A DNA stretch of 64,000 nucleotides from Acuticoccus mangrovi (GTDB lineage Bacteria > Pseudomonadota > Alphaproteobacteria > Rhizobiales > Amorphaceae), in NCBI RefSeq assembly GCF_016411865.1, contig NZ_JAEKJA010000007.1:124001-188000 (forward strand), given 5' to 3'. Numbering within the stretch: position 1 is the first letter of the stretch; the number at the start of each line of letters is the position of its first letter. The notes below the pieces were generated by a model, which was not told the origin of the DNA, ran no database searches, and saw only the letters and a list, made by a program, of their open reading frames with translations. Below, one piece after another: positions 1 through 64,000 of the stretch. Both the position numbers and the translations under genes were made by a program.

Positions 1-356
1 CGCCCGGCATCCACGACACCATCATCGCCGCCTGCGATATCTGGCGCTACCGCAATCTCGGCGTAGAGGGCTACCACGACAGCTGCACCGACAATCTCAG
101 GATGGCACTGGTGGCGATCGGCTTTCCCGTCGCGGAGGTGCCCTCGCCCTTCAACCTCTTCATGAACATCCCGGTGCGGCCGGACCACTCGATCGGCTGG
201 GAGCCCACCGTGTCGAAGCCGGGCGACAGCGTGACCTTCCGGGCGGAGATGGACCTCGTCTACGCCGTGTCCGCCTGCCCGCAGGACATCGTGCCGATCA
301 ACGGCGCGGGCCTCGCCCCCGTCGACGCCCATCTCGAAGTGCTGGCGGAGGCCTGA
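1..356 (+). CDS. DUF1989 family protein (urea carboxylase-associated type), 3' part only
   Basis: The gene is cut by the left edge. About 117 C-terminal residues are visible, read from base 3. The sequence resembles the DUF1989 family, whose members are often encoded beside urea carboxylase or allophanate hydrolase. Recognisable parts are a Cys/Asp-rich stretch (AACDIWRY, then YHDSCTDNL), the block PSPFNLFMNIPV and a C-terminal SACPQDIVPINGAG. The conserved Cys/His/Asp residues suggest a metal-binding enzyme or chaperone, but the family reaction is not settled. The stop lies two bases before the creatininase-family gene, so the two are probably co-transcribed. Both point to nitrogen-compound catabolism linked to the Liv transporter that follows. 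Confidence 0.75.
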   Translation, partial: PGIHDTIIAACDIWRYRNLGVEGYHDSCTDNLRMALVAIGFPVAEVPSPFNLFMNIPVRPDHSIGWEPTVSKPGDSVTFRAEMDLVYAVSACPQDIVPINGAGLAPVDAHLEVLAEA

Positions 357-358
357 TC

Positions 359-1126
359 ATGACCGTGCGAATGGCCGACATGGCCTGGCCCGAATACGAG
401 AAGCGCATCAAGGCCGGCGCGGTGGTGATCCTGCCGGTGGGCTCGATCGAGCAGCACTCCTACCACCTGCCGCTCGGCGTCGACCGCTACCTTCCCGCCC
501 TCGTCGCGGAGCGGGCGGCGGAGGAGCTCGGCGCGATCGTCGCCGAGCCGGTGCTCTACGGCGCCCGCTCGCAGATGCGCATGGGCGGCGGCCAGACCTA
601 TCCCGGCACCACCAGCCTGTCGCCGGTGACGCTGATGCACGTCATCCGCGACGTGCTCACCGCCTTCATCGCGCACGGGGCCAAGAAGATCGTGGTGTGC
701 AACGGGCACTACGAGAACATGATGTTCACCTTCGAGGGCATCGACATGGCCCTCAAGGACGCCAAGATGCTCGGCGTCGACGACGTGCGCGTGATGCGGT
801 TCGAATATTGGGACTACATGACCCGCGAGACCATCGACGCCCTGTTCCCCGACGGCTATCCGGGGATGGAGCTGGAGCATGCCGCGCTCATCGAGACCTC
901 GCTGATGCTCCACTTCCGCCCCGACCTCGTCGACATGAGCAAGCTGCCCAACGAGAGCGCCGGGGACTTTCCCGCCTACGACATCTTTCCCGCCACGCGG
1001 GAGGGGGTGCCGCCCTCGGGCGCCCTGTCGCCGCCCAACCGGGCGCGGGCGGAGTACGGGGCGCGGATCGCGGGCGACTGCGTGAAGGGCATCGTCGCCG
1101 ACATTCGCAAGGTGTTCGGCGCCTGA
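359..1126 (+). CDS. Creatininase-family amidohydrolase
   Basis: The 255-residue protein has the usual length of the creatininase family, whose metal-dependent members open cyclic amides or hydrolyse formamides (creatininase, FAPy deformylase-like and mycofactocin-type proteins). The metal site of Pseudomonas creatininase (E34, H36, D45, H120, E122) maps exactly three residues earlier here: E31 and H33 in GSIEQH, D42 in GVDRY, H117 and E119 in CNGHYEN. A second acidic cluster, MELEHAALIETS, is also typical. The ATG follows the DUF1989 stop after two bases. The true substrate is not creatinine by necessity; the neighbouring Liv-type importer suggests an imported cyclic amide or related nitrogen compound. 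Confidence 0.85.
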   Translation: MTVRMADMAWPEYEKRIKAGAVVILPVGSIEQHSYHLPLGVDRYLPALVAERAAEELGAIVAEPVLYGARSQMRMGGGQTYPGTTSLSPVTLMHVIRDVLTAFIAHGAKKIVVCNGHYENMMFTFEGIDMALKDAKMLGVDDVRVMRFEYWDYMTRETIDALFPDGYPGMELEHAALIETSLMLHFRPDLVDMSKLPNESAGDFPAYDIFPATREGVPPSGALSPPNRARAEYGARIAGDCVKGIVADIRKVFGA

Positions 1127-1179
1127 GGCAAAGGGCGACGCGTGATCCGCCTTGCGAAGGTGGGAAGGCTGTGCTCACC

Positions 1180-1194
1180 CTTGCCACACGCAAG
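1180..1194. promoter_or_regulatory. Short palindrome in the leader of the Liv operon
   Basis: CTTGC and GCAAG form a perfect 5-bp inverted repeat separated by five bases. It lies 25 bases before the start of the solute-binding protein gene. It could be a small operator or a weak hairpin. No clear -35/-10 pair was found around it, so its role is open. Confidence 0.25.
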
Positions 1195-1218
1195 AATAGG
1201 CGAACAGGGGAGTTCTCC

Positions 1219-2406
1219 ATGAAGACCAGCATGATGGCGCTCATCGGTGCCGCCGCGCTCGCCGCGGCCACCCCGGCTCTGGCCGACGATGCCAAGATCG
1301 GCGTGCTGCTCGGATTCACCGGCCCGCTCGAGAGCCTCGCGCCCGACATCGCCTCCGGTGCCGAGCTCGCGATCTCCGAGGTATCGGAATCCGGCAAGCT
1401 GCTCGACGGCACCACCGTCACCGCCGTCCGCGGCGATTCCACCTGTATCGACGCCGGCGCCGCGACGGCCGCCGCCGAGCGCCTCATTACCTCCGATGGC
1501 GTCGCGGGCATCGTCGGCGCCATGTGCTCCGGCGCGACCACCGCGGCGCTGCAGAATGCGGCCCTGCCGAACGGCGTGGTAATGATTTCCCCGTCCGCCA
1601 CGTCGCCGGCCCTCTCCACGGTGGAGGACAACGGCCTCTTCTTCCGCACCGCCCCGTCCGACGCACGTCAGGGCGAGATCATCGCCGACATGCTGACCGA
1701 GCGCGGCATCAAGGAGGTGGCGCTCACCTACACCAACAACGACTACGGCAAGGGTCTCGCCGACGCCATCGCGGGGGCCGTCGAGAAGGCCGGCGGCACG
1801 ATCACCATCAACGCCCCCCACGAGGACGGCAAGGGCGACTACTCCGCCGAAGTCGCGGCGCTGGCGGCGGCCGGCGGCGAGATGCTGGTGGTGGCCGGCT
1901 ACCTCGACCAGGGCGGCAAGGGCATCATCCAGGCTTCGCTCGATTCGGGCGCGTTCGACACCTTCCTGCTGCCCGACGGCATGGTCGGCGAGGCGCTCGT
2001 CGACGCCATCGGCCCCGACCTCGACGGCTCCTTCGGTGTGATGCCGGGCACCGATTCCAACGGCGCCGAGATCTTCGCCAAGCTGATCGAGGCGGCCGGC
2101 TCCAAGCCCGGCGTCTACGCTCCGGAGGCCTACGACGCCGCCGCCCTCATCATGCTCGCCATGCAGGCCGCCGGCTCCACCGACCCCGCCGAGTACAAGA
2201 CGAAGATCATGGACGTCGCCAACGCGCCGGGCGAGGAGATCATGCCGGGCGACCTCGCCAAGGCGCTCGAGATTCTCGCCGGCGGCGGCGACGTGGACTA
2301 TGTCGGCGCCTCCTCGGTGGAGCTGATCGGTCCGGGCGAGAGCGCCGGCAACTTCCGCGAAATCGAGATCAAGGACGGCAAGATCGAGACGGTACAGTAC
2401 CGTTGA
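1219..2406 (+). CDS. Branched-chain amino acid-type ABC transporter, periplasmic binding protein
   Basis: This 395-residue protein begins with a Sec signal peptide (Lys near the N-terminus, Ala-rich core, cleavage expected after ALA at residue 22). The mature part starts DDAKIGVLLGFTGPLES, the classic opening of LivJ-like type I periplasmic binding proteins. The block GIVGAMCSGATTAAL and the later LTYTNNDYGKGLADA also match the family. The ATG has a GGGGAG ribosome site about nine bases upstream. It is the first gene of a binding protein, two ATPases and two permeases order. Liv-type systems take up amino acids, amides or urea; the upstream creatininase and DUF1989 genes suggest an amide-like nitrogen source. 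Confidence 0.9.
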   Translation: MKTSMMALIGAAALAAATPALADDAKIGVLLGFTGPLESLAPDIASGAELAISEVSESGKLLDGTTVTAVRGDSTCIDAGAATAAAERLITSDGVAGIVGAMCSGATTAALQNAALPNGVVMISPSATSPALSTVEDNGLFFRTAPSDARQGEIIADMLTERGIKEVALTYTNNDYGKGLADAIAGAVEKAGGTITINAPHEDGKGDYSAEVAALAAAGGEMLVVAGYLDQGGKGIIQASLDSGAFDTFLLPDGMVGEALVDAIGPDLDGSFGVMPGTDSNGAEIFAKLIEAAGSKPGVYAPEAYDAAALIMLAMQAAGSTDPAEYKTKIMDVANAPGEEIMPGDLAKALEILAGGGDVDYVGASSVELIGPGESAGNFREIEIKDGKIETVQYR

Positions 2407-3272
2407 TCTCCGAGACCGCATCGGCCCGGGACACCCGGGCCGATCACCCCGTCGCTGCGCCCGAGGCGATGGTCGCCGTCGACCACCTGTCGAAGTGGTT
2501 CGGCGGCATCCACGCCGTGCGCGACGTCACGCTGCAGATCAAGCGCGGCACGATCACCGGCCTCATCGGTCCGAACGGGGCCGGTAAGACCACCCTCTTC
2601 AACATCATCGCGGGCCACTACACGCCGACCTCCGGCACCGTCTGGCTCGACGGCGAGGACGTGACGGGGCTCGCCCCCCACGAGCTGTTCGGCCGCGGCC
2701 TCCTACGCACCTTCCAGCTCGCCCAGGAGTTCCACTCCCTCTCGGTGCGCGAGAACCTCATGATGGTTCCCGCCGAGCAGCCCGGCGAGAACCTTCTCAA
2801 CGCCTGGTTCCGCCCCGGCCGCGTCGCCGCCCGCGACGCCGCCATCGCCCGGCGCGCCGACGAGGTGCTCGACTTCCTCACCCTGTCGCACCTTGCCACC
2901 GAGCGCGCCGGCAACCTCTCCGGCGGCCAGAAGAAGCTCCTCGAGCTCGGCCGCACCATGATGGTCGACGCCAAGATCGTGTTCCTCGACGAGGTGGGCG
3001 CCGGGGTGAACCGCACCCTTCTCAACACCATCGCCGACGTGATCCAGCGCCTTCACCGCGACGAGGGCTACACCTTCTGCGTCATCGAGCACGACATGGA
3101 CTTCATCGCCCGCCTCTGCGATCCGGTGATCGTCATGGCCGAGGGCGCCCATCTCGCCGAAGGCACCGCCGCGGAGATCCTCGCCAACGAGGCCGTCATC
3201 GAGGCCTATCTCGGCACCGGCTCCAAGCATGCCCGCCCGAAGTCCGCTCCCGCCGCGGGAGGGGAGGCATGA
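2403..3272 (+). CDS. livG: Branched-chain amino acid-type ABC transporter ATPase, LivG-like
   Basis: This is the LivG-type ATPase of the importer. Counting from the TTG that overlaps the previous stop (TTGA), the protein has 289 residues: Walker A GPNGAGKTT at 56-64, signature LSGGQKKLLELG, Walker B VFLDE and switch histidine in VIEHD. The Walker B glutamate is followed by VGAG, where most LivG proteins have a proline (DEPxAG). The family's long insert after the Q-loop is present. An alternative start is ATG at 2469 (267 residues), which gives a more typical N-terminus but has a poorly spaced ribosome site. The stop overlaps the next ATPase start by four bases. Confidence 0.88.
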   Translation: MISETASARDTRADHPVAAPEAMVAVDHLSKWFGGIHAVRDVTLQIKRGTITGLIGPNGAGKTTLFNIIAGHYTPTSGTVWLDGEDVTGLAPHELFGRGLLRTFQLAQEFHSLSVRENLMMVPAEQPGENLLNAWFRPGRVAARDAAIARRADEVLDFLTLSHLATERAGNLSGGQKKLLELGRTMMVDAKIVFLDEVGAGVNRTLLNTIADVIQRLHRDEGYTFCVIEHDMDFIARLCDPVIVMAEGAHLAEGTAAEILANEAVIEAYLGTGSKHARPKSAPAAGGEA

Positions 3273-3973
3273 GCTTTCTCAAGGCCGAAGGGATGCGCGG
3301 CGGCTACGGCAACGACGACATCCTCAACGGCTGCACCGTGGAGGCCGACAAGGGCGAGATCGCCGTCATCGTCGGCCCCAACGGCGCCGGCAAGTCCACC
3401 GCCATGAAGGCCGTTTTCGGCATGCTCGCGCTGCGCGAGGGGTCGGTGACGCTCGACGGCCGCGACCTCACCAAGCTGAAGCCAACCGAGCGCGTCGCCG
3501 AGGGCATGAGCTTCGTGCCGCAGGTGCGCAACGTCTTCCCCACGCTGACGGTGGAGGAGAATTTGGAGATGGGCGCCTTCCTGCGGCGCGACGACATCTC
3601 CGGCACCATGGAGGAGGTCTACGGCCTCTTCCCGATCCTCAAGGAGAAGCGGCGGCAGCCGGCGGGCGAGCTCTCCGGCGGCCAGCGCCAGCAGGTCGCC
3701 GTCGGCCGCGCGCTGATGACGAAGCCCACCGTCCTGATGCTCGACGAGCCCACCGCCGGCGTCTCCCCCATCGTGATGGACGAGCTGTTCGACCGCATCA
3801 TCGAGATCGCCCGCACCGGCATCGCCGTGCTCATGGTGGAGCAGAACGCCAAGCAGGCGCTCGAGATCGCCACCCGCGGCTACGTCCTCCAGCACGGCAC
3901 CAACGCCTACACCGACACCGGGGAGGCGCTGCTCGCCAACCCGGAGGTCCGCCGCACCTTCCTCGGAGGCTGA
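3269..3973 (+). CDS. livF: Branched-chain amino acid-type ABC transporter ATPase, LivF-like
   Basis: The 234-residue protein has the usual LivF length. Walker A GPNGAGKST lies at residues 36-44, the signature is LSGGQRQQVAVGRALM, Walker B is LMLDEPTAGVSP and the switch histidine region reads VLMVEQN, with the Gln-Asn typical of LivF in place of HD. It pairs with the preceding ATPase to power the two membrane subunits that follow. Start and stop are tightly coupled: ATGA overlap upstream and a two-base gap to the permease downstream. Confidence 0.92.
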   Translation: MSFLKAEGMRGGYGNDDILNGCTVEADKGEIAVIVGPNGAGKSTAMKAVFGMLALREGSVTLDGRDLTKLKPTERVAEGMSFVPQVRNVFPTLTVEENLEMGAFLRRDDISGTMEEVYGLFPILKEKRRQPAGELSGGQRQQVAVGRALMTKPTVLMLDEPTAGVSPIVMDELFDRIIEIARTGIAVLMVEQNAKQALEIATRGYVLQHGTNAYTDTGEALLANPEVRRTFLGG

Positions 3974-3975
3974 AC

Positions 3976-4989
3976 GTGGACGGTCTCCTCAACGCGCTCG
4001 TCGTCCTTGCGAACTTCGCCCTCGTGCCGGGCATCGCCTACGGCAGCCAGCTCGCCCTCGGCGCGCTGGGCGTGACTCTCGTCTTCGGCGTGCTGCGCTT
4101 CTCCAACTTCGCCCACGGCGAGACGATGTCGTTCGGCGCCATGATCGCGATCTTCGTCACCTGGATCCTCCAGGCGAACGGCGTCTCCATCGACCCGCTG
4201 CCGACGGCGCTCCTCGCGCTGCCCGTGGCGATCCTCGTCACCGTCGGCGTCGTCCTCCTCACCGACCGCTTCGTCTACCGCTTCTACCGCCACAAGCGAT
4301 CCGACCAGGTGATCTTCATCATCGTCTCCATCGGCGTGATGTTCGTGATGGCGGGGCTGATCCGCTTCCTCATCGGCCCCAACGATCAGATCTTCACCGA
4401 CGGCGAGCGCTTCCTCATCTCCGCCCGCGACTTCCGCGACCTCACCGGGCTGCGCGAAGGTCTCGCCATCAAGACCACCCAGGTCATCACCGTGGTGGCG
4501 GCGGTGGTGTGCTGCGTCCTCCTCTTCCTGTTTCTGACGCGCACGCGCACCGGCAAGTCGATGCGCGCCTACGCCGACAACGAGGATCTCGCGACGCTGT
4601 CGGGCATCGACGCCGGACGCGTCGTCCTCATCGCCTGGACGCTGTCGGCGACCCTCGCCGTCATCGCCGGCACCCTCTACGGGCTCGACAAGAGCTACAA
4701 GCCCTTCGTGTTCCAGGAGATCCTGTTGCCGATCTTCGCCGCGGCGATCGTCGGCGGGCTCGGCAGCCCGGTAGGGGCGATCGTCGGCGGCTACCTCATC
4801 GCCTTCGCCGAGGTGCTCCTCACCTACGCCTACAAGCGTTTCCTCGGCCACATGCTGCCCGACGCGTGGATGCCCGACGGTCTCGCCCAGCTCCTCGGCA
4901 CCGAGTACAAGTTCGCGGTGGCCTTCGTGATCCTCGTCATCACGCTGCTGATCCGGCCTGCCGGCATCTTCAACAGGAGGTCCGGTTGA
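3976..4989 (+). CDS. livH: Branched-chain amino acid-type ABC transporter permease, LivH-like
   Basis: The GTG start at 3976 is supported by GGAGG six bases upstream and gives 337 residues. Eight or so hydrophobic segments are visible. The motif GVTLVFGVLRFSNFAHGE near residue 30 and the conserved loop MRAYADNEDLATLSGIDAGRV are typical of LivH permeases. The C-terminal block AIVGGLGSPVGAIVGGYLIAFAEV is the usual coupling region. The TGA overlaps the next ATG by one base (TGATG), so translation of the two permeases is likely coupled. Confidence 0.92.
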   Translation: MDGLLNALVVLANFALVPGIAYGSQLALGALGVTLVFGVLRFSNFAHGETMSFGAMIAIFVTWILQANGVSIDPLPTALLALPVAILVTVGVVLLTDRFVYRFYRHKRSDQVIFIIVSIGVMFVMAGLIRFLIGPNDQIFTDGERFLISARDFRDLTGLREGLAIKTTQVITVVAAVVCCVLLFLFLTRTRTGKSMRAYADNEDLATLSGIDAGRVVLIAWTLSATLAVIAGTLYGLDKSYKPFVFQEILLPIFAAAIVGGLGSPVGAIVGGYLIAFAEVLLTYAYKRFLGHMLPDAWMPDGLAQLLGTEYKFAVAFVILVITLLIRPAGIFNRRSG

Positions 4990-6290
4990 TGCGCACCGTC
5001 CTGCCGTTCGTCATCTTCTTCTTGCTCCTCGTCCTCGTCGGGGTGCTGCAGAGCTGGTCGCTCGCCTTCTCCATCATGAACCTCTGCCTCGTCTCGGCGG
5101 TGATGGCGCTCGGCGTCAACATGCAGTGGGGCTATGCGGGGCTCGTCAATTTCGGCGTCATGGGCTTCTCCGCCCTCGGTGGGCTCGCCGTGGTGCTCGT
5201 CAGCGCGCCGCCGGTGCCGGAGGCGTGGGCGGTCGGCGGGCCGGGCGTGCTCTTCGCGGTGCTCATCGCGATCGCGACGGCCGCGCTGGCGATCGCCGCC
5301 CGCCGCATCTTCGCCGAACGCGTCGCGCGGATCGTGGCGACGGGCGTCGTCGTCGCCGTCGGCATCTGGGCCGTCGCCGACGTTCTGGAGCCCGCCACCG
5401 ACGCCATCGAGGCGGTCGACCCGTCGTTCACCGGCTTCCTCGGCGGCCTGGGGCTGCCGGTGGTCCTCGCCTGGATCGTCGGCGGGCTGCTCGCCGCCGG
5501 CGCGGCCTTCCTGATTGGCAAGATCGCGCTGGGGCTGCGCGCCGACTATCTCGCCATCGCCACCCTCGGCGTGTCGGAGATCATCGTCGCGGTGATGATG
5601 AACGAGGACTGGCTGTCGCGCGGCGTGAAGAACGTGGTGGGCCTGCCGCGGCCGGTCCCCTACGAGGTCGGGCTGCGCGAGGCGGACTGGTTCCAGAGCC
5701 TCGCCGCCACGCTGCCGATCGGTGCGGTGGAGCTCTCCTCGCTCATCGTCAAGGGCTGCTATGTCGGCCTCTTCACCCTCTTCCTCGCCGTCATCCTGTG
5801 GCTCGCGGAGCGGGCGCTCGCCTCGCCTTGGGGCCGCATGATGCGGGCGGTGCGCGACAACGAGACCGCCGCCGAGGCGATGGGCAAGGACGTGAAGCGG
5901 CTCCACCTCCTCGTGTTCGTGATCGGCTCCGGGGTGATCGGCCTCGCCGGGGCGATGCTCGTCACGCTCGACGGCCAGTTCACCCCCGGCACCTATCAGC
6001 CGCTCCGCTTCACCTTCCTCATCTGGGTGATGGTCATCGTGGGCGGCTCGGGCAACAACTGGGGGGCGACGCTCGGGGCGTTCCTCATCTGGTTCGCCTG
6101 GGTCGAGGCCGAGCCGATCGGCGGCATGGTGATCGACGTCGCCACGAGCTGGCTCGGGGACGCCTCGCCGGTGCGCCAGCACCTCATGAGCAACGCCGCC
6201 CAGATGCGCCATGTGGTGATGGGGGTCGTGCTGCTCCTCGTCCTGCGCTTCGCGCCGCGCGGCATCATTCCGGAGACCGACCGCACCTGA
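4989..6290 (+). CDS. livM: Branched-chain amino acid-type ABC transporter permease, LivM-like
   Basis: This 433-residue membrane protein is the LivM partner of the preceding permease. A strong AGGAGGT lies six bases before its ATG. Motifs include MNLCLVSAVMALGVNMQWGYAG near the N-terminus, GLRADYLAIATLGVSEI in the middle and the cytoplasmic coupling loop AVRDNETAAEAMGKDVKR. It is longer than many LivM proteins (about 320-360 residues) because of an extra segment around residues 90-170 carrying additional hydrophobic stretches. It ends directly against the stop of the convergent DUF429 gene with no terminator between them. Confidence 0.9.
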   Translation: MRTVLPFVIFFLLLVLVGVLQSWSLAFSIMNLCLVSAVMALGVNMQWGYAGLVNFGVMGFSALGGLAVVLVSAPPVPEAWAVGGPGVLFAVLIAIATAALAIAARRIFAERVARIVATGVVVAVGIWAVADVLEPATDAIEAVDPSFTGFLGGLGLPVVLAWIVGGLLAAGAAFLIGKIALGLRADYLAIATLGVSEIIVAVMMNEDWLSRGVKNVVGLPRPVPYEVGLREADWFQSLAATLPIGAVELSSLIVKGCYVGLFTLFLAVILWLAERALASPWGRMMRAVRDNETAAEAMGKDVKRLHLLVFVIGSGVIGLAGAMLVTLDGQFTPGTYQPLRFTFLIWVMVIVGGSGNNWGATLGAFLIWFAWVEAEPIGGMVIDVATSWLGDASPVRQHLMSNAAQMRHVVMGVVLLLVLRFAPRGIIPETDRT

Positions 6291-7001
6291 TCAGGCCCAG
6301 ATCGCCACCCGCAGGCCGCGCTCGTCGCATTCCGGCGGGTCGGGGAAGGGGGTGGCCTCGCCGGCGGCGCAGCGGCGCGCGATGAGCGCGATCGCCGCCG
6401 CGTCCACCGCGTCGACGAGCGGCAGCCCGGTGGGGCGCGCCCGGTCGAAGAAGTCCGCCGGAAAGCCGAGGCGCACGAGGAGCGCGATGCGCTCGGCGAG
6501 GCCCTCGCGCGTCGGCACTCCCTTCACCCGCTTCGCCGTCGGCATCGCCCGCTCGCCGTTGAGGCGCCAGAAGGCGACCTCGGCGTGACACTCGAAGATG
6601 CGGCCTTGGTTGTCGGGAGAGAGGAGAGCGTCGAGCTCGCGCACCTTGGGGAAGATCTGGAACGCCTGCCGGCTCACCTTGCGCGGCGGGTCGGAGGCGG
6701 CGAGCGCCGCCGCGCACGCTTCGCCGTAGGTCGCGGCATAGATCGCGGCGCGGCCCGGCATCGAGAAGATCGAGGACTGGCGCGGGCCGAGGAGGGGGCG
6801 AACCGCCTTCTCGGCGGCCCGCCCTGGCCCGCTGATCCGCTCCGGCAGCCCGAGCGGGATGTCGATCGCGACCACCATGCCGGAGGCGACGAGCGCCGCC
6901 GCGTCGGGGACGAGGCGCAGAAGGGGATCGGGCGGGCCCGCCGCCGCGACCTCCACCACCGCCCAGCCGAGGCGGCAGCCGTCGACCCCCGCGACCCTCA
7001 C
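6291..7001 (-). CDS. DUF429 family protein, predicted RNase H-fold
   Basis: The GTG start overlaps the pyridoxal kinase stop (GTGA), giving 236 residues. The N-terminus VRVAGVDGCRLGWAVVEV is the hallmark of DUF429 proteins, which are predicted to adopt an RNase H-like fold with an acidic active site starting from this Asp. The second conserved block is VVAIDIPLGLP, and RQSSIFSMPGRAAIYA follows. The biological role is unknown. It is co-transcribed behind pdxY and converges with livM. Confidence 0.8.
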   Translation of the reverse strand: MRVAGVDGCRLGWAVVEVAAAGPPDPLLRLVPDAAALVASGMVVAIDIPLGLPERISGPGRAAEKAVRPLLGPRQSSIFSMPGRAAIYAATYGEACAAALAASDPPRKVSRQAFQIFPKVRELDALLSPDNQGRIFECHAEVAFWRLNGERAMPTAKRVKGVPTREGLAERIALLVRLGFPADFFDRARPTGLPLVDAVDAAAIALIARRCAAGEATPFPDPPECDERGLRVAIWA

Positions 7002-7810
7002 GCGACGGCGCGGACGAGGTCGAGCGGCGGCTTGGCGATCGCCTCCTGCCCCTCCGCGAGCGCGAGCACTTCCGCGTCGGAGGCGAGGATCACCCCGAGC
7101 GTCGCCGCCGCCGCCTCGCGCAACGCCGCCTCCGGCGTGGCGCCGCCGAGCCGGGCGGACAGGAGCACCGCCGAGAAGAGGTCGCCCGTGCCGCGCGGGG
7201 CGGGGGTGATCGCGGTGTGCTCCACCACCGTCGTGGCGGTCGGGGTCACGAGCATCGCCCCGATCGCGCCGGGCCGCTCCACGCCCGACGTCACCACCAC
7301 CTCCGGCGGACCGAGGCGGCGGGCGACTGCGGCGAGATCATCCTCCGCCTCGCTCGCGCGCGCGAGGTCGCGCAGCTCGTTGGCGTTGGGGGTGGCGATG
7401 TCGGCGCGCGGGAGCAGCGCGCTGCCGATCGCGTCGGCCACGGCGTCGGGCACGTAGCGGCCGCGCTCGTCGCCCGTCACCGGGTCGACCAGCACCAGCG
7501 CGTCGCTGCGCGCGGCGCGCACCGCATCGATGAAGCGGGCGGCGGCGGCCACCTGGTCGGCGCTCGCGAAGTAGCCCGTCAGCACGGCGTCGACCTCGGC
7601 GGCTTTGGTGGCGAGCTCGTCGAGATGGGTGGCGAAGTCCGCCGGTCGCGAACGGGTGGAGGGGCCGAGACCCGGATGCCACGGCATCGTCACGGTCGCC
7701 ACCGGCCACACCCGCGCCCCCCGCCGCTCCAGCGCGAAGGTGATGGCGCGCAGCCCCACCACCCCCCGCATCACGAACGAGGAGATCGCAACCACCGTCT
7801 TCGCCGACAT
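6998..7810 (-). CDS. pdxY: Pyridoxal kinase
   Basis: The 270-residue protein belongs to the ribokinase-like PdxK/PdxY group, which phosphorylates pyridoxal to feed pyridoxal 5'-phosphate salvage in the cytoplasm. Supporting motifs are the N-terminal VVAISSFVMRGVVGLRA (PdxY family: SxxVxGxVG), LVDPVTGD for the phosphate-donor region, ATPNANELRDL and the anion-hole motif RGTGDLFSA near the C-terminus. The start ATG at 7810 faces a divergent CitE-like gene 90 bases away. It overlaps the DUF429 gene downstream by four bases. Confidence 0.88.
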   Translation of the reverse strand: MSAKTVVAISSFVMRGVVGLRAITFALERRGARVWPVATVTMPWHPGLGPSTRSRPADFATHLDELATKAAEVDAVLTGYFASADQVAAAARFIDAVRAARSDALVLVDPVTGDERGRYVPDAVADAIGSALLPRADIATPNANELRDLARASEAEDDLAAVARRLGPPEVVVTSGVERPGAIGAMLVTPTATTVVEHTAITPAPRGTGDLFSAVLLSARLGGATPEAALREAAAATLGVILASDAEVLALAEGQEAIAKPPLDLVRAVA

Positions 7811-7873
7811 TATCCGTCCCTTGGTTGACTTGACGGGCGGGACGATAGCAGGACCGAACACGACCAACCATCT

Positions 7874-7897
7874 GGGAGCGAAGGCTCCCTCGGGAGC
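7874..7897 (+). promoter_or_regulatory. Mutually exclusive hairpins over the ribosome site of the CitE-like gene
   Basis: Three short boxes sit just before the ATG at 7901: GGGAGC (7874-7879), GCTCCC (7884-7889) and GGGAGC (7892-7897). The middle box can pair with the first (six pairs, GAAG loop) or with the third (five pairs, four-base loop). The third box contains the ribosome-binding sequence. Pairing with it would hide the ribosome site, while pairing with the first box would free it. Confidence 0.4.
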
Positions 7898-7900
7898 GCC

Positions 7901-8743
7901 ATGACCTTGTTGAGACGCACCGTCCTCTACGTGCCCGCCGACAACGGGCGGGCGCTTCAGAAGGCCCGCACCCTCGCCGCCGACGCCGTCATCGTCGACC
8001 TCGAGGACGCCGTTGCGCCCGACCGCAAGGTCGCGGCGCGCGAGGCGGCCCGCACCGCCCTCGATCTCGGCAAGGAGGTGGCGTTGCGCATCAACGCCGC
8101 CGGCACGCCGTGGCACGACGACGACGTGGCCTTCGCCCGCGAGGCCGGCTTCGGCGCGGTGGTGGTGCCGAAGGTGCGCCGCGGTCGCGAGCTTGCCGAC
8201 CTCGCCGCCCGTCTCCCCGCCACGTTGTGGCCGATGATGGAGACCGCCGCCGGCATTCTCGCCGCCGCAGAGATCGCCGAGGCGGCCGCCGCCACCGGGC
8301 CGGCGGCCCTTGTGGTGGGCCTCAACGATCTCGCGGCCGAGGTGGGCGCCACTCTCGGGGCCGACCGGGCCGAGCTCTCCCACGCCCTGCAGCAGTGCGT
8401 GCTCGCCGGCCGCGCCGCCCGCCTCGACGTGATCGACGCGGTGATGAACGACATCGCCGACACCGACGCCCTGGTGGCCGAGGCGAAGGCCGGCCGCGCC
8501 CTCGGCATGACCGGCAAGAGCGTCATCCATCCGGCGCAGATCGCACCGGTGAACGCCGTGTTCGCGCCGGACGAGGCCGCGGTGGCGCAGGCCCGCGCTA
8601 TCGTTGCGGCGATGGCGGAGGCCGAAGCCGCCGGCCGCTCCGTCGCCACCCTCGACGGACGTCTCGTGGAGCGCCTCCACGCCGACGCCGCCCGCCGCAT
8701 CCTCGCCCTTGCCGAAGCCATCGCCGAACGAGACGCCTCATGA
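7901..8743 (+). CDS. HpcH/HpaI aldolase/citrate lyase-family protein (CoA-ester lyase type)
   Basis: This 280-residue TIM-barrel protein is of the CitE/malyl-CoA lyase type, which cleaves or forms C-C bonds in acyl-CoA esters such as malyl-CoA or citramalyl-CoA. Motifs are RRTVLYVPADN at the N-terminus (substrate Arg), IVDLEDAVAPD, METAAGIL carrying the metal-binding Glu, VGLNDLAAE with the metal-binding Asp, and GKSVIHPAQI near the C-terminus that binds CoA in the family. The exact substrate cannot be read from the sequence. Its stop overlaps the exonuclease gene start (ATGA). A hairpin arrangement covers its ribosome site. Confidence 0.85.
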   Translation: MTLLRRTVLYVPADNGRALQKARTLAADAVIVDLEDAVAPDRKVAAREAARTALDLGKEVALRINAAGTPWHDDDVAFAREAGFGAVVVPKVRRGRELADLAARLPATLWPMMETAAGILAAAEIAEAAAATGPAALVVGLNDLAAEVGATLGADRAELSHALQQCVLAGRAARLDVIDAVMNDIADTDALVAEAKAGRALGMTGKSVIHPAQIAPVNAVFAPDEAAVAQARAIVAAMAEAEAAGRSVATLDGRLVERLHADAARRILALAEAIAERDAS

Positions 8744-9543
8744 GCGACACCCTCACCATCGTCACCTGGAACATCAACTCGATCCGCGCCCGCATCGATC
8801 TCTTCGGCATGATGACGAAGAAGCTGCGGCCCGACGTCGTGCTCCTGCAGGAGACGCGCGTCACCGACGGCTCGTTTCCGCTCAAGACCATGCATCGGCG
8901 CGGCTTCAAGCACACCGCGCTCAACGGGCGCGGCGGGCATCACGGGGTGGCGATCCTCTCCAAGGTGCCGCTCGACGACGTCCGCATCGACATCATCGGC
9001 GGCATTGACCAGTCACGCCACGTCTCTGCGGTGGTCGACTGGGGCGGCCCGGCGCGCCTCCACTCGCTCTACGTCCCGTCCGGCGGCGACGAGCCGGACG
9101 TGGAGACCAACGAGAAATTCCGCCAGAAGCTCGAGTTCGTCGACGGCATGCTGGAGTGGGGACAGTCGGCCGTCGGCGAGCGTGCCATCGTCGCCGGCGA
9201 CTTCAACATCGCCCCCTATCCGAGCGACGTCTGGTCCCACCGGCAGCTGCTCGACGTGATCAGCCACACCCCGGCCGAGACCGACCGGCTCGAAAATGTC
9301 CGCGCCTCGCAGGGGTGGGTGGACGTCGTGCGTCGCGACCGGCCGGAGCCCCAGGAGGTCTATACCTGGTGGAGCTACCGCAACAAGACGTGGCCGGGCT
9401 CCAACCGCGGGCGCCGGCTCGACCACATCTGGGCCTCCCCCTCGCTCGCCGACAGCGTGCGCGAGATCGACGTTCTGAGGGAAGCCCGGGGCTGGGAGAA
9501 GGCCTCGGACCACGTGCCGGTGGTCGCCCGCATCGAACGCTGA
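8740..9543 (+). CDS. xthA: Exodeoxyribonuclease III (AP endonuclease family)
   Basis: The 267-residue protein has all ExoIII/APE1 family landmarks: TWNINSIRARI at the N-terminus, LLQETR with the metal-binding Glu, NGRGGHHGVAIL, GDFNIAPYPSDVW with the catalytic Asp/Asn, YTWWSYR, RLDHIWAS and SDHVPVVARI with the catalytic His. It acts on abasic sites in DNA repair. It overlaps the CitE-like gene by four bases and converges with the sulfide operon end. A weak five-pair hairpin at 9555-9568 lies in the 31-base gap. Confidence 0.93.
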   Translation: MSDTLTIVTWNINSIRARIDLFGMMTKKLRPDVVLLQETRVTDGSFPLKTMHRRGFKHTALNGRGGHHGVAILSKVPLDDVRIDIIGGIDQSRHVSAVVDWGGPARLHSLYVPSGGDEPDVETNEKFRQKLEFVDGMLEWGQSAVGERAIVAGDFNIAPYPSDVWSHRQLLDVISHTPAETDRLENVRASQGWVDVVRRDRPEPQEVYTWWSYRNKTWPGSNRGRRLDHIWASPSLADSVREIDVLREARGWEKASDHVPVVARIER

Positions 9544-9574
9544 CGCGGGCGGGGGCCGGCGTCGGCCGACCGCC

Positions 9575-10468
9575 TCAGAAGCGGTTGGCCGGGATCTTGA
9601 AGTAGCTGTGGCCGTCGCTCTCGGGGTCGGGCAGTCGGCCGCCGCGAAGGTTGCACTGGAGCGCGTGCAGCATGCGGTCGGGCAGGGGGAGCTTGGCGTC
9701 GCGGGTCTCGCGCACCGTCACGTAGTCGGCCTTCGACACGCCGCCCCCGATGTGGCTGTTCTTCGCGCGCTGCTCGGCGACGGTGCTTTCCCAGGCCGCG
9801 TCCTGACGCGTCTTGGTGCCGTAGTCGTGCCCCACGAAGATGCGCGAGTCGTCCGGCTCCTTGAGGATCTGCATCAGCGAATCGTAGAGCACGGCCGCCG
9901 AGCCGCCGGGGAAGTCGGCGCGCGAGGTGCCCGCGTCCGGCTGCATGAAGGTGTCGTGGGCGAAGATCGCGTCGCCGATCACGTAGGTGATCGAGCCGAG
10001 CGTGTGGCCGGGCGACAGGATCACCTTGGCCGGCAGCGAGCCCACCATGAAGGTGTCGCCGTCGGCGAACAGGCGGTCGAAGTCGCGCGTCGGATCGAAG
10101 GCGTCGGGAAGGTTGTAGAGATCGCTCCAGAGGGTGGCGATCTCCTTCACCTTCTCGCCGATCGCCATCGGCACGCCGGTCTTCTCCTTGAGCCAGGCCG
10201 CCGCCATCAGGTGGTCGGCGTGCGGGTGGGTGTCGAGAATGAGCGACAGGTTCAGCCCCTCGCCGGCGATGGTGTCGAGCGCCCAGGCGGCGCTGTCGAA
10301 GCGCGTGGTCGCCGAGCGCGGGTCGAACTCCTGCACCACGTCGATGACGACGGCGTCGCGCGTCGCCTCGTCGATGCAGATATATTGGCAGCTTCCCGTA
10401 TCCGGTTCGTAGAAGCCGATCACGCGCGGGCTGCCACTGCCGCGGGAGGGGCTGACTTTCGTGTACAT
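9575..10468 (-). CDS. MBL-fold hydrolase, second persulfide dioxygenase-like protein of the sulfide operon
   Basis: The 297-residue metallo-beta-lactamase protein carries the metal motif T-H81-P-H83-A-D85-H86, then SPGHTLGS, AHDTFM and VGHDYG with further ligands. The block SRADFPGGSAAVLYDSL is typical of the Blh/persulfide dioxygenase branch rather than of lactamases. Persulfide dioxygenases oxidise glutathione persulfide, made from the product of SQR, to sulfite. This is the last gene of the reverse-strand operon. It is similar in layout to the product of 14016-14903 but clearly diverged, so it may have a different substrate or act as a hydrolase. Confidence 0.82.
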   Translation of the reverse strand: MYTKVSPSRGSGSPRVIGFYEPDTGSCQYICIDEATRDAVVIDVVQEFDPRSATTRFDSAAWALDTIAGEGLNLSLILDTHPHADHLMAAAWLKEKTGVPMAIGEKVKEIATLWSDLYNLPDAFDPTRDFDRLFADGDTFMVGSLPAKVILSPGHTLGSITYVIGDAIFAHDTFMQPDAGTSRADFPGGSAAVLYDSLMQILKEPDDSRIFVGHDYGTKTRQDAAWESTVAEQRAKNSHIGGGVSKADYVTVRETRDAKLPLPDRMLHALQCNLRGGRLPDPESDGHSYFKIPANRF

Positions 10469-10489
10469 TGCGAAGCTCCGTCTCTGGTC

Positions 10490-12274
10490 TTATTCGGCGG
10501 CGGCGGTCCGGTCCGCCGTCCGGTCGGTCAGCGCGCACCAGGCGTGGTATTGCGACAGGAAGACCTGCCCGTTGAGCGCGTCGAGGAGGTGGGCGGTCTT
10601 GAGGCGATCCATCACCGGCCCCTTCACCTCGCTGAGATGCAGGCCGATGCCGAGATCGGTGAGGCTGTGGTTCAGCGCTTCGAGGCTTTCGAGGGCCGAA
10701 TAATCGATCTCGTTCACCGCCGAGCACATCAGGACGACGTTGCGGATGGCCGGATCGTCGGCGATGCGGTCCTGCACGCAGTCCTCCAGGAAGCGGGCGT
10801 TGACGAAGTAGAGGCTCTCGTCCACCCGCAGGGTCAGGAGGCTCGGGTCGGTCTCCACCTTGTGGCGCCGGATGTTGCGGAAATGCTGGGTGCCCGGCAC
10901 GAGCCCGACCTCGGCGATATGCGGGCGGCTCGTCTTGTAAAGGTGAAGGGCGATCGAGAGCACCACGCCAGTCGACACGCCCGCCTCCACCCCGAAGCCC
11001 AGCGTCACGACGATGGTCGCGGCGACGGCCAGGAAGTCGGCCTTGGAGTAGGCCCACGTCTTCTTCAGGATCGAGAGGTCGACGAGGCTCAGCACGGCGA
11101 CGATGATGGTGGCGGCGAGCGTCGCGTTGGGCAGGTCATGCACCAGCGGGGTCAGCGCCACGGCGGCGATCGCGAGGCCCACGGCGGTGAACGCGCCGGC
11201 GGCGGGCGTCTCGGCGCCGGCGTCGTAGTTGACGACGGAGCGGGCGAAGCCGCCGGTGACCGGGTAGCCGCCGGTGAAGGCGGCGCCGATGTTGGCCGCG
11301 CCGAGGCCGATGAGCTCCTGGTCCGGATGGATGCGCTGGCGTTTCTTGGCGGCGAGCGTCTGGGCCACCGAGATCGATTCCACGAAGCCGATGACGGAGA
11401 TCAGCAGCGCCGGCACCGCCAGCGAGGCGACGAGGTCGGGCGCGAAGGAGGGGAGCGTGAAGGGCGGCAGGCCCTGCGGCACGTCGCCGACGGTGGCGAC
11501 GCCCCGGTCGGCGAGGCCGAAGCCCCAGACGGCGAGCGTCGTCACCACCACCGCCGCGACGGGGCCGGCCTTGGTGGCAAGGCCCGCGAGGCCGCCCGGC
11601 ACGCCGATCGAGGTCAGCAGCGGCTTCAGCCCGCGCCGCACCCAGAAGAGAAAGAGAGTCGCGCCCGCGCCGATGACGAGGGTGACGACGTTGGTCTGGC
11701 CGAGATGGGCGACCAGCGAGGTCAGGATGTCGACGAGCGTCCCGCCGCCGGCCGACACGCCGAGGACATGCTTCAGCTGGCTCGCCGCGATCAGCACGCC
11801 CGAGGCGGTGATGAAGCCGGCGATCACCGGATGGCTCAGAAAGTTCGCGAGGAAGCCGAGGCGGAAGATGCCCATGACGAGCAGGATGGTGCCCGAGAGA
11901 AGGGCGAGGGTGAGGGCGGCGACGGCGTAGCCCGCCGTCCCCTGCGCCGCCACCTCGCTGACCGAGGCCGCCGTCATCAGCGAGACGACGGCCACCGGAC
12001 CCACCGCCAGCGCCCGGCTGGTGCCGAGCACGGCATAGATCATGATCGGCACCACGGAGGCGTAGATGCCCGCCTCCGGCGGCAGCCCCGCCAGCATCGC
12101 ATAGGCGAGCGACTGGGGGATGAGCATGATGGTCACGATCACCGCCGCCATCAGATCGTTGCCGAAGGCGGAGCGGGTGTAGTGCCGTCCCCAATCGAGG
12201 ATCGGAACGTATCGGCGAATGGCTTCCCTCAATGGGACCTCCGAAGCGCGAATGGGGCGACCGGGCGCGTGCAC
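10490..12274 (-). CDS. SulP-family anion transporter with STAS domain
   Basis: The 594-residue protein begins RRYVPILDWGRHYTRSAFGNDLMAAVIV and continues MLIPQSLAYAMLAGLPPEAGIY, the signature of SulP (SLC26-like) transporters. About 12 membrane segments extend to roughly residue 430. A C-terminal STAS domain follows, with VLMCSAVNEIDYSALESLEAL as the phosphorylatable-serine-like loop. SulP members carry sulfate, bicarbonate or other anions. Its position between SQR and a second dioxygenase suggests movement of sulfite, sulfate or thiosulfate produced by sulfide oxidation, although import cannot be excluded. Confidence 0.9.
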   Translation of the reverse strand: MHAPGRPIRASEVPLREAIRRYVPILDWGRHYTRSAFGNDLMAAVIVTIMLIPQSLAYAMLAGLPPEAGIYASVVPIMIYAVLGTSRALAVGPVAVVSLMTAASVSEVAAQGTAGYAVAALTLALLSGTILLVMGIFRLGFLANFLSHPVIAGFITASGVLIAASQLKHVLGVSAGGGTLVDILTSLVAHLGQTNVVTLVIGAGATLFLFWVRRGLKPLLTSIGVPGGLAGLATKAGPVAAVVVTTLAVWGFGLADRGVATVGDVPQGLPPFTLPSFAPDLVASLAVPALLISVIGFVESISVAQTLAAKKRQRIHPDQELIGLGAANIGAAFTGGYPVTGGFARSVVNYDAGAETPAAGAFTAVGLAIAAVALTPLVHDLPNATLAATIIVAVLSLVDLSILKKTWAYSKADFLAVAATIVVTLGFGVEAGVSTGVVLSIALHLYKTSRPHIAEVGLVPGTQHFRNIRRHKVETDPSLLTLRVDESLYFVNARFLEDCVQDRIADDPAIRNVVLMCSAVNEIDYSALESLEALNHSLTDLGIGLHLSEVKGPVMDRLKTAHLLDALNGQVFLSQYHAWCALTDRTADRTAAAE

Positions 12275-12310
12275 CCGGTCGCAACAAGGCCTGAGACGGC
12301 TGGCGCCGAC

Positions 12311-13996
12311 CTACTCGGCGGGGGTCGCCGAGAGCGGCTTGGGCTTGGCGAGCCACTCCTTGCCGCGCAGCATGGCTTTCCAGTAGATCGGCGGCAGCAT
12401 GCGTTCCTTGAGGAACCAGGCGAGCCGGGTGGGCTTGCGCCCGTCGAGGATCCAGCGTGGAAAGCTCGGCAGCAGCGTGCCGCCGTAGCCGAACTCGGCG
12501 AGGACGATCTTGCCCCGCTCCACCGTCAGCGGGCAGGAGCCGTAGCCGTCATACTGGGCGAGCGGCGAGCGGCCCTCGATGTCGGCGACGACGTTCTCGG
12601 CCACCGTCGGCGCCTGCTTGCGGGCGGCGGCGGCGGTCTTGGCGTTGGGCGCGTTCATCACGTCGCCCAGCGACCAGATGTTGTCGAACGACTTGTGGCG
12701 TAGCGTCGCCTGGTCGACGTCGATCCAGCCCGCGGCGTCGGCGAGCGGCGAGACGCGGATGAAGTCCGGCGCCGTCTGCGGCGGGCAGACGTGCATCATG
12801 TCGAACTCCATCGTCACCCGCGACGGCGTGCCGTCGGGCGGGCTCACCGCGAAGGTCGCGGTGCGAGCCGGCCCGTCGACGGCCACGAGGTTGTGGAAAA
12901 AGTCGAGGGTCGCATCGTACTTCTTCACGTACTCCATCAGCGCCGGGACATAGTCCTTCACGCCGAAGAGCACGCCGCCGGCGTTGCAGAAGTGGATGTC
13001 GATGTCCTTCAGCACGCCTTCGCGGAACCAGTGGTCGGCCGACAGATACATCGCCTTCTGCGGCGCGCCGGCGCATTTGATCGGCATCGGCGGCTGAGTG
13101 AAGAGGGCGCGCCCCTTCTTCAGCGACTGGACGAGCTGCCACGTGTAGGGGGCGAGGTCGTAGCGGTAGTTGGAGGTGACGCCGTTGCGCCCGAGCGTCT
13201 CCTCCAGGCCCTCGATGCGGTCCCAGTCGAGCTTCAACCCGGGGCAGACCACGAGGCGGTCGTACTTCACCACGCGGCACCCGTCGAGGATCACCGCGTT
13301 GTCCTTCGGCTCGAAGGCGGCGACGGCGGCCTTGATCCAGGTGACGCCCGAGGGGATCAGCGAGCCCATGGTGCGCGCGGTGTCTTCCGGGGAGAAGATG
13401 CCGCCGCCCACCATCGTCCAGCCCGGCTGGTAGTAGTGGATGTCGGCGGGGTCGATCACCGCGATGTCGAGGTCGTGCTTGCGCGCCTTGAGGCTGGCGG
13501 CGACGGCGATGCCGGCCGCGCCGGCGCCGACGATCACCACGCCGAAGCTGGCGTCGGCCTGGTCGGTGGGCGTGCGCCCGCCGTTGGCGATGCGGCGGGC
13601 GACGCCGTTCATGTCGTAGCCGGCCGCCTTGGTGGCGGCGAGGATGTCGGGCACCGGCTTGTGATGCGCCGCCTCGTTGAGCGACCACAGCGTCGCCGAC
13701 CGCGTGCCGGTGCGGCAGTAGGCGAGCACCGGCCCCGGCAGCTCCTCCATGGCGGCGCCGAAGCTCTTGGCGTCCTCGTCGAGCACCATGCCGCTCTTGA
13801 CGGGGAGGTAGCGGGTTTCGAGGCCGGCGGCACGGGCGGCGGTCTCGATCTCCTGGAAGGTCGGCTGGTCGGCGCCTTCTCCGTCCGGCCGGTTGCAGAT
13901 GATCGCACGGTAGCCGGCCGCCTTCAGGGTGGCGACGTCCGCCACCTCGATCTGCGGGCTCACGGACAAGCGTGCGTCGATGCGCTTGAGGTTCAT
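12311..13996 (-). CDS. sqr: DUF442 (phosphatase-like) domain fused to sulfide:quinone oxidoreductase
   Basis: The 561-residue protein has two parts. Residues 1-110 form a DUF442/TIGR01244-type domain with the loop CRTGTRS starting at C94, as found in the domain fused to Blh-type dioxygenases. From about residue 150 an FAD pyridine-nucleotide-disulfide-type oxidoreductase follows: FGVVIVGAGAAGIAVAASL, YYQPGWTMVGGG, FTQPPMPIKCAGAPQKAMYL with a conserved Cys, HFCNAGG, and YDGYGSCPLTVERGKIVLAEF with another Cys near the C-terminus. This matches type II (eukaryote-like) SQR, which oxidises sulfide at the membrane, passes electrons to quinone and yields persulfide. The gene lies between the two dioxygenase-like genes. 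Confidence 0.9.
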   Translation of the reverse strand: MNLKRIDARLSVSPQIEVADVATLKAAGYRAIICNRPDGEGADQPTFQEIETAARAAGLETRYLPVKSGMVLDEDAKSFGAAMEELPGPVLAYCRTGTRSATLWSLNEAAHHKPVPDILAATKAAGYDMNGVARRIANGGRTPTDQADASFGVVIVGAGAAGIAVAASLKARKHDLDIAVIDPADIHYYQPGWTMVGGGIFSPEDTARTMGSLIPSGVTWIKAAVAAFEPKDNAVILDGCRVVKYDRLVVCPGLKLDWDRIEGLEETLGRNGVTSNYRYDLAPYTWQLVQSLKKGRALFTQPPMPIKCAGAPQKAMYLSADHWFREGVLKDIDIHFCNAGGVLFGVKDYVPALMEYVKKYDATLDFFHNLVAVDGPARTATFAVSPPDGTPSRVTMEFDMMHVCPPQTAPDFIRVSPLADAAGWIDVDQATLRHKSFDNIWSLGDVMNAPNAKTAAAARKQAPTVAENVVADIEGRSPLAQYDGYGSCPLTVERGKIVLAEFGYGGTLLPSFPRWILDGRKPTRLAWFLKERMLPPIYWKAMLRGKEWLAKPKPLSATPAE

Positions 13997-14015
13997 GGCG
14001 ATTGCTCGTCCCGGC

Positions 14016-14903
14016 TCAAAGGGTGTTGATCGGGACTTTGAGGAAGCGCTTGCCGCTCTCGTCCGGCGGCGGCAGTTCGCCGGCCCGCATGTTCACCTGC
14101 AGCGAGGGGATGATGAGGCGCGGCATGTCGAGCGTCGCGTCGCGCTCGGTGCGGAAGCGCACGAACTCGTCCTTGCTGCGCCCGCCGCCGACGTGGATGT
14201 TGCTCGTCTTCTCCTCCGCCACGGTGGTCTCCCAGCGGATCTCGCGCCCGTTGGGGCCGTAGTCGTGACACATGAAGAGCCGCGTCTCGTCCGGCAGCGC
14301 CAGCACCTTCTGGATGGAATCGTAGAGCGTCTCGGCGTTGCCGCCGGGGAAGTCGGCGCGGGCCGACCCGCCGTCCGGCATGAACAGCGTGTCGCCGACG
14401 AAGGCGGCATCGCCCATCACGTGCGTCATGCAGGCGGGGGTATGGCCGGGCGTGTGCATCGCGACGCACGGCACGCCACCCACGGTGTAAGTGTCGCCGT
14501 CGTCGAACAGACGGTCGAACTGCGAGCCGTCGCGCTGGAACTCGGTCCCCTCGTTGAACACCTTGCCGAAGGTGTCCTGCACGATGGTGATGTTGCGGCC
14601 GATCCCGAGTTTGCCGCCGAGCTTTTCCTGGATGTAGGGCGCGGCGGACAGGTGGTCGGCATGGACGTGGGTCTCGATCAGCCACTCCACCGTCAGCCCG
14701 CGCTCGCGCACGTAGGCGATGATCTTGTCGGCGCTCTCGTAGGAGATGCGGCCGGCGGCATAGTCGATGTCCATCACCGAATCGACGACGGCACAGGCGT
14801 TGGACGCCGGGTCCTTCACCACGTAGGAGATCGTGTTGGTCGCCGGATCGAAGAAGGGTCGCACCTCCGGCTTCACGGAAAGATCGACGGGATAGTGGTT
14901 CAT
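14016..14903 (-). CDS. Persulfide dioxygenase (Blh/ETHE1-like MBL-fold protein)
   Basis: Starting at the ATG with GGAGG five bases upstream, the protein has 295 residues. The motif T-H79-V-H81-A-D83-H84 and the later HTPGHTPACMTHVMGD, GDTLFMPDGGSARADFPGG and CHDYG match the Blh/ETHE1 persulfide dioxygenase group, which oxidises glutathione persulfide to sulfite with an Fe(II) centre. It stands upstream of the DUF442-SQR gene. Many related proteins are fused to a DUF442 domain; here that domain sits on SQR instead. The ATG at 14924 is a less likely start because it lacks a ribosome site. Confidence 0.88.
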   Translation of the reverse strand: MNHYPVDLSVKPEVRPFFDPATNTISYVVKDPASNACAVVDSVMDIDYAAGRISYESADKIIAYVRERGLTVEWLIETHVHADHLSAAPYIQEKLGGKLGIGRNITIVQDTFGKVFNEGTEFQRDGSQFDRLFDDGDTYTVGGVPCVAMHTPGHTPACMTHVMGDAAFVGDTLFMPDGGSARADFPGGNAETLYDSIQKVLALPDETRLFMCHDYGPNGREIRWETTVAEEKTSNIHVGGGRSKDEFVRFRTERDATLDMPRLIIPSLQVNMRAGELPPPDESGKRFLKVPINTL

Positions 14904-14961
14904 CGGTTCCTCCACGGTTGTCATGTCGCCGAGCCGTTCTGGGGCGCGGCGGTTGTGTTGT

Positions 14962-15168
14962 TCAGCGACGGCGGCAGGTTCGAATGCCAAAGAGCCGGTA
15001 GGCCGGGCAGAAAGAGATGAGCGCGGTGAGAACGAGCACGGCGCCGACGACGATGGCGACCCAGTGCGGCCAACCCGCGGCGAGCGGTGCCGCCACGAAG
15101 GCGGCGATCAAGAGGGCAATCCCCACGATGGCGCGGATCACCCGATCCGCCGTCCCCAAATTGCGCAT
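14962..15168 (-). CDS. DUF2892 (YgaP-like) inner membrane protein
   Basis: This 68-residue protein starts MRNLGTADRVIRAIVGIALL, the standard N-terminus of DUF2892 proteins, and has two membrane helices ending in SFCPAYRLFGIRTCRRR. The Cys pair in FCP and RTC is conserved in the family, which is often encoded with rhodanese or persulfide dioxygenase genes and may handle sulfane sulfur at the membrane. AAGGAG seven bases before the ATG supports this start. It is the first structural gene after the regulator in the sulfide operon. Confidence 0.85.
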   Translation of the reverse strand: MRNLGTADRVIRAIVGIALLIAAFVAAPLAAGWPHWVAIVVGAVLVLTALISFCPAYRLFGIRTCRRR

Positions 15169-15225
15169 GGTCCGTCTCCTTGCAGCGTCCCGTGAGCCTC
15201 TTCTGGCATCGGTCGGCGGCAAGTG

Positions 15226-15244
15226 TCGGTGACATTGTCACCGA
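15226..15244. promoter_or_regulatory. Perfect palindrome, likely operator of the sulfide operon
   Basis: TCGGTGACATTGTCACCGA is a perfect 8-bp inverted repeat around a 3-bp centre. It lies between the Crp/Fnr regulator stop and the DUF2892 start, 58 bases upstream of that start. The half-site GTGAC resembles Crp/Fnr-family half-sites, but the centre spacing is one base shorter than a classical CRP or FNR box. There is no U-run after it, which argues against a terminator. Confidence 0.5.
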
Positions 15245-15260
15245 AGCCCGGCGGGGCGTA

Positions 15261-15941
15261 TCAGGCGGCGCCCGCCGTGCCCGCGAGGCGCTTCAGGCCG
15301 GCCCGGTCGGCGATGCGGATCGTGCCGCGGGACTGCTCGATCCAGCCCCGCCGCTGGAAGTCGGCGAGGGTGCGGGAGATCACCTCGCGCGCCGTGCCGA
15401 GCTCCACCCCGAGGGCCTGGTGCGTCACTTTGACCGTGTCGTCGGTGGCGAGCTCCAACAGGCGCTCGGCGAGGCGCACGTCGAGCTTCTTGAACACGAT
15501 CTCGTCGATCAGCATGAAGAGGTCGGTGATCCGCCGCGAGTAGGCGCGGAACACGAACTCGCGGAACGCGGCGGAACGCGCCACGAGCTCGTCGAACGCC
15601 TTGCGCGGGATGGCGATGGCGGTGACGTCCGTCTCCGCGATGCCGTCGGCCGAGTAGTCTTCCATCGACAGGACGCAGGCGGTGGTGAGGACGCAGCTCT
15701 CGCCGGGGTGGACGCGATAGAGGAAGATCTCGCGCCCGCTCTCCGAATGCTGGACGACGCGCACCGTCCCGTCGAGGAGGAGGAGGAGATTGTCCGCCGA
15801 CTGGCCAGGCGCGAACACCTCCGCTCCGGCCGGCACCTTCACCATGCGGCTGCCACGGACGAGGAGCTGCCGCAGCTCCTCCGGGAGCTCGCGCAGCCCG
15901 GCGAACCGGTCGATCCAGCTCGTGTCGCCGTCGGCCGTCAT
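15261..15941 (-). CDS. Crp/Fnr-family transcriptional regulator of the sulfide operon
   Basis: The 226-residue protein has an N-terminal cyclic-nucleotide-binding-like domain (AGAEVFAPGQSADNLLLLLDGTVRV) and a C-terminal winged helix (THQALGVELGTAREVISRTLADFQRRG). It lacks the N-terminal Cys cluster of oxygen-sensing FNR. Instead two cysteines, C83 and C89, occur in GESCVLTTACVLS where CRP proteins bind cAMP. This spacing could form a disulfide or polysulfide bridge, making a sulfide or persulfide sensor plausible. It is the first gene of the operon and a perfect palindrome follows it. The target genes and the signal are inferred from context only. Confidence 0.85.
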   Translation of the reverse strand: MTADGDTSWIDRFAGLRELPEELRQLLVRGSRMVKVPAGAEVFAPGQSADNLLLLLDGTVRVVQHSESGREIFLYRVHPGESCVLTTACVLSMEDYSADGIAETDVTAIAIPRKAFDELVARSAAFREFVFRAYSRRITDLFMLIDEIVFKKLDVRLAERLLELATDDTVKVTHQALGVELGTAREVISRTLADFQRRGWIEQSRGTIRIADRAGLKRLAGTAGAA

Positions 15942-16280
15942 CCGCCTTGCCGTCCGCGGCGGGCGTGAGTGCTGGGGCTGATGCGGCGCGTGAGGCCGCG
16001 CGGGGGGTGGCGGCGGGCTGAATGGCTCATGGCGTCGGTCGCTCGGCAGTTTTGCGCACGTGTGCCACGGCTGGGCGCAATCGAAAACTCCGATTTATCG
16101 ATCTGCGTCGTTCCGCGCCGATTTTGTCCTCGATTCGGCGTCCGCCGCAGGCGATTCGTCGAGCGAAGATGCCGCCGAGGCGCGGATAGCGGGCGACGGT
16201 GGCGAGGGGGGCGAACCTGCCCGCCGTCCCGACGAGCTCGGTCGGGGGCCGAGCCCATGGCGTCGGGGGCGGGGCGTATC
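15942..16280. other. Intergenic region upstream of the sulfide operon, no gene seen
   Basis: These 339 bases separate the Crp/Fnr gene start from the MFS transporter stop; both genes read leftward. The part at 16070-16150 is less GC-rich than its surroundings (GAAAACTCCGATTTATCGATC) and probably holds the promoter of the sulfide operon. No confident -35/-10 pair or second copy of the 15226-15244 palindrome was found. A 106-codon reverse frame here is Arg-rich and does not look like a protein. Confidence 0.4.
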
Positions 16281-17480
16281 CTACCGCGACACCGACGGCA
16301 GCACGGCGTGGGCGAGAAGGCCGACGAAGGCGCACCCGGAGATGACGAGCGCGAAGGACAGCGCCGTCACCATCGGCAGCGCGCCGATGGTGGTGATGCA
16401 GATCATCGCCGCCGCGATCTGCAGCATGCCCGACATCGCCGACGCGCTTCCCACGTGGTCCGGTGCCGCGTTCATCGCCGAGGCGAGGGCGTTGGGCTGC
16501 GACAGTCCCGAGCCGATCAGCACCAGCCCCATCGGTGCGAAGAGCACCGCCGGGTGGGCGATCCCGGTCGCCGCGAAGGCGACGAGGAGGCCCGCCCCGC
16601 AGAACACCAGCCGGCTCCCGGTCAGCACCATGCGGTGGGGGCCGAGCTTCTGCGAGAAGCGCCCGGCGAGGAAGTTGCCGAGCACGTAGGAGCCGGTGGT
16701 GATCGGCCACCACATGACGAAGTCGACCGGCCGCAGCTGCCAGGCGTCGAGGATCACCACCGGGACGCCGGAGACGAAGCCGTACCAGGAGCCGAAGAGG
16801 GCGGCCGAGAACAGGGCGTAGCGCAGGAAGGGCGCCGACCGGAGGAGGGCGAAGCAATCGGCGAGGCCGATGCCGCCGGTCGCGGCGCGCTTGTTGACGA
16901 GCGACTCGTCGAGCCGCAGGTAGCAGAGGACGAAGAGCACGCCGCCGGCGCCGGCGAGAGCGACGAACACCGAGCGCCACCCGGCGATCATGTCGAGCAT
17001 GCTGCCGAGCATCGGGCCGAAGCCCGCCGCGATCGCTGCCGCCATGATCGTGTAGCCGATCATGCTCGCGGCGCGTTCGGGCCCGTAGACGTCGCGGATG
17101 ATGGTGCGGACCACCGTCGCCCCCGCCGCCGCGCCGAGCGCCTGGACGACACGCGCCACGAGGAGGGCGCTCAGCGACGTCGCCGCGGCGCAGGCGAGCG
17201 AGCCGACCACGAAGATCGCGAGCCCGAGGAGCATCGCCGGCCGGCGGCCGTGCCGGTCCGACAGCGGGCCGTAGAGGAACTGGCCGAGCCCGAGCCCGCC
17301 GAGGAACACCGACACCGCGGCGGTGAGCGCCCCGATGTCGGTGCCGAGCGCCACGGCCATTTCCGGCATCGACGGCATGTAGATGTGCACCGCGATGAAC
17401 GCGACGGCGGCGACCGCCACCAGCAGGACCTGCGGATTGTGCGGCGTGGCAAGGGCCCCGGATGGGCGTGGCTCGTACAA
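16281..17480 (-). CDS. MFS transporter, Bcr/CflA drug-resistance type
   Basis: From the TTG at 17480 the protein has 399 residues and about 12 membrane helices. HIYMPSMPEMAVALG after the first helix and GPLSDRHGRRPAMLLGL in the first cytoplasmic loop are typical of the Bcr/CflA efflux group, which exports drugs or amino-acid derivatives such as cysteine by proton antiport. CCGGAG lies eleven bases before this TTG. A GTG at 17525 is an alternative start. A longer reading to 17579 would include an A/T-rich stretch that looks like promoter, not protein. Confidence 0.82.
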   Translation of the reverse strand: MYEPRPSGALATPHNPQVLLVAVAAVAFIAVHIYMPSMPEMAVALGTDIGALTAAVSVFLGGLGLGQFLYGPLSDRHGRRPAMLLGLAIFVVGSLACAAATSLSALLVARVVQALGAAAGATVVRTIIRDVYGPERAASMIGYTIMAAAIAAGFGPMLGSMLDMIAGWRSVFVALAGAGGVLFVLCYLRLDESLVNKRAATGGIGLADCFALLRSAPFLRYALFSAALFGSWYGFVSGVPVVILDAWQLRPVDFVMWWPITTGSYVLGNFLAGRFSQKLGPHRMVLTGSRLVFCGAGLLVAFAATGIAHPAVLFAPMGLVLIGSGLSQPNALASAMNAAPDHVGSASAMSGMLQIAAAMICITTIGALPMVTALSFALVISGCAFVGLLAHAVLPSVSR

Positions 17481-17532
17481 CGGATGGGGTCTCCGGAAGA
17501 TGCGACGGAGCAATAACCATCGCACCTTAAAT

Positions 17533-17552
17533 AAGTACAGACATATATACTT
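17533..17552 (-). promoter_or_regulatory. A/T-rich promoter-like region of the MFS gene
   Basis: An A/T-rich island in otherwise GC-rich DNA carries the inverted repeat AAGTA / TACTT separated by ten bases. It lies just upstream of the MFS gene starts on the reverse strand. It is a candidate promoter or operator; no regulator gene is adjacent. Confidence 0.3.
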
Positions 17553-17626
17553 CCGGTCAACGTCGATGATCGGTGCCACGGCGGTCCGTCACCTTCGCCG
17601 GCCCCGGTCCCGCGGCGGCCGCGGCC

Positions 17627-18853
17627 TCAGTCGTCGGGGCGCGGCGGCGGCTCCAGGAGCTTCAGCCAGCGTGCCGCGAGCGCGATCGTCCACCCCTGGA
17701 TCAGCAGTGATCCCAGAACCATCATGAAGACGATGTTGAAGAACGGCGCGCCGGCCGTGACGCCGCCGAGCGAGGGCAGGATGGCGAGCAGGATCGACAC
17801 CGCGCCGCGCAGCCCGACCCAGCCGATGAAGGCGACCTCGCGCCAGGAAAAGCCGAACGGGATCAGGCAGATCCACACCGCCAGCGGCCGCGCCACGAAG
17901 ATCAGCACCGCGCCGAGCCCCACCGCCGGCCACACCACCTCGGAGAAGGTGGAGGGGGTTGCGAGGAGGCCGAGCGTCAGGAACATGCCGATCTGGGCGA
18001 TCCAGGTCATACCGACGAGGAAGCGGCGCACGCGGAAGGCTGCGCGGACGCCGCTGTTGCCGGCGACGAGGCCCGCCACGTAGGCGGCGAGAAAGCCCGA
18101 CCCGCCGAGAAGGCCGGTGCCGGAGAACACGATCAGCGCCGCCATCAGCGCCACCACGGGGACGAGGCCGGCGTCCATCGAGCGCAGCCGCGACAGGAGC
18201 CAGGCGATGGCGAAGCCGCCCGCGAGGCCGAGCGCCAGGCCGAGGCCGACGCGCATCGTGAAGTCGCGCAGAAACGCCCAGCTCGCGGCGGTGGCGCTTA
18301 TGTCGAAGCCGTCGGTCGCCACGGCGAGCTCGACGAGTGTCGCGGTGAGGAAGATCGCCATCGGGTCGTTGGCGCCGGATTCGATCTCCAACGTCGCCTT
18401 CACCCGGTCGCGCAGGTGGATGCCGCCGACGCGCAGCAGGAAGAACACCGCCGCCGCGTCGGTGGAGGCGACGATGGCGCCGAGCATCATGGATTCGATC
18501 CAGTCGACGCCGAGGAGGAGGTGGGCGGCGAGGCCGACGACGGCGGTGGTGAGGATCACCCCGAGCGTCGCGAGCGTCAGCGCCGGACCCGAGGCGATGC
18601 GGTAGCTCTTGAGCGGCGTCGCGAAGCCGGAATCGAACAGGATGATGGCGAGCGCCAGGGAGCCGACGAAGTAGGCCGTCGCTCCGGAATCGAACTCGAT
18701 CCCGAGCACCCCGTCCTCGCCGGCGAGGAGGCCGATGAAGAGGAACACCAGAAGGAGCGGGGCGCCGATCCGCTGGGACAGGAGGCTCGTCAGCGCGCTG
18801 ACGACGATGAGGCCGGCGCCGATCAGGATGGCGAGGTCCATCAGCGGGAACAT
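17627..18853 (-). CDS. CPA1-family cation/proton antiporter (NhaP type)
   Basis: The ATG at 18853 has AGAGAGG six bases upstream and yields 408 residues with about 12 membrane helices. GLLAGEDGVLGIEFDSG, LAIILFDSGFATPL, GAIVASTDAAAVFFLL, ESGANDPMAIFLT and the later GWVGLRGAVSILLA match NhaP/NhaP2-like Na+(K+)/H+ antiporters; the ESGANDP Asp pair carries the ion. It lacks the C-terminal TrkA-C and extra domains of the longer CvrA/NhaP2 proteins (about 570 residues), ending soon after the last helix. It stands alone on the reverse strand and probably serves pH or cation homeostasis. Confidence 0.88.
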   Translation of the reverse strand: MFPLMDLAILIGAGLIVVSALTSLLSQRIGAPLLLVFLFIGLLAGEDGVLGIEFDSGATAYFVGSLALAIILFDSGFATPLKSYRIASGPALTLATLGVILTTAVVGLAAHLLLGVDWIESMMLGAIVASTDAAAVFFLLRVGGIHLRDRVKATLEIESGANDPMAIFLTATLVELAVATDGFDISATAASWAFLRDFTMRVGLGLALGLAGGFAIAWLLSRLRSMDAGLVPVVALMAALIVFSGTGLLGGSGFLAAYVAGLVAGNSGVRAAFRVRRFLVGMTWIAQIGMFLTLGLLATPSTFSEVVWPAVGLGAVLIFVARPLAVWICLIPFGFSWREVAFIGWVGLRGAVSILLAILPSLGGVTAGAPFFNIVFMMVLGSLLIQGWTIALAARWLKLLEPPPRPDD

Positions 18854-19145
18854 CGTGCGCCTCTCTGGTCGCGGCGTCGCGCGCGCCCCGGGGAGGGGGC
18901 GGCGGACGGGGCACGGCGACGCGGCAGGGGGTGTGGCATTCTGCAGTGCAGCAAACACCGGCGGCGGGCGGACTTCAAGCCGGCGGCGACGGGTCTGCGT
19001 CAATGAGAAGCCCCGCGAACGCTCCGTGGCGGGGATATTCGAGAGAACGCGCGAGGCGTGACGGCGGTCACGTGTGGCGGCGCCGCGGCGGGCCATCTCC
19101 AGGGTGTCGGAAAGACGAACACACGAACCCAACGGAGAGACGACC

Positions 19146-19544
19146 ATGACGATCAAGACGACCATCATCGCCCTGACCACCGCCATCGCGATCGCCGGTG
19201 GGGCGCTCGCGCCGACGGGGGCCTCTGCGAGCCCCTTCACCAACCTGGCGTCGACCTCGATCACCACCGATGCGGCCGGCGTGGAGACCGTCGGCGGCCG
19301 GGGCGGGCACCGCCACCGCTTTCATCACGGTCACCGTGGCCATCGCGGCCATCACGGCCATCGCCATGGCGGCTACTACGGCCACGGCGCGGGAGCGGCG
19401 GGAGCGGCGGCGATCATCGGGCTCGGCGCCTTCGCGATCGGCGCGGCGCTCGCGAACCAGCAGCGCTGCTACACCGAGCGCACCCGCGTCTGGAGCCGGC
19501 GCTACGGCGCCTACGTCGTCCGCCAGGAGCGCGTCTGCCGCTGA
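19146..19544 (+). CDS. Small His-rich secreted protein of unknown function
   Basis: The 132-residue protein starts with a signal peptide ending near GASASPF. A Gly/His-rich segment follows (GHRHRFHHGHRGHRGHHG and onward, about 14 His in 30 residues). A short hydrophobic Gly/Ala stretch comes next, and the C-terminus reads QRCYTERTRVWSRRYGAYVVRQERVC, where the two Cys could form a disulfide. GGAGAGACGACC precedes the ATG. Similar His-rich small exported proteins are common in Hyphomicrobiales, but no function is recognised; metal binding in the periplasm is a reasonable inference. A strong hairpin follows the gene. Confidence 0.65.
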   Translation: MTIKTTIIALTTAIAIAGGALAPTGASASPFTNLASTSITTDAAGVETVGGRGGHRHRFHHGHRGHRGHHGHRHGGYYGHGAGAAGAAAIIGLGAFAIGAALANQQRCYTERTRVWSRRYGAYVVRQERVCR

Positions 19545-19574
19545 CCCGAAAGACGCTCGACGCGCGACGCCGAA

Positions 19575-19606
19575 GAAGGCCGGACCCCAAGCGGTGTCCG
19601 GCCTTC
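19575..19606 (+). terminator. Strong hairpin after the His-rich protein gene
   Basis: GAAGGCCGGAC and GTCCGGCCTTC form a perfect 11-bp stem around a ten-base loop. Flanking CGCCG and CGGCG can extend it past a two-base bulge. There is no clear U-run, so it may stop transcription together with other factors or protect the RNA end. Confidence 0.5.
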
Positions 19607-19752
19607 CGGCGTGGGGGCGAGGGATGCCGTTTGCCCTCGGCGGGCATCTGACGGACTGTCCTGCAAAGCGTCTCGTGAGGTCTCGCAACGGCACCGAGGG
19701 TCGGCGACCGCACGGTGCGACCGTCCCTTTCGTCAAGAACGGCTTTGATCCG

Positions 19753-20160
19753 ATGAGTAAATCAATGCAAGTGCGCGTCGATCTTCAGCGTAAAATCATC
19801 GTCATGACGCTGTCGCGAGCCGATTTTCAGGGGCTCGAAAGCATCGTGCAGTGGCTCATCGGGCATTTCTACGAGCCGTGGATCGACGATACGATGCTCG
19901 CCGTCAGTCGCGACGATTTGCGCGCCGTCAATGCCCTCATGCGGGAGGTCGACCGACGACACGACACGGTGACCCTCAACCTGACCTATCGGCAGGAGAG
20001 CACTCTCGGGTTCGCCCTCCACTATGCACGGAACGAGCTCTACGACGATCCGCGGGTTCGCGAATCGGTGCGGATCAGCATCGAGGCGGTCGCGGAGGAC
20101 CTCATGTCGCGCATCCAACGGGTACACGACGAGATCAGGCGTCACGAGGCCTCCCGCTAG
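19753..20160 (+). CDS. Hypothetical protein, 135 residues
   Basis: No family is recognised. The protein is soluble and rather polar, with an N-terminal beta-like stretch (MQVRVDLQRKIIVMTLSRADFQGLESIVQWLIGHFYEPW) and a C-terminal helical part (RVRESVRISIEAVAEDLMSRIQRVHDEIRRHEASR). Base composition is less GC-biased than in the neighbours, with more A/T at third positions, which may mark a recent arrival or weak selection. Starts are possible at 19753 or at the ATG at 19765. The gene stands alone between a hairpin and the convergent flavin reductase gene. Confidence 0.55.
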   Translation: MSKSMQVRVDLQRKIIVMTLSRADFQGLESIVQWLIGHFYEPWIDDTMLAVSRDDLRAVNALMREVDRRHDTVTLNLTYRQESTLGFALHYARNELYDDPRVRESVRISIEAVAEDLMSRIQRVHDEIRRHEASR

Positions 20161-20238
20161 ACCTCGGCGACACGTCTTCCCAAGACGGTGACCGTGTCGT
20201 GAACACCGCCGGCCTCGCGCCGGAGGCTGGCGGCCTCG

Positions 20239-20793
20239 CTAGCGCGCGGCGCTCGGCAGGCGGTGGTACGCTCGGCCGAAATAGACGAGGCTTTCCCCCT
20301 CGGCCGGGCCGGGAACGATCGCCTCCACGCGCCCGAAGATCACGTCGTGGGTGCCCACCCGGACGACGCGTTCGATCCTGCAATCGAGCGCCACCAGAGC
20401 GTCGGCAAGGACCGGCGCCCCGGTCGCCGCGACGCCGTGGGGATGGGCGTCGAACCGCTTCGCCCCGGTGAGGCCGGTCTGGCCGGCGAAGCGGACCGAC
20501 AGCGCCTCCTGATCGCCCCGCAGCGTGTTCACGCACAGGACCCCGTTCTCGATCAGCGCCCGGTTCTGCGCGCTCGAGGCGTTCATGCAGACGAGGACGG
20601 TCGGCGGATCGTCCGTCACGCTGCAGACCGCCGACGCCGTGAAGCCGACGCGCCCCGCGGGACCGTCGGAGGTGATCACGCTGACGGCGGCGGCGAGGCG
20701 GGACATGGCGGCGCGGAAATCGGCGCGTTCGACCGCGCCGTCCGGCGCTTCGGCACCGGTTGCGAGGGCGGCCGTTTCTTCGAGACCCATCAT
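20239..20793 (-). CDS. hpaC: Flavin reductase, HpaC type
   Basis: The 184-residue protein is an FMN-binding split-barrel reductase. The block RVGFTASAVCSVTDDPPTVLVCMN, the ENGVLCVNTL segment and the C-terminal LVYFGRAYHRL are the usual marks of HpaC-like enzymes, which reduce FAD or FMN with NAD(P)H and hand it to a partner monooxygenase. The partner is almost certainly the divergent HpaB-like protein starting 109 bases away. GAGG seven bases before the ATG supports the start. Confidence 0.9.
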   Translation of the reverse strand: MMGLEETAALATGAEAPDGAVERADFRAAMSRLAAAVSVITSDGPAGRVGFTASAVCSVTDDPPTVLVCMNASSAQNRALIENGVLCVNTLRGDQEALSVRFAGQTGLTGAKRFDAHPHGVAATGAPVLADALVALDCRIERVVRVGTHDVIFGRVEAIVPGPAEGESLVYFGRAYHRLPSAAR

Positions 20794-20833
20794 CGAATGA
20801 CCTCAGATTAGGCTTGCGTGCTTTCTAGGCATG

Positions 20834-20850
20834 TGTACTGTATACATTGG
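20834..20850. promoter_or_regulatory. GntR-type operator candidate between hpaC and hpaB
   Basis: The perfect palindrome TGTATACA at 20839-20846 sits in an A/T-rich stretch between the divergent flavin reductase and monooxygenase genes. FCD-type GntR regulators often bind a central GTATAC-like core. The regulator encoded at 22415-23140 is the natural candidate. A TGATCA palindrome follows at 20851-20856. Confidence 0.45.
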
Positions 20851-20901
20851 TGATCAATCAAACGAGTAGCGGCTTCGGCTGCACAAAGGAAGACCGTTCT
20901 C

Positions 20902-22422
20902 ATGGGGCTGATGACGCGTCAGAACTATCTCGACAGCCTGGACGACGGGCGGAAGGTGCTCGTCGACGGCAAGACGGTTGGTGACGTTCGCAGCCATCCC
21001 GCCCTCGCGCCGATGGTGGAAACGGTCGCCCGCATCTACGACCTGCACAACGATCCCGCGCGGGCCGACGTGATGACGTTCGAGCGCCGCGACGGCGTCG
21101 TCGGCTCGCGCTTCTACAAGGCGCCGGAGAGCCGCGAGGACCTGGCGCTGCGGCGCCGGATGACGACGTGCATCCTCCGGGAAATCTGCCCGACCATGGA
21201 CCGCTTCGGCGACGAGACGGTCACCGCGCTCTTCACCCTCGTGGATCGGAGCGATCTGCTCGACCGGTTCGACACGCGCTACGCGCGCAACGCGGCGCGC
21301 TGGCTCGACGAGCTGCAGCGCGAGAACCTCTTCATGACGAGCGGCAACACGGATCCGAAGGGCGACCGCTCCCGGCAGCCGTTCGAGCAGGATGACCTCG
21401 ATCTCAACACCCGCGTCGTCGAGGAGCGCTCCGACGGCATCGTCCTGCGCGGGGCGAAGTTCGAGACCGGCGCGCCCTACGCGCACGTCGCCTTCATCAA
21501 GCCGACGATCGGGAACTGGTCGCCCCAGAACGCCGACTTCGCGATCGCCTGCATCGTGCAGCTCAACGCGCCGGGCGTCAGGATGATGTGCCGCGTGCCG
21601 CAATATCACGGCGGTGCCGCCAACGCGAACGCGTTCGACTATCCGCTGACGAGTGGCTTCGACGAGGTCGATACGCTCATCATCTTCGACGACGTCTTCA
21701 TCCCGTGGGAGGACGTCATGTTCGCGCGTCAGCCGGAGCTCGCGGCGCTGATCCGCGGCGAGCTCGGCCGCTGGGCGGCGCAGGGATACCTCACCCGGTG
21801 CCTCGCCAAGGCCGACCTCCTCGTCGGCGCCGCCCTCCTCGTCTCGGAGCACTCCGGCACGATCAAGATCCCGCCGGTGCGCTCCAAGATCAGCCAGCTG
21901 ATGATGCACCACAAGGCGATCGAGGCCTTCCTCCTCGCCGCCGAGGCCGACTGCGAGGCGACGCCGTCGGGTCTCACGATGCCGAACCAGGCGATCCAGA
22001 ACGCGGGCCGCATCTACTGCTCGCAGACCTATGGCACGATGGTGCAGATCCTGCGCGAGATCATCGGCGGCCAGCCGGTGATGCTGCCGGGCGAGGAGAT
22101 GCTGAACTCGCCCGAAACGCGCGACGACGTGATGAAGTACTTCGCCGGCGCCGGCTACGACGCCCCGACCCGGCTCCGCGCGATGCACCTTGCCCGGGAG
22201 CTGACCGCGTCGGCCTACGCCGGGCGCACCCAGGCCTATCAGCTGTTCGCCGAAACCCCGATCTTCGCCCAAGAGAGCGCTCTCTTCGCAACCTACGACC
22301 GCGAGTCCTCGATGGCGCTCGCGCGCCGCATGGCCGGTCTGGAACGACCCGCCGAGCCCGCGTCCGAACCGGGGCCGGAGCCGGTCCAGGCGGAGCCGGA
22401 GGTCGAGGTGCAGCATGGCTAG
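20902..22422 (+). CDS. hpaB: HpaB-family flavin-dependent monooxygenase, oxygenase component
   Basis: The 506-residue protein has the normal length of 4-hydroxyphenylacetate 3-hydroxylase-type oxygenases. Family blocks include MTRQNYLDSLDDGRKVLVDGK at the start, TSGNTDPKGDRS, LNTRVVEERSDGIVLRGAKFETGAPYAHVAFI, FDDVFIPWEDVMF and GTMVQILREIIGGQPVMLP. Such enzymes hydroxylate phenols or related rings, or oxidise heteroaromatic and N-containing substrates, using FADH2 from an HpaC partner. The C-terminal 25 residues are Pro/Glu-rich. The gene overlaps the GntR gene by eight bases. The substrate is unknown; neighbours suggest an aromatic or N-substituted compound imported by the downstream ABC system. 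Confidence 0.88.
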   Translation: MGLMTRQNYLDSLDDGRKVLVDGKTVGDVRSHPALAPMVETVARIYDLHNDPARADVMTFERRDGVVGSRFYKAPESREDLALRRRMTTCILREICPTMDRFGDETVTALFTLVDRSDLLDRFDTRYARNAARWLDELQRENLFMTSGNTDPKGDRSRQPFEQDDLDLNTRVVEERSDGIVLRGAKFETGAPYAHVAFIKPTIGNWSPQNADFAIACIVQLNAPGVRMMCRVPQYHGGAANANAFDYPLTSGFDEVDTLIIFDDVFIPWEDVMFARQPELAALIRGELGRWAAQGYLTRCLAKADLLVGAALLVSEHSGTIKIPPVRSKISQLMMHHKAIEAFLLAAEADCEATPSGLTMPNQAIQNAGRIYCSQTYGTMVQILREIIGGQPVMLPGEEMLNSPETRDDVMKYFAGAGYDAPTRLRAMHLARELTASAYAGRTQAYQLFAETPIFAQESALFATYDRESSMALARRMAGLERPAEPASEPGPEPVQAEPEVEVQHG

Positions 22423-23140
22423 GCGCAGCCTCGGCGCGGCCTCCGGCGGTCCCATCACCGCGGCCGAATACGCCTTCCAGAGCCTTCACGATGCGATCCT
22501 GTCGGGCGATCTCGTCGCCGGCGAGCGGCTCACCGAGGTCGCGGTCGGCGAGATGCTGAACATCAGCCGGACCCCGGTGCGCGACGCCTTCGGCCGGCTG
22601 CAGCAGGCCGGCCTCATCGAGGCCTCGCCCTCCAACGGCTGGACCGTCGTCGACGTCAAGCGCGACGTGACCGACGTGCATCTCCTGCGCGAGGCGATCG
22701 AGGGAATGGCCGCTCGCCTCGCCGCGGTGCGGGGAAGCGAGGCCGAGCATGGCGAGATCATGCGCCTCGCGCGGCAGAGCCAGGCAACGGACCTCGCCGA
22801 CGTCACCGCGCGTGCGGTGCTGAACCGGGCCTTCCATGCCGCGATCGTCGCGGCGGCCCACTCGCCGCGCGTCGCGCGGCTTTCGGCGGACTACGAGAGC
22901 ATCCTCGTCAGCCCGCATGTGCTGAAGCGCTACCGCACCGAAGAGTCGGTGCACACCCTCGACGACCACCTGCGGATCGCCGAGCTGATCGCGGCGCGCA
23001 AGGCCGACGCGGCCGAAGAGGCGATGCGCGCCCACCTGCGCTTCGCCTTCGATCGGCTGATGGCGCTCGTCCCCCCGTCGGCGGCGGACGAGGACGCCGA
23101 CGGCATGGAGCCGGACGGCGAGGGGGACGGCGCGCCATGA
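22415..23140 (+). CDS. GntR-family (FCD) transcriptional regulator
   Basis: The 241-residue protein has an N-terminal winged helix (AEYAFQSLHDAILSGDLVAGERLTEVAVGEMLNISRTPVRDAFGRLQQAGLIE) and a C-terminal FCD ligand domain with LLREAIEGMAARLAA, NRAFHAAIVAAAHSPR and LDDHLRIAELIAARKADAAEEAMRAHL. The His residues of these last blocks normally bind a metal that holds an organic acid ligand. It is translationally coupled to hpaB and probably controls this island through the palindrome at 20839-20846. A Glu/Asp-rich tail follows the FCD domain. Confidence 0.88.
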   Translation: MARRSLGAASGGPITAAEYAFQSLHDAILSGDLVAGERLTEVAVGEMLNISRTPVRDAFGRLQQAGLIEASPSNGWTVVDVKRDVTDVHLLREAIEGMAARLAAVRGSEAEHGEIMRLARQSQATDLADVTARAVLNRAFHAAIVAAAHSPRVARLSADYESILVSPHVLKRYRTEESVHTLDDHLRIAELIAARKADAAEEAMRAHLRFAFDRLMALVPPSAADEDADGMEPDGEGDGAP

Positions 23141-23168
23141 GCCGCAACCCCGTCCCGCCGGCCGCGAC

Positions 23169-23813
23169 CTACACCGATCCCGGGTCGAGCGCCCAGCGGT
23201 GGACGGTCGAGGCGACGCCATCCCATTCGGCGAGCAGCGCATCGAGCACCGCGATCGGGTTCTCGGCGGCGTCGACCCGCAGATCGCACCAGGGGAAGGG
23301 CTCCGCGCCCGCGACCCGGATCGCTGCCGAGCGCAACGGCTTCAGTTCGCCCCCGGCCGCGTCGCCGGCCTTCAGCGCCGCGAGGAGGCGGTGCTCCAGC
23401 GCGCCGTCCGCCCGCTCGAAGGCCGCGACCATCGCCGCCGGCACTTCGGTGTTGGCGAGGATATTGCCGACCGCGGCGCAGTCGACGCCGCGGGCCTCCG
23501 CGTGGATGCCGCTGCATTTGGCGCCATGGAAGGTCACGATGGCGCCGTCCGCGGTGATCGCGGCCACCTGCCGCCACTCGGGGAAGACGGTGTCCGCCAT
23601 CACCGCGTCGAGCGCCGCTTGCGGTGTGGCGCCGCCGGCGAGCGCCGCGATGAGGCGTGGGCCGATCGAGGGATCGGTGCGGTTCTGCGTCGCGACCGCC
23701 GCGACTTTCCCGTCGACCGCCGCGCTGCGCCCCCCGACGGCGACGCTCGACGTGGTGACCGCCATGCCGAGGTGCCCGCGGGTCGTGCAGCGCGCGACAA
23801 GTGAAAACGTCAT
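23169..23813 (-). CDS. DUF1028 family protein (Ntn-hydrolase-like)
   Basis: From the ATG with TTGGAG six bases upstream the protein has 214 residues. MTFSLVARCTTRGHLGMAVTTSSVAVG and the later ATQNRTDPSIGPRLIAAL are the standard DUF1028 blocks. The family belongs to the Ntn-hydrolase clan, so the residue exposed after Met removal may be the nucleophile. The reaction is unknown, but DUF1028 genes are often found with M20 peptidases, amidases and ABC transporters, as here. It points away from the aldolase gene, only 44 bases from that start, so the two share a very short divergent promoter region. Confidence 0.8.
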   Translation of the reverse strand: MTFSLVARCTTRGHLGMAVTTSSVAVGGRSAAVDGKVAAVATQNRTDPSIGPRLIAALAGGATPQAALDAVMADTVFPEWRQVAAITADGAIVTFHGAKCSGIHAEARGVDCAAVGNILANTEVPAAMVAAFERADGALEHRLLAALKAGDAAGGELKPLRSAAIRVAGAEPFPWCDLRVDAAENPIAVLDALLAEWDGVASTVHRWALDPGSV

Positions 23814-23857
23814 CTTCAACTCCAAGTGTGGCTGATGTCCCTATAGAGGATAAACAG

Positions 23858-24625
23858 ATGCTAGTAAAAGATGCATCTCCCGATGAACTCGTCATCGAGA
23901 CGGAAAAAGACGCTCGAATCAATCTGACAGCTGTTTATCGTCTTCTGGCGTACTATGGCCTGGATGATACGATTTTTACCCATGCATCGGCGCGTGTGCC
24001 GGGTGAGAACGCGTTTCTCTTGAACCCGTTCGGCTATCTCTTCGACGAAATCACGCCCGATAGTCTCGTGAAGATCGAGTACGACAAGCACATCAATCCG
24101 GACGGGACGACCAAGGCGAATGCCGCAGGCTATGTGATCCACGCCGCCGTCCTGCAGGGCCTGCCCGATGTCGAATGCGTCATCCACACGCATACGACCG
24201 CCGGCGTCGCCGTTTCGAGCCTCGAGGACGGCATCCTGCCGATCAACCAGTTCGCCATCGAATTCCATGACCGGATCGGCATTCACGAGTACGAGGGCAT
24301 CGCCTTCAACACCGACGAAGGCCCGCGGCTGCAGCGCGATCTTGAGGGCAAGGTCGGCCTGATCCTGCGCAATCACGGCCTTCTGACGGTGGGCGCCTCG
24401 ATCCCCGCCGCCTTCTACCTCACCTACTATCTGGAGCAGGCTTGCCGCGTGCAGATGGCCGCCCTCGCGAGCGGCCGCCAGATCCGCTGGCCGGCGCCCG
24501 AGGTCATCGAGGCGGCCCCGGGGCAGTTCACCTCGAGCCGCGAGCCCCGCAAGGCCGGCGTCCGCATGTGGCCGGCGATGCTGCGCAAGCTCGACAGCAT
24601 CGATCCGAACTGGCGCAAGGGCTGA
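23858..24625 (+). CDS. Class II aldolase/adducin-family protein, adducin-like branch
   Basis: The ATG with GAGG eight bases upstream gives 255 residues; a GTG at 23801 would add 19 unlikely ones. The zinc-binding histidines of fuculose aldolase map to H110 and H112 (VIHTHTTAG) and H173 (RNHGLLTVG) with identical spacing. The catalytic Glu of the aldolases is replaced by Gly at residue 91 (NAAGYVIHAAV), as is usual in the adducin-like bacterial branch, whose reactions are mostly unknown and include decarboxylations. The first 150 bases are A/T-richer than the neighbours. It leads a forward run with the M20 hydrolase and ABC transporter. Confidence 0.83.
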   Translation: MLVKDASPDELVIETEKDARINLTAVYRLLAYYGLDDTIFTHASARVPGENAFLLNPFGYLFDEITPDSLVKIEYDKHINPDGTTKANAAGYVIHAAVLQGLPDVECVIHTHTTAGVAVSSLEDGILPINQFAIEFHDRIGIHEYEGIAFNTDEGPRLQRDLEGKVGLILRNHGLLTVGASIPAAFYLTYYLEQACRVQMAALASGRQIRWPAPEVIEAAPGQFTSSREPRKAGVRMWPAMLRKLDSIDPNWRKG

Positions 24626-24635
24626 CGGGTCGACG

Positions 24636-25874
24636 ATGGCCACCCTCTCCCTTCCGTTCGAGGACGCCCTCGAGGCCGCCTGGGCCCACGCGCGCGCCGT
24701 GCTGCAAGAGCTCGTCGACACCCCGTCGGGGTCCTACGACGTCGCCGGAGTCAACGCGACGGGCGACATCCTGGCGCGCGAGTGGGGACGGCTCGGCTTC
24801 ACCGAGCGCCGCGATCCCGTCGACGGCTTCGGCGACATCCGCCTGATGACCCGCCGCCTCGGTGGCAAGGGTCGCGTCATGATCCTCGGTCACCTCGACA
24901 CGGTGTGGCCGCGTGAGGACGTGGGCGGCTGGCGCTACGCCGAGACCGTCGACGAGGCGACGGCGCCCGGCGGTGAGACCGTCGCAACCGGCCCCGGCGT
25001 CGGCGACATGAAGGGCGGCCTCGTGATGGCGCTCCTCGCCGTCGAAGCGCTGCTTGCGGACGGTTTCGACGATGTCGGCGAGATCGCCGTCCTTCTCGTT
25101 CCGGACGAGGAGCTCGGCTCGCCCGGCTCGCGCGCCCGGATCGAGGCGGAGGCCAAGGCGTCCGACTGCGTCCTCGTCCTGGAACCCGCCCGACCGGATG
25201 GCGGCATCGTCACCTCCCGCGGCGCCGTGGGGGCGATGATCGTGCGCGCCGCGGGCCGCACGGCGCACATCGCGGTGAATCCGGAGGAGGGGCGCAGCGC
25301 GCTCGCCCCGCTCGCCGAGATCGTCGGCATCGTCGAGGCGATGACCGATCTCGGCCGTGGCCGCCTCGCCACCGTCGGCGTCCTCAAGGCCGGGTCCGCG
25401 CGCCAGGTCGTGCCGGACCGGGCCGAGATGCACATCGACCTGCGCGCGCCCGACCAGGACGGCGCGGAGACGATGGCCGAGACCGTCCGCACCGCCGCGG
25501 CCGCGGCCGCCGCGAAGCGCCCCGGCGTCGAGATCACCGTGTCCGGCGGCGTGACGCGCCCGGCCTTCCCCGCCGCCGTCAGCGCTCCCCTCGTCGCCCC
25601 GTATCTCGAGATCGCGGCGGCAGCCGGCGTCGACGTCAATCGTCACGCCACCCGCGGCGGCTCGGACGGCTCCTTCGGCGCCGCGCTCGGTGTGCCGACG
25701 CTCGATGGGCTCGGTCCGATCTGCTTCGACACCTGCTCACGTCGCGAGCGCATCATCCTGTCCTCGATCAAGCAGCGCGCGTCTTTCTTCGCCGCTCTGA
25801 TCCAGCGCCTTTCGGGCGACCTCGCCCGCGCACCGTCCCAAGCCTCTTCGAAAGCCCCCTCCCACGCCAACTAG
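24636..25874 (+). CDS. M20-family metallopeptidase/amidohydrolase (carboxypeptidase G2-like), altered metal site
   Basis: The 412-residue protein follows the carboxypeptidase G2/ArgE pattern: GHLDTVWP (H86, D88), GVGDMKGG (D124), PDEELGSPGS (E158, E159), VLEPA (E183), and GRTAHIAVNPEEGRSAL in the dimerisation domain. The family's C-terminal GxGPxGxxxHS motif, whose His is a zinc ligand, reads GLGPICFDTCSRRE, placing Cys367 where His is expected. The enzyme may use Cys as ligand, have one metal, or be altered in activity. M20 enzymes cut amide bonds of N-acyl amino acids or carbamoyl compounds. It is 10 bases behind the aldolase gene and 17 before the binding-protein gene. Confidence 0.85.
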   Translation: MATLSLPFEDALEAAWAHARAVLQELVDTPSGSYDVAGVNATGDILAREWGRLGFTERRDPVDGFGDIRLMTRRLGGKGRVMILGHLDTVWPREDVGGWRYAETVDEATAPGGETVATGPGVGDMKGGLVMALLAVEALLADGFDDVGEIAVLLVPDEELGSPGSRARIEAEAKASDCVLVLEPARPDGGIVTSRGAVGAMIVRAAGRTAHIAVNPEEGRSALAPLAEIVGIVEAMTDLGRGRLATVGVLKAGSARQVVPDRAEMHIDLRAPDQDGAETMAETVRTAAAAAAAKRPGVEITVSGGVTRPAFPAAVSAPLVAPYLEIAAAAGVDVNRHATRGGSDGSFGAALGVPTLDGLGPICFDTCSRRERIILSSIKQRASFFAALIQRLSGDLARAPSQASSKAPSHAN

Positions 25875-25891
25875 AGACGAAAGCTGCGTAC

Positions 25892-26926
25892 ATGATGACC
25901 CGCTTCCTGACCGGCGCCACTCGGCGCGCTGTGCTCGGCGCGCTTGCCGCCCTTCCTCTCGTCGCCTCCGCCCTGCCGGCCTCGGCCGACACGGACGAGA
26001 TCTACGTCCAGATCTGGGGCACCACCTGGCAAAGCGCGCTGCAGGACATCGCGGAGCGCTTCGAGGACGCGACCGGCATCGCCGTGGTCCCCGTCACGCA
26101 GGCCTCCTCCTCTGAGGGCCTGGTGCGCCTGCAGAGCGCGGGCGAGGATCCCGAGATCGACGTGTGGTTCACCACCTCGAGCCTCGCCGCACGCGCGACG
26201 CAGAACGACGATCTCTTCCTCGACCTGCCCGAGAGCGTGACCGAGCTCGCCCCCGACCTCGTCGCCGGCGCGATCGCGCCGCGCTACGCGGCCGCCTACT
26301 TCTACCCGATGTCGGTGATCTACCGCACCGACATGGTCGACGCGCCGATCACGACGTGGAAGGACCTGTGGGACGCGCGCTTTGCGAACTCCCTCGCGGT
26401 GCCCGACGTCACCACCTACGCCGGCCGCTCGCTGCTCATCTCCGCGATCGCCAACGGCGGCTCGATCGACGACATCGACCCCGGCTTCGAGGGTCTGAAG
26501 GCGCTCTCGCCGAACGTCGTCATGTTCTACTCCTCCGACGCGACCGCGCGCCAGGCGCTCGCTCAGGGCGAAGTCTCGACCCTCGTCGCAACGCCCGCCC
26601 AGGCCAAGCGCATGCGCGACCAGGGCATCGAGGTGGAGGTCGCGACGCCCGCGCCGACGCCGATGCTGTTCGACGTGATGACCCTCGTCGACACGCCCCG
26701 CGCGGACGCGGCCGCGAAGTTCATCGCCTACGTCCTGTCGCCGGAGTCCCAGAAGCTGATCTCGGAGCGGCTCAACCAGTTCCCCGTTCGCAAGGACACG
26801 CCGGTTGCCGAGGCGCTTCAGTCGATCAAGCCGGATCCGGAGAACACCATCTCCTTCGACGAGGCCAAGGTGAACGCCAACATCGGCGAGTGGAACGAGC
26901 GCTTCCAGCGCGAGGTCGCGCAGTAG
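25892..26926 (+). CDS. ABC transporter periplasmic binding protein, polyamine/iron type
   Basis: The 344-residue protein has a signal peptide with a twin-arginine near the start (TRRAVLGALAALPLVASALPASA). The mature part opens EIYVQIWGTTWQSALQDIAERFEDATGIAV, the pattern of PotD/PotF-like type II binding proteins, and contains YRTDMVDAPITTWKDLWDARFANSLAVPD. It delivers its ligand to the PotA/PotB/PotC-like proteins encoded next. The ligand could be a polyamine-like cation or another small amine-containing molecule released or handled by the M20 hydrolase and monooxygenase upstream. Confidence 0.88.
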   Translation: MMTRFLTGATRRAVLGALAALPLVASALPASADTDEIYVQIWGTTWQSALQDIAERFEDATGIAVVPVTQASSSEGLVRLQSAGEDPEIDVWFTTSSLAARATQNDDLFLDLPESVTELAPDLVAGAIAPRYAAAYFYPMSVIYRTDMVDAPITTWKDLWDARFANSLAVPDVTTYAGRSLLISAIANGGSIDDIDPGFEGLKALSPNVVMFYSSDATARQALAQGEVSTLVATPAQAKRMRDQGIEVEVATPAPTPMLFDVMTLVDTPRADAAAKFIAYVLSPESQKLISERLNQFPVRKDTPVAEALQSIKPDPENTISFDEAKVNANIGEWNERFQREVAQ

Positions 26927-26950
26927 GGCGCGTCCGACGAGGCGAGAGCC

Positions 26951-26982
26951 GCTCCCACCCTGTCGGTGGCGATAGGGTGGGA
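26951..26982 (+). terminator. Hairpin between binding-protein and ATPase genes
   Basis: CTCCCACCCT and AGGGTGGGAG form a perfect 10-bp stem around a twelve-base loop. It sits 25 bases after the binding-protein stop and 88 bases before the ATPase start. Without a U-run, it is more likely a partial terminator or RNA-stabilising element that keeps the binding protein more abundant than the membrane parts, as in other ABC operons. Confidence 0.55.
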
Positions 26983-27069
26983 GGGCGCTTCGCTTTCAGC
27001 GAGTGAGGGCCTCTCGTCCGCGCTCTTCGGAGGGCGGGAGGCTCTCGGCCAACGACACGAGGCGATCGG

Positions 27070-28116
27070 ATGAGCGACGGCGTCCACCTGCAGGATATCG
27101 GCAAGGACTACGACACGGTGACGGCCGTGGATCAGGTGGCGCTGGACCTTCCGAAGGGCACGCTCCTGACGCTCCTCGGTCCGTCCGGCTGCGGCAAGAC
27201 GACGGTGCTGCGCATGATCGCCGGCTTCGTCGACCCCTCCCGCGGCAAGATCGTGCTCGACGGCACGGACGTGACCCGCGTGCCGCCGGAAAAGCGGGGC
27301 ACCGCCATGGTGTTCCAGAACTATGCGCTCTTTCCGCACATGACGGTGTTCGACAATGTCGCCTTCGGCCTGCGCCTGCGCCGGCAGAAGCGTGCCGCGA
27401 TCGCCAACAAGGTGAAGGCGGCGCTCGACCTCGTGCACCTCGCCGATTTCGCCAAGCGCTATCCCGCCGAGCTGTCGGGCGGGCAGCAGCAACGCGCCGC
27501 GCTCGCCCGCTGTCTCGTCATCGAGCCGAGGGTGCTGCTTCTCGACGAGCCGTTCGGCGCACTCGACCGGCACCTGCGCGAGAGCATGCAGACGGAGCTG
27601 CGCAAGCTGCAGCAGCAGCTCGCCATCACCACCGTCCTCGTCACGCACGACCAACAGGAGGCCCTCGCCCTCTCCGATTATGTCGCCGTGATGAACCGCG
27701 GCCGCGTGGAGCAGTTCGGTCCGCCGCGCGAGGTCTACGACCGCCCGCGCTCGCGCTTCGTCGCCGACTTCATGGGCGTGTCCAACGTGCTTGCGGGCCG
27801 GGTCCGGGTGCACGGGGAGGGCCGCATCTTCGAGGCGACGGGCTACGGCGCCTTCCGCCTGTCCGAGAACGGCACCGAGGGCGAGGGCGACGCGCTCCTC
27901 GCGCTGCGTCCCGACGCGCTGCGCCTCGATCCGGAAGGCCTGCCGGGCGTCGTCCACTTCTCGGCGCTGACCGGCGCCCACTATGTCTGCGAGGTGCGCC
28001 TCGACGCCGGCGGTGAGCTGACCCTCAACCTGCCCCGGTCCGACCCCCGCTCGGCGCCGGGCTCGCGGATCAACGTATCGGCCGATCCCGCCGAAGCGGT
28101 GATCCTGCCGGCATGA
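27070..28116 (+). CDS. potA: ABC transporter ATPase, PotA-like
   Basis: The 348-residue protein has Walker A GPSGCGKTT, Q-loop VFQNYALFPHMTVFDNVAFGL, signature LSGGQQQRAALARCL, Walker B LLLDEPFGALD and switch LVTHDQQEAL. A C-terminal regulatory TOBE-type domain follows (LLALRPDALRLDPEG). This is the polyamine/2-aminoethylphosphonate-type ATPase partner of the next two permeases. Its end overlaps the first permease start by four bases. Confidence 0.93.
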   Translation: MSDGVHLQDIGKDYDTVTAVDQVALDLPKGTLLTLLGPSGCGKTTVLRMIAGFVDPSRGKIVLDGTDVTRVPPEKRGTAMVFQNYALFPHMTVFDNVAFGLRLRRQKRAAIANKVKAALDLVHLADFAKRYPAELSGGQQQRAALARCLVIEPRVLLLDEPFGALDRHLRESMQTELRKLQQQLAITTVLVTHDQQEALALSDYVAVMNRGRVEQFGPPREVYDRPRSRFVADFMGVSNVLAGRVRVHGEGRIFEATGYGAFRLSENGTEGEGDALLALRPDALRLDPEGLPGVVHFSALTGAHYVCEVRLDAGGELTLNLPRSDPRSAPGSRINVSADPAEAVILPA

Positions 28117-28985
28117 GGATCTCCCAGCTTCTCCTCGGCTTCCCGGCGGCGCTGATCCTCTCGGTGCTGTTCGGGGCCTACGCCGTGTTCTTCGCGGTCG
28201 GCCTCTTGACGGCGGTGCCCAACACCGCCGACGTCGCCGGGCCCGTGACGCTCGACAACTACGCCCGCTTCCTGTTCGAGCCGAGCTATCTCGCGATCCT
28301 GTGGCGCACGCTGTGGCTCTCCACGCTGCTCGCGGTGCTGACGGCCGTCCTCGGCTACCCCGTCGCCTATTTCATCGCCCGGACGCCGTCGTCCTTCCTG
28401 CGCCGCTTCATGCTCGGTGCGTTGGTGGTGACGATGCTCGCCGGCTCGGTGAGCCGCGCCTACAGCTGGCTCGTCATCCTCGGCAATCGCGGGCTCATCA
28501 ACTCGTTCCTGTTGTGGACCGGCCTCACCGACAAGACCGTGCCGCTCGTCTACAACGAGCTCGGCGTCTCCATCGCGCTCGTCCATTTCCTGCTGCCGTT
28601 CTTCGTGCTGACCGTCTTCGGCGCCATCAAGAACTTGCCGACGAGCCTCGAGGAGTCGGCTCGCAACCTCGGTGCGGGACGGGCGAGGGTCATGGCGAAG
28701 ATCGTCATTCCGCTGACCTTTCCGGCCATCGCCGGCGGTCTCGCGATTGTCTTCTCGCTGGCGATGTCGGCGTTCGTGTTCCCGCTGGTGTTGGGCGGGG
28801 GGCGCGTGCGACTCCTCTCGAACTTCATCTATGATCAGGTGTTCGTCGCGTTCGATCGGCCGTTCGCGGCGGCGGTATCGCTGATCTTCCTCGTGGTCGC
28901 GCTCACCGCGCTCATGCTGTTGACGCTGCTCCAGAACCATACACGGCGCTTGGCTGCCGGCGGCTTCGGGGGCAAGGGCGCATGA
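28113..28985 (+). CDS. potB: ABC transporter permease, PotB-like
   Basis: The 290-residue inner membrane protein has about six helices. The cytoplasmic coupling loop SLEESARNLGAGRARVMAKIVIPLTFPAIAGG is the EAA motif of binding-protein-dependent permeases. The N-terminal loop with TLDNYARFLFEPSY fits the PotB group. Four-base overlaps on both sides tie it to the ATPase and to the second permease. Confidence 0.92.
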   Translation: MRISQLLLGFPAALILSVLFGAYAVFFAVGLLTAVPNTADVAGPVTLDNYARFLFEPSYLAILWRTLWLSTLLAVLTAVLGYPVAYFIARTPSSFLRRFMLGALVVTMLAGSVSRAYSWLVILGNRGLINSFLLWTGLTDKTVPLVYNELGVSIALVHFLLPFFVLTVFGAIKNLPTSLEESARNLGAGRARVMAKIVIPLTFPAIAGGLAIVFSLAMSAFVFPLVLGGGRVRLLSNFIYDQVFVAFDRPFAAAVSLIFLVVALTALMLLTLLQNHTRRLAAGGFGGKGA

Positions 28986-29770
28986 TCTCGCGCATCCTGT
29001 GGCGAACCTATCTCGCCGCGTTCTTCGTCTTCCTGCTCGGGCCGGTGGCGTTCATCGCGCTCTATTCGCTGAACGACGCGGTCTATTTCCAGCTGCCGCC
29101 TCCCGGGCTCTCCTTGCGCTGGTACGGCGAGTTCTTCGACAGCCGCATCTTCACGCGCGCCCTGAAGAACACGCTGCTCCTGTCGACGACGGTGACGGTG
29201 ATCTGCCTTCTCTTCGCCGTTCCGACGGCTCACCTCGTGGTGCGCGGGCACTTCCGCGGGCGCGAGCTCCTCAACAATCTCATCCTTTCGCCGCTCATCA
29301 TGCCGGGGGTGGTGACGGGCATCGCCTTTCTCTCCGCCTTCGGCGTGCTCGACATCCGCGACGGTTTCTTCCGTCTCACCGTCGCGATGACGATCTTCTG
29401 CCTGCCGTTCGCCGTCCGCGCGATCAGCGCGAGCTATCACGGGCTCAATCGGCAGGCCGAGGAGGCGGCCCGCAACCTCGGCGCGACGCGGCTCCAGACC
29501 TGGTGCAAGGTCCTGCTGCCGCAGCTGCGGCCCGGCCTGATGGCGGGAGGCGTCTTCATCTTCGTGGAGACGGTCGACAACTTCTCGATCAACGTCTTCC
29601 TGGCCGACCGCGCGTCGAAGACGCTGCCGATCGCCGCGTACGAGCACATCCGCGACTTCGACGATCCGACGGTCGCGGCGATGGCGACGTTGCTGTCGAT
29701 CGTCACCATCGCTTTGGTGGCGCTGATGGACCGCCTCGTCGGCCTCGACCGCTTCATCGGCCAGAAGTGA
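28982..29770 (+). CDS. potC: ABC transporter permease, PotC-like
   Basis: The 262-residue protein has about six membrane helices, beginning with a helix that ends in GPVAFIALYSLNDAVYF. GLSLRWYGEFFDSRIFTRALKNTLLLS is the typical PotC periplasmic loop, and the EAA motif is QAEEAARNLGATRLQTWCKVLLPQLRPGL. It is the last gene of the forward run that starts with the aldolase gene. No U-run terminator follows directly. Confidence 0.92.
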   Translation: MISRILWRTYLAAFFVFLLGPVAFIALYSLNDAVYFQLPPPGLSLRWYGEFFDSRIFTRALKNTLLLSTTVTVICLLFAVPTAHLVVRGHFRGRELLNNLILSPLIMPGVVTGIAFLSAFGVLDIRDGFFRLTVAMTIFCLPFAVRAISASYHGLNRQAEEAARNLGATRLQTWCKVLLPQLRPGLMAGGVFIFVETVDNFSINVFLADRASKTLPIAAYEHIRDFDDPTVAAMATLLSIVTIALVALMDRLVGLDRFIGQK

Positions 29771-30088
29771 GCCGCCCACCCCTCCGTCGACCCCGCAGAC
29801 ACCGGTCATACCGGGGAGCAGGAGCGGCCCGGCATCCGTGAGGTGTCGGTGCGCCGTCCGTAAAGGGCGGTGAGGCTATGGAATTCACGCCCAATTCACG
29901 CTGTTGAAACGCCCGTCAAACGGCGCGGTGACGTGGTTTTGCTATAACAAGCTCCGTCGAGATCGCGCTCGATCTCTCGCTGATGTCGATGCGAGGATAT
30001 GCTCAAGCATTATGCGAGAGAAATACTTTATATATTCTTACTTCATGACGGTTGTCACAGAAATTTAGAGGATGGGGGAGGGGATGCG
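29771..30088. other. Intergenic region upstream of the haloperoxidase gene with regulatory-looking repeats
   Basis: No gene is seen in these 318 bases. Base 29882 starts a direct repeat: AATTCACGC occurs at 29882-29890 and again at 29893-29901, an 11-base period as bound by OmpR/PhoB-type response regulators. TATAAC at 29943-29948 resembles a -10 box, but no good -35 was found. GAGATCG / CGATCTC at 29959-29976 forms a 7-bp hairpin with a four-base loop. The last 90 bases are A/T-rich (CTTTATATATTC), unlike the surrounding DNA. Confidence 0.5.
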
Positions 30089-32311
30089 ATGACGAACATC
30101 ACGTTGATGCCGGTGCCGTCGGGCGCTGTTCGGGCCGAGATGGCGCGGCGGGTCCGGCACGAGGCGGCCGATGTCGCCCGCGCCCGGGCCCATCCGCCGC
30201 TGCATCGCAGCGACGGGGCGGCCCAGACCTTCTCGCCGCCGCTCTACAGCTTCACCAAGGGCCTCGCGCACGATGCGTGGGGCGGCCTCATCGAGGCGAA
30301 GGATCTTCAGGGCCTCATCAGCGAGATCAACCAGGACAAGCCCGGCAGCGCGCCCGGCGAGACGCCACTGCCGGGAACCTACAGCTCCGGCCTGCCGGCG
30401 CCCTTCGCCGTCAACAAATATGGCGGCACCTTCAAGCTCAAGGTGAAGGGGACCGGCGCGCGCAACTGGGAAAGCCCGCTCGCCGGACATGCGCTCGAAA
30501 TCAACGGCCCCGATCCCGATCAGCTCACCATGCCGCCCGCGCCGGCCCTCGGCTCGGCCGAGCTCATCGCCGAGATCGCGGAAGTCTACGCGATGGCGCT
30601 CCTGCGCGACGTGCCGTTCACCGAGTGGGACGGCAGCCCCGTCGTCGACGACGTCCTCGCCATGCTCAACGCGCTCGACTTCTTCAAGAGCGACGCCGGC
30701 CTCGACACCCACGCCAAGGCGCGCCGCGCCGCCCGCTTCGCCGCGGGCGAGCCGCAGACGCTCACCGCCGCCAACCTCTTCCGCGGCTCCACGCGCGGGG
30801 CGAAGTCTGGCCCGTACATCTCCCAGTTCATGCTGATCGGAAACAAGGAAGAGCCGCACCCCAACGCACCCGGCCACGAGCGCGTCGCCGCGCCGCAGAA
30901 GCCGGACGATGCGCTGACCCGTGCCCGCGCCTTCGTGCCCTCCTTCATGGACGGCGGTGAGGAAGGGCTCGCGGCCACGCCGAAGGGGCATGAGAAGGGC
31001 GCCATCCGCTACGGCGTGCAGGCGATCCCGCAGCTCCTGCGGCCGCACCAGCGGGGCGTCGATCACATGGTCGACTGGGCTTCCTGGCACGACGTGCAGA
31101 ACGGGGCGAACCGCAAGGGCTTCGACTATTTCGAGTCGGCCTCGCGCTTCATCTCGACGCCGCGGGACATCGCCACCTACGTCCACTTCGACGCGCTCTA
31201 TCAGGCCTATCTCAACGCCTGCCTCCTCCTCCTCGGCGAACAGGCGGCGAGCGACGTGGGGCTGCCCGAAGGTCCCTTCCTCGCCGCCGGCCAGGGGCAC
31301 GACACGCGCGACGGCTTCGCCCTCTTCGGCGGGCCGCACATCCTCACCCTCGTCACCGAGGTGGCGACGCGGGCGCTGAAGGCGGTGCGTCGCCAGAAGT
31401 TCGGCATCCACCTGCGCGGCCGGCCGGAGACGCTCGCCGGCGCGATCACCCTCGCCTGGAACGCGGCGCAGGACGGCGACCTCGCCGCGAAGCTCGGCAA
31501 CACCAAGGGTCCGCTCGATGCGATGACCGATGCGCTCGTCGGCTGCGGCCTCCTCGGCAAGATCGCCGATCACAACGCCGAAAAGCTCGCCTGGTGGCAG
31601 GACGAGGAGCCCGACGTGTCGCTCGGCTGGATCGAGGAGAGCCGCAACGCCCTCCTGCCGATGGCCTTCCCCGAAGGCTCGCCGATGCACCCCTCCTACG
31701 GGGCCGGCCACGCCACCGTGGCGGGCGCATGCGTGACGGTGCTCAAGGCGTTCTTCGAGATGTTCGCCGTCACCGAAGGATCCGCGTTCGTGGGGGGCGC
31801 CGTGAAGCGCGGCAAGCTCGACCTGAAGCGCATCATGCGCGAGGCGAAAAGCGGGCCGCCGGCGGGTCTCTTCGGGGCCGAGCGCAGCTTCGCCGACCTC
31901 GGCATTCCGGCGATCTACGCGCCCGACTGGGTGGGGTCGGAGGGGCAGTCCCTCAGCCCGACGGGGGTCGATCCCGCGACGATCACGATCCAGGGCGAGC
32001 TCGACAAGCTCGCGGCCAACATCTCCATCGGCCGGGATTTCGCCGGGGTCCACTACTACACCGACTACTACGAGTCGCTGCGCCTCGGCGAGCGCATCGC
32101 GGTGGGGCTCCTGCAGGAGCAGATGCTCACCTATCGCGAGCCCCTGTCGATGCGCCTCACGGGCTTCGACGGCGATCAGATCATGATCGTCGGCACCGGT
32201 GGCAGCCGCCATCAGGATGGGCCCGACGCCATCGTCTACGTGTGGCCGGCCGCCGGCGGCGGCGCCACTCCCGAAAGCTTCAAGGAATGGTGGCAGCGCG
32301 CCCAAAGCTAG
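30089..32311 (+). CDS. Vanadium-dependent haloperoxidase
   Basis: The ATG at 30089, with GGAGGGG before it, gives 740 residues. All vanadate-site motifs are present: K437 and R445 in KFGIHLRGRPE, the PSYGAGH block with S536, G540 and catalytic H541, and R649/H655 in GRDFAGVHYYTDYYESLRLGE, where the His links to vanadium. These spacings match algal and bacterial bromoperoxidases (K-x7-RPE). The enzyme oxidises bromide or chloride with hydrogen peroxide to a hypohalous acid. No signal peptide is obvious at the N-terminus. The protein is longer than many bacterial relatives. The next gene, 64 bases on, encodes an unknown membrane protein. Confidence 0.92.
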   Translation: MTNITLMPVPSGAVRAEMARRVRHEAADVARARAHPPLHRSDGAAQTFSPPLYSFTKGLAHDAWGGLIEAKDLQGLISEINQDKPGSAPGETPLPGTYSSGLPAPFAVNKYGGTFKLKVKGTGARNWESPLAGHALEINGPDPDQLTMPPAPALGSAELIAEIAEVYAMALLRDVPFTEWDGSPVVDDVLAMLNALDFFKSDAGLDTHAKARRAARFAAGEPQTLTAANLFRGSTRGAKSGPYISQFMLIGNKEEPHPNAPGHERVAAPQKPDDALTRARAFVPSFMDGGEEGLAATPKGHEKGAIRYGVQAIPQLLRPHQRGVDHMVDWASWHDVQNGANRKGFDYFESASRFISTPRDIATYVHFDALYQAYLNACLLLLGEQAASDVGLPEGPFLAAGQGHDTRDGFALFGGPHILTLVTEVATRALKAVRRQKFGIHLRGRPETLAGAITLAWNAAQDGDLAAKLGNTKGPLDAMTDALVGCGLLGKIADHNAEKLAWWQDEEPDVSLGWIEESRNALLPMAFPEGSPMHPSYGAGHATVAGACVTVLKAFFEMFAVTEGSAFVGGAVKRGKLDLKRIMREAKSGPPAGLFGAERSFADLGIPAIYAPDWVGSEGQSLSPTGVDPATITIQGELDKLAANISIGRDFAGVHYYTDYYESLRLGERIAVGLLQEQMLTYREPLSMRLTGFDGDQIMIVGTGGSRHQDGPDAIVYVWPAAGGGATPESFKEWWQRAQS

Positions 32312-32375
32312 GGCCGCGCCACGGGTCATGGTGGCGGGGCGGCCGACGCCTCGCCGAAACTCTGGAGGATACGAC

Positions 32376-33305
32376 ATGTCCGTGCAGTTCATTGGCGACA
32401 CCCGCGCTCAACCCCGAGCCATGCCGATCGTGCCCCTCCTCGTGGCGGCTGGCATGCTCGGCTTCGTGCTCGTCTCCTTCCTGCCGGATGTGACGGGGTC
32501 GGGCGAGACGACGCTCGGCGAGGTGATCCTCGCGGTGGTGCTCCTCGCCGCGGCGAGCAGCAGCGTGGTGGTGGCCGTCGCGGGTCGGTGGGCCGGTCAG
32601 CGGCGGAGCGACATGACCCGCCACCTCGTCGACGAGCGGCCGCTCGGGCGCGGCCAGGACAGTCTTCTCCTCCTGCAGGGCGGTCGGAGCGAGGCCGGCG
32701 GCAACGGCGACGGCGACGGCGGGGCCGACTGCACCACTCTCGACGAGCGGGCGGACGAGGACGGCGGCGTCGCCGACACGCCGGTGCTCCCGGGGACGGG
32801 CGCGCAGCCCGTGGTGACCGACTATCCGGTATTCCTCGCCGCCCGCTTCGGCAGGGCCTGCGACACCCGGTCCCGCGAGCATCTCGGCATGGGGCCGCAG
32901 CCGGACTTCGGCGAGGATCCCTTCCGCGAGATCGAGGAGGCGCTGGCCGACGAAGACGACTTCGCCGAGCACGTCCTGTCGCTCGAGATTCCGCCGGTGA
33001 CCTTCGAGGGCGTCTGCCAGGCGCTGAGCACGGTGGGCTACCGCCGTCACGGGCTGCAGGCGCTGGACCTCGCCTCGCCCTCCGGGACGCTGGCGCCGTC
33101 GGGGCGGGTCCGGCTCGCCGTCACGCTGGAACCGCCGGCCGCGGGCGGCTCGCCGATCACGCTCAGCGCCACGCCGAGCACGGCGGACGGCGGCACGGAG
33201 CACCTGCGCGTGTCCTGCCGCGACCGCCGCTCCGACCGCATGAACATCTACGTGCTCGGCCGCGACGGCTGGCGCAAGCTGGGCCAGCCCTACGCGGTGC
33301 GCTGA
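32376..33305 (+). CDS. Hypothetical membrane-anchored protein, 309 residues
   Basis: GGAGG precedes the ATG. Two hydrophobic helices lie at about residues 17-38 and 47-68 (MPIVPLLVAAGMLGFVLVSFLP and EVILAVVLLAAASSSVVVAVAG). A Gly/Asp-rich linker follows, then a folded-looking part from about 140 with FGEDPFREIEEALADEDDFAEHVLSLEIPPVTFEGVCQALSTVGYRRHGLQAL. The C-terminus is beta-rich and ends NIYVLGRDGWRKLGQPYAVR. No family is recognised. It is probably co-transcribed with the haloperoxidase, and a clean terminator follows. Confidence 0.6.
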   Translation: MSVQFIGDTRAQPRAMPIVPLLVAAGMLGFVLVSFLPDVTGSGETTLGEVILAVVLLAAASSSVVVAVAGRWAGQRRSDMTRHLVDERPLGRGQDSLLLLQGGRSEAGGNGDGDGGADCTTLDERADEDGGVADTPVLPGTGAQPVVTDYPVFLAARFGRACDTRSREHLGMGPQPDFGEDPFREIEEALADEDDFAEHVLSLEIPPVTFEGVCQALSTVGYRRHGLQALDLASPSGTLAPSGRVRLAVTLEPPAAGGSPITLSATPSTADGGTEHLRVSCRDRRSDRMNIYVLGRDGWRKLGQPYAVR

Positions 33306-33341
33306 AACCCTCTCTCCCCGCCCGTCCCTCGGGAAACTCCA

Positions 33342-33369
33342 CCGGGCGCCTCGGCGCCCGGTCTTTTTT
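33342..33369 (+). terminator. Rho-independent terminator of the haloperoxidase unit
   Basis: CCGGGCGCC and GGCGCCCGG form a 9-bp stem with a two-base TC spacer (effectively a four-base loop), followed at once by TCTTTTTT. It lies 37 bases after the membrane protein stop and just before the end of the convergent tonB gene. Confidence 0.9.
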
Positions 33370-33371
33370 CG

Positions 33372-34781
33372 TCAGCGCACCCGGAGCGGCACGGTGAAGG
33401 TGAGGCTCGAGCGGGTGATCTCGGCGGGGAAGGACGGATAGCGTGCCGACCGCACCGAGGAGAGGGCGGCCGAATCGATCGCCCCGCTTCCCGAGCCCGA
33501 CACGATGCGCGCGCCCGTGACGTTGCCGCTGCGCGAGATGGTCACCGATACGTTGGTGGTGCCGGAGCCGCCCAGGCGGCGGCTCGCGCGGCCGAAGGAG
33601 CGGGCGATGCGCCCTCGCACGGCGTTGGCGTACCGGGCCTCGGCCCGGGCCGAGGCGGCGGCGGCTTGGCGGCGCGCCTGGGCGCGGGCCGCGGCGGCGG
33701 CACGCTCGGCGGCCTGACGCTCGCGGGAGCGGGCTTCGGCGGCCGGATCACGCTGCCGGGTGGCGGCCTGGCGCTGGGGCGCCTCGCGGCGCGGCTCCGC
33801 CGTGCGGGTGGGCGCCGGAGGCTCGGGCTCGGGCCGCTCCGGCGCCGGCGTCGCCTCCCGTATCGCCCGCGGCACGGGGTTGGGGGCGGGCGCCGGCATC
33901 GTCTCCAGCGCGGCCACGTAGTCGGGATCGATCGGCGGGGCCGGGCCGTCGGGCGCGGGGCGGGCCGTCGGGAAGGGGATCCAGTCGTCGTCCGGGCGTG
34001 CGACGGCGGTCACCGAGGCGACGTCGGGATTTTCGGCGGTCTCCGGCTCCGGCGGTGCGGCGGCGGCGACGTCGGGGCTCGGCTCGGCCGTCTCGGCCAC
34101 CTCGCTCGGGACCTCGGCGACCTGCGTCTCCACCGGGTCGGGCGTCACCGCGGTGGGGGCGGCGACGGCGGGTGGCGCCGCCTCGGCGGGCGGCGCTTCG
34201 GCAACGTCGACGGTCGGCGTCGGCGGCGTGGCCTCCACCGTCGGCACCGCCTCCGCGGCAGGCTCCGCCTCGCTCACGGGCTCCGCTTCGGCGACCTCGG
34301 CGACGTCCTGCGGTGCGGTGTCCTCCACCGGCGCGGCATCGGCGGTCTCGACCGGGTCGACGGCCTCTTCGATGGGGGCGGCCTCCTCCACCGGGGCGGC
34401 CTCGGCGACCTCTGCCGCATCGACCTCCGGCGCGTCGTCGATCGTCTCGGGCACGTCGTCGACGGCCTCCGGCAGGGTGGCGGTCGTCTCGGCCGTCTCG
34501 GTGGGCTCGATCTCCGGCGCCTCCTCGGCCATCGCCTCGGGAGTCACCTCGGCGATCTCGGCCTCTTCGGCCTCGCTCGCGGTCTCGGCCGCCTCGGCCT
34601 CCTGCGAGCCTTCCACCAGATCGTCCGACTGGGTGGTGGTCGGCACCACGAACACCGGCGGCGGCGGGTCGGACGGGGTCTTCTCGATCGGCTCGCGGAA
34701 CACCACGGCGAAGACACCGAGGTGGATCAGCACCGAGGCGAGCAGGGCGACGAAGAGGACACGGCCCGGAAGCGGTGTCAT
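33372..34781 (-). CDS. tonB: TonB-family energy transducer with very long acidic Pro/Ala/Glu spacer
   Basis: The 469-residue protein has one N-terminal membrane helix (RVLFVALLASVLIHLGVFAVVF), then about 300 residues rich in Ala, Glu, Pro, Val and Thr, a basic Ala/Arg/Gln segment resembling TolA (ARSRERQAAERAAAAARAQARRQ), and a TonB C-terminal domain (RYANAVRGRIARSFGRASRRLGGSGTTNVSVTISRSGNVTGARIVSGSG and a final SLTFTVPLRV). It passes energy from ExbB/ExbD to outer-membrane receptors. Typical TonB proteins have about 240 residues, so the spacer is unusually long. It is the last gene of the reverse-strand module. Confidence 0.87.
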   Translation of the reverse strand: MTPLPGRVLFVALLASVLIHLGVFAVVFREPIEKTPSDPPPPVFVVPTTTQSDDLVEGSQEAEAAETASEAEEAEIAEVTPEAMAEEAPEIEPTETAETTATLPEAVDDVPETIDDAPEVDAAEVAEAAPVEEAAPIEEAVDPVETADAAPVEDTAPQDVAEVAEAEPVSEAEPAAEAVPTVEATPPTPTVDVAEAPPAEAAPPAVAAPTAVTPDPVETQVAEVPSEVAETAEPSPDVAAAAPPEPETAENPDVASVTAVARPDDDWIPFPTARPAPDGPAPPIDPDYVAALETMPAPAPNPVPRAIREATPAPERPEPEPPAPTRTAEPRREAPQRQAATRQRDPAAEARSRERQAAERAAAAARAQARRQAAAASARAEARYANAVRGRIARSFGRASRRLGGSGTTNVSVTISRSGNVTGARIVSGSGSGAIDSAALSSVRSARYPSFPAEITRSSLTFTVPLRVR

Positions 34782-35206
34782 CTGCGGGCCTCGCCGGCGG
34801 CGGGACGGCGCACGATCAGGCGGAACGGCCGATCCGGCGTGCCGTGCAGGCGGGGTAGCAGCGCCAACAGGGTCGCCGCCTCGAGGTTGCGGTCCGGAAC
34901 GATCACCACCGTGTCGCCGGGGTCGGGCAGCGCGGCGATGGTGGCGAGCGCCTCCTCCGGGGCGACGATCTCGCCGGCGACGCGCATCGTCCCGTCGGCG
35001 GCGATGTAGATCGCCTGGGGCGCGAGCGGGGTCGCGTCGAAGCGCTCGGCGGTGGCGAGCTCCACGTTGGGATCGCGCGGCGCCGACAGGGTGCCCGCCA
35101 CGAGAAAGAAGACGAGCAGCAGGAACACCACGTTGATCAGCGCGATGGTGCTCTCCGGCGCGGCGCGGCGGGACTTCGGCGCGGCGAGGGGGCGACGGCG
35201 GCTCAT
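34778..35206 (-). CDS. exbD: ExbD/TolR-family protein (second copy)
   Basis: The 142-residue protein has one membrane helix (STIALINVVFLLLVFFLVAGTL) preceded by a basic N-terminus, then a small periplasmic domain ending FRLIVRRP. The ExbD/TolR hallmark Asp in the membrane helix (PLIDVIF in the neighbour) is replaced by Asn in the corresponding position (ALINVVF). Since this Asp carries protons in ExbD, this copy may be a non-conducting partner. It overlaps both the upstream exbD and the downstream tonB gene by four bases. Confidence 0.85.
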   Translation of the reverse strand: MSRRRPLAAPKSRRAAPESTIALINVVFLLLVFFLVAGTLSAPRDPNVELATAERFDATPLAPQAIYIAADGTMRVAGEIVAPEEALATIAALPDPGDTVVIVPDRNLEAATLLALLPRLHGTPDRPFRLIVRRPAAGEARR

Positions 35207-35601
35207 GGGGAGACCGGGGCCCCGGAAAGGGCCATCGGCAGCGGCCCGCCGCGCACCAGCTCCATGACCCCCACGAGGTCCTCCACCGAGGCGCCGGGCG
35301 CCGCGCGCACCAGGATGCGTCGGGCGCCGGCCTCGGCGAGGGCCGCGATCTCGTCCATCAGCGTGTCGCGCGTCACCGGGGTGGCGTTCAGGGCGAGCGC
35401 ACCCTCGGCGCTCACCACCAGCGTCGCCGGCACGCCGCCCGTGGCGGGTGCCGCGCCGGACGTCGCAGTCGCGACGTCCACCGCGGCGAAGCGCAGGAAG
35501 GTTGACGACAGCATGAAGAAGAGCAGCAGCAGGAAGATCACGTCGATGAGCGGCGTGAGGGTCAGCCGGCGGCGACGCCGGTTCGGGCTGGCGAGGGCCA
35601 T
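35203..35601 (-). CDS. exbD: ExbD/TolR-family protein (first copy, proton-carrying Asp present)
   Basis: The 132-residue protein has a basic N-terminus, a membrane helix with LTLTPLIDVIFLLLLFFMLSSTFL, and a periplasmic part with the block EDLVGVMELVRGG. The Asp in PLIDVIF is the residue that carries protons in ExbD and TolR. The gene lies five bases after exbB and overlaps the second exbD-like gene by four bases. Confidence 0.88.
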   Translation of the reverse strand: MALASPNRRRRRLTLTPLIDVIFLLLLFFMLSSTFLRFAAVDVATATSGAAPATGGVPATLVVSAEGALALNATPVTRDTLMDEIAALAEAGARRILVRAAPGASVEDLVGVMELVRGGPLPMALSGAPVSP

Positions 35602-35606
35602 GGCGC

Positions 35607-36332
35607 TCAGGGGACAGCCGTCGCGGTGGCGGCCGCACGGGGGGTGGCGGGATGGCCGGGCACCGCCGTCTCCGGCACCAGCTCCACGAGTTCGGGCGCG
35701 GCGAAGATGTCGGTGAGGAGGGCGTCGAGCGCCACCCGCTCGTTTTCGAGGCGCCCGTCGAACCAACTCGCGAGCACCGAGGCGGGCATCGCGACGGCAA
35801 GGCCCACCGCGGTCGTCAAGAGCGCCACCCAGATGCCGCCGGCGAGGATCGACGGATCGACCGCCGCACCGGCCCCTTCGAGCGCCTGGAACGCCTCGAT
35901 CATGCCGAGCACGGTGCCGAACAGGCCGAGGAGGGGGGCGACCTGCGCGATGGTGTCGAGAAGGCCGGTCAGGCGGCCGAGGGCGTGGAGGCGGGTGGCG
36001 GCAAAGCTCTCCACCTGCTCGCGCGCCAGCTCGGCGTCGTTGTCGGCGACGAGATCCATCGCCCGGGCGACCGTCTCCGAGGCGAGCGAGTCGTCGGACG
36101 CCGTCTGGAAGGCGGCCGCGGTGTTCCCCTCGCGCCATTGGCGCACGGCGAGCGTCGCGCGGCGATGCCGCCCGACGCCGGCATGGTGGAGCTGGTAGAT
36201 CTTGGCGAGGGTGACCGCCACCACGATGACCGACAGCACGAGCAGGATCGCGACGACCGGTCCGCCGCGGTCTATGAGCGCCAGCGCGCCTTCCAGGGAG
36301 AGGGTCCCGGCGGTATCAGCTGCAGTGTCCAT
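35607..36332 (-). CDS. exbB: ExbB/TolQ/MotA-family proton channel protein
   Basis: The 241-residue protein has three membrane segments: VVAILLVLSVIVVAVTLAKIYQL near the start, then LLDTIAQVAPLLGLFGTVLGMIEAFQALEGAG and LAGGIWVALLTTAVGLAVAMPASVLASWF. These last two blocks are the ExbB/TolQ signature. It forms the inner-membrane proton channel that energises the TonB-like protein together with the two ExbD-like subunits. Confidence 0.92.
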   Translation of the reverse strand: MDTAADTAGTLSLEGALALIDRGGPVVAILLVLSVIVVAVTLAKIYQLHHAGVGRHRRATLAVRQWREGNTAAAFQTASDDSLASETVARAMDLVADNDAELAREQVESFAATRLHALGRLTGLLDTIAQVAPLLGLFGTVLGMIEAFQALEGAGAAVDPSILAGGIWVALLTTAVGLAVAMPASVLASWFDGRLENERVALDALLTDIFAAPELVELVPETAVPGHPATPRAAATATAVP

Positions 36333-36344
36333 GAGATGGTCCGA

Positions 36345-36800
36345 TCAGAGGCCGAACGGGATCTTGGCGTCGTCCCCCACCTCGATGGCCTTCAGGCAGT
36401 CGAGCGGGGTGAGGGAGGGTCCGTCGCAGGTGGCGACGTCGTTCACGAGGATGCGGCCGATATCCGGGCAGGGGGTGCCGTCGAGATCGAACTGGCGGAT
36501 GCGGGTCTTGTCCTTGATGAGCACGCCGAAGTTGAGCCGCATCAGCCGCTCGATGGGCCCGTCGGCCTTGAACACGGCCACCTCGAGGCTGAGCTCGTCG
36601 ATGGCCGACGGCAGGCCGTTGCGCACCAGGAAGGTGACGCGGCAGCCGTCGGCGTGCGGGGCGAGGTTGTTCAATTCGAGGTGAAGGGTCGGGGCCGCGG
36701 CGTCCGGTGCCGCAGCGGTGGTGTCGCCGAGGGCCGGCGCGGCCATTGCGGCAGTCAGCATCGCCCCCGCGGCGAATGCCGTACCCAGTCGAAAACCCAT
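36345..36800 (-). CDS. Periplasmic protein of unknown function, first gene of the TonB module
   Basis: The 151-residue protein starts with a signal peptide (MGFRLGTAFAAGAMLTAAMAAPALG). The mature part contains LHLELNNLAPHADGCRVTFLVRNGLPSAIDELSLEVAVFKADGPIERLMRLNFG and four Cys after the signal peptide, with CPDIGRILVNDVATC likely disulfide-bonded. The beta-rich pattern resembles a small immunoglobulin-like fold. No function is recognised. It is 12 bases upstream of exbB, so it probably works with the TonB system, perhaps in the periplasm. Confidence 0.7.
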   Translation of the reverse strand: MGFRLGTAFAAGAMLTAAMAAPALGDTTAAAPDAAAPTLHLELNNLAPHADGCRVTFLVRNGLPSAIDELSLEVAVFKADGPIERLMRLNFGVLIKDKTRIRQFDLDGTPCPDIGRILVNDVATCDGPSLTPLDCLKAIEVGDDAKIPFGL

Positions 36801-36859
36801 CGTCCTCCTCCAAGTCGCGATCCAAGGCCCTAGCCAGGCCCGTCTGATATCGACAAAGT

Positions 36860-36883
36860 GGACTATCCCAGTTCACTTAGTCC
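36860..36883. promoter_or_regulatory. Inverted repeat in the TonB/Rrf2 divergent promoter region
   Basis: GGACTA and TAGTCC form an inverted repeat separated by twelve bases, between the reverse-strand TonB module (start 36800) and the forward Rrf2 gene (start 37010). It is a candidate binding site for the Rrf2 protein or an iron regulator. The spacing does not match the known IscR or Fur boxes. Confidence 0.35.
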
Positions 36884-37009
36884 GACAAGGCAACGCAATG
36901 CGGTTTGGGGTCCGACGACATGCCGCAGGGGAGACAGCCCGATGTGCAAACGGCGATCACGACGAATTTTTGATCTAGAAAAGAAATAAAAGATGCTAGA
37001 CATCGTCAG

Positions 37010-37483
37010 ATGCGGCTGACTGAGCAAACCCGATACGCCCTGCGCGTTCTCGCCCACTGCGCGACGCACCATCCTGATCTGGTGCGCGTCGGTGCCATCG
37101 CGCAGACGACGGAGCTGAGCGAGTACACCATCTTCAAGTTGTTGAAGACGGCGACGAAGGCCGATCTGATCACCTCCTATCGCGGACGCAATGGAGGCAT
37201 CCGGTTGGCCGCGGATCCCGATCGCATCACGATCGGCACCGTGGTGCGGGCGTTCGAGCCCCGTTTCCGCGACTGTCAGCCGGCCGAGCTGATCGCGAGC
37301 CAGCGCATCTACGACGGCACGGTCGACCGCAACCTCAACCTCGCGCTCGGCCAGGGGTTGAAGGCCTTCCTCAGCGCCCTCGACCGGATGACGCTGCTCG
37401 ACCTCATCACCGACGATCACGTCGGCCCGCTGACCGCTCAGGCGCGCGCGCTCGGGCTCGGTCCCCGACCAGTCACCGAGTAA
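37010..37483 (+). CDS. Rrf2-family transcriptional regulator without the iron-sulfur cysteines
   Basis: The 157-residue protein is an Rrf2 winged-helix regulator: MRLTEQTRYALRVLAHCA, the helix-turn-helix LSEYTIFKLLKTATKADLITSYRGRNGGIRLA, and VVRAFEPRFRDCQPAEL followed by GLKAFLSALDRMTLLDLI. It is closest to the NsrR/RirA type. Those have three Cys after the wing for a cluster; here only C89 remains in that region, with C17 elsewhere. It therefore probably does not hold a cluster in the usual way. It stands divergent from the TonB module, which it may control. The promoter region and gene are richer in A/T than neighbours. Confidence 0.85.
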   Translation: MRLTEQTRYALRVLAHCATHHPDLVRVGAIAQTTELSEYTIFKLLKTATKADLITSYRGRNGGIRLAADPDRITIGTVVRAFEPRFRDCQPAELIASQRIYDGTVDRNLNLALGQGLKAFLSALDRMTLLDLITDDHVGPLTAQARALGLGPRPVTE

Positions 37484-37658
37484 GATCAAGTACAGAATTA
37501 GACAAATTATAGTTTAGCTTCATTCTAACCCAGAACCACGTCCCGATTAAACGACTCTAGATTGGTATTTTTCCCTCCGAAGGGGGCTCAGGAATAAGTT
37601 GACTTGCCGAGTTAGATAGGCCGATAGGCGCCGGAACGGGGTCGGGAGAACCGTTTCG
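37484..37658 (+). promoter_or_regulatory. A/T-rich region upstream of the dipeptide-type transporter
   Basis: These 175 bases include a low-GC stretch (ACAAATTATAGTTTAGC). TTGACT at 37599-37604 is a possible -35 box, but no good -10 is seen 16-18 bases after it. The promoter of the transporter-amidase operon should lie here. Confidence 0.3.
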
Positions 37659-38609
37659 GTGGCAGGATCGTTGGGCGAACTCTTGGGGCGACGCGCGGCC
37701 TACGCGGTCGTGCTGCTGGCCGCGCTGTCGGTCGCGGGCTTCGCCATCCTCGTGCTCCTGCCCGGCGACGTCGCCGAGGTCATCCTGACGGCCGAGATGG
37801 ACGGCGAGCGCCCGTCCGCCGAGGCCGTCGCCACCTTCCGCGCCACCCACGGCTTCGACGACCCGCTCCCGATCCAATATGTCCGCTGGCTCGGCGGCGT
37901 CCTCACCGGCGACCTCGGCACCTCCTTCGCCACCGGCGATCCGGTGTCGGTCGAGCTCGCTCTGCGCCTCTCGGCGACCTTCACGCTCGTCGGCACCGCC
38001 TTCGTGATGATGCTCCTCATCGCGCTGCCGCTCGGCGTCGCCGCGGCGGTGTGGCGGGGCACGCTCGTCGACCGGATCCTGATGGGCGTCTCGGTGGTCG
38101 GCATGTCGGTGCCGAATTTCTGGCAGTCGCTGCTCTTCGTGCTGTTCTTCTCGCTGATGCTCGGCTGGCTGCCGTCCTCCGGCTTCGGCAGCCCCGCCCA
38201 CGTCGTGCTGCCCGCCCTCGTGATCGCGACGTCGTCGGCCGGTCTCGTCGCCCGCTTCGTGCGCTCCAGCCTGATCGTGGCGATGGGCGAGCCGCACGTG
38301 CGCACCGCCTTCGCCAAGGGGCTCGGCCGGCGCGAGGTGCTCCTTCACCACGTGGCGCCGGGGGCGATGGCGCCGATCCTCACCGTGCTCGGCCTCCAGG
38401 CCGCGCGGATGTTCGACGGGGCCATCGTGGTGGAGACGGTGTTCGCCTGGCCCGGCCTCGGCCGCCTGCTGGTGGACGCGGTGATGGGCCGCGACTATCC
38501 CGTCCTCCAGGGCGCGCTTCTCCTCATCGGCACCGCCACCATCCTCATCAACCTCCTCGTCGACGTCGCGATCAGCGCCATCGACCCGAGGATCGGCGAT
38601 GCGGTCTGA
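37659..38609 (+). CDS. ABC transporter permease, DppB type
   Basis: The GTG start with GGGAG before it gives 316 residues. The first helix is followed by a large periplasmic loop with FRATHGFDDPLPIQYVRWLGGVLTGDLGTSF, the standard DppB/OppB block. The C-terminal coupling loop is FAKGLGRREVLLHHVAPGAMAPILTVLGLQ. It forms the channel of a dipeptide/oligopeptide-family importer with the next protein. The end overlaps the second permease gene by eleven bases. Confidence 0.92.
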   Translation: MAGSLGELLGRRAAYAVVLLAALSVAGFAILVLLPGDVAEVILTAEMDGERPSAEAVATFRATHGFDDPLPIQYVRWLGGVLTGDLGTSFATGDPVSVELALRLSATFTLVGTAFVMMLLIALPLGVAAAVWRGTLVDRILMGVSVVGMSVPNFWQSLLFVLFFSLMLGWLPSSGFGSPAHVVLPALVIATSSAGLVARFVRSSLIVAMGEPHVRTAFAKGLGRREVLLHHVAPGAMAPILTVLGLQAARMFDGAIVVETVFAWPGLGRLLVDAVMGRDYPVLQGALLLIGTATILINLLVDVAISAIDPRIGDAV

Positions 38610-39465
38610 CGCGAGCCTGCGCCTCGTCCGGCGCGTCCGGGTGCCGGTGCGCCGGCCGCGTCCCTCGGCGGGGCTGGTGCTCCTCCTCGCCATGGCCCTT
38701 CTCGTGGTGGTCGCGCCGGCGCTCGCCCCCTACGACCCCTCCGCCACGCGCTTTCTCGACCGCCTGGAGGGGCCGAGCCTCGCTCACCCCCTCGGTACCG
38801 ACCCGCTCGGCCGCGACACGCTCTCCCGCCTCCTCACCGGCTTCGGCCACACCCCCGTGGCGGCGGCGGCCGTCGTTGCCCTGTCGCTCCTGATCGGCGC
38901 GGCGGTGGGGCTCGTCTCCGGGCTCGCGGGCGGCGCCGTCGACCGCGTGCTGATGCGCCTTTGCGAAGGCGTGCTCACGGTCCCGGCGCTCGCCGTCGCC
39001 CTCATCGTCGCGGGCGTCCTCGGGGTGAGCCTCACCGCGGTGGTGATCGGCCTCTCGGCGGTGCATTGGGCCGAATATGCCCGCGTTATCCGCAACATGA
39101 CGCTCGCCGAGCGCGCCCGCACCCACGTGACGGCGGCCGTCGCCCTCGGTGCCCATCCGGTGCGCATCGCGTTGCGCCACGTGGCGCCGGCGCTGTTCGG
39201 GCCGGTCCTCGCCCTCGCCGCCTTCTCCTTCGCCTGGGCGGTGCTGTCGTTCGCCGGCCTCTCCTTCCTCGGCCTCGGCAGCCCGCCCGGCTCGCCCGAG
39301 TGGGGCGCGATGATCGCCGAGGCCCGCACCCACATGCGCTCCCATCCCCTACTGGTGGTGGCGCCCGGGCTCGCCATCGCGGGCCTCGTCCTCGCCGCGA
39401 ACCTTGCCGGCGACCTCCTGTCCGACGGCCTCGGCCGCGCCCCCGACCATTTCCGCATGCCGTGA
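38599..39465 (+). CDS. ABC transporter permease, DppC type
   Basis: The 288-residue protein has the DppC opening (first helix, then YDPSATRFLDRLEGPSLAHPLGTDPLGRDTLSRLLTG) and the later blocks LRHVAPALFGPVLALAAFSFAWAVLSFAGLSFLGLGSPPGSPEWGAMIAEAR. It pairs with the preceding permease. No ATPase genes follow in this operon, so the importer must borrow ATPases encoded elsewhere. Confidence 0.92.
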   Translation: MRSDASLRLVRRVRVPVRRPRPSAGLVLLLAMALLVVVAPALAPYDPSATRFLDRLEGPSLAHPLGTDPLGRDTLSRLLTGFGHTPVAAAAVVALSLLIGAAVGLVSGLAGGAVDRVLMRLCEGVLTVPALAVALIVAGVLGVSLTAVVIGLSAVHWAEYARVIRNMTLAERARTHVTAAVALGAHPVRIALRHVAPALFGPVLALAAFSFAWAVLSFAGLSFLGLGSPPGSPEWGAMIAEARTHMRSHPLLVVAPGLAIAGLVLAANLAGDLLSDGLGRAPDHFRMP

Positions 39466-39476
39466 AAGGAAATCCT

Positions 39477-41003
39477 ATGATCCGCTCCCGCGCGCTCGCC
39501 GCGCTCCTCCTCGCCACCATCGCCGCGCCGCTGCCGGCGAAGGCCGCCGACGATACGCTCGTGGTCGGCACCATGTGGGAGAGCCTGCCCCTCAACATGG
39601 GCGCCCGCCGCAGCCGCTTCTTCAACGAGAGCGAGATCCTCGATACGCTGATCAAGCTCGACTACGACATGAACCTCGTGCCCGGGCTCGCGACGGCGTG
39701 GGAGCGCACCTCGCCCACCACCTGGCGCTTCACCCTGCGCGACGGCGTGACCTTCCACGACGGCACGCCGTTTAACGCCGCGGCGGCGAAGCTCTCGCTG
39801 GAGCGGGTCATCGCGCTGCTGCCCTATGCGGCCGATCTCCTCAACATCGAGACGATCACCGCCGAGGACCCGGAGACGCTCGTCATCGAGACGTCTGAGC
39901 CGTTCGCGGCGCTGCCGAACCAGCTCACCGACGCGATCACCGGCATCTACGCCGCCTCCTCGTTCGACGCGGACGGCAAGTTCGTGAAGCCCGTCGGCAC
40001 CGGTCCCTTCGAGTTCACCGAGTACGCCAAGCAGCAGCAGACCGTCACCGAGCGCTTCGACGACTATTGGGGCGAGGCGCCGGCGCTCGAGAAGGTGGTC
40101 TACCGCTTCATCCCGGACCACAACGCCCGCACCATCGCGCTCGAGACGGGTGAGATCGATCTCGCCATCAACCCGCTGCCCGCCGACGTGAAGCGGCTCG
40201 AGGCGAACGACGACACCACCGTCTACGCCGAGCCGTCCGCGGGCCTCTACTACGGCTCCTTCAACGTCGCCGAGGATCGGCCGACGGGCGACGTGCGGGT
40301 GCGCCAGGCGATCAACATGATGATCGACCGCGGCCTCGTGGTCGACGCGGCGCTCGAAGGGGTCGGGCTGCCGGCGACGCACTTCTTCTCGCCCTCCTTC
40401 GGCCTGGTGCCGGAAACCGCCCCGTCCTACGACTATGATCCGGATGCGGCGGCCGCTCTCCTCGAGGAGGCCGGCTACGCGAAGGTCGACGGCGTCTGGC
40501 AGAAGGACGGTGCGCCGCTCACCCTGCGCGTGCTGTCCTACCCGACGCGCACCGAGATGCCCCTCATCACCGACGCGATGACCGCGCTCCTCGCCGAGCA
40601 GGGCGTGATGAGCGACGTCGGTATGTTCACCTTCGAGGGCATGATGGAGTTCGTGAAGGCCGGCGACTACGACATCGCCGTGGTGTTCTGGACGCCGGAG
40701 ATGACCGGCCATCCGGATCTTCACCTGAAGTCGCAGTTCCACTCCGCCGCGGGCCTCAACGACACCAACTGGGCGAGCCCGGTGTTCGACGCCGCCGTCG
40801 ACAAGGGCCGCACCCTCGACCCCGGCCCCGAGCGCGACGCGACCTATCTCGAGGCCCTCACCGCGCTGCACGACGACGCCGTGGTGATCCCGCTGGTGCA
40901 CAAGGTCTACACCGCGGCGGCGCGGTCAGAGGTGAAGGGCTTCCGCGTCCATCCGTCGGGCTTCTTCTACGACCTGAAGTCCGTGTCCAAGCAGGCGGAC
41001 TGA
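39477..41003 (+). CDS. ABC transporter binding protein, dipeptide/oligopeptide family 5
   Basis: The ATG at 39477 with GAAAGGA upstream gives 508 residues. A signal peptide ends near PAKAADD. Family 5 blocks are NLVPGLATAWERTSPTTWRFTLRDGVTFHDGTPFNA, VGTGPFEF, GEIDLAINPLP and VRVRQAINMMIDR. The C-terminal part carries NDTNWASPVFDAAVDKGRTLDPGPERDATYLEALTALHDDAVVIPLVH. Such proteins bind peptides, nickel, glutathione or opine-like compounds. Overlap with the next gene by one base and the amidase downstream suggest a small amide or peptide-like ligand. Confidence 0.9.
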   Translation: MIRSRALAALLLATIAAPLPAKAADDTLVVGTMWESLPLNMGARRSRFFNESEILDTLIKLDYDMNLVPGLATAWERTSPTTWRFTLRDGVTFHDGTPFNAAAAKLSLERVIALLPYAADLLNIETITAEDPETLVIETSEPFAALPNQLTDAITGIYAASSFDADGKFVKPVGTGPFEFTEYAKQQQTVTERFDDYWGEAPALEKVVYRFIPDHNARTIALETGEIDLAINPLPADVKRLEANDDTTVYAEPSAGLYYGSFNVAEDRPTGDVRVRQAINMMIDRGLVVDAALEGVGLPATHFFSPSFGLVPETAPSYDYDPDAAAALLEEAGYAKVDGVWQKDGAPLTLRVLSYPTRTEMPLITDAMTALLAEQGVMSDVGMFTFEGMMEFVKAGDYDIAVVFWTPEMTGHPDLHLKSQFHSAAGLNDTNWASPVFDAAVDKGRTLDPGPERDATYLEALTALHDDAVVIPLVHKVYTAAARSEVKGFRVHPSGFFYDLKSVSKQAD

Positions 41004-41611
41004 TGGTCGCGCGCTGCCTCTTCCTGAAGCCCATCAAGGGTGCCGGCGGGGATCTCCCCGCCGTCACCGAGCGCTATCGCGACGCCGTGGAGATCGACCA
41101 CTACGCCCTCCACGAGACGGATCTGTCGCCGTTCCGCGCGATCCTCCTGCCGGCCCATCTCGATCAGCGCTATTTCGGCTCGATCACCGGCGTCGTCGAA
41201 GCCTTCCTCGACCGCGGCGGCCGGCTCGTCTTCAACGGGCACGTCGCCTGGCCGATGCTGACGGAGTTCGCCCCCTTCGAGCCGCTGTCCTCCTTCCGTC
41301 TCGACGATCTGGCGATCCACCGGCTCGCCGACCACCCGGTGTTCGAGGGCGTCGCGGCGGAGCACCTCACGTTCCGCCGCGGCGTTGCGGGATTCTACGC
41401 GCGCGGCCACAATCCGATGCCGGTGGGGGCGGTGGCGCTCAACGGCGTCGGCAAGGATCGGGTGCCGTGCGACTGGGTCTATGCGCGTCCCGGCGGCGGC
41501 GAGATCCTGATGCACGCCGGCAACGATCTCTGGATGTACATCGACTCCGACGACACCACGGGGCGGATCGTGCCCCAGCTCATCGCCTGGGCGGAAAGGG
41601 ACATGCCATGA
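41003..41611 (+). CDS. Unknown protein, possible amidotransferase-like fold, first of a pair
   Basis: The 202-residue protein is not assigned to a family. FRAILLPAHLDQRYFGSITGVVEAFLDRGGRLVFNGHVAWPML resembles the strand-helix-strand pattern of class I amidotransferase/ThuA-like proteins, but a catalytic Cys elbow is not visible. Other notable parts are HPVFEGVAAEHLTFRRGVAGFYARGHNPMPVGA and GGGEILMHAGNDLWMYIDSDDTTGRIVPQLIAW. It overlaps the binding-protein gene by one base and the next gene by four. The next protein shows the same general layout, so the two may be diverged paralogues acting together. Confidence 0.55.
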   Translation: MVARCLFLKPIKGAGGDLPAVTERYRDAVEIDHYALHETDLSPFRAILLPAHLDQRYFGSITGVVEAFLDRGGRLVFNGHVAWPMLTEFAPFEPLSSFRLDDLAIHRLADHPVFEGVAAEHLTFRRGVAGFYARGHNPMPVGAVALNGVGKDRVPCDWVYARPGGGEILMHAGNDLWMYIDSDDTTGRIVPQLIAWAERDMP

Positions 41612-42234
41612 GACGGCTGACGGCACTCGACGCGGGCACCTACTACCACCACCGCACCCTCTACGGCCTCCGCTTCCGCGACGCGTTCGACCGCATTCTC
41701 TATGTCCGCGACCTGCCGCGCGCCGACCTGTCGGACACCGACGTGCTGTTCGTGACCTGTCGCACCGATCCCTCGGTGCTGGTGCCCAACCGTGCGGTGT
41801 TCGACGCCTTCCTCGCCCGTGGCGGTACGGTGGTGGCGATGGGCTCCACCGGCGCCCACGCCTGGCTCCCAAGCGTGCGCTGGACCGACACCGCGACGAA
41901 CTTCTGGTGGTGGAAGGAGGGCGGGAGCCTCGACCTTCACGCCGTCGCGCCCGACCATCCCTTCTTCGGTCACGTGCCGCTGCAGGATGCGATCTGGCAC
42001 CATCACGGCTTCTACGACGTGCCGGAGGGGGCGACCTCGCTGATCGACGTCGGCGACTACGGCTCGGTGCTCTATGTCGACGCGGTGTCTTCGCCCGGCA
42101 CCATGATCGTCACCGCACTCGATCCCTGCTACCACCACGGCAGCTACTTCATGCCGGCGACCACCCGTTTTCTCGACGGCTTTCTGCCGTGGCTGAAGGC
42201 CGGGCAGCTGGTGGCCGAGCCCGCCCCCGCCTGA
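41608..42234 (+). CDS. Unknown protein, possible amidotransferase-like fold, second of the pair
   Basis: The 208-residue protein has LSDTDVLFVTCRTDPSVLVPNRAVFDAFLARGGTVVAMGSTGAHAWLP, matching the layout of ILLPAHLDQRYF...FLDRGGRLVFNGHVAW in its neighbour. His/Trp-rich blocks follow: NFWWWKEGGSLDLHAVAPDHPFF, IWHHHGFYDVPEGATSLID and DPCYHHGSYFMPATTRFLDGFLPWLK. The conserved His residues suggest a metal or substrate site. No family is recognised. It sits between the paralogue-like protein and the acetamidase, so a role in the same amide pathway is inferred. Confidence 0.55.
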   Translation: MRRLTALDAGTYYHHRTLYGLRFRDAFDRILYVRDLPRADLSDTDVLFVTCRTDPSVLVPNRAVFDAFLARGGTVVAMGSTGAHAWLPSVRWTDTATNFWWWKEGGSLDLHAVAPDHPFFGHVPLQDAIWHHHGFYDVPEGATSLIDVGDYGSVLYVDAVSSPGTMIVTALDPCYHHGSYFMPATTRFLDGFLPWLKAGQLVAEPAPA

Positions 42235-42289
42235 TATGCGTCACGCGGCACCCGACGCCGGGCGCCTGCGAGCCGGGAGGAGACGCACG

Positions 42290-43234
42290 ATGGACCCTGT
42301 CGACCACACGCTGCGCGCCGGCGCCGATGCCTGCCACTGGGGCTACCTGGAGGCGCGCCGGGCGCCCGTCCTCACCGTCGAGCCGGGCGAGGTGGTCGCG
42401 ATCGAGACCGTCTCCGGCGGCCCCGAGATGATCCCCGAAGGCGACTTCGTGGTGCCGCCGGCCCTCGCCGACATCCACGCCCGCTGCGAGCGGATGCTGC
42501 CGGGTCACATCCTCACCGGCCCCGTGGCCGTCGCGGGCGCCGAGCCGGGCGATCTCCTCGAGGTGAAGATCCTCGACATCCGCCTCTCCACCGACTGGGG
42601 CTACTGCTTCTTCCGTCCGCTCGGCGGCACGCTGCCCGACCGCTTTCCCGAAGGGCGCAGCGTGACGATCGCTATCGACCGCGACGCGGGGCTCGTGCTG
42701 CCGCCGTGGGGCACGAAGATCCCGGTGTCGCCCTTCTTCGGCGTGATGGGCGTCGCGCCGCCGCCGGCCTGGGGACGCTGCACCTCGATCATCCCCCGCG
42801 CCTTCGGTGGCAATCTCGACAACAAGGAGCTGCTGCCGGGCACGTCGCTGTTCCTGCCCGTCTTCGTGGCGGGGGCGCACTTCTCCTGCGGCGACGGTCA
42901 TGCGGTGCAGGGCGACGGCGAGGTGTGCGGCACCGCGGTGGAGACGGCGCTCGACGGCGTGTTCTCCTTCGCCGTCCACAAGGGCGCCGCGACGGCGCGC
43001 CCCTTCGCGCTCACGCCGACCCACCTCATCACCATGGCGACGGATCCCGACCTCGACCGCTGCGCCGAGCGCGCCCTGTCGGACATGATCGACCAGGTGG
43101 CCGACCGCACCGACCTCACCCCGGCGGACGCCTATCAGCTCGCGAGCCTCGCCGCGGATCTGCGCATCACCCAGACGGTGAACCAGCACAAGGGCGCCCA
43201 CTGCGTCCTGTCGCGCTCACTGATCGGCATCTGA
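42290..43234 (+). CDS. Acetamidase/formamidase-family protein
   Basis: From the ATG preceded by GGGAGGAG the protein has 314 residues, the usual family length. Motifs are DACHWGYLEARRAPVLTVEPGEVVAIET at the N-terminus, PGHILTGPVAVAGAEPGDLLEVKILDI, PPPAWGRCTSIIPRAFGGNLDNKEL and GAHFSCGDGHAVQGDGEVCGTAVE. The family hydrolyses short amides such as formamide and acetamide to ammonia and the acid. It is the last gene of the transporter operon and could act on the imported compound. It is also the nearest amidase to the nitrile hydratase genes, 4 kb away. Confidence 0.88.
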   Translation: MDPVDHTLRAGADACHWGYLEARRAPVLTVEPGEVVAIETVSGGPEMIPEGDFVVPPALADIHARCERMLPGHILTGPVAVAGAEPGDLLEVKILDIRLSTDWGYCFFRPLGGTLPDRFPEGRSVTIAIDRDAGLVLPPWGTKIPVSPFFGVMGVAPPPAWGRCTSIIPRAFGGNLDNKELLPGTSLFLPVFVAGAHFSCGDGHAVQGDGEVCGTAVETALDGVFSFAVHKGAATARPFALTPTHLITMATDPDLDRCAERALSDMIDQVADRTDLTPADAYQLASLAADLRITQTVNQHKGAHCVLSRSLIGI

Positions 43235-43244
43235 GCCGACAAGC

Positions 43245-43262
43245 GGCTCGCGCCTGCGAGCC
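43245..43262. terminator. Hairpin between the convergent acetamidase and tadA genes
   Basis: GGCTCGC and GCGAGCC form a perfect 7-bp stem around GCCT. It sits between two convergent genes and could serve both strands. There is no U-run, so the role as terminator is moderate. Confidence 0.45.
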
Positions 43263-43278
43263 TGCGGGGCCAGGGCGC

Positions 43279-43716
43279 TCAGCGCAGGCGGCGGAAGAAG
43301 TCGGCGAGGAGTTCGCTCGCCTCCGCCTCGGCGAAGCCGCCGTACACCTCGGGGCGATGGTGGATGGTCGGTTGGGAAAACAGCCGCACGCCGCTCTCGA
43401 CCGCCCCGGCCTTGGGGTCGAGCGCGCCAAAATAAAGTCGGCGGATCCTTGCCAACGCGATCGCGCCAGCACACATGGCGCAGGGCTCCAAAGTGACGTA
43501 TAGATCGCACCCCGTCAGCCGTTCTGACGCAAGTGCCGCGGCGGCGCGGCGAAGAGCCAGAAGCTCCGCGTGAGCGGTCGGGTCGGCATCGGTAATCGTG
43601 CGGTTGCCGGCGCTTGCGATCACCCGTCCGTCGCGCACCACGACAGCCCCGACAGGCACCTCGCCACGCGCCGCCGCCGCGCGCGCCTCGGCAAGGGCCA
43701 TGTCCATGAATGACAT
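43279..43716 (-). CDS. tadA: tRNA adenosine(34) deaminase
   Basis: The 145-residue protein has the cytidine/deoxycytidylate deaminase zinc site: H49-A-E51 in TAHAELLAL and C79-A-M-C82 in TLEPCAMCAGAI. EVPVGAVVVRDGRVIASAGNRTITDADPTAHAE is typical of TadA, which makes inosine at the wobble position of tRNA-Arg(ACG). It is divergent from the pseudouridine synthase gene, with 19 bases between starts, so both promoters overlap each other. Confidence 0.92.
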   Translation of the reverse strand: MSFMDMALAEARAAAARGEVPVGAVVVRDGRVIASAGNRTITDADPTAHAELLALRRAAAALASERLTGCDLYVTLEPCAMCAGAIALARIRRLYFGALDPKAGAVESGVRLFSQPTIHHRPEVYGGFAEAEASELLADFFRRLR

Positions 43717-43735
43717 CAGGATTGATCCACCTTAG

Positions 43736-46700
43736 ATGACCACGATCGATGACGACCGGCCCGCGGACGAGCCGCACACCCCCCGCGAAGGCGAGCGCGT
43801 CGCCAAGGTGATCGCACGCGCCGGCGTCGCCTCGCGGCGCGATGCCGAAGCGCTGATCGAGGCAGGGCGCGTGAAAGTCAATGGCGTGCGGCTCGAGACC
43901 CCGGCCGTCGTCGTCACCGACAAGGACGAGGTGCGCGTCGACAACGAGGTGATCCCGCAGCGTCTGCGCACCCGGGCCTGGCTCTTCAACAAGCCGAAGG
44001 GGCTCGTCACCACCAACCGCGACCCGGAGGGGCGTGGCACCGTGTTCGACGCTCTGCCGTCCTCGCTGCCGCGCGTCGTCACCGTGGGCCGGCTCGACAT
44101 CAACACCGAGGGGCTGCTCCTCCTCACCAACGACGGCGGCCTCGCCCGGGTGCTCGAGCTGCCGGCGACCGGGTGGACGCGCCGCTACCGCGCCCGCGTG
44201 CACGGCGAGATCGACGAGGCGCAACTCGCCGCGCTCGCCGAAGGCACCGCCGTCGACGGCGTGCTCTATGGTCCTATCGAGGTGACGGTCGACCGCGTCA
44301 CCGGCGACAATGGCTGGCTGACGGTGTCGCTGGCGGAGGGCAAGAACCGCGAGGTGAAGATCGTCCTCGGCTCGCTCGGGCTGCAGGTGACGCGGCTCAT
44401 CCGCATCTCCTTCGGTCCCTTCCAGCTCGGCGACCTGCCGCGCGGGGAGGTGAAGGAGATCCCGACCAAGCTCCTGAAGGATCAGCTCGGCCCGCGCCTG
44501 GCGGAAGAGGCGGGGGCCGACTTCGATTCGCCGGTGACGGCGCCGCCGCGTCGGGCGAAGCCCGTTGCGGCGACGGGTCGGGGGTCGGGCGAGCGCCCGG
44601 CGAAGCCGCGTCCGGTGCGGGACGGCGGTGGCGAGCGTCCCCGCCGGTCGGGTCGCTTCGGCGCGACCGACTCCGCCGACCGTGGGGCCCGTCGCACCGG
44701 AAGCCACCACACCGCCCCGAGCGGCGAGGGCCGCGACACGCGCTCCGACCGCCCGTGGCAGAAGCGCGAAGCTCGCGACGGCGCCGACCGCCCCTGGCAG
44801 AAGCGGGAGAACCGCGAAGGCGGCGACCGCCCCTGGCAGAAGCGTGAGAACCGCGAAGGCGGCGACCGCCCTTGGCAGAAGCGCGAGAGCCGCGAAGGCG
44901 GCGACCGACCCTGGCAGAAGCGCGAGAGCCGCGAAGGCGGTGACCGCCCCTGGCAGAAGCGCGAGAGCCGCGACGGCGGTGACCGCCCCTGGCAGAAGCG
45001 TGAGAGCCGCGACGGGGGTGACCGGCCCTGGCAGAAGCGCGAGAGCCCCGAAGGCGGTGAGCGCCCCTGGCAGAAGCGTGAGGGCCGCGAAGGTGACGAT
45101 CGGCAGAGAGAGCCGCGCGAGGGCGGCGATCGGCCCTGGCAGAAGCGCGAGAACCGCGAGGGCGGCGACCGGCCTTGGCAGAAGCGGGAGAATCGCGAGG
45201 GCGGCGACCGCCCGTGGCAGAAGCGGGAGAACCGCGAGGGCGGCGACCGCCCGTGGCAGAAGCGGGAGAATCGCGAGGGTGGCGACCGCCCGTGGCAGAA
45301 GCGGGAGAATCGCGAGGGTGGCGACCGCCCGTGGCAGAAGCGTGAGAACCGCGAAGGCGACGATCGGCCGTGGCAAAAGCGTGAAGACCGCGAAGGTGAC
45401 GATCGGCAGCGAGAGTCGCGTGAGGGCGGCGACCGGCCGTGGCAGAAGCGGGAGAACCGCGAGGGCGGCGACCGGCCCTGGCAGAAGCGGGAGAACCGTG
45501 AGGGCGGCGATCGGCCTTGGCAGAAGCGTGAGAGCCGCGAGGGCGGCGACCGGCCTTGGCAGAAGCGGGAGAACCGCGAGGGCGGCGATCGGCCGTGGCA
45601 GAAGCGGGAGAACCGCGAGGGCGGCGACCGGCCTTGGCAGAAGCGGGAGAACCGCGAGGGCGGCGATCGACCGTGGCAGAAGCGGGAGAACCGCGAGGGC
45701 GGCGACCGGCCTTGGCAGAAGCGGGAGAACCGCGAGGGCGGCGATCGACCGTGGCAGAAGCGGGAGAACCGCGAGGGCGGCGACCGGCCTTGGCAGAAGC
45801 GGGAGAACCGCGAGGGCGGCGATCGACCGTGGCAGAAGCGGGAGAACCGCGAGGGCGGCGACCGGCCTTGGCAGAAGCGGGAGAACCGCGAGGGCGGCGA
45901 TCGACCGTGGCAGAAGCGGGAGAACCGCGAGGGCGGCGACCGGCCTTGGCAGAAGCGGGAGAACCGCGAGGGCGGCGATCGACCGTGGCAGAAGCGGGAG
46001 AACCGCGAGGGCGGCGACCGGCCTTGGCAGAAGCGGGAGAACCGCGAGGGCGGCGATCGACCGTGGCAGAAGCGGGAGAACCGCGAGGGCGGCGACCGGC
46101 CTTGGCAGAAGCGGGAGAACCGCGAGGGCGGCGATCGACCGTGGCAGAAGCGGGAGAACCGCGAGGGCGGCGACCGGCCTTGGCAGAAGCGGGAGAACCG
46201 CGAGGGCGGCGATCGACCGTGGCAGAAGCGGGAGAACCGCGAGGGCGGCGACCGGCCTTGGCAGAAGCGGGAGAACCGCGAGGGCGGCGATCGACCGTGG
46301 CAGAAGCGGGAGAACCGCGAGGGCGGCGACCGGCCTTGGCAGAAGCGGGAGAACCGCGAGGGCGGCGATCGACCGTGGCAGAAGCGGGAGAACCGCGAGG
46401 GCGGCGACCGGCCTTGGCAGAAGCGGGAGAACCGCGAGGGCGGCGATCGGCCTTGGCAGAAGCGGGAGAGCCGCGAAGGCGGCGACCGGTCGGAGCCGCA
46501 GGGCGAAGGCGGCGGGCGGTCTTGGCAGAAGCGCGAGGGGAGCGGCGGTGGCGGCCGGTCGTGGCAGCGGCGTGAGGGGGGCGAAGGCGCCGCCCGCGCG
46601 TCGCGGAGCTCGCGGCCGAAGGGAGGCGACAGCGCCCGCGCGTCGTTCAAGCCGAAGGGCGCCAAGTCGACGGGTACCAAGTCGACGGGCGCCAAGCCGA

Positions 46701-46750
46701 GCCGCGCCGGCGGGCGCGACGGCGCGTCCGGTCGCCCTCGCAAGCGCTGA
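43736..46750 (+). CDS. rluB: 23S rRNA pseudouridine synthase (RluB family) with a giant repeat tail
   Basis: The 1,004-residue protein has a normal RluB-type enzyme at residues 1-260: an S4 RNA-binding domain (ERVAKVIARAGVASRRDAEALI), then the RsuA-family catalytic domain with D121 in GRLDINTEGLLLLTNDG. RluB makes pseudouridine 2605 in 23S rRNA. From about residue 338 to 916 come 43 copies of a 13-residue unit (DRPWQKRENREGG and variants) plus two shorter 10-residue units, then RSWQKRE-type copies and a Lys/Gly/Ser-rich end. The tail is a charged, low-complexity, probably disordered RNA-binding region. Related proteins often have basic tails of 50-200 residues; this one is exceptionally long. 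Confidence 0.9.
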   Translation: MTTIDDDRPADEPHTPREGERVAKVIARAGVASRRDAEALIEAGRVKVNGVRLETPAVVVTDKDEVRVDNEVIPQRLRTRAWLFNKPKGLVTTNRDPEGRGTVFDALPSSLPRVVTVGRLDINTEGLLLLTNDGGLARVLELPATGWTRRYRARVHGEIDEAQLAALAEGTAVDGVLYGPIEVTVDRVTGDNGWLTVSLAEGKNREVKIVLGSLGLQVTRLIRISFGPFQLGDLPRGEVKEIPTKLLKDQLGPRLAEEAGADFDSPVTAPPRRAKPVAATGRGSGERPAKPRPVRDGGGERPRRSGRFGATDSADRGARRTGSHHTAPSGEGRDTRSDRPWQKREARDGADRPWQKRENREGGDRPWQKRENREGGDRPWQKRESREGGDRPWQKRESREGGDRPWQKRESRDGGDRPWQKRESRDGGDRPWQKRESPEGGERPWQKREGREGDDRQREPREGGDRPWQKRENREGGDRPWQKRENREGGDRPWQKRENREGGDRPWQKRENREGGDRPWQKRENREGGDRPWQKRENREGDDRPWQKREDREGDDRQRESREGGDRPWQKRENREGGDRPWQKRENREGGDRPWQKRESREGGDRPWQKRENREGGDRPWQKRENREGGDRPWQKRENREGGDRPWQKRENREGGDRPWQKRENREGGDRPWQKRENREGGDRPWQKRENREGGDRPWQKRENREGGDRPWQKRENREGGDRPWQKRENREGGDRPWQKRENREGGDRPWQKRENREGGDRPWQKRENREGGDRPWQKRENREGGDRPWQKRENREGGDRPWQKRENREGGDRPWQKRENREGGDRPWQKRENREGGDRPWQKRENREGGDRPWQKRENREGGDRPWQKRENREGGDRPWQKRENREGGDRPWQKRENREGGDRPWQKRESREGGDRSEPQGEGGGRSWQKREGSGGGGRSWQRREGGEGAARASRSSRPKGGDSARASFKPKGAKSTGTKSTGAKPSRAGGRDGASGRPRKR
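44747..46483 (+). repeat. 39-base tandem repeats inside rluB
   Basis: Forty-three 39-base units and two 30-base short units account exactly for these 1,737 bases. The units differ mainly at synonymous and a few Asn/Ser/Asp sites. Between 45626 and 46405 a 78-base dimer is repeated ten times with no visible difference, alternating GACCGGCCTTGG and GATCGACCGTGG as first bases. This block must have expanded recently. All units keep the reading frame. Confidence 0.95.
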
Positions 46751-46812
46751 GCCGATGAGCCGGCAGCGCGCGCCTCTTCGGGGCGCCGGGGCGGTGCGGC
46801 GGAGCGGCTGAC

Positions 46813-47367
46813 GTGCGCATCGTCGGCGGCAGCCATCGCGGCACCTCGCTGGTCGCCCCGCGCGGCGACCGCACCCGCCCCACCACCGACCGGATGCGCG
46901 AGACGGTGTTCAACATCATCGCCCATCGCCACGGCGAAGCACTGCGCGACGGGCGCGTGCTCGACCTCTTCGCCGGCAGCGGGGCGCTCGGGCTGGAGGC
47001 GCTGTCGCGCGGGGCGAGCTTCGCCCTCTTCGTGGAGACGGCCACCGAGGCGCGCGCCGCGATCCGCCGCAACGTCGAGGCGCTGGGCGCGCTCGGCCGC
47101 ACGCGGGTGTGGCGGCGCGACGCCACCAAGCCGGGTCCGTGCCCCGTCGCCCCGTTCACCCTCGTCTTCTGCGATCCGCCCTACGGCCACGGCCTCGGCG
47201 AGGCGGCCCTCGCGGCGGTGGCGGATGCGGGATGGCTCGCCCCCGGGGCGATCGCGGTGCTCGAGGAGCGCGCCGATCGCCTGCCCGAGGAGATCCGGGG
47301 CTTCGAGCGCCTCGACCAGCGCACCATCGGCGACAGCGCCATCGCGATCTTCGCCCTCGTCGGCTGA
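46813..47367 (+). CDS. rsmD: 16S rRNA (guanine(966)-N(2))-methyltransferase
   Basis: The GTG start gives 184 residues, the usual length. MRIVGGSHRGTSLVAPRGDRTRPTTDRMRETVFNII is the standard RsmD opening. The SAM motif DLFAGSGALGLEALSRGA spans residues 51-68 and the catalytic D121-PPY is in VFCDPPYGHG. It methylates G966 of 16S rRNA. It stands 62 bases after rluB, a common neighbour in Alphaproteobacteria. A palindrome (GGCCGG-GCGC-CCGGCC at 47376-47391) lies between it and the convergent nitrile hydratase genes. Confidence 0.93.
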   Translation: MRIVGGSHRGTSLVAPRGDRTRPTTDRMRETVFNIIAHRHGEALRDGRVLDLFAGSGALGLEALSRGASFALFVETATEARAAIRRNVEALGALGRTRVWRRDATKPGPCPVAPFTLVFCDPPYGHGLGEAALAAVADAGWLAPGAIAVLEERADRLPEEIRGFERLDQRTIGDSAIAIFALVG

Positions 47368-47375
47368 AGGGCCTC

Positions 47376-47391
47376 GGCCGGGCGCCCGGCC
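47376..47391. terminator. GC hairpin between convergent rsmD and nitrile hydratase genes
   Basis: GGCCGG-GCGC-CCGGCC is a perfect 6-bp stem with a four-base loop, directly abutting the stop of the accessory gene on the reverse strand and nine bases after the rsmD stop. No U-run follows. Confidence 0.4.
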
Positions 47392-47763
47392 CTAAGGGCG
47401 GATACGGGCGAGGGTGATGGGCTCGCCGTGCGGCGTCGCTTCGGCGGCGGCGCGCCAGTCCGCCTGCTCGGCGCGCAGCGCTTCGGCCGACACGAGCCCC
47501 GCGCTCGCCCGCTCCAGCGCCGCCACGAAGGCGACGAAATAGGCCGTCCCGTCGTCCTGCGCCCGATGATCGCGCCGCAGCTCTTCGCCGAAGATGGCGG
47601 CGAAGGCGGAGGCGTCGATCACGCCGCGCTCGACGAGCACGGCCTTGAGCGCGAAGGCCGTCGCCTCCCAGGGAGCGGCGAAGGTCGGATCCTCGCCGGT
47701 GGCGCGGGCGATGTCGGCGAGGTCGTCCGCCATCGCGGCCGGAGGGGAGGGGGCGGCGCTCAT
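47392..47763 (-). CDS. Nitrile hydratase accessory protein (metallochaperone-like)
   Basis: The 123-residue protein resembles the N-terminal part of nitrile hydratase beta subunits: DPTFAAPWEATAFALKAVLVERGVIDASAFAAIFGEEL and a C-terminal AEQADWRAAAEATPHGEPITLARI. Such P14K/NhlE-like proteins help insert cobalt and mature the alpha subunit. It overlaps the beta-subunit gene by four bases and ends the operon. Confidence 0.85.
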   Translation of the reverse strand: MSAAPSPPAAMADDLADIARATGEDPTFAAPWEATAFALKAVLVERGVIDASAFAAIFGEELRRDHRAQDDGTAYFVAFVAALERASAGLVSAEALRAEQADWRAAAEATPHGEPITLARIRP

Positions 47764-48380
47764 GCCGGTTCCAGATAGGGCTCGAAGAGGTCGACGTGGA
47801 CGTCCGCCGCGGTGGTGTCCGGACCCCACAGCGTCTCGGCGGCGAAGGCGACGTTGTAGAGCGGAGCCGGGGCCTCGCCGGCGCCCGCGGCGTTGGTGTC
47901 GGGGAAGACGTGGACGCCGTGCACCCGCACGACGGTGCCCTCCCGGCCGCGGACATATTGCGGCGCGCGCGTGTGCGAGGCGGGTCGCATCGGCTTCACC
48001 CGCACCCGGTCGCCGGCGGCGAAGGCCGGGGCGGGGCCCGGCCGGTCGACCGGTCCGCCGCGCGCCATCGCCGGGCGCACCGTGTCGGCCGTCAACACCT
48101 GGCGCGGCACCGCCTCGCCTTCGGCCACTCCGGCGTCGGCGACGAGACGCTCCAATGCGGTCAGCCAGATCTCGTAGTAGGTGGACGTATAGTAGAGCGG
48201 CCGTGGCAGGCTCTCGCGGACCGCGCGGCTGCGGTCGATCGTCCAGAGTCCCGTCGCCCCCATCGCGAGGGTGAGGGCGAAGGCCCGTCGCTCCCATTCG
48301 GCGTGGAAGATCGGCTCGTCGCGCTCCGGCGTCACCGGACCGAAGCCGTGCGCGCCGCCGATGTCGGCCGGGCCGTTCAT
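47760..48380 (-). CDS. nthB: Nitrile hydratase beta subunit
   Basis: The 206-residue protein begins [49 protein letters not shown], the family opening, and contains [18 protein letters not shown]. The C-terminal domain has the SH3-like block [38 protein letters not shown] and ends VWGPDTT-type residues ([23 protein letters not shown]). It forms the active site together with the alpha subunit. The start overlaps the alpha stop by four bases. Confidence 0.92.
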
Positions 48381-48970
48381 GCGGCCACCGGCAGGCCGGT
48401 GCCGATCATGGAGTCGCGCGTCACGATGGCGGCAAGGGCCTCCTCGCTCCAGCCCGCGGTGCCGGCTGGGCGCATCGGCACCACCAGATAGCGGACCTCG
48501 GCGGTGGAGTCCCACACCCTGATGCGCGTCGCCTCCGGCAAGGCGATGCCGAAATCCTCCAGCACGCCGCGCGGGTCGGCGACCGCCTTCGCCCGGTAGG
48601 CGGGCGTCTTGTACCAGGTGGGCGGCAGGCCGAGGACGCTCCACGGATAGCAGGAGCAGAGGGTGCACACGACCATGTTGTGCACCTCGGGCGTGTTGGC
48701 GAGGGCGACCATGTGCTCGCCCTGCCGCCCGGAGAAGCCCAGCTCGGCGATGGCGGGGGTGGCATCGTCAAACAGGCGGGCGGCGTAGGCCTCGTCGACC
48801 CAGGCGCGCGCCACCACCTTGGCGCCGTTCTGCGGCCCCACCTCGTGCTCGTAGAGCGCCACGAGCTCGTCGAGCGCGGCGGCGTCGACGAGGCCTTGCT
48901 GTTCGAGGAGCGACTGGAGGGCGCGCACCCGCACCTCCATGTCGCCGAGGTGGCTGTGATCCTCGCTCAT
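48377..48970 (-). CDS. nthA: Nitrile hydratase alpha subunit, cobalt type
   Basis: The 197-residue protein has the metal motif [10 protein letters not shown] with C102, C105 and C107. The Thr after the first Cys and the YPW that follows are marks of the cobalt type, while iron types have [36 protein letters not shown] and [26 protein letters not shown] are also standard. The enzyme hydrates nitriles to amides in the cytoplasm. The start overlaps the stop of the C26 hydrolase gene by one base, so the two are co-translated. No amidase gene follows in the operon. Confidence 0.93.
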
Positions 48971-49743
48971 CAGGCCGCTCGCGCGGGTCGGGCGCCGCGG
49001 GCATGGGCCCGCACGGCGTCGGCGAAGGCGTCGAACACGGCGGCGGAGGGCCCGTCACTCGCGACGAAATATTCCGGGTGCCACTGGACGCCGAGGGCGA
49101 AGCCGGCGCCGCGCACGCTCACCGCCTCGATGGTGCCGTCGGGCGCGCGCGCCTCCACCTCCAGCCCGTCGGCGAGCCGGTCGATGGCCTGGCGGTGGAC
49201 CGAGTTCACCTTGACCTCGGCGTCGCCGAGGATTGCGGCGAGGCGGCCGCCGGGCGCGGGCGCCACGGTGTGGCGCAGGGCGAAGCGGGCGTCCATGTCG
49301 GAATCGGAGGGGCCGCGGTGGTCGTCGCGGCCCGGCACCTCGTGCACGGCGACGTGCAGCGTGCCGCCGAGCGCCACGTTGAGCTCCTGAAGCCCCCGGC
49401 AGATGCACAGGAGCGGCAGCTTGCGGTCGAGGGCGGCCCGAATGAGGGGCAGGACGGTGCGATCCCGATCGGGATCGAAGGGCCCCGCCTCCTCGGTCTC
49501 CGCGGCGCCGTAGAGGCTCGGGTGCACGTTGGAGCGGGCGCCGGTCAACAGCACGCCCGAGGCGGCGTCGAGCAGAGCCGTCGGGTCGATGGGCGTCGTG
49601 ATCGTCGGAAGCTGGACCGGCAGGCAGCCGGCGAGCGCGACGGCGCTGAGGTAGGTGGATGGCCCGCCCGACCAGGCGAGCCCGTTGTGAACGATCGCGT
49701 CGCAGGACGCGATCACCATCGGCTGAACCACGCTGCCCTCCAT
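48970..49743 (-). CDS. Gamma-glutamyl-gamma-aminobutyrate hydrolase-family protein (peptidase C26)
   Basis: The 257-residue protein is a class I amidotransferase-fold hydrolase. Nucleophile C115 lies in [16 protein letters not shown] and the His-Glu pair H222/E224 in [24 protein letters not shown] is the PuuD-like block, with GAR in place of the more usual GG. PuuD cleaves gamma-glutamyl-GABA; here the substrate could be another gamma-glutamyl amide. It is the first gene of the nitrile hydratase operon, an uncommon partner. Confidence 0.87.
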
Positions 49744-49797
49744 CCGGCCCGACGGACCAAATCTAGGGGCTTTTGTCGGCCGCCGGAAGGGGAGCAG

Positions 49798-49986
49798 TCA
49801 GCGGCCGGAGCTGCAGCCGGGATCCTTGACGAGGCGGGGGCGGCTCGGGGTCCCGACATTGACCAGCGGGCAGCTCCTGGAGAGCTCCTCCGGCGCCCCG
49901 GTCCGCGCGGCCGCGGGCGCGGCCGCGAGCGCGGCCCACCCGAGCCCGGCCGCCAATGAAGACTTCAAAATCTTGCCATAATTCAT
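49798..49986 (-). CDS. Small exported hypothetical protein, 62 residues
   Basis: The protein begins MNYGKILKSSLAAGLGWAALAAAPAAARTG, a plausible signal peptide, and the remaining 30 residues contain two Cys (RSCPLVNVG and DPGCSSGR). No family is recognised. The small size and lone position between the C26 hydrolase start and the TRAP genes make this a moderate call. Confidence 0.45.
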   Translation of the reverse strand: MNYGKILKSSLAAGLGWAALAAAPAAARTGAPEELSRSCPLVNVGTPSRPRLVKDPGCSSGR

Positions 49987-50173
49987 GCGCTGAACCCTCG
50001 TCTCGCCCGACAACTGGTCGGGTTGATGGGTTTTACTTAATTCAACCGCGAGGATCGGGGCATCGCAAAAGGTCGCAGGCCGGACAATACCGCGTGAGCG
50101 CCGCCGCCGGGGCGGACAGAAACCGGTTTGCTTAAATATGCGTCACATTGCACGAGACCCTTGTCCTGTTCGC

Positions 50174-50193
50174 GGAGGTCGGATTACACCTCC
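50174..50193 (+). promoter_or_regulatory. Inverted repeat in the leader of the TRAP operon
   Basis: GGAGGT and ACCTCC form a perfect 6-bp inverted repeat with an eight-base centre, 58 bases before the DctP-type start. It may be a leader hairpin or an operator. The surrounding gap (49987-50250) contains no gene and has a less GC-rich patch near 50130. Confidence 0.3.
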
Positions 50194-50250
50194 CGCTCAC
50201 TTATCGGTCAGGATCGGCCGAGGGCGAGAAACTTGGGAGGAGGGCTTTCG

Positions 50251-51345
50251 ATGGATCGTCGTTCATTTCTGAAGACTACGGGTGCCGTTGCGGCCGTCGC
50301 GGGGACCGGCGCTCTGGCGACTCCTGCGATCGCGCAGGGGCGCAAAGAGTGGAAGATGGTCACGACGTGGCCGAAGAATTTCCCGGGTCTCGGCGTGGGT
50401 GCGCAGCGTCTGGCGGACCGCATCACCACCGCGACCGACGGGCGCGTGACGGTGAAGCTCTTCGCCGCGGGCGAGCTGGTGCCGGCCTTCGAGTCGTTCG
50501 ACGCGGTGTCGAACGGCACCGCCGAGATGTACCACGCGCCGGACTATTACTGGCAGGGCAAGCATCCGAGCTTCGCCTTCTTCACCGCGGTGCCGCTCGG
50601 CTTCACGGCGCCGGAAATCAATGCCTGGATTCAGTTCCTCGGCGGTCAGGCCCTGTGGGACGAGCTCTCGGGCGGCTTCGGCGTCAAGCCGTTCCTGTGC
50701 GGCAACACCGGCGTTCAGATGGGCGGCTGGTTCCGCAAGGAAATCAACTCGCTGGAAGACCTCAAGGGGCTGAAATTCCGCATGCCCGGTATCGGCGGCG
50801 AGGCGCTGCGGCAGCTCGGCGTCAACGTCATCGCGCTGCCGGGCGGCGAGATCTTCCAGGCGCTCCAGTCCGGCGCCATCGACGGCACGGAGTGGGTGGG
50901 CCCGCTCAACGATCTCGCCTTCGGCTTCTACCGCATCGCCAAGAACTACTACTATCCGGGCTTCCACGAGCCGGGCTCGGCGATCTGCGCGGGCATCAAC
51001 GCCTCGGCGTTCGGCGAACTGTCGAAGACCGACCAGTTCATCGTCGAGCAGTGCTGTCTCGCCGACAACGAGATGATGTACGCCGAGTTCACCGCCAAGA
51101 ACGGTCAGGCGCTCGACACGCTGGTGAGCCAGCACGGCGTGCAGCTCAAGAAGTTCCCGGAGGACGTCTTCGACGGCTTCGCCAAGGCCTCCGAAGAGGT
51201 GGTGATGAAGATCGGCGACTACGACGATCTCGCCAAGCGCGTGCGCGACTCCTACCTCAAGACCCGGGCCGATCTGTCCAAGTGGACCCAGGTCGCCGAG
51301 CAGGACTACTCCAACGAGCGTACCCGCTCGCTGGGCAAGCTCTAA
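50251..51345 (+). CDS. TRAP transporter binding protein, 2-oxoacid (TakP) type, Tat-exported
   Basis: The 364-residue protein starts MDRRSFLKTTGAVAAVAGTGALATPAIAQ, a twin-arginine signal. A strong GGGAGGAGGG precedes the ATG. The mature sequence KEWKMVTTWPKNFPGLGVGAQRLADRI, the block AEMYHAPDYYWQGKHPSFAFFTAVPLG and DGTEWVGPLNDLAFGFYRIAKNYYYPGFHEPGS match the TakP/alpha-keto acid group of DctP proteins. The likely ligand is a 2-oxoacid or related carboxylate. The small and large permease genes follow. A hairpin at 51356-51370 may set expression levels. Confidence 0.9.
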   Translation: MDRRSFLKTTGAVAAVAGTGALATPAIAQGRKEWKMVTTWPKNFPGLGVGAQRLADRITTATDGRVTVKLFAAGELVPAFESFDAVSNGTAEMYHAPDYYWQGKHPSFAFFTAVPLGFTAPEINAWIQFLGGQALWDELSGGFGVKPFLCGNTGVQMGGWFRKEINSLEDLKGLKFRMPGIGGEALRQLGVNVIALPGGEIFQALQSGAIDGTEWVGPLNDLAFGFYRIAKNYYYPGFHEPGSAICAGINASAFGELSKTDQFIVEQCCLADNEMMYAEFTAKNGQALDTLVSQHGVQLKKFPEDVFDGFAKASEEVVMKIGDYDDLAKRVRDSYLKTRADLSKWTQVAEQDYSNERTRSLGKL

Positions 51346-51355
51346 TCCCACACCC

Positions 51356-51370
51356 GGGCCCTACGGGCCC
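51356..51370 (+). terminator. Short hairpin after the TRAP binding-protein gene
   Basis: GGGCCC-TAC-GGGCCC forms a 6-bp stem with a three-base loop 11 bases after the stop. It probably acts as a partial terminator or RNA-end protector that raises binding-protein output over the permeases. Confidence 0.45.
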
Positions 51371-51434
51371 TCAGACCGCGATGGGCGGCGCACCGAGCGT
51401 CGCCCATTTTGGATGCATTTCCGCGAGGTCACGC

Positions 51435-51968
51435 ATGGAGACGGTGGCGGCACTCATCGACGGCTTCAACCGCTGCGTCGGCAAAGTCGTCTCCTGGCTC
51501 GTTCTGACGATGGTTCTCGTCCAGTTCGGCGTCGTGCTGGCGCGCTACGTCTTCGGGACGGGCGACCTGTGGGCGCAGGAATCGATCGTCTACATGCACG
51601 GCTTCCTGTTCATGCTCGCGGCGGCCTACACGCTCTCCGAGGACGGGCACGTGCGGGTCGATATCTTCTACCGATCCGCCTCGCTGCGCTATCGGGCGAT
51701 CGTCAACCTCGTGGGCGCCCTGTTCCTGCTGATCCCGGTGTCGATCACGATCCTGATCGCGAGCTGGAACTATGTCGCCTCCTCCTGGCGCATTCTCGAG
51801 GGGTCGATGGAATCGTCGGGCATTCCCGGCGTGTTCTTGTTGAAGACGGCCATCCCGGTGTTCGGCGTGATGATGGCGGCGCAGGGGGTCGTGATGATCC
51901 TGCGCTCGTTCATGGTCCTCACCGGCCGCGCCGCGGCGACGCCCGCTCCCCAGACGCTGCCGCACTAA
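51435..51968 (+). CDS. dctQ: TRAP transporter small permease (DctQ)
   Basis: The 177-residue membrane protein has four helices. VVLARYVFGTGDLWAQESIVYMHGFLFMLAAAYTLSEDGHVRVDIFYRSASLRYRA is the diagnostic DctQ block. It pairs with the large permease encoded twelve bases downstream. Confidence 0.93.
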   Translation: METVAALIDGFNRCVGKVVSWLVLTMVLVQFGVVLARYVFGTGDLWAQESIVYMHGFLFMLAAAYTLSEDGHVRVDIFYRSASLRYRAIVNLVGALFLLIPVSITILIASWNYVASSWRILEGSMESSGIPGVFLLKTAIPVFGVMMAAQGVVMILRSFMVLTGRAAATPAPQTLPH

Positions 51969-51980
51969 GGAGGCCGACCC

Positions 51981-53591
51981 ATGGGCGAGACGCTCGACGT
52001 CCTGATGTTCGCAGCGGCCGTGGTGCTGCTGCTGACCGGTTTTCCGGTGGCCTTCACCCTCGGCGGCACCGGGCTGATCTTCGCGCTGCTCGGCTCCATG
52101 TGGGGCGTCTTCGACTTCGCCTTCGTCTACGCGTTGCCGCAGCGCATCTACGGCACGATGACGAACGAGGTGCTGGTGGCGGTGCCGCTCTTCGTCTTCA
52201 TGGGCGTGATGCTGGAACGCAGCCGCGTCGCCGAGGAGCTGCTCGAGACGATGGGTCAGCTCTTCGGCCCGATGCGCGGTGGCCTCGGCATCGCCGTATG
52301 CGTGGTGGGAGCGCTGCTCGCCGCCTCCACCGGCATCGTCGGCGCCACGGTGGTGACGATGGGCCTCCTCTCGTTGCCGACCATGCTGCGCACGGGCTAC
52401 GCGCCCTCGCTCGCCTCCGGCACCATCGCCGCCTCGGGCACGCTGGGGCAGATCATCCCGCCCTCCATCGTGCTCGTGATCCTCGGCGACCAGATCTCCA
52501 ACGCCTATTCCGAATCCCAGCGCGTCCTGCAGGAGCAGGCGTGGGCGAAGGGCGATTTCTCCTTCGTGCCCGGACCGCCGGTCTCGGTGGGCGACCTCTT
52601 CGCCGGGGCGCTGATCCCCGGCATCATCCTGGTGCTCGCCTACATCGTCTACATGATGATCGTGGCGCTGGTGAAACCCTCGGCGGCCCCGCCGGTGCCG
52701 GCCGATCCGAACAACCCCATCACGCTCAAGCGCATCATGCACGCGCTGGTGCCGCCGATCGTGCTCATCGTCGCGGTGCTGGGCTCGATCCTCGCGGGCG
52801 TCGCGACGCCCACCGAGGCGGCGGCGGTGGGCGGCGTCGGCGCGATCCTCCTCGCCGGCTATCGGCTGAAGGAGGAGCGGCCGCTCGTCATCTACCTCGC
52901 GACGGCGGCGCTGGTGGGCGTGCTGATCCTCACCAGCATGATGGATCTGCGCGTGTCGCGCACCGTCATCCCCGATGCCGACATGATCGGTATCTACGCG
53001 GCGGGCGCCCTGACGGCGCTCGTGACGCTCGGCGTGGTCGTCTCGCTCTGGCGCATCGCCCGCGCGCGGGTGCTGACGTCGGTAGTCCGCTCCACCGCCG
53101 AGATCACCTCGATGGTGTTCGTCATCCTCATCGGCGCGGCGCTGTTCAGTCTGGTGTTCCGCGGCCTCGGCGGCGATCAGCTCGTGGAGGACACGCTCGC
53201 CGGCATGCCGGGCGGCGCGCTGGGCGCGATGATCGCCGTCATGCTGATGATGTTCGTCCTCGGCTTCTTCCTCGACTTCCTCGAGATCGTGTTCGTGGTG
53301 GTGCCGCTGGTCGCGCCGGTGCTGCTGATGCTGGAGATGCCGGACGGCAGCACCATGAGCCCGGTGTGGCTCGGCATCATGATGGCGGTGAACCTGCAGA
53401 CGTCGTTCCTGACGCCGCCCTTCGGCTTCGCCCTCTTCTACCTGCGCGGCGTCGCCCCGCCGGAGGTGAAGACGACGGCGATCTATCGCGGCATCATCCC
53501 CTTCGTGTTCATCCAGGTGTTGATGCTGGTGGCGCTCTGGTACCTCCCGAGCCTCGCCACCTGGCTGCCGACGACGATCTACGGCGACTGA
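51981..53591 (+). CDS. dctM: TRAP transporter large permease (DctM)
   Basis: The 536-residue protein has about 13 membrane helices. AAGGAGG precedes the ATG. Typical blocks are GFPVAFTLGGTGLIFALLGS, VPLFVFMGVMLERS, SGTLGQIIPPSIVLVILGD and SFLTPPFGFALFYLRGVAPPEVKT. It is longer than the common 425-residue DctM owing to an insertion around residues 290-365 with extra hydrophobic stretches, as in the TakM-like group. It works with the binding protein and small permease to import a carboxylate with sodium. Confidence 0.93.
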   Translation: MGETLDVLMFAAAVVLLLTGFPVAFTLGGTGLIFALLGSMWGVFDFAFVYALPQRIYGTMTNEVLVAVPLFVFMGVMLERSRVAEELLETMGQLFGPMRGGLGIAVCVVGALLAASTGIVGATVVTMGLLSLPTMLRTGYAPSLASGTIAASGTLGQIIPPSIVLVILGDQISNAYSESQRVLQEQAWAKGDFSFVPGPPVSVGDLFAGALIPGIILVLAYIVYMMIVALVKPSAAPPVPADPNNPITLKRIMHALVPPIVLIVAVLGSILAGVATPTEAAAVGGVGAILLAGYRLKEERPLVIYLATAALVGVLILTSMMDLRVSRTVIPDADMIGIYAAGALTALVTLGVVVSLWRIARARVLTSVVRSTAEITSMVFVILIGAALFSLVFRGLGGDQLVEDTLAGMPGGALGAMIAVMLMMFVLGFFLDFLEIVFVVVPLVAPVLLMLEMPDGSTMSPVWLGIMMAVNLQTSFLTPPFGFALFYLRGVAPPEVKTTAIYRGIIPFVFIQVLMLVALWYLPSLATWLPTTIYGD

Positions 53592-53624
53592 CCGCGCCGA
53601 GCGGTGCCGGCCGGCGGGGGTGGC

Positions 53625-54458
53625 CTAAGCCGCCCGCGCGCCGATCGTCATGCCGAGCGCCGCGATGCCGTCCCGCGCTCCCGCGAGGAAGGCGAGCACC
53701 GGGGGTGTGTCGGCGTGAAAGCAGATCGTGCCGGGGTCGAGCCTGACATCGTCGCCTTCGATGCTGCGCACCACGCCCTCGGCGGCCATCCGCGTCACGC
53801 GGTCGACGACGGCCTCCGGCGCGAGGACCATGGCGTCGGTGCGGCGCCGGTCCACCAGGGCGCCGTTCGCATGGTAGGCGCGGTCGGAGAAGGCCTCGCG
53901 CACGAAGGGCACGCCGACGCGCTCGGCGGCCGCTTCCATCGCGGAGAAGGGAAGGCCGTAGAGCGGCAGCCCCTCGCGGTACTCGGCGACCGCCTCGGCG
54001 AGGGTGGTGGCGATCCGCTCGTCCTGGCCGGCGCGGTTGTAGAGCGCCCCGTGGCACTTCACGTGGCTGAGGGTCATCCCCTCCATACGCAGGAAGCCGT
54101 CGAGCGCGCCCATCTGGTACTGGATGACGGCCTTCAGCTCGTCGTCGCCCATGTCCATGAAGCGCAGGCCGAACCCTGCGAGGTCGGGATAGGACGGATG
54201 GGCTCCGACGCGGCAGCCGGCGGCCTTTGCCGCGGCCACGTAGCGCTTGATGAGATAGGGATCGCCGGCATGGAAGCCGCAGGCGAGATTGACCGACGAC
54301 ACCATGCGCATGATGCGCTCCACCGCGGTCGGCGGGTCGATGCTGTCGATCGGGCCGCCGCGTTCGAGATCCGCCCGCCAGATCTGGTTGGGCCCCGCCC
54401 ACACCCCGTAACCCTCGCCGATGTCGGCGTTGAAATCGATCGTCTGCGGGGTGGTCAT
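53625..54458 (-). CDS. pxpA: 5-oxoprolinase subunit A (LamB/YcsF family)
   Basis: From the ATG at 54458 the protein has 277 residues, the normal length. TIDFNADIGEGYGVW, SVNLACGFHAGDPYLIKRYV, GCRVGAHPSYPDLAGFG and HVKCHGALYN are diagnostic. PxpA opens 5-oxoproline to glutamate together with the kinase-like PxpB/PxpC. No pxpB or pxpC gene is present in the window, so partners must be elsewhere. It converges with the TRAP genes and diverges from the GntR gene across a 490-base gap. A DUF-like role on another lactam is possible. Confidence 0.9.
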   Translation of the reverse strand: MTTPQTIDFNADIGEGYGVWAGPNQIWRADLERGGPIDSIDPPTAVERIMRMVSSVNLACGFHAGDPYLIKRYVAAAKAAGCRVGAHPSYPDLAGFGLRFMDMGDDELKAVIQYQMGALDGFLRMEGMTLSHVKCHGALYNRAGQDERIATTLAEAVAEYREGLPLYGLPFSAMEAAAERVGVPFVREAFSDRAYHANGALVDRRRTDAMVLAPEAVVDRVTRMAAEGVVRSIEGDDVRLDPGTICFHADTPPVLAFLAGARDGIAALGMTIGARAA

Positions 54459-54766
54459 GCGCCTGTGCCTCGTTGCACGCCGGCCGGGCCGGGCGGCCCG
54501 CGGTCGAGCCGAAAAGAATACGAAATCGGCCGGGCTGGCAAATCTCCGAGAGGATGGCCGACCGCGGGGGGCCGCCGCGACCACGACCGAAGCGGCGAGG
54601 CGAGGCGGGTGGTCGCGCCACGTCGGGCAGCCGATCGATGAACGGCTGTCGATCCCGCGCGGGGACCTCGGTTGTCGCACGGATCGGCGGGCGATGTTCT
54701 CGTCTGCGGTCCGATCGTTCGGCTGCGTGCGGCGTCTGTTTAAGAAAACAGTTCAATCTACACGTG

Positions 54767-54803
54767 TTGAATGCGCGGCATCTCAAGGAATGGGCGCATT
54801 CAA
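54767..54803. promoter_or_regulatory. Perfect 10-bp inverted repeat in the pxpA/GntR control region
   Basis: TTGAATGCGC (54767-54776) and GCGCATTCAA (54794-54803) are exact inverted copies with a 17-base centre. As DNA this could be a two-site operator; as RNA it could be a hairpin. It lies 145 bases before the regulator start. Confidence 0.5.
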
Positions 54804-54910
54804 TACGATAGAGTGCAGGAAATTCTCCATCGTCGGCCATTTACAACTTGACTGGTTCGCCCGCTATAACGAGCGTCGGTCCCCGGTTGACGGCGCGGCA
54901 GCCGAATGCG

Positions 54911-54940
54911 TACAGATAAGCATACAGAAAAGAGTACGGA
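54911..54940 (+). repeat. Three TACAGA-type direct repeats just upstream of the GntR start
   Basis: TACAGA, TACAGA and TACGGA start at 54911, 54923 and 54935, a 12-base period, ending eight bases before the ATG. They may be an autoregulatory site. The last copy also supplies the only ribosome-site-like bases (CGGA). Confidence 0.35.
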
Positions 54941-54948
54941 ATTCGATC

Positions 54949-55641
54949 ATGGCCGCCTCGAAGGAAAGCGCCGATGTGCGTTCGGTCTCGTCATCCCAAC
55001 GCGCCTACGACGAGCTGCGTGAGCTCTTGATGCGGTTCGCCTTGCTGCCCAATCAGAAGATCAACGAGGTGATGCTGGCGGCGCAGCTGCATACGAGCCG
55101 AACCCCGCTGCGCGAGGCGCTCAACCGGCTCGTGGCCGAAGGGCTGCTCAACAATCAGGGGCGCGGCTTCTCGGTGCCCGATCTGAAGCCGGAAGTGGTG
55201 CGCGACCTCTTCGAGGCGCGCCTCGAGATCGAGTGCAGCACCGCGCGTCTTGCCTGCGAGCGCGCCTCCGACGAGGACCTGAAGGCGCTCTCCGACTTCC
55301 TGACCGAGAGCGCCTCGGAGTCGCCCAACGTCTCGGTGGACCGTCTCATCGAGCTCGACATCCGCTTCCACGACACCATCGCCCGGCTCTCCCAGAACCA
55401 GGTGCTCCGCAGCCTGCTGTCGAACCTCAACGACCGCATCCACCTGATCCGCTGGATCGCGATGGAAGGGCGCCGCGACAACACGCAGGCCCAGCATCGC
55501 AAAATCCTCGAGCGCATCGAGGCGCGCGACAAGGAGGGGGCGGCGGCGGCGATGCGCCGGCACATCATCCACCGCAACGATGACATCCTTGCCGCGATCA
55601 AGGCGGCCTACGGGCACGTCTACACGCTGTCGGCGGTCTAG
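54949..55641 (+). CDS. GntR-family (FCD) transcriptional regulator
   Basis: The 230-residue protein has an N-terminal winged helix (SQRAYDELRELLMRFALLPNQKINEVMLAAQLHTSRTPLREALNRLVAEGLL) and an FCD domain (LFEARLEIECSTARLACERA, LIELDIRFHDTIARLSQNQVL, and AQHRKILERIEARDKEGAAAAMRRHI). The FCD His/Asp residues typically bind a metal and a carboxylic acid. Divergent pxpA, the TRAP genes and the SDR gene 30 bases downstream are likely targets. Confidence 0.88.
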   Translation: MAASKESADVRSVSSSQRAYDELRELLMRFALLPNQKINEVMLAAQLHTSRTPLREALNRLVAEGLLNNQGRGFSVPDLKPEVVRDLFEARLEIECSTARLACERASDEDLKALSDFLTESASESPNVSVDRLIELDIRFHDTIARLSQNQVLRSLLSNLNDRIHLIRWIAMEGRRDNTQAQHRKILERIEARDKEGAAAAMRRHIIHRNDDILAAIKAAYGHVYTLSAV

Positions 55642-55671
55642 CCCGCGGCCCGCTCCGGCGTCGACAGTCCG

Positions 55672-56412
55672 ATGGAGCATCACATCATCATCGGCGCCGG
55701 CTCGGGGATCGGTGCGGCTCTCGCCCGCGCGATCGCCGGCGCGCGGGCGCGGCTGCTGCTCCACACCGGCCACAACCGAGAGCGCCTTCAGGCGGTGGCC
55801 GAGGACTGCCGCCGGCTGGGGGCGGAGGTCGACACCTGCATCGGCGGTACCGAGGACGAGGCGCTCTTCGGCGCGGTGGCCGCGTGGTGCGAGACGCTGC
55901 CCGCGGACGGCTTGACCGGCTTCACCTTCGCGGCGGGCTACGCCAAGCGCGGCACGGTGAGCGACGTGCGGGCGGACGAGCTCGTGGCGAGCCTCGCGGC
56001 GATGCCGCTCGCGTTTCAGCGGCTTGCCACGCTGCTGAGCCCCCGGCTCGCCGACAACAGGGGGCGGATCGTGTGCGTCAGCGCGTTCGGCGCGCATCGG
56101 ACCAAGACCCGCAGCTACGCCTCGACGGCGCCGGCCAAGGCGGCGCTCGAAGCGCAGGTCCGGGTTTATGCCGCGAACCTCGCCCCCCGGGGCATCACCG
56201 TGAACGCGGTGGTGCCGGGCTACATCGCCAAGGAGCCGGGCACGCCGTCGTCGCTGACGCCCGCGCAGTGGCAGGCCGTCGTGTCGGAAATACCGATGGC
56301 CCGCGTCGGCGCGCGCGAGGAGGTGGCCGCGGTGGTGAAGTTCCTGCTGTCGCCGGAGGCGGGCTACCTCACCGGCCAGTCCATCCACGTCAACGGCGGC
56401 CTGACCCTCTAG
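55672..56412 (+). CDS. SDR-family oxidoreductase with a Y-x6-K active site
   Basis: The 246-residue protein has the classical SDR nucleotide motif GAGSGIGAALA near the N-terminus, S137 in VCVSAFG, and Y149 and K156 in RSYASTAPAKAALE. Six residues separate Tyr and Lys; in ordinary SDRs there are three, and position 152 is Thr here. Y-x6-K is the pattern of enoyl-ACP reductases (FabI, FabL). GITVNAVVPGYIAKEPGTPS and the C-terminal GYLTGQSIHVNGGLTL are standard. It lies 30 bases behind the GntR gene. Substrate unknown; an enoyl-type or carbonyl substrate is possible. Confidence 0.85.
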   Translation: MEHHIIIGAGSGIGAALARAIAGARARLLLHTGHNRERLQAVAEDCRRLGAEVDTCIGGTEDEALFGAVAAWCETLPADGLTGFTFAAGYAKRGTVSDVRADELVASLAAMPLAFQRLATLLSPRLADNRGRIVCVSAFGAHRTKTRSYASTAPAKAALEAQVRVYAANLAPRGITVNAVVPGYIAKEPGTPSSLTPAQWQAVVSEIPMARVGAREEVAAVVKFLLSPEAGYLTGQSIHVNGGLTL

Positions 56413-56431
56413 GCCGCGGCCGGGCGGCGTG

Positions 56432-57331
56432 TCAGCGGCGCACCATCACGAAGCGGGCGAGGGAGTTCTTGCGCCGCTGGAAGGCGAGCTTGGAGTTGCG
56501 CAGGTAGCGCTCGAAGAAGGTGTACTTCTCCTCGCCCCACTCGGCGAGGATCGTCGCCTTGTGCGTCTTGAGGGTCTTCACCCACGCGTCCAGCGTGTCG
56601 GCATATTGGGTGGGGTCGTTCTCCAGATAGATCACCCGAAAGGCGCCGTTCGCCCCCTCGATGACTTCCTCGATGAACGGAATGTCGGACTGCGGAAACA
56701 CCGTCTGCGGGATCCACTTCTTCGCCTCGTCGAAGGTGAGGGCGTCCCACACGATGGTTTGAAGCGAGAAGCGGGCGCCGGGGGTCGTCAGCGTGTGCAG
56801 CTTGTCGAAAAAGGCGCGGTAGCGCTGCAGCTTCTCCGGCCGATCCATCTCCGGACGGGCGAAATGCTCGAAGGCGCCGATGGAGATCGCCGCGTCGAAG
56901 CGCTCGTCGGTGTCGAACTCGTAGACGTCCTGGAGCTTCGCTTCGGCGCCCGGCCAGCCGCCGGCCGTGATGTGGTCGAGCTGGTCGCGCGACAGGGTGA
57001 GGCCGAGCGCCCGTGCCGCGCCGCGCTCCGTCACCGCCGCCTTCAGGATGGCGCCCCAGCCGCAGCCGATGTCGAGGAGACTGCCGCCCTTCGGAATGCG
57101 CGCCGCATCGAGGTGGAAGGTGAGCTTGTTCAACTGCGCGGCGGTGAGATCGGGCTCCGCATTCTCGATCGCGAGCGGATCGCGCCAGCGGGCGGAGGAG
57201 TAGGAGAGGGTCGGGTCGAGCCAGAGGGAGAAGAAGCGCGTGTCGTTGTCGTAGTGATACTCGATCGCTTCCGACGCGCTCATCGCCTGCGCGTCTTCGA
57301 TCTCGGCCGGCATGAATTGTTTGGCAGTCAT
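56432..57331 (-). CDS. Cyclopropane fatty acid synthase-like SAM methyltransferase
   Basis: From the ATG at 57331 the protein has 299 residues. AIEYHYDNDTRFFSLWLDPTLSYSSARW is the typical cyclopropane/mycolic-acid synthase opening, followed by the SAM motif LLDIGCGWGAIL, LGLTLSRDQLDHI and ISIGAFEHFARPEM. The C-terminus is shorter than in Cfa of E. coli (382 residues), more like the mycolic acid and small-molecule branch. Substrate could be an unsaturated lipid or a metabolite. It converges with the SDR gene and is divergent from the PPOX gene. Confidence 0.83.
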   Translation of the reverse strand: MTAKQFMPAEIEDAQAMSASEAIEYHYDNDTRFFSLWLDPTLSYSSARWRDPLAIENAEPDLTAAQLNKLTFHLDAARIPKGGSLLDIGCGWGAILKAAVTERGAARALGLTLSRDQLDHITAGGWPGAEAKLQDVYEFDTDERFDAAISIGAFEHFARPEMDRPEKLQRYRAFFDKLHTLTTPGARFSLQTIVWDALTFDEAKKWIPQTVFPQSDIPFIEEVIEGANGAFRVIYLENDPTQYADTLDAWVKTLKTHKATILAEWGEEKYTFFERYLRNSKLAFQRRKNSLARFVMVRR

Positions 57332-57491
57332 GGCGTGTCTCTCGGCGCGGGTTCGCATCGCGCGCTCTTTGTCGCGTGGTCCTCTCGCCCCATACGCCTT
57401 TGCGAGGCCGATGGCGAGGCGACCGGTCCTGTCGTAGAAGGAGGCGCCCGCCTCGCGGCACGGCGTCTCCGAGAAAGAGAAGGCAAGCCCC

Positions 57492-58103
57492 ATGCCGAAG
57501 TTCATTTGCACCGAAGCCGAGCTGCTCGCTCACTACGGCACCCCGAAGCCGCCGTCGCTGGTCAAGGTGGCGCCGACCATCACCCCGCACTATCGCGCCT
57601 GGATCGAGGCCTCACCCTTCTTCGCCTTCGCGAGCGTCGGCCCGGAGGGGCTCGACTGCAGCCCGCGCGGCGACGAGGGCTCGGCGGTGACGATCGTCGA
57701 CGAGCGGACCCTCGCGATCCCCGACCGCCGCGGCAACGACCGCATCGACACGCTGCGCAACATCGTGCGCGATCCGCGTGTGGCGCTGATGTTTCTCATT
57801 CCGGGCTCCGGCACCGTGCTGCGCGTCAACGGCGAGGCGGCGATCACCGCCGACAACGACGTGCTCGAGCGCTACGCCGTGCACGGCAAGGCGCCGCGCA
57901 CGGTGGTGTTCGTGACGGTGCGGGAGGTCTATTTTCAATGCGCGCGGGCGGTGAACCGGGCGAAGCTGTGGGAGGGCGGGCACGCCGACCTCGCGAGCCT
58001 TCCTTCGGTGGGGGCGATCCTGGAGGAATTGTCGCAGGCGACCATCGATGGCGACACCTACGATGCCGAATGGCCAGGCCGTGCCGCGAACTCCATGTGG
58101 TAG
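57492..58103 (+). CDS. Pyridoxamine 5'-phosphate oxidase-family FMN protein
   Basis: The 203-residue protein is of the MSMEG_1061-like PPOX group: ITPHYRAWIEASPFFAFASVGPEGLDCSPRGDEGSAV, then IPDRRGNDRIDTLRNIVRDPRVALMFLIPGSGTVLRVNGEA and EVYFQCARAVNRAKLWEGG. Such proteins bind FMN or F420 in a split barrel. The substrate is unknown. It starts 160 bases from the divergent methyltransferase gene. Confidence 0.85.
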   Translation: MPKFICTEAELLAHYGTPKPPSLVKVAPTITPHYRAWIEASPFFAFASVGPEGLDCSPRGDEGSAVTIVDERTLAIPDRRGNDRIDTLRNIVRDPRVALMFLIPGSGTVLRVNGEAAITADNDVLERYAVHGKAPRTVVFVTVREVYFQCARAVNRAKLWEGGHADLASLPSVGAILEELSQATIDGDTYDAEWPGRAANSMW

Positions 58104-58198
58104 GCGCGGGGATGGCATGCGCCAAAGGGTGGCCGGGGCTGTGAAGGGCGTTTCGTCAAGTCCTTGCTCAGCAAATGTGGGCCTCCCATAATCGAGCC

Positions 58199-58834
58199 AT
58201 GGATTTCTCGTCGAAGGATTATGATCGGATTCGCGTCTCCCGCCGGCGTGGCCAAGGTCGCGGCAACGGCGGCGCGGCGACGCACGCGCCGGTCATGGAG
58301 CGGACATGTGCCGTTCCGGGCTGCAACCGGGTGGCCGAGTATCGGGCGCCCAAGGGACGCGGCAAGGAGGGCCAGTTCCATTGGTTCTGCCTCGAGCACG
58401 TCCGGGAATATAACAAGAGTTACAATTACTTCGAGGGAATGGACGACGACGACGTGATCGCCTATCAGCGCGACGCGATCATCGGCCACCGTCCGACGAA
58501 GCCGATCGGCGTGCGCGGCGCGCACCGCGCGCGCGAAGCGAAAGCCGCCTGGAGAGGCATGGTCGACGACCCCTTCGGCTTCTTCGGGGCGGAGGGGGCC
58601 CACCACGAGCCGCCGCCCGAGCCGGAGCGCCGCCGCCCCAAAGGACCGGAGCGCGACGCCTTCGAAGTGATGGGGCTCGATCACTCGGCCTCGAAGGAGG
58701 CCATAAAATCGCGCTACAAAACCCTTGTAAAACGTCACCATCCTGACGCAAATCAGGGGGATCGCAGCTCCGAGGAGCGATTGCGCAGCATCATCAACGC
58801 CTATGCCGTGCTTCGGCGCGCCGGGTATTGCTGA
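58199..58834 (+). CDS. J-domain (DnaJ-like) protein next to cobS
   Basis: The 211-residue protein has an N-terminal Cys-containing part ([17 protein letters not shown] and [13 protein letters not shown], a possible zinc site) and a C-terminal J domain: [35 protein letters not shown] with the HPD motif. J proteins bring substrates to Hsp70. This Cys-N-terminal J protein is regularly found just upstream of cobS in Alphaproteobacteria. It may help assemble the cobaltochelatase, but this is inferred from context. Confidence 0.87.
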
Positions 58835-58902
58835 TCGGTGAGCGCGGTCCCGCAACAGCCCAGCCGTCCGCGTGGTCACGTGGATCCTGCGAGGTAAACT
58901 TG

Positions 58903-59889
58903 ATGGCAGAGACGCTAGAGGCGTCGACACGCACGCCGGACATCACCGTGTCCGCCCGCCAGACCTTCAATATCGATAGCGATATGGAGGTCCCGGCGTT
59001 CGCGGAAACGTCCGAGCATGTGCCCGATCTCGACCCGTCCTACGTATTCGATCCGCCGACGACGAAGGCAATCCTCGCCGGTTTCAAGCACAACCGGCGC
59101 GTGATGATCTCCGGCTATCACGGCACGGGCAAGTCGACCCACATCGAGCAGGTGGCGGCGCGGCTCAACTGGCCGTGCGTGCGCGTCAATCTCGACAGCC
59201 ACATCAGCCGGATCGACCTCGTCGGCAAGGACGCCATCGTGGTGCGCGACGGCGCCCAGGTGACCGAGTTCCGCGACGGCATCCTGCCGTGGGCGTTGCA
59301 GACCAACACCGCGCTCGTGTTCGACGAGTACGACGCCGGCCGCCCGGACGTGATGTTCGTGATCCAGCGCGTGCTCGAGGTCTCGGGCCGGCTGACGCTG
59401 CTCGACCAGAACCGCGTCATCCGCCCGCATTCGGCTTTCCGCCTGTTCGCCACGGCCAACACCGTCGGCCTCGGCGACACGTCGGGCCTCTATCACGGCA
59501 CCCAGCAGATCAACCAGGGCCAGATGGACCGCTGGTCGATCGTGACGACGCTGAACTATCTGCCGCACGACACCGAGGTGGGCATCGTTCTCGCCAAGTC
59601 GCCGCACTACAAGAACGACGACGGCCAGGCGATCGTGTCGAAGATGGTGCGGGTGGCGGACATGACGCGCAACGCCTTCATGAACGGGGACCTCTCCACC
59701 GTGATGAGCCCGCGCACCGTGATCACCTGGGCCGAGAATTCGGATATCTTCGGGGACATCGGCTTCGCCTTCGAGGTCTCCTTCCTCAACAAGTGCGACG
59801 AGACGGAACGGTCCATCGTGGCCGAGTTCTATCAGCGCTGCTTCGGCAAAGAGCTGGCCTCGTCCGCATCGAACCTGATGATGAACTGA
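58903..59889 (+). CDS. cobS: Aerobic cobaltochelatase subunit CobS
   Basis: The ATG at 58903 has GAGGT upstream and yields 328 residues, as in known CobS. It is an AAA+ ATPase of the MoxR type: Walker [10 protein letters not shown] at 71-79, Walker B in [10 protein letters not shown] and the sensor [33 protein letters not shown]. With CobT it powers cobalt insertion into hydrogenobyrinate diamide by CobN. CobN is not in this window. Confidence 0.95.
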
Positions 59890-59890
59890 T

Positions 59891-61801
59891 ATGGCCGGTA
59901 TCGGCGACAACAATCGTAAGGGTAAGCTCGCCGACACGCGCCACGAGACGTTCCGCAACGCGGTCGCCGGCACCATGCGGGCGATCGCCGGGCGGCCGGA
60001 TCTGGAAGTCAACTTCACCAGCGACCGGCCGGCGCTCGTCGGCGATACGGCGCGTCTGCCCGAGCCGCCGCGGCGGGTGACCGCCAAGGACATCGCGGTG
60101 ACCCGCGGCGTCGGCGACTCCATGGCGCTCAAGCTTGCCGCCCACGACACCAACGTCCACCAGCGCTATGCGCCGGAGGGGGCCGACGCGCGCGCCGTGT
60201 TCGACGCGGTGGAGGGCGCCCGCTGCGACGCGCTCGGCGCCCAGGCGATGGAGGGCGTCGCCAGCAACCTCTCCGCGATGCTGGAAGACCGCTACCATCG
60301 CGGCAACTATCACGAGATCAGCGACCAGGCGGACGCGCCGTTGCAGGACGCGCTGGCTCTCCTCGTGCGCGAGAAGCTGACCGGCGCCGCCCCGCCCGAG
60401 AGCGCCAAGACGCTCGTCGATCTCTGGCGCCCCGCGCTCGAAGGCAAGATCGGCGACAATCTCGAGAACCTTGCCGCCTGCATCTCGGACCAGAAGGGCT
60501 TCGCGACGGCGATGCGCGACATCCTCGCTCAGCTCGACATGGCCGAGGAGCTCGGCCAGGAGCAGGGCGAGAGCGAGGAGGAGCGCGACGGCGAGAGCGA
60601 GGTCGACACCCCCGACGAGACGAGCGGGGAGGCGGGCGAGGAGTCCGCCGAGGAGAACGCGACGCCGCAGGAGAGCGAGCGCACCGGCGAGGAGGAGAGC
60701 GCCGAGGACGTTGAGGATTCCGACTACACCGCCGAGGACGTTCGCGAGGACGACTCCGGCGACTCGGAGGATTCCACCGACGGCGTGCGGGTCGACGAGA
60801 CCAGCAATCCGGTGAACCGGGCCAGCGAGTACCGCGTCTACACCCGCCAGTTCGACGAGACCGTGCACGCCGAGGAGCTTTGCGACACCGCCGAGCTCGA
60901 CCGGCTGCGGGGCTTCCTCGACCGTCAGCTCGCCCACCTTCAGGGGGCCGTCGCCCGTCTGGCGAACCGCCTCCAGCGCCGCCTGATGGCGCAGCAGAGC
61001 CGGTCGTGGGACTTCGACCAGGAGGAGGGGGTGCTCGACACCGCCCGCCTCAGCCGCGTCGTCACCGACCCGATGCAGCCGCTCGCCTTCAAGATCGAGC
61101 GCGAGTCGGAGTTCCGCGACACGGTGGTGACGCTCCTCATCGACAACTCCGGCTCGATGCGTGGTCGCCCCATCACCGTCGCCGCCACCTGTGCCGACAT
61201 CCTCGCCCGCACCCTCGAGCGCTGCCACGTCAAGGTGGAGATCCTGGGCTTCACCACGCGGGCGTGGAAGGGCGGCTCGTCGCGCGACCACTGGCTGCAG
61301 CACGGCAAGAAGCCTTCGCCCGGACGCCTCAACGACCTGCGCCACATCATCTACAAGGCGGCCGATGCGCCCTGGCGCCGCGCCCGCCGCAATCTCGGCT
61401 TGATGATGCGCGAGGGGCTGCTGAAGGAGAATATCGACGGCGAGGCGCTGCAGTGGGCCCACGAGCGACTGATCGCAAGGCCCGAGCAACGTCGGATCCT
61501 GATGGTGATCTCCGACGGCGCGCCGGTCGACGACGCGACCCTCTCGGTCAACGCCGGCAACTATCTGGAGAAGCACCTACGCTCCGTGATCGCCGAAATC
61601 GAGGATCGCTCGCCGGTCGAGCTCATCGCGATCGGGATCGGTCACGACGTGACGCGCTATTATCGCCGGGCCGTCACCATCGTGGACGCGGAGGAGCTCG
61701 CGGGGGCGATGGTGAACCAGCTCGCCGACCTCTTCGAGGACGAGCGGGACACGAGGGGCGGCGGCCAGCGGCGGGGACGCGGCATCCGACGCGCCGCCTG
61801 A
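59891..61801 (+). CDS. cobT: Aerobic cobaltochelatase subunit CobT
   Basis: The 636-residue protein starts one base after the cobS stop. An N-terminal helical part is followed by a very acidic segment (about residues 215-305, mostly Glu, Asp and Ser), then a von Willebrand A domain with the metal motif D418-N-S420-G-S422 in [14 protein letters not shown]. The block [33 protein letters not shown] is typical of CobT. It forms a ring with CobS. Confidence 0.95.
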
Positions 61802-63015
61802 TCGCCTCCGCTGCCGCTCGCCTCACCGCCGCCGGAGCGGCTCTCGTCACCGCCGCCGGAGCGGCTCTCGTCACCGCCGCCGGAGCGGCTCTCGTCACCG
61901 CCGCCGGAGCGGCTCGCGGCATTGCCGCGAGAGCGGCTCACGTCATTGCCGCGAGAGCGGCTCACGTTAGTGCCGCGAGAGCGGCCTGTATCCGCGCTGC
62001 GGGAGCGGCTCTCGTCCTCTGCGCGGGAGCGGTTCTCGTCGTCCCGGGGGCGGCTCTCGCCGAGCCCGTCAGCCTGCGGACGCGGCAGATCGACACCTTC
62101 CGTCCGAGCCCCGACGAGGCCGATCGCCTCGCCTTCATGGGCGGCCTGGTGCTCAACGGGCCGCACGGCTTCGGCGGCTTCTCCGGCCTCCTGACCGAAG
62201 GGGAGCGCTTTCTCGCCGTCAGCGACACCGGGTTCTGGCTCACCGGCCGCATGCTCCTCGACGGCGGCCGGCTCACCGGGGTGGCGGACACCGACATCGT
62301 CCGCCGCGTCGACCTCGCCGGCCGACCGATCACCGACAAGGAGACGGGCGACGCCGAGGCGCTCACCCGGCACGGCGACGGCATCCTCGCCGCGCAGGAG
62401 CACAGCGGCGACCTCCTTCTCTACCCGGCCGACGGTCTCGCGATCCGTCCCGGACCGCCGCGGCGGCTGCCGGCGGCCTCGGCCCTGCGCCTCGGTGCCC
62501 GCAGCAACGGGCTCGAGGCGCTCGCCACGCTGCCCGACGGCACCGTGCTGATCTTCCTCGAGGGCAAGGCGAAGACCGGCCCGTCGATCCCCGCCTTTCG
62601 CGATCCGGGCGTTCCCTTCCGCGTGCCGCGCCACGGCGACTGGTCGATCACCGGGGCCGATGCGCTCCCCGGCGGTGACGTGCTGATCGTGGAGCGGCGC
62701 TACGGCGGCGGGCTCGACGTGGGGCTGCGGGTGCGCCGCCTCGGCGCCGACGCCGTCCGCGCGGGCCGCGACGTCGACGGTCCGGTGCTGCTCGACGCCG
62801 ACTTCTCGGCCGAGATCGACAACATGGAAGCGATCTCGGCGGAGGTGGTGGACGGCGAGATCCTCCTCACCCTGATGTCGGACGACAACCTCTCCTTCCT
62901 CCAGCGCACCCTCATGTTGCGATTTCGGGTGAGCGACCCGCGCCCGCGGCCCAAGCCCCTTGTTCGGGCGGGGGAAAACCGAGTGCACGTCGGCATGCCG
63001 AAGGATGCGGGCTGA
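61798..63015 (+). CDS. Esterase-like/phytase-like exported protein with repeat-built signal peptide, start uncertain
   Basis: The frame is open across the cobT end and continues to 63015. The mature part from [33 protein letters not shown] is typical of the esterase-like-activity-of-phytase family (a beta-propeller type), with [30 protein letters not shown]. Upstream lies an Ala/Val-rich hydrophobic stretch encoded by ten 24-base repeats, acting as the export signal. No ATG, GTG or TTG exists between the cobT end and the mature domain in this frame. The CTG at 61798 (overlapping the cobT TGA) or an ATT at 61921 or 61945 are the only near-canonical options. Confidence 0.65.
61825..62064 (+). 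repeat. 24-base tandem repeats coding an Ala-rich signal sequence
   Basis: Ten 24-base periods run from 61825 to 62064. The first three are identical; the later ones diverge but retain the core GAGCGGCTC. In the coding frame each gives an 8-residue unit such as TAAGAALV. The array covers the whole signal-peptide region of the downstream esterase-like gene. Confidence 0.9.
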
Positions 63016-63069
63016 GCCGCCGACGGCCGGATCACAAAGGCGCCATCGATTCGCCTCTCCTGAGGAAGA

Positions 63070-63085
63070 TGGCAACAGCCTTGCA
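63070..63085 (+). promoter_or_regulatory. Sigma-54 (RpoN) promoter of urtA
   Basis: TGGCA (63070-63074) and TTGCA (63081-63085) place GG at 63071-63072 and GC at 63083-63084, exactly ten bases apart, as in -24/-12 promoters. The urtA start is 44 bases downstream. RpoN control fits nitrogen-regulated urea uptake. Confidence 0.75.
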
Positions 63086-63128
63086 TTGTTCCCTCCGCGA
63101 AAAGCACAACGTCGGAGGATCCAATTCA

Positions 63129-64000
63129 ATGAATCATAAAACCCTATCGCTGCTGGTCGCCCTTGCGACGTCGACCGCCCTCACCGGTGCGGCCGTCGCG
63201 CAGGACGTCGAGTGTCCGATCAAGGTCGGTATCCTGCACTCGCTCTCCGGCACCATGGCGATTTCGGAGACGACCCTCAAAGACACCATGCTGATGCTGA
63301 TCGACGAGCAGAACGAGAAGGGCGGCCTGCTGGGCTGCGAGCTCGAACCCGTCGTCGTCGACCCGGCCTCCGACTGGCCGCTGTTCGCCGAAAAGGCACG
63401 TGAGCTACTGACTGTGCACGATGTTGCCGTGATTTTCGGCAACTGGACCTCTGTGTCGCGCAAGTCGGTGCTGCCGGTGCTCGAGGAGCTGAACGGTCTC
63501 CTGTTCTATCCGGTGCAGTATGAGGGCGAGGAAAGCTCCAAGAACGTCTTCTACACCGGCGCCGCGCCGAACCAGCAGGCGATCCCGGCCGTCGATTATT
63601 TCCTCGACGAGCTCGGCGTCGAGAAGTTCGCGCTGCTCGGCACCGACTACGTCTATCCGCGCACGACCAACAAGATCCTCGAGCAGTATCTGAAGGACAA
63701 GGGTATCCCGGCGGAGGATATCTTCGTCAACTACACCCCCTTCGGCCACTCCGACTGGTCGTCGATCGTCGCCGACGTCGTGGCGCTGGGCGCCGACGGC
63801 AAGAAGGTGGGCGTGATCTCCACCATCAACGGCGACGCCAACATCGGCTTCTACAAGGAACTCGCCGCGGCGGGCGTGTCGGCCGACGACATCCCCGTCA
63901 TCGCCTTCTCGGTGGGCGAGGAAGAACTCTCCGGCCTCGACACCTCCAACCTCGTCGGCCACCTCGCCGCGTGGAACTACTTCCAGTCCGCCGACACCCC
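63129..64000 (+). CDS. urtA: Urea ABC transporter binding protein, 5' part
   Basis: The gene runs off the right edge; 290 residues are visible. The ATG has GGAGG ten bases upstream. A signal peptide ends at AVAQD. VECPIKVGILHSLSGTMAISETTLKDTMLMLIDEQN is the standard UrtA opening, and RKSVLPVLEELNGLLFYPVQYEGEESSKNVFYTGAAPNQQAIPAVDYF is diagnostic. It binds urea or short amides in the periplasm. The remaining urtBCDE genes probably follow outside the window. A sigma-54 promoter precedes it. Confidence 0.93.
   Translation, partial: MNHKTLSLLVALATSTALTGAAVAQDVECPIKVGILHSLSGTMAISETTLKDTMLMLIDEQNEKGGLLGCELEPVVVDPASDWPLFAEKARELLTVHDVAVIFGNWTSVSRKSVLPVLEELNGLLFYPVQYEGEESSKNVFYTGAAPNQQAIPAVDYFLDELGVEKFALLGTDYVYPRTTNKILEQYLKDKGIPAEDIFVNYTPFGHSDWSSIVADVVALGADGKKVGVISTINGDANIGFYKELAAAGVSADDIPVIAFSVGEEELSGLDTSNLVGHLAAWNYFQSADT

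Follow-up and report, generated by a model that had tools for sequence, protein, structure and literature searches.

A long tandem-repeat tail on an RluB-type pseudouridine synthase as an extreme case of a recurrent feature

Introduction

The closest described system to the gene reported here is RluB of Escherichia coli, the synthase of pseudouridine 2605 in 23S rRNA (PDB 4lgt, 4lab and 9cl9). It shares with our protein the S4 and catalytic domains, the aspartate of a GRLD motif and the fold, and it differs in its length of about 290 aa (NF007976 has 291 positions), hence in having a short tail. According to published work, E. coli RluB occurs in the precursor particles that build up when RlmE is missing (PMC11194073), and it accompanies 50S-like and 40S particles in a mutant of RNase E (PMC9848016).

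Repeats in genes of this kind are reported in papers on typing markers. The VNTR locus TR8 of Bacteroides fragilis was placed in ribosomal large subunit pseudouridine synthase B and varies in copy number, with three repeat numbers among 50 isolates (K = 3) (PMC7585543), and a Ralstonia typing locus with 3–6 copies lies in a pseudouridine synthase of unspecified type (PMC12366337). These typing-marker papers excepted, the open-access literature that we searched yielded no account of repeat tails in RluB enzymes as a group, which is a weak absence, as subscription papers lay mostly outside it. The 102-bp unit of TR8, as printed in PMC7585543, is free of stops in two frames. One of them reads RFNSEGGDRPQRSYGDRPQRPSYNREGGDRPYRP and holds three DRP tripeptides, two of them within EGGDRP, an idiom that also occurs in the array described here. 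The other open frame is hydrophobic and we judge it the less likely one; PMC7585543 does not print the reading frame. TR8 differs from our array in having 4 copies of 34 aa, with Tyr and not Trp, and, given that B. fragilis belongs to another phylum, its repeat is most likely independent of ours.

Alphaproteobacterial RNase E, known from BR-bodies, is an RNA enzyme from the same class that likewise carries a long, charged and disordered C-terminal tail. In RNase E, for which condensate formation has been tested, the charges form alternating patches (PMC12691583), whereas our array mixes its charges evenly.

Results

The gene and its enzyme core

The window, by which we mean the whole stretch of 64,000 nt that was analyzed, holds an RluB-type gene that is flanked by rsmD and by a TadA-like gene of the minus strand (Table 1). 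A preliminary description of this DNA had named the product an RluB-type pseudouridine synthase with a core of about 260 residues. The measured core, about 250 aa, is close to that figure, and the identity is borne out by family profiles, by matches to solved structures and by the match in fold. The profile of the RsuA/RluB/RluE/RluF subfamily, TIGR00093, gave 122.2 bits and thus exceeded its curated cut-off of 109.3. The RluB equivalog NF007976 (23S U2605) was the best among the specific enzyme models listed, with 156.9 bits against 78.6 for RluF, 62.7 for RsuA and 58.8 for RluE, yet it stays well below the cut-off of 290 that marks a strict RluB orthologue, and for this reason we call the protein RluB-type. 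Asp121 we take to be the catalytic residue from what is known of the family.

By sequence, the nearest solved structures are those of RluB (4lab, E 1.6e-42; 9cl9, E 2.8e-42). When the modelled core was compared with solved folds, 4lgt (RluB with its RNA) ranked at the top with Z 25.1, rmsd 2.9, 241 aligned residues and 39% identity; RluF 3dh3, at Z 24.4, was tied with it within 1, and 9cl9 ('WT 12C IM fraction, B-b3 with RluB bound') gave Z 18.5 and rmsd 2.9 over 245 aligned residues. The title of this last entry places RluB on an intermediate. Sequence and modelled fold together show what appears to be an ordinary RluB-type 23S rRNA pseudouridine synthase, of predicted activity, that carries a long and probably disordered C-terminal arm.

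Table 1. Coordinates of the RluB-type gene, its repeat array and its neighbors in the window
Feature	Position	Strand	Basis
RluB-type pseudouridine synthase CDS, 1004 aa	43736..46750	+	Open reading frame; RluB, RsuA and RluF family matches
S4 RNA-binding domain, residues 21-66	43796..43933	+	PF01479, E 1.6e-10, 40.9 bits, cut-off 22.8
Pseudouridine synthase catalytic domain, residues 82-211	43979..44368	+	PF00849, E 3.1e-12, 47.4 bits, cut-off 26.8
Asp121 of GRLD motif, presumed catalytic aspartate	44096..44098	+	Invariant in 39/39 aligned sequences; aligns with GRLD of E. coli RluB (PDB 4lab)
TadA-like tRNA adenosine deaminase, neighbor	43279..43716	-	PF14437, E 3.3e-37; NF008113 148.4 bits, slightly below cut-off 150
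RsmD, 16S rRNA G966 methyltransferase, neighbor	46813..47367	+	TIGR00095, 142.5 bits, cut-off 117.5
Tail start, non-repetitive, residues 250-337	44483..44746	+	Model has a helix up to residue 258; from residue 268, pLDDT is mostly <50
Array, 43 x 39 bp + 2 x 30 bp units, consensus DRPWQKRENREGG	44747..46483	+	
Short unit 10 (10 aa), without the PWQK segment	45098..45127	+	
Short unit 18 (10 aa), without the PWQK segment	45401..45430	+	
5' part of array, diverged, units 1-23	44747..45625	+	Unit table
Units 24-44, perfect 78-bp dimer higher-order repeat	45626..46444	+	Identity 1.000 at lag 78 bp across 819 bp
Degenerate units and basic C-terminal end	46484..46747	+	Net charge +15 over 88 aa

The repeat array

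Reading the array unit by unit confirmed the earlier count of 43 full 39-bp and two 30-bp units, which fill 44747–46483 exactly. The description of a tail of about 580 residues made of Trp, Lys/Arg and Asp/Glu was equally accurate, the array being 579 aa long with 134 Arg, 43 Lys, 88 Glu, 51 Asp and 43 Trp. Tandem Repeats Finder, run independently, returned 44746–46489 with period 39, 45.2 copies, 88% matches and a score of 2450, the second-best array in the window scoring 243. The tail's autocorrelation score of 484 excludes chance, since ten shuffles of its residues never exceeded 6.

Two parts of the array differ in their state. Units 1–23 vary by scattered changes, with the exceptions that unit 14 equals unit 15 and that unit 22 equals one of the later variants. 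Units 24–44 consist of two variants in perfect alternation, a block that we infer to have grown recently in steps of 78 bp. A degenerate RPWQKRE pattern found 43 matches in the genome's own 5.46-Mb assembly (97% complete), all of them (43/43) inside the array, and its reversed control found 0; no second copy of the array was seen in the genome, where the sole match outside the gene had an E value of 0.8. Searches of the window for an RNA element gave no Rfam match at gathering score, and no defence gene was matched by PADLOC.

With 39 sequences, AF2 gave ten-residue pLDDT blocks of 85–97 for residues 21–250 and of 33–45 for residues 271–1000, and no secondary structure after residue 258. We read the tail as disordered, bearing in mind that low pLDDT is not proof of disorder.

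Tails across homologues

We compared 201 tails, of which 199 are distinct (L004 = L114; L005 = L119), a tail being all residues after the position aligned with core residue 249. The set holds the window, the 80 closest named loci, 20 relatives (7 from the genus, 2 from the family and 11 from the order), 20 long-frame and 20 other tails from the class, and 60 from non-alpha Pseudomonadota. To be called repeat-bearing, a tail needed an autocorrelation score of 20 or more that was also no less than double the highest score among ten shuffles.

By this measure repeats are present in all 7 genus mates, two of which are cut by contig ends, and in neither of the 2 family members. They are present in 6/11 tails from the order, which is not a rate because these were hand-picked with a bias to long frames, and in 9/80 of the closest named loci, which are the best 80 of 546 confirmed relatives, are rich in Mesorhizobium and include two rows that duplicate genus tails. 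In the class the figures are 7/20 for the long-frame set and 0/20 for the other set; the latter, hand-picked as about every third of the first 66 listed, is an underestimate because the longest frames had already been removed to the long-frame set. Outside the Alphaproteobacteria 6/60 tails are repeat-bearing, these 60 coming from the 93 genomes with a listed match among 103 searched, and the homologues being 29–47% identical, so that paralogues of the RsuA, RluE or RluF type may be among them. The median length of complete tails is 535 aa in the genus, 325.5 in the family, 363 in the order, 216 in the closest named loci (best 80 of 546), 204 in the long-frame class set, 33.5 in the other class set and 34.5 outside the class. 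The length of the open frame proved misleading as a proxy for tail length and was rejected: 6/20 long frames have tails shorter than 60 aa, and their surplus residues precede the core.

Among the tails compared, that of the window is the longest (755 aa; the next has 713), has the highest repeat score (the next is 220) and is the only Trp-rich one, with 45 Trp against at most 6 elsewhere, which agrees with the early impression that its length is unusual. Homologues with short tails and no expansion had been named as the observation that would count against that impression. None was found in the genus, where the 7/7 others have arrays of their own, and most of the distant homologues sampled are indeed short-tailed. 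The array is thus the extreme case of a recurrent and little-described feature of RluB-type enzymes, and not a one-off.

Turnover within the genus

Among the best 80 of 546 relatives, the nearest named ones to the window are a MAG (82% core identity) and Acuticoccus yangtzensis (76%). As genus mate G002 and A. yangtzensis share one and the same sequence here, we group the window in the A. yangtzensis genus. All 8 genus genomes searched, the window's included, have an array at the same place; the other seven each have different units, with periods of 30, 13, 14, 30, 19, 28 and 45 aa, the last two arrays being cut by contig ends and holding 2.8 and 1.8 copies.

The cores in the genus are 73–87% identical, and the longest peptide common to the window's tail and another genus tail is 6–9 aa. 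Part of these short peptides come from a conserved stretch directly after the core. In 45 pairs of genus and family tails, the longest shared peptide beats the best of 20 shuffles in 14 and does not in 31, so that some homology between tails survives; the longer shared peptides lie partly just after the core and in some cases elsewhere, as with one of 12 aa between G003 and G005. One 18-aa motif stands ahead of three different arrays (G002, G003 and G005), where the flank therefore looks homologous and the array replaced. BLASTP aligned the window's tail with that of G007 at 32% identity with many gaps, a similarity that we judge to be compositional beyond the first 20 residues or so. We infer that units are replaced by recombination, and the tail looks like a flexible arm that changes fast in sequence and is retained for its chemistry as a whole.

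Selection on the unit peptide

Neighboring units of the window differ at codon positions 1, 2 and 3 by 22, 23 and 137 substitutions, which gives a pN/pS of 0.12, against 4.8 and 2.4 when the array is read in the other two forward frames. Across 14 arrays pN/pS ranges from 0.02 to 0.64 (0.02–0.26 in the seven genus mates; highest in L035). Because duplication copies changes along with units, we also counted minimal events per codon column and took, conservatively, the path with most nonsynonymous steps; this was done for 14 arrays, 12 of them common to the pN/pS set, from which L035 and L072 were left out. The window shows 15 synonymous to 10 nonsynonymous events (P 3.8e-5), and of the other 13 arrays 12 reach P <=0.013, the remaining one, L117, being not significant (8 to 10, P 0.066). 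In the full units of the window R2, P3, W4, Q5, K6, R7, E8 and G12 are constant in 43/43. As the differences between units are mostly synonymous, in the window and in most other arrays tested, the unit peptide is under purifying selection. Whichever unit an array now holds, its peptide is thus protected as a rule, while the units themselves turn over between species.

Tail chemistry

Among the complete tails, those with 100 aa or more (n = 125, including the window and one duplicate) have a median charged fraction of 0.40 (5–95%: 0.29–0.47) and a median net charge per residue of +0.10. Shorter tails (20–99 aa, n = 41) are more basic, with a median of +0.19 per residue, and three long tails (L146–L148) have a net negative charge. 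The window array carries about +0.07 per residue, its consensus unit setting three Arg and one Lys against three acidic residues, together with one Trp, all evenly interleaved. The tripeptide [DE]RP occurs in 18/34 consensus units against 5.0 expected by shuffling, and 0/1000 shuffles reach 18; this significance is an upper estimate, because the 34 units include non-independent relatives (e.g., L072/L076/L080/L124, L203/L204/L207 and L146–L148). Aromatic residues beside Arg or Lys show no excess across the arrays, with 26/34 units against 26.0 in shuffles.

The charges of the window array are mixed more evenly than in shuffles. Their variance between 5-residue windows is 0.049, against 0.107 in shuffles (SD 0.010), and 0/300 shuffles of the same composition are as even at 5, 10, 20 or 40 residues (array only). 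Alternating charge patches of the BR-body type are not what this array shows.

Discussion

The reading that we prefer, and to which we would give an even chance, is that the arm is a flexible, disordered, arginine-rich and charge-mixed tether with many weak points of attachment to RNA or pre-50S particles. Arg and Trp would make many weak contacts of low specificity with RNA, the acidic residues would keep the arm soluble and the contacts reversible, and the arm could in this way keep the enzyme close to pre-50S particles or to other RNA. Selection would then act on the composition of the peptide and on a short motif more than on one fixed sequence, and for that reason unequal recombination or slippage could lengthen, shorten or replace the unit in each lineage. 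The presence of E. coli RluB in the precursor and 50S-like particles cited above, and on the intermediate of 9cl9, speaks for this reading. Several observations weigh against such a tether. In a strain lacking 10 modification enzymes, re-expression of E. coli RluB is reported to have rescued neither growth nor the 50S profile in sucrose gradients (PMC11194073). Most homologues sampled outside the order are short-tailed, so that the arm is not needed for catalysis; the array's net charge is low enough that its affinity for RNA may be low; the net negative tails of L146–L148 do not fit a general role in RNA binding; and the arrays show no excess of aromatic residues beside Arg or Lys.

The main rival is that the C-terminus is merely a permissive disordered end invaded by GC-rich repeats, in which recombination grows and shrinks arrays without any positive function and selection only removes variants that aggregate, frameshift or misfold. 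This would account for the perfect 819-bp dimer block, taken as a recent expansion, for the different units on cores that are 73–87% identical, with at most 6–9 aa shared with the window, and for the absence of arrays from most homologues sampled outside the genus. We nevertheless doubt it, since the purifying selection on the unit peptide, with its eight constant positions, exceeds what bare tolerance predicts, since composition and the [DE]RP motif recur, and since arrays are kept in all 8 genus genomes searched. The preliminary description had suggested that the periodic Trp/Arg pattern could bind rRNA or drive condensate formation, perhaps as a scaffold for ribosome assembly. In the condensate reading, Trp with Arg would be evenly spaced stickers that turn RluB into a phase-separating body of ribosome assembly. 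The regular 13-residue spacing of Trp among Arg and Lys speaks for this, and condensates of alphaproteobacterial RNase E do depend on its C-terminal disordered region (PMC12691583). Although possible, the proposal gains no specific support here and we think it quite unlikely: the array's charges are more even than in 300/300 shuffles and not patchy as in RNase E, whose condensates are reported to depend on charge patches (PMC12691583), no other tail examined is Trp-rich, which would make the sticker idea private to one species, and a limited literature search brought up no link between BR-bodies and a pseudouridine synthase.

Two further alternatives touch the array itself and not its function. 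One is that the array folds into a regular beta structure, with a 7-residue strand WQKRENR and a turn EGGDRP, akin to the RDM3_C repeats at the C-terminus of RDM3/KTF1, a plant protein family. Pfam RDM3_C does match residues 477–664 of the window's protein (E 1.5e-17, 64.7 bits, cut-off 35), and the match is absent in two permuted-unit controls, so that composition and periodicity alone do not explain it; also, AF2 run on 15 units alone as a single sequence put strands in its best model (mean pLDDT 68.6). The remaining four models, however, reached only 38–46, the model made with homologues has an all-coil tail, and the 15-unit model has no match to a solved structure at E <=0.001 (the best Foldseek E value, 0.026, we deem meaningless). 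AF2 is moreover reported to turn perfect repeats of random sequence into unrealistic solenoids (PMC11795689). The RDM3_C match is confined to the window's array, with 0/7 tails of other homologues matched, and a regular fold sits badly with units of 13 and 10 aa mixed in one array and with genus periods of 13–45 aa. We find the beta structure scarcely credible and have rejected the RDM3 relationship, given the unmatched tails, the coil predicted with homologues and the known habit of AF2; the match is best taken as a resemblance. The other alternative is that the copy number is an assembly error and the true array shorter or longer, which could concern only units 22–44. The copy number of units 24–44 is the least secure part of our count, for the 819-bp perfect block is longer than short reads, whereas most of units 1–23 and unit 45 can be recognized individually by distinguishing variants and are safe regardless. 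Short-read assemblers usually break or collapse such blocks rather than inflate them, and if short reads were used for the window's genome, a copy number that is too low is likelier than one that is too high. Contigs do stop inside the array in two genus mates (L119 and L120), and L119 is identical to locus L005 of A. yangtzensis, whose genome was assembled from PE150 Illumina reads (PMC5747140). Against this, two other genus mates, assembled in 6 and 7 contigs (G003 and G007), have uncut arrays, and we regard an assembly error as very improbable.

In a bolder reading, RluB tails may be a general, repeatedly reinvented tunable arm, in which, across many bacteria, an array in this gene would set the length and valency of an RNA-contacting tail, the unit would be replaced between species while its chemistry is selected, and copy number would serve as a quick dial on ribosome assembly. 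We offer this as a speculation that is unlikely to hold as it stands; if it did, the Trp-rich array of the window would be an extreme setting. Should the tail tune how firmly the enzyme holds on to ribosome precursors, evolution would have a simple dial on ribosome assembly in the change of copy number. The genus offers a case in which the evolution of a disordered region can be observed, with a conserved core as reference, arrays of different units in all eight genomes and purifying selection in nearly every array tested. A general question thereby becomes testable, namely what stays conserved in a disordered tail when its sequence does not.

A unit length of 39 bp, being divisible by 3, leaves several frames open across the array, also on the opposite strand, where one of them runs to 902 aa. 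We rejected these frames as genes, since 137/182 substitutions are third-position changes when the array is read in the RluB frame.

Discussion

Within the otherwise variable tails of the closest named RluB-type loci (the best 80 of 546 relatives), we find a short motif, VWxAPG[AG][RK][PA], in 56 of the 80, and the exact ten-residue form NVWMAPGARP is present in 42 of these 80 tails. This sequence has the appearance of a conserved binding motif; the tail of the RluB-type synthase of the window lacks it, as do the nine tails from other genomes of its genus and family.

Three related long-tailed homologues (L146, L147 and L148) carry RGG/FGG-like repeats of 34, 34 and 24 aa, respectively, which in L146 are preceded by an acidic segment. 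The net charge of these three tails is negative, in contrast to nearly all the other RluB-type tails compared.

In two genus mates (L119 and L120) the contig ends within the repeat array of the RluB-type gene, so that short-read genomes probably contain a truncated or wrongly sized version of it. As the length of the array unit is divisible by three, the long antisense frame across the array (see the table) is an expected by-product.

Further features of the window
Feature	Position	Strand	Remark
Open frame, 902 aa	44482-47190	-	Antisense, spans the whole repeat array of the RluB-type gene
24-bp tandem array	61816-62059	+	Directly upstream of phytase-like esterase domain (PF13449)

Read in the frame of the PF13449 domain, the 24-bp array encodes an Ala-rich stretch that runs into a putative signal peptide, and the array is possibly a repeat-expanded leader.
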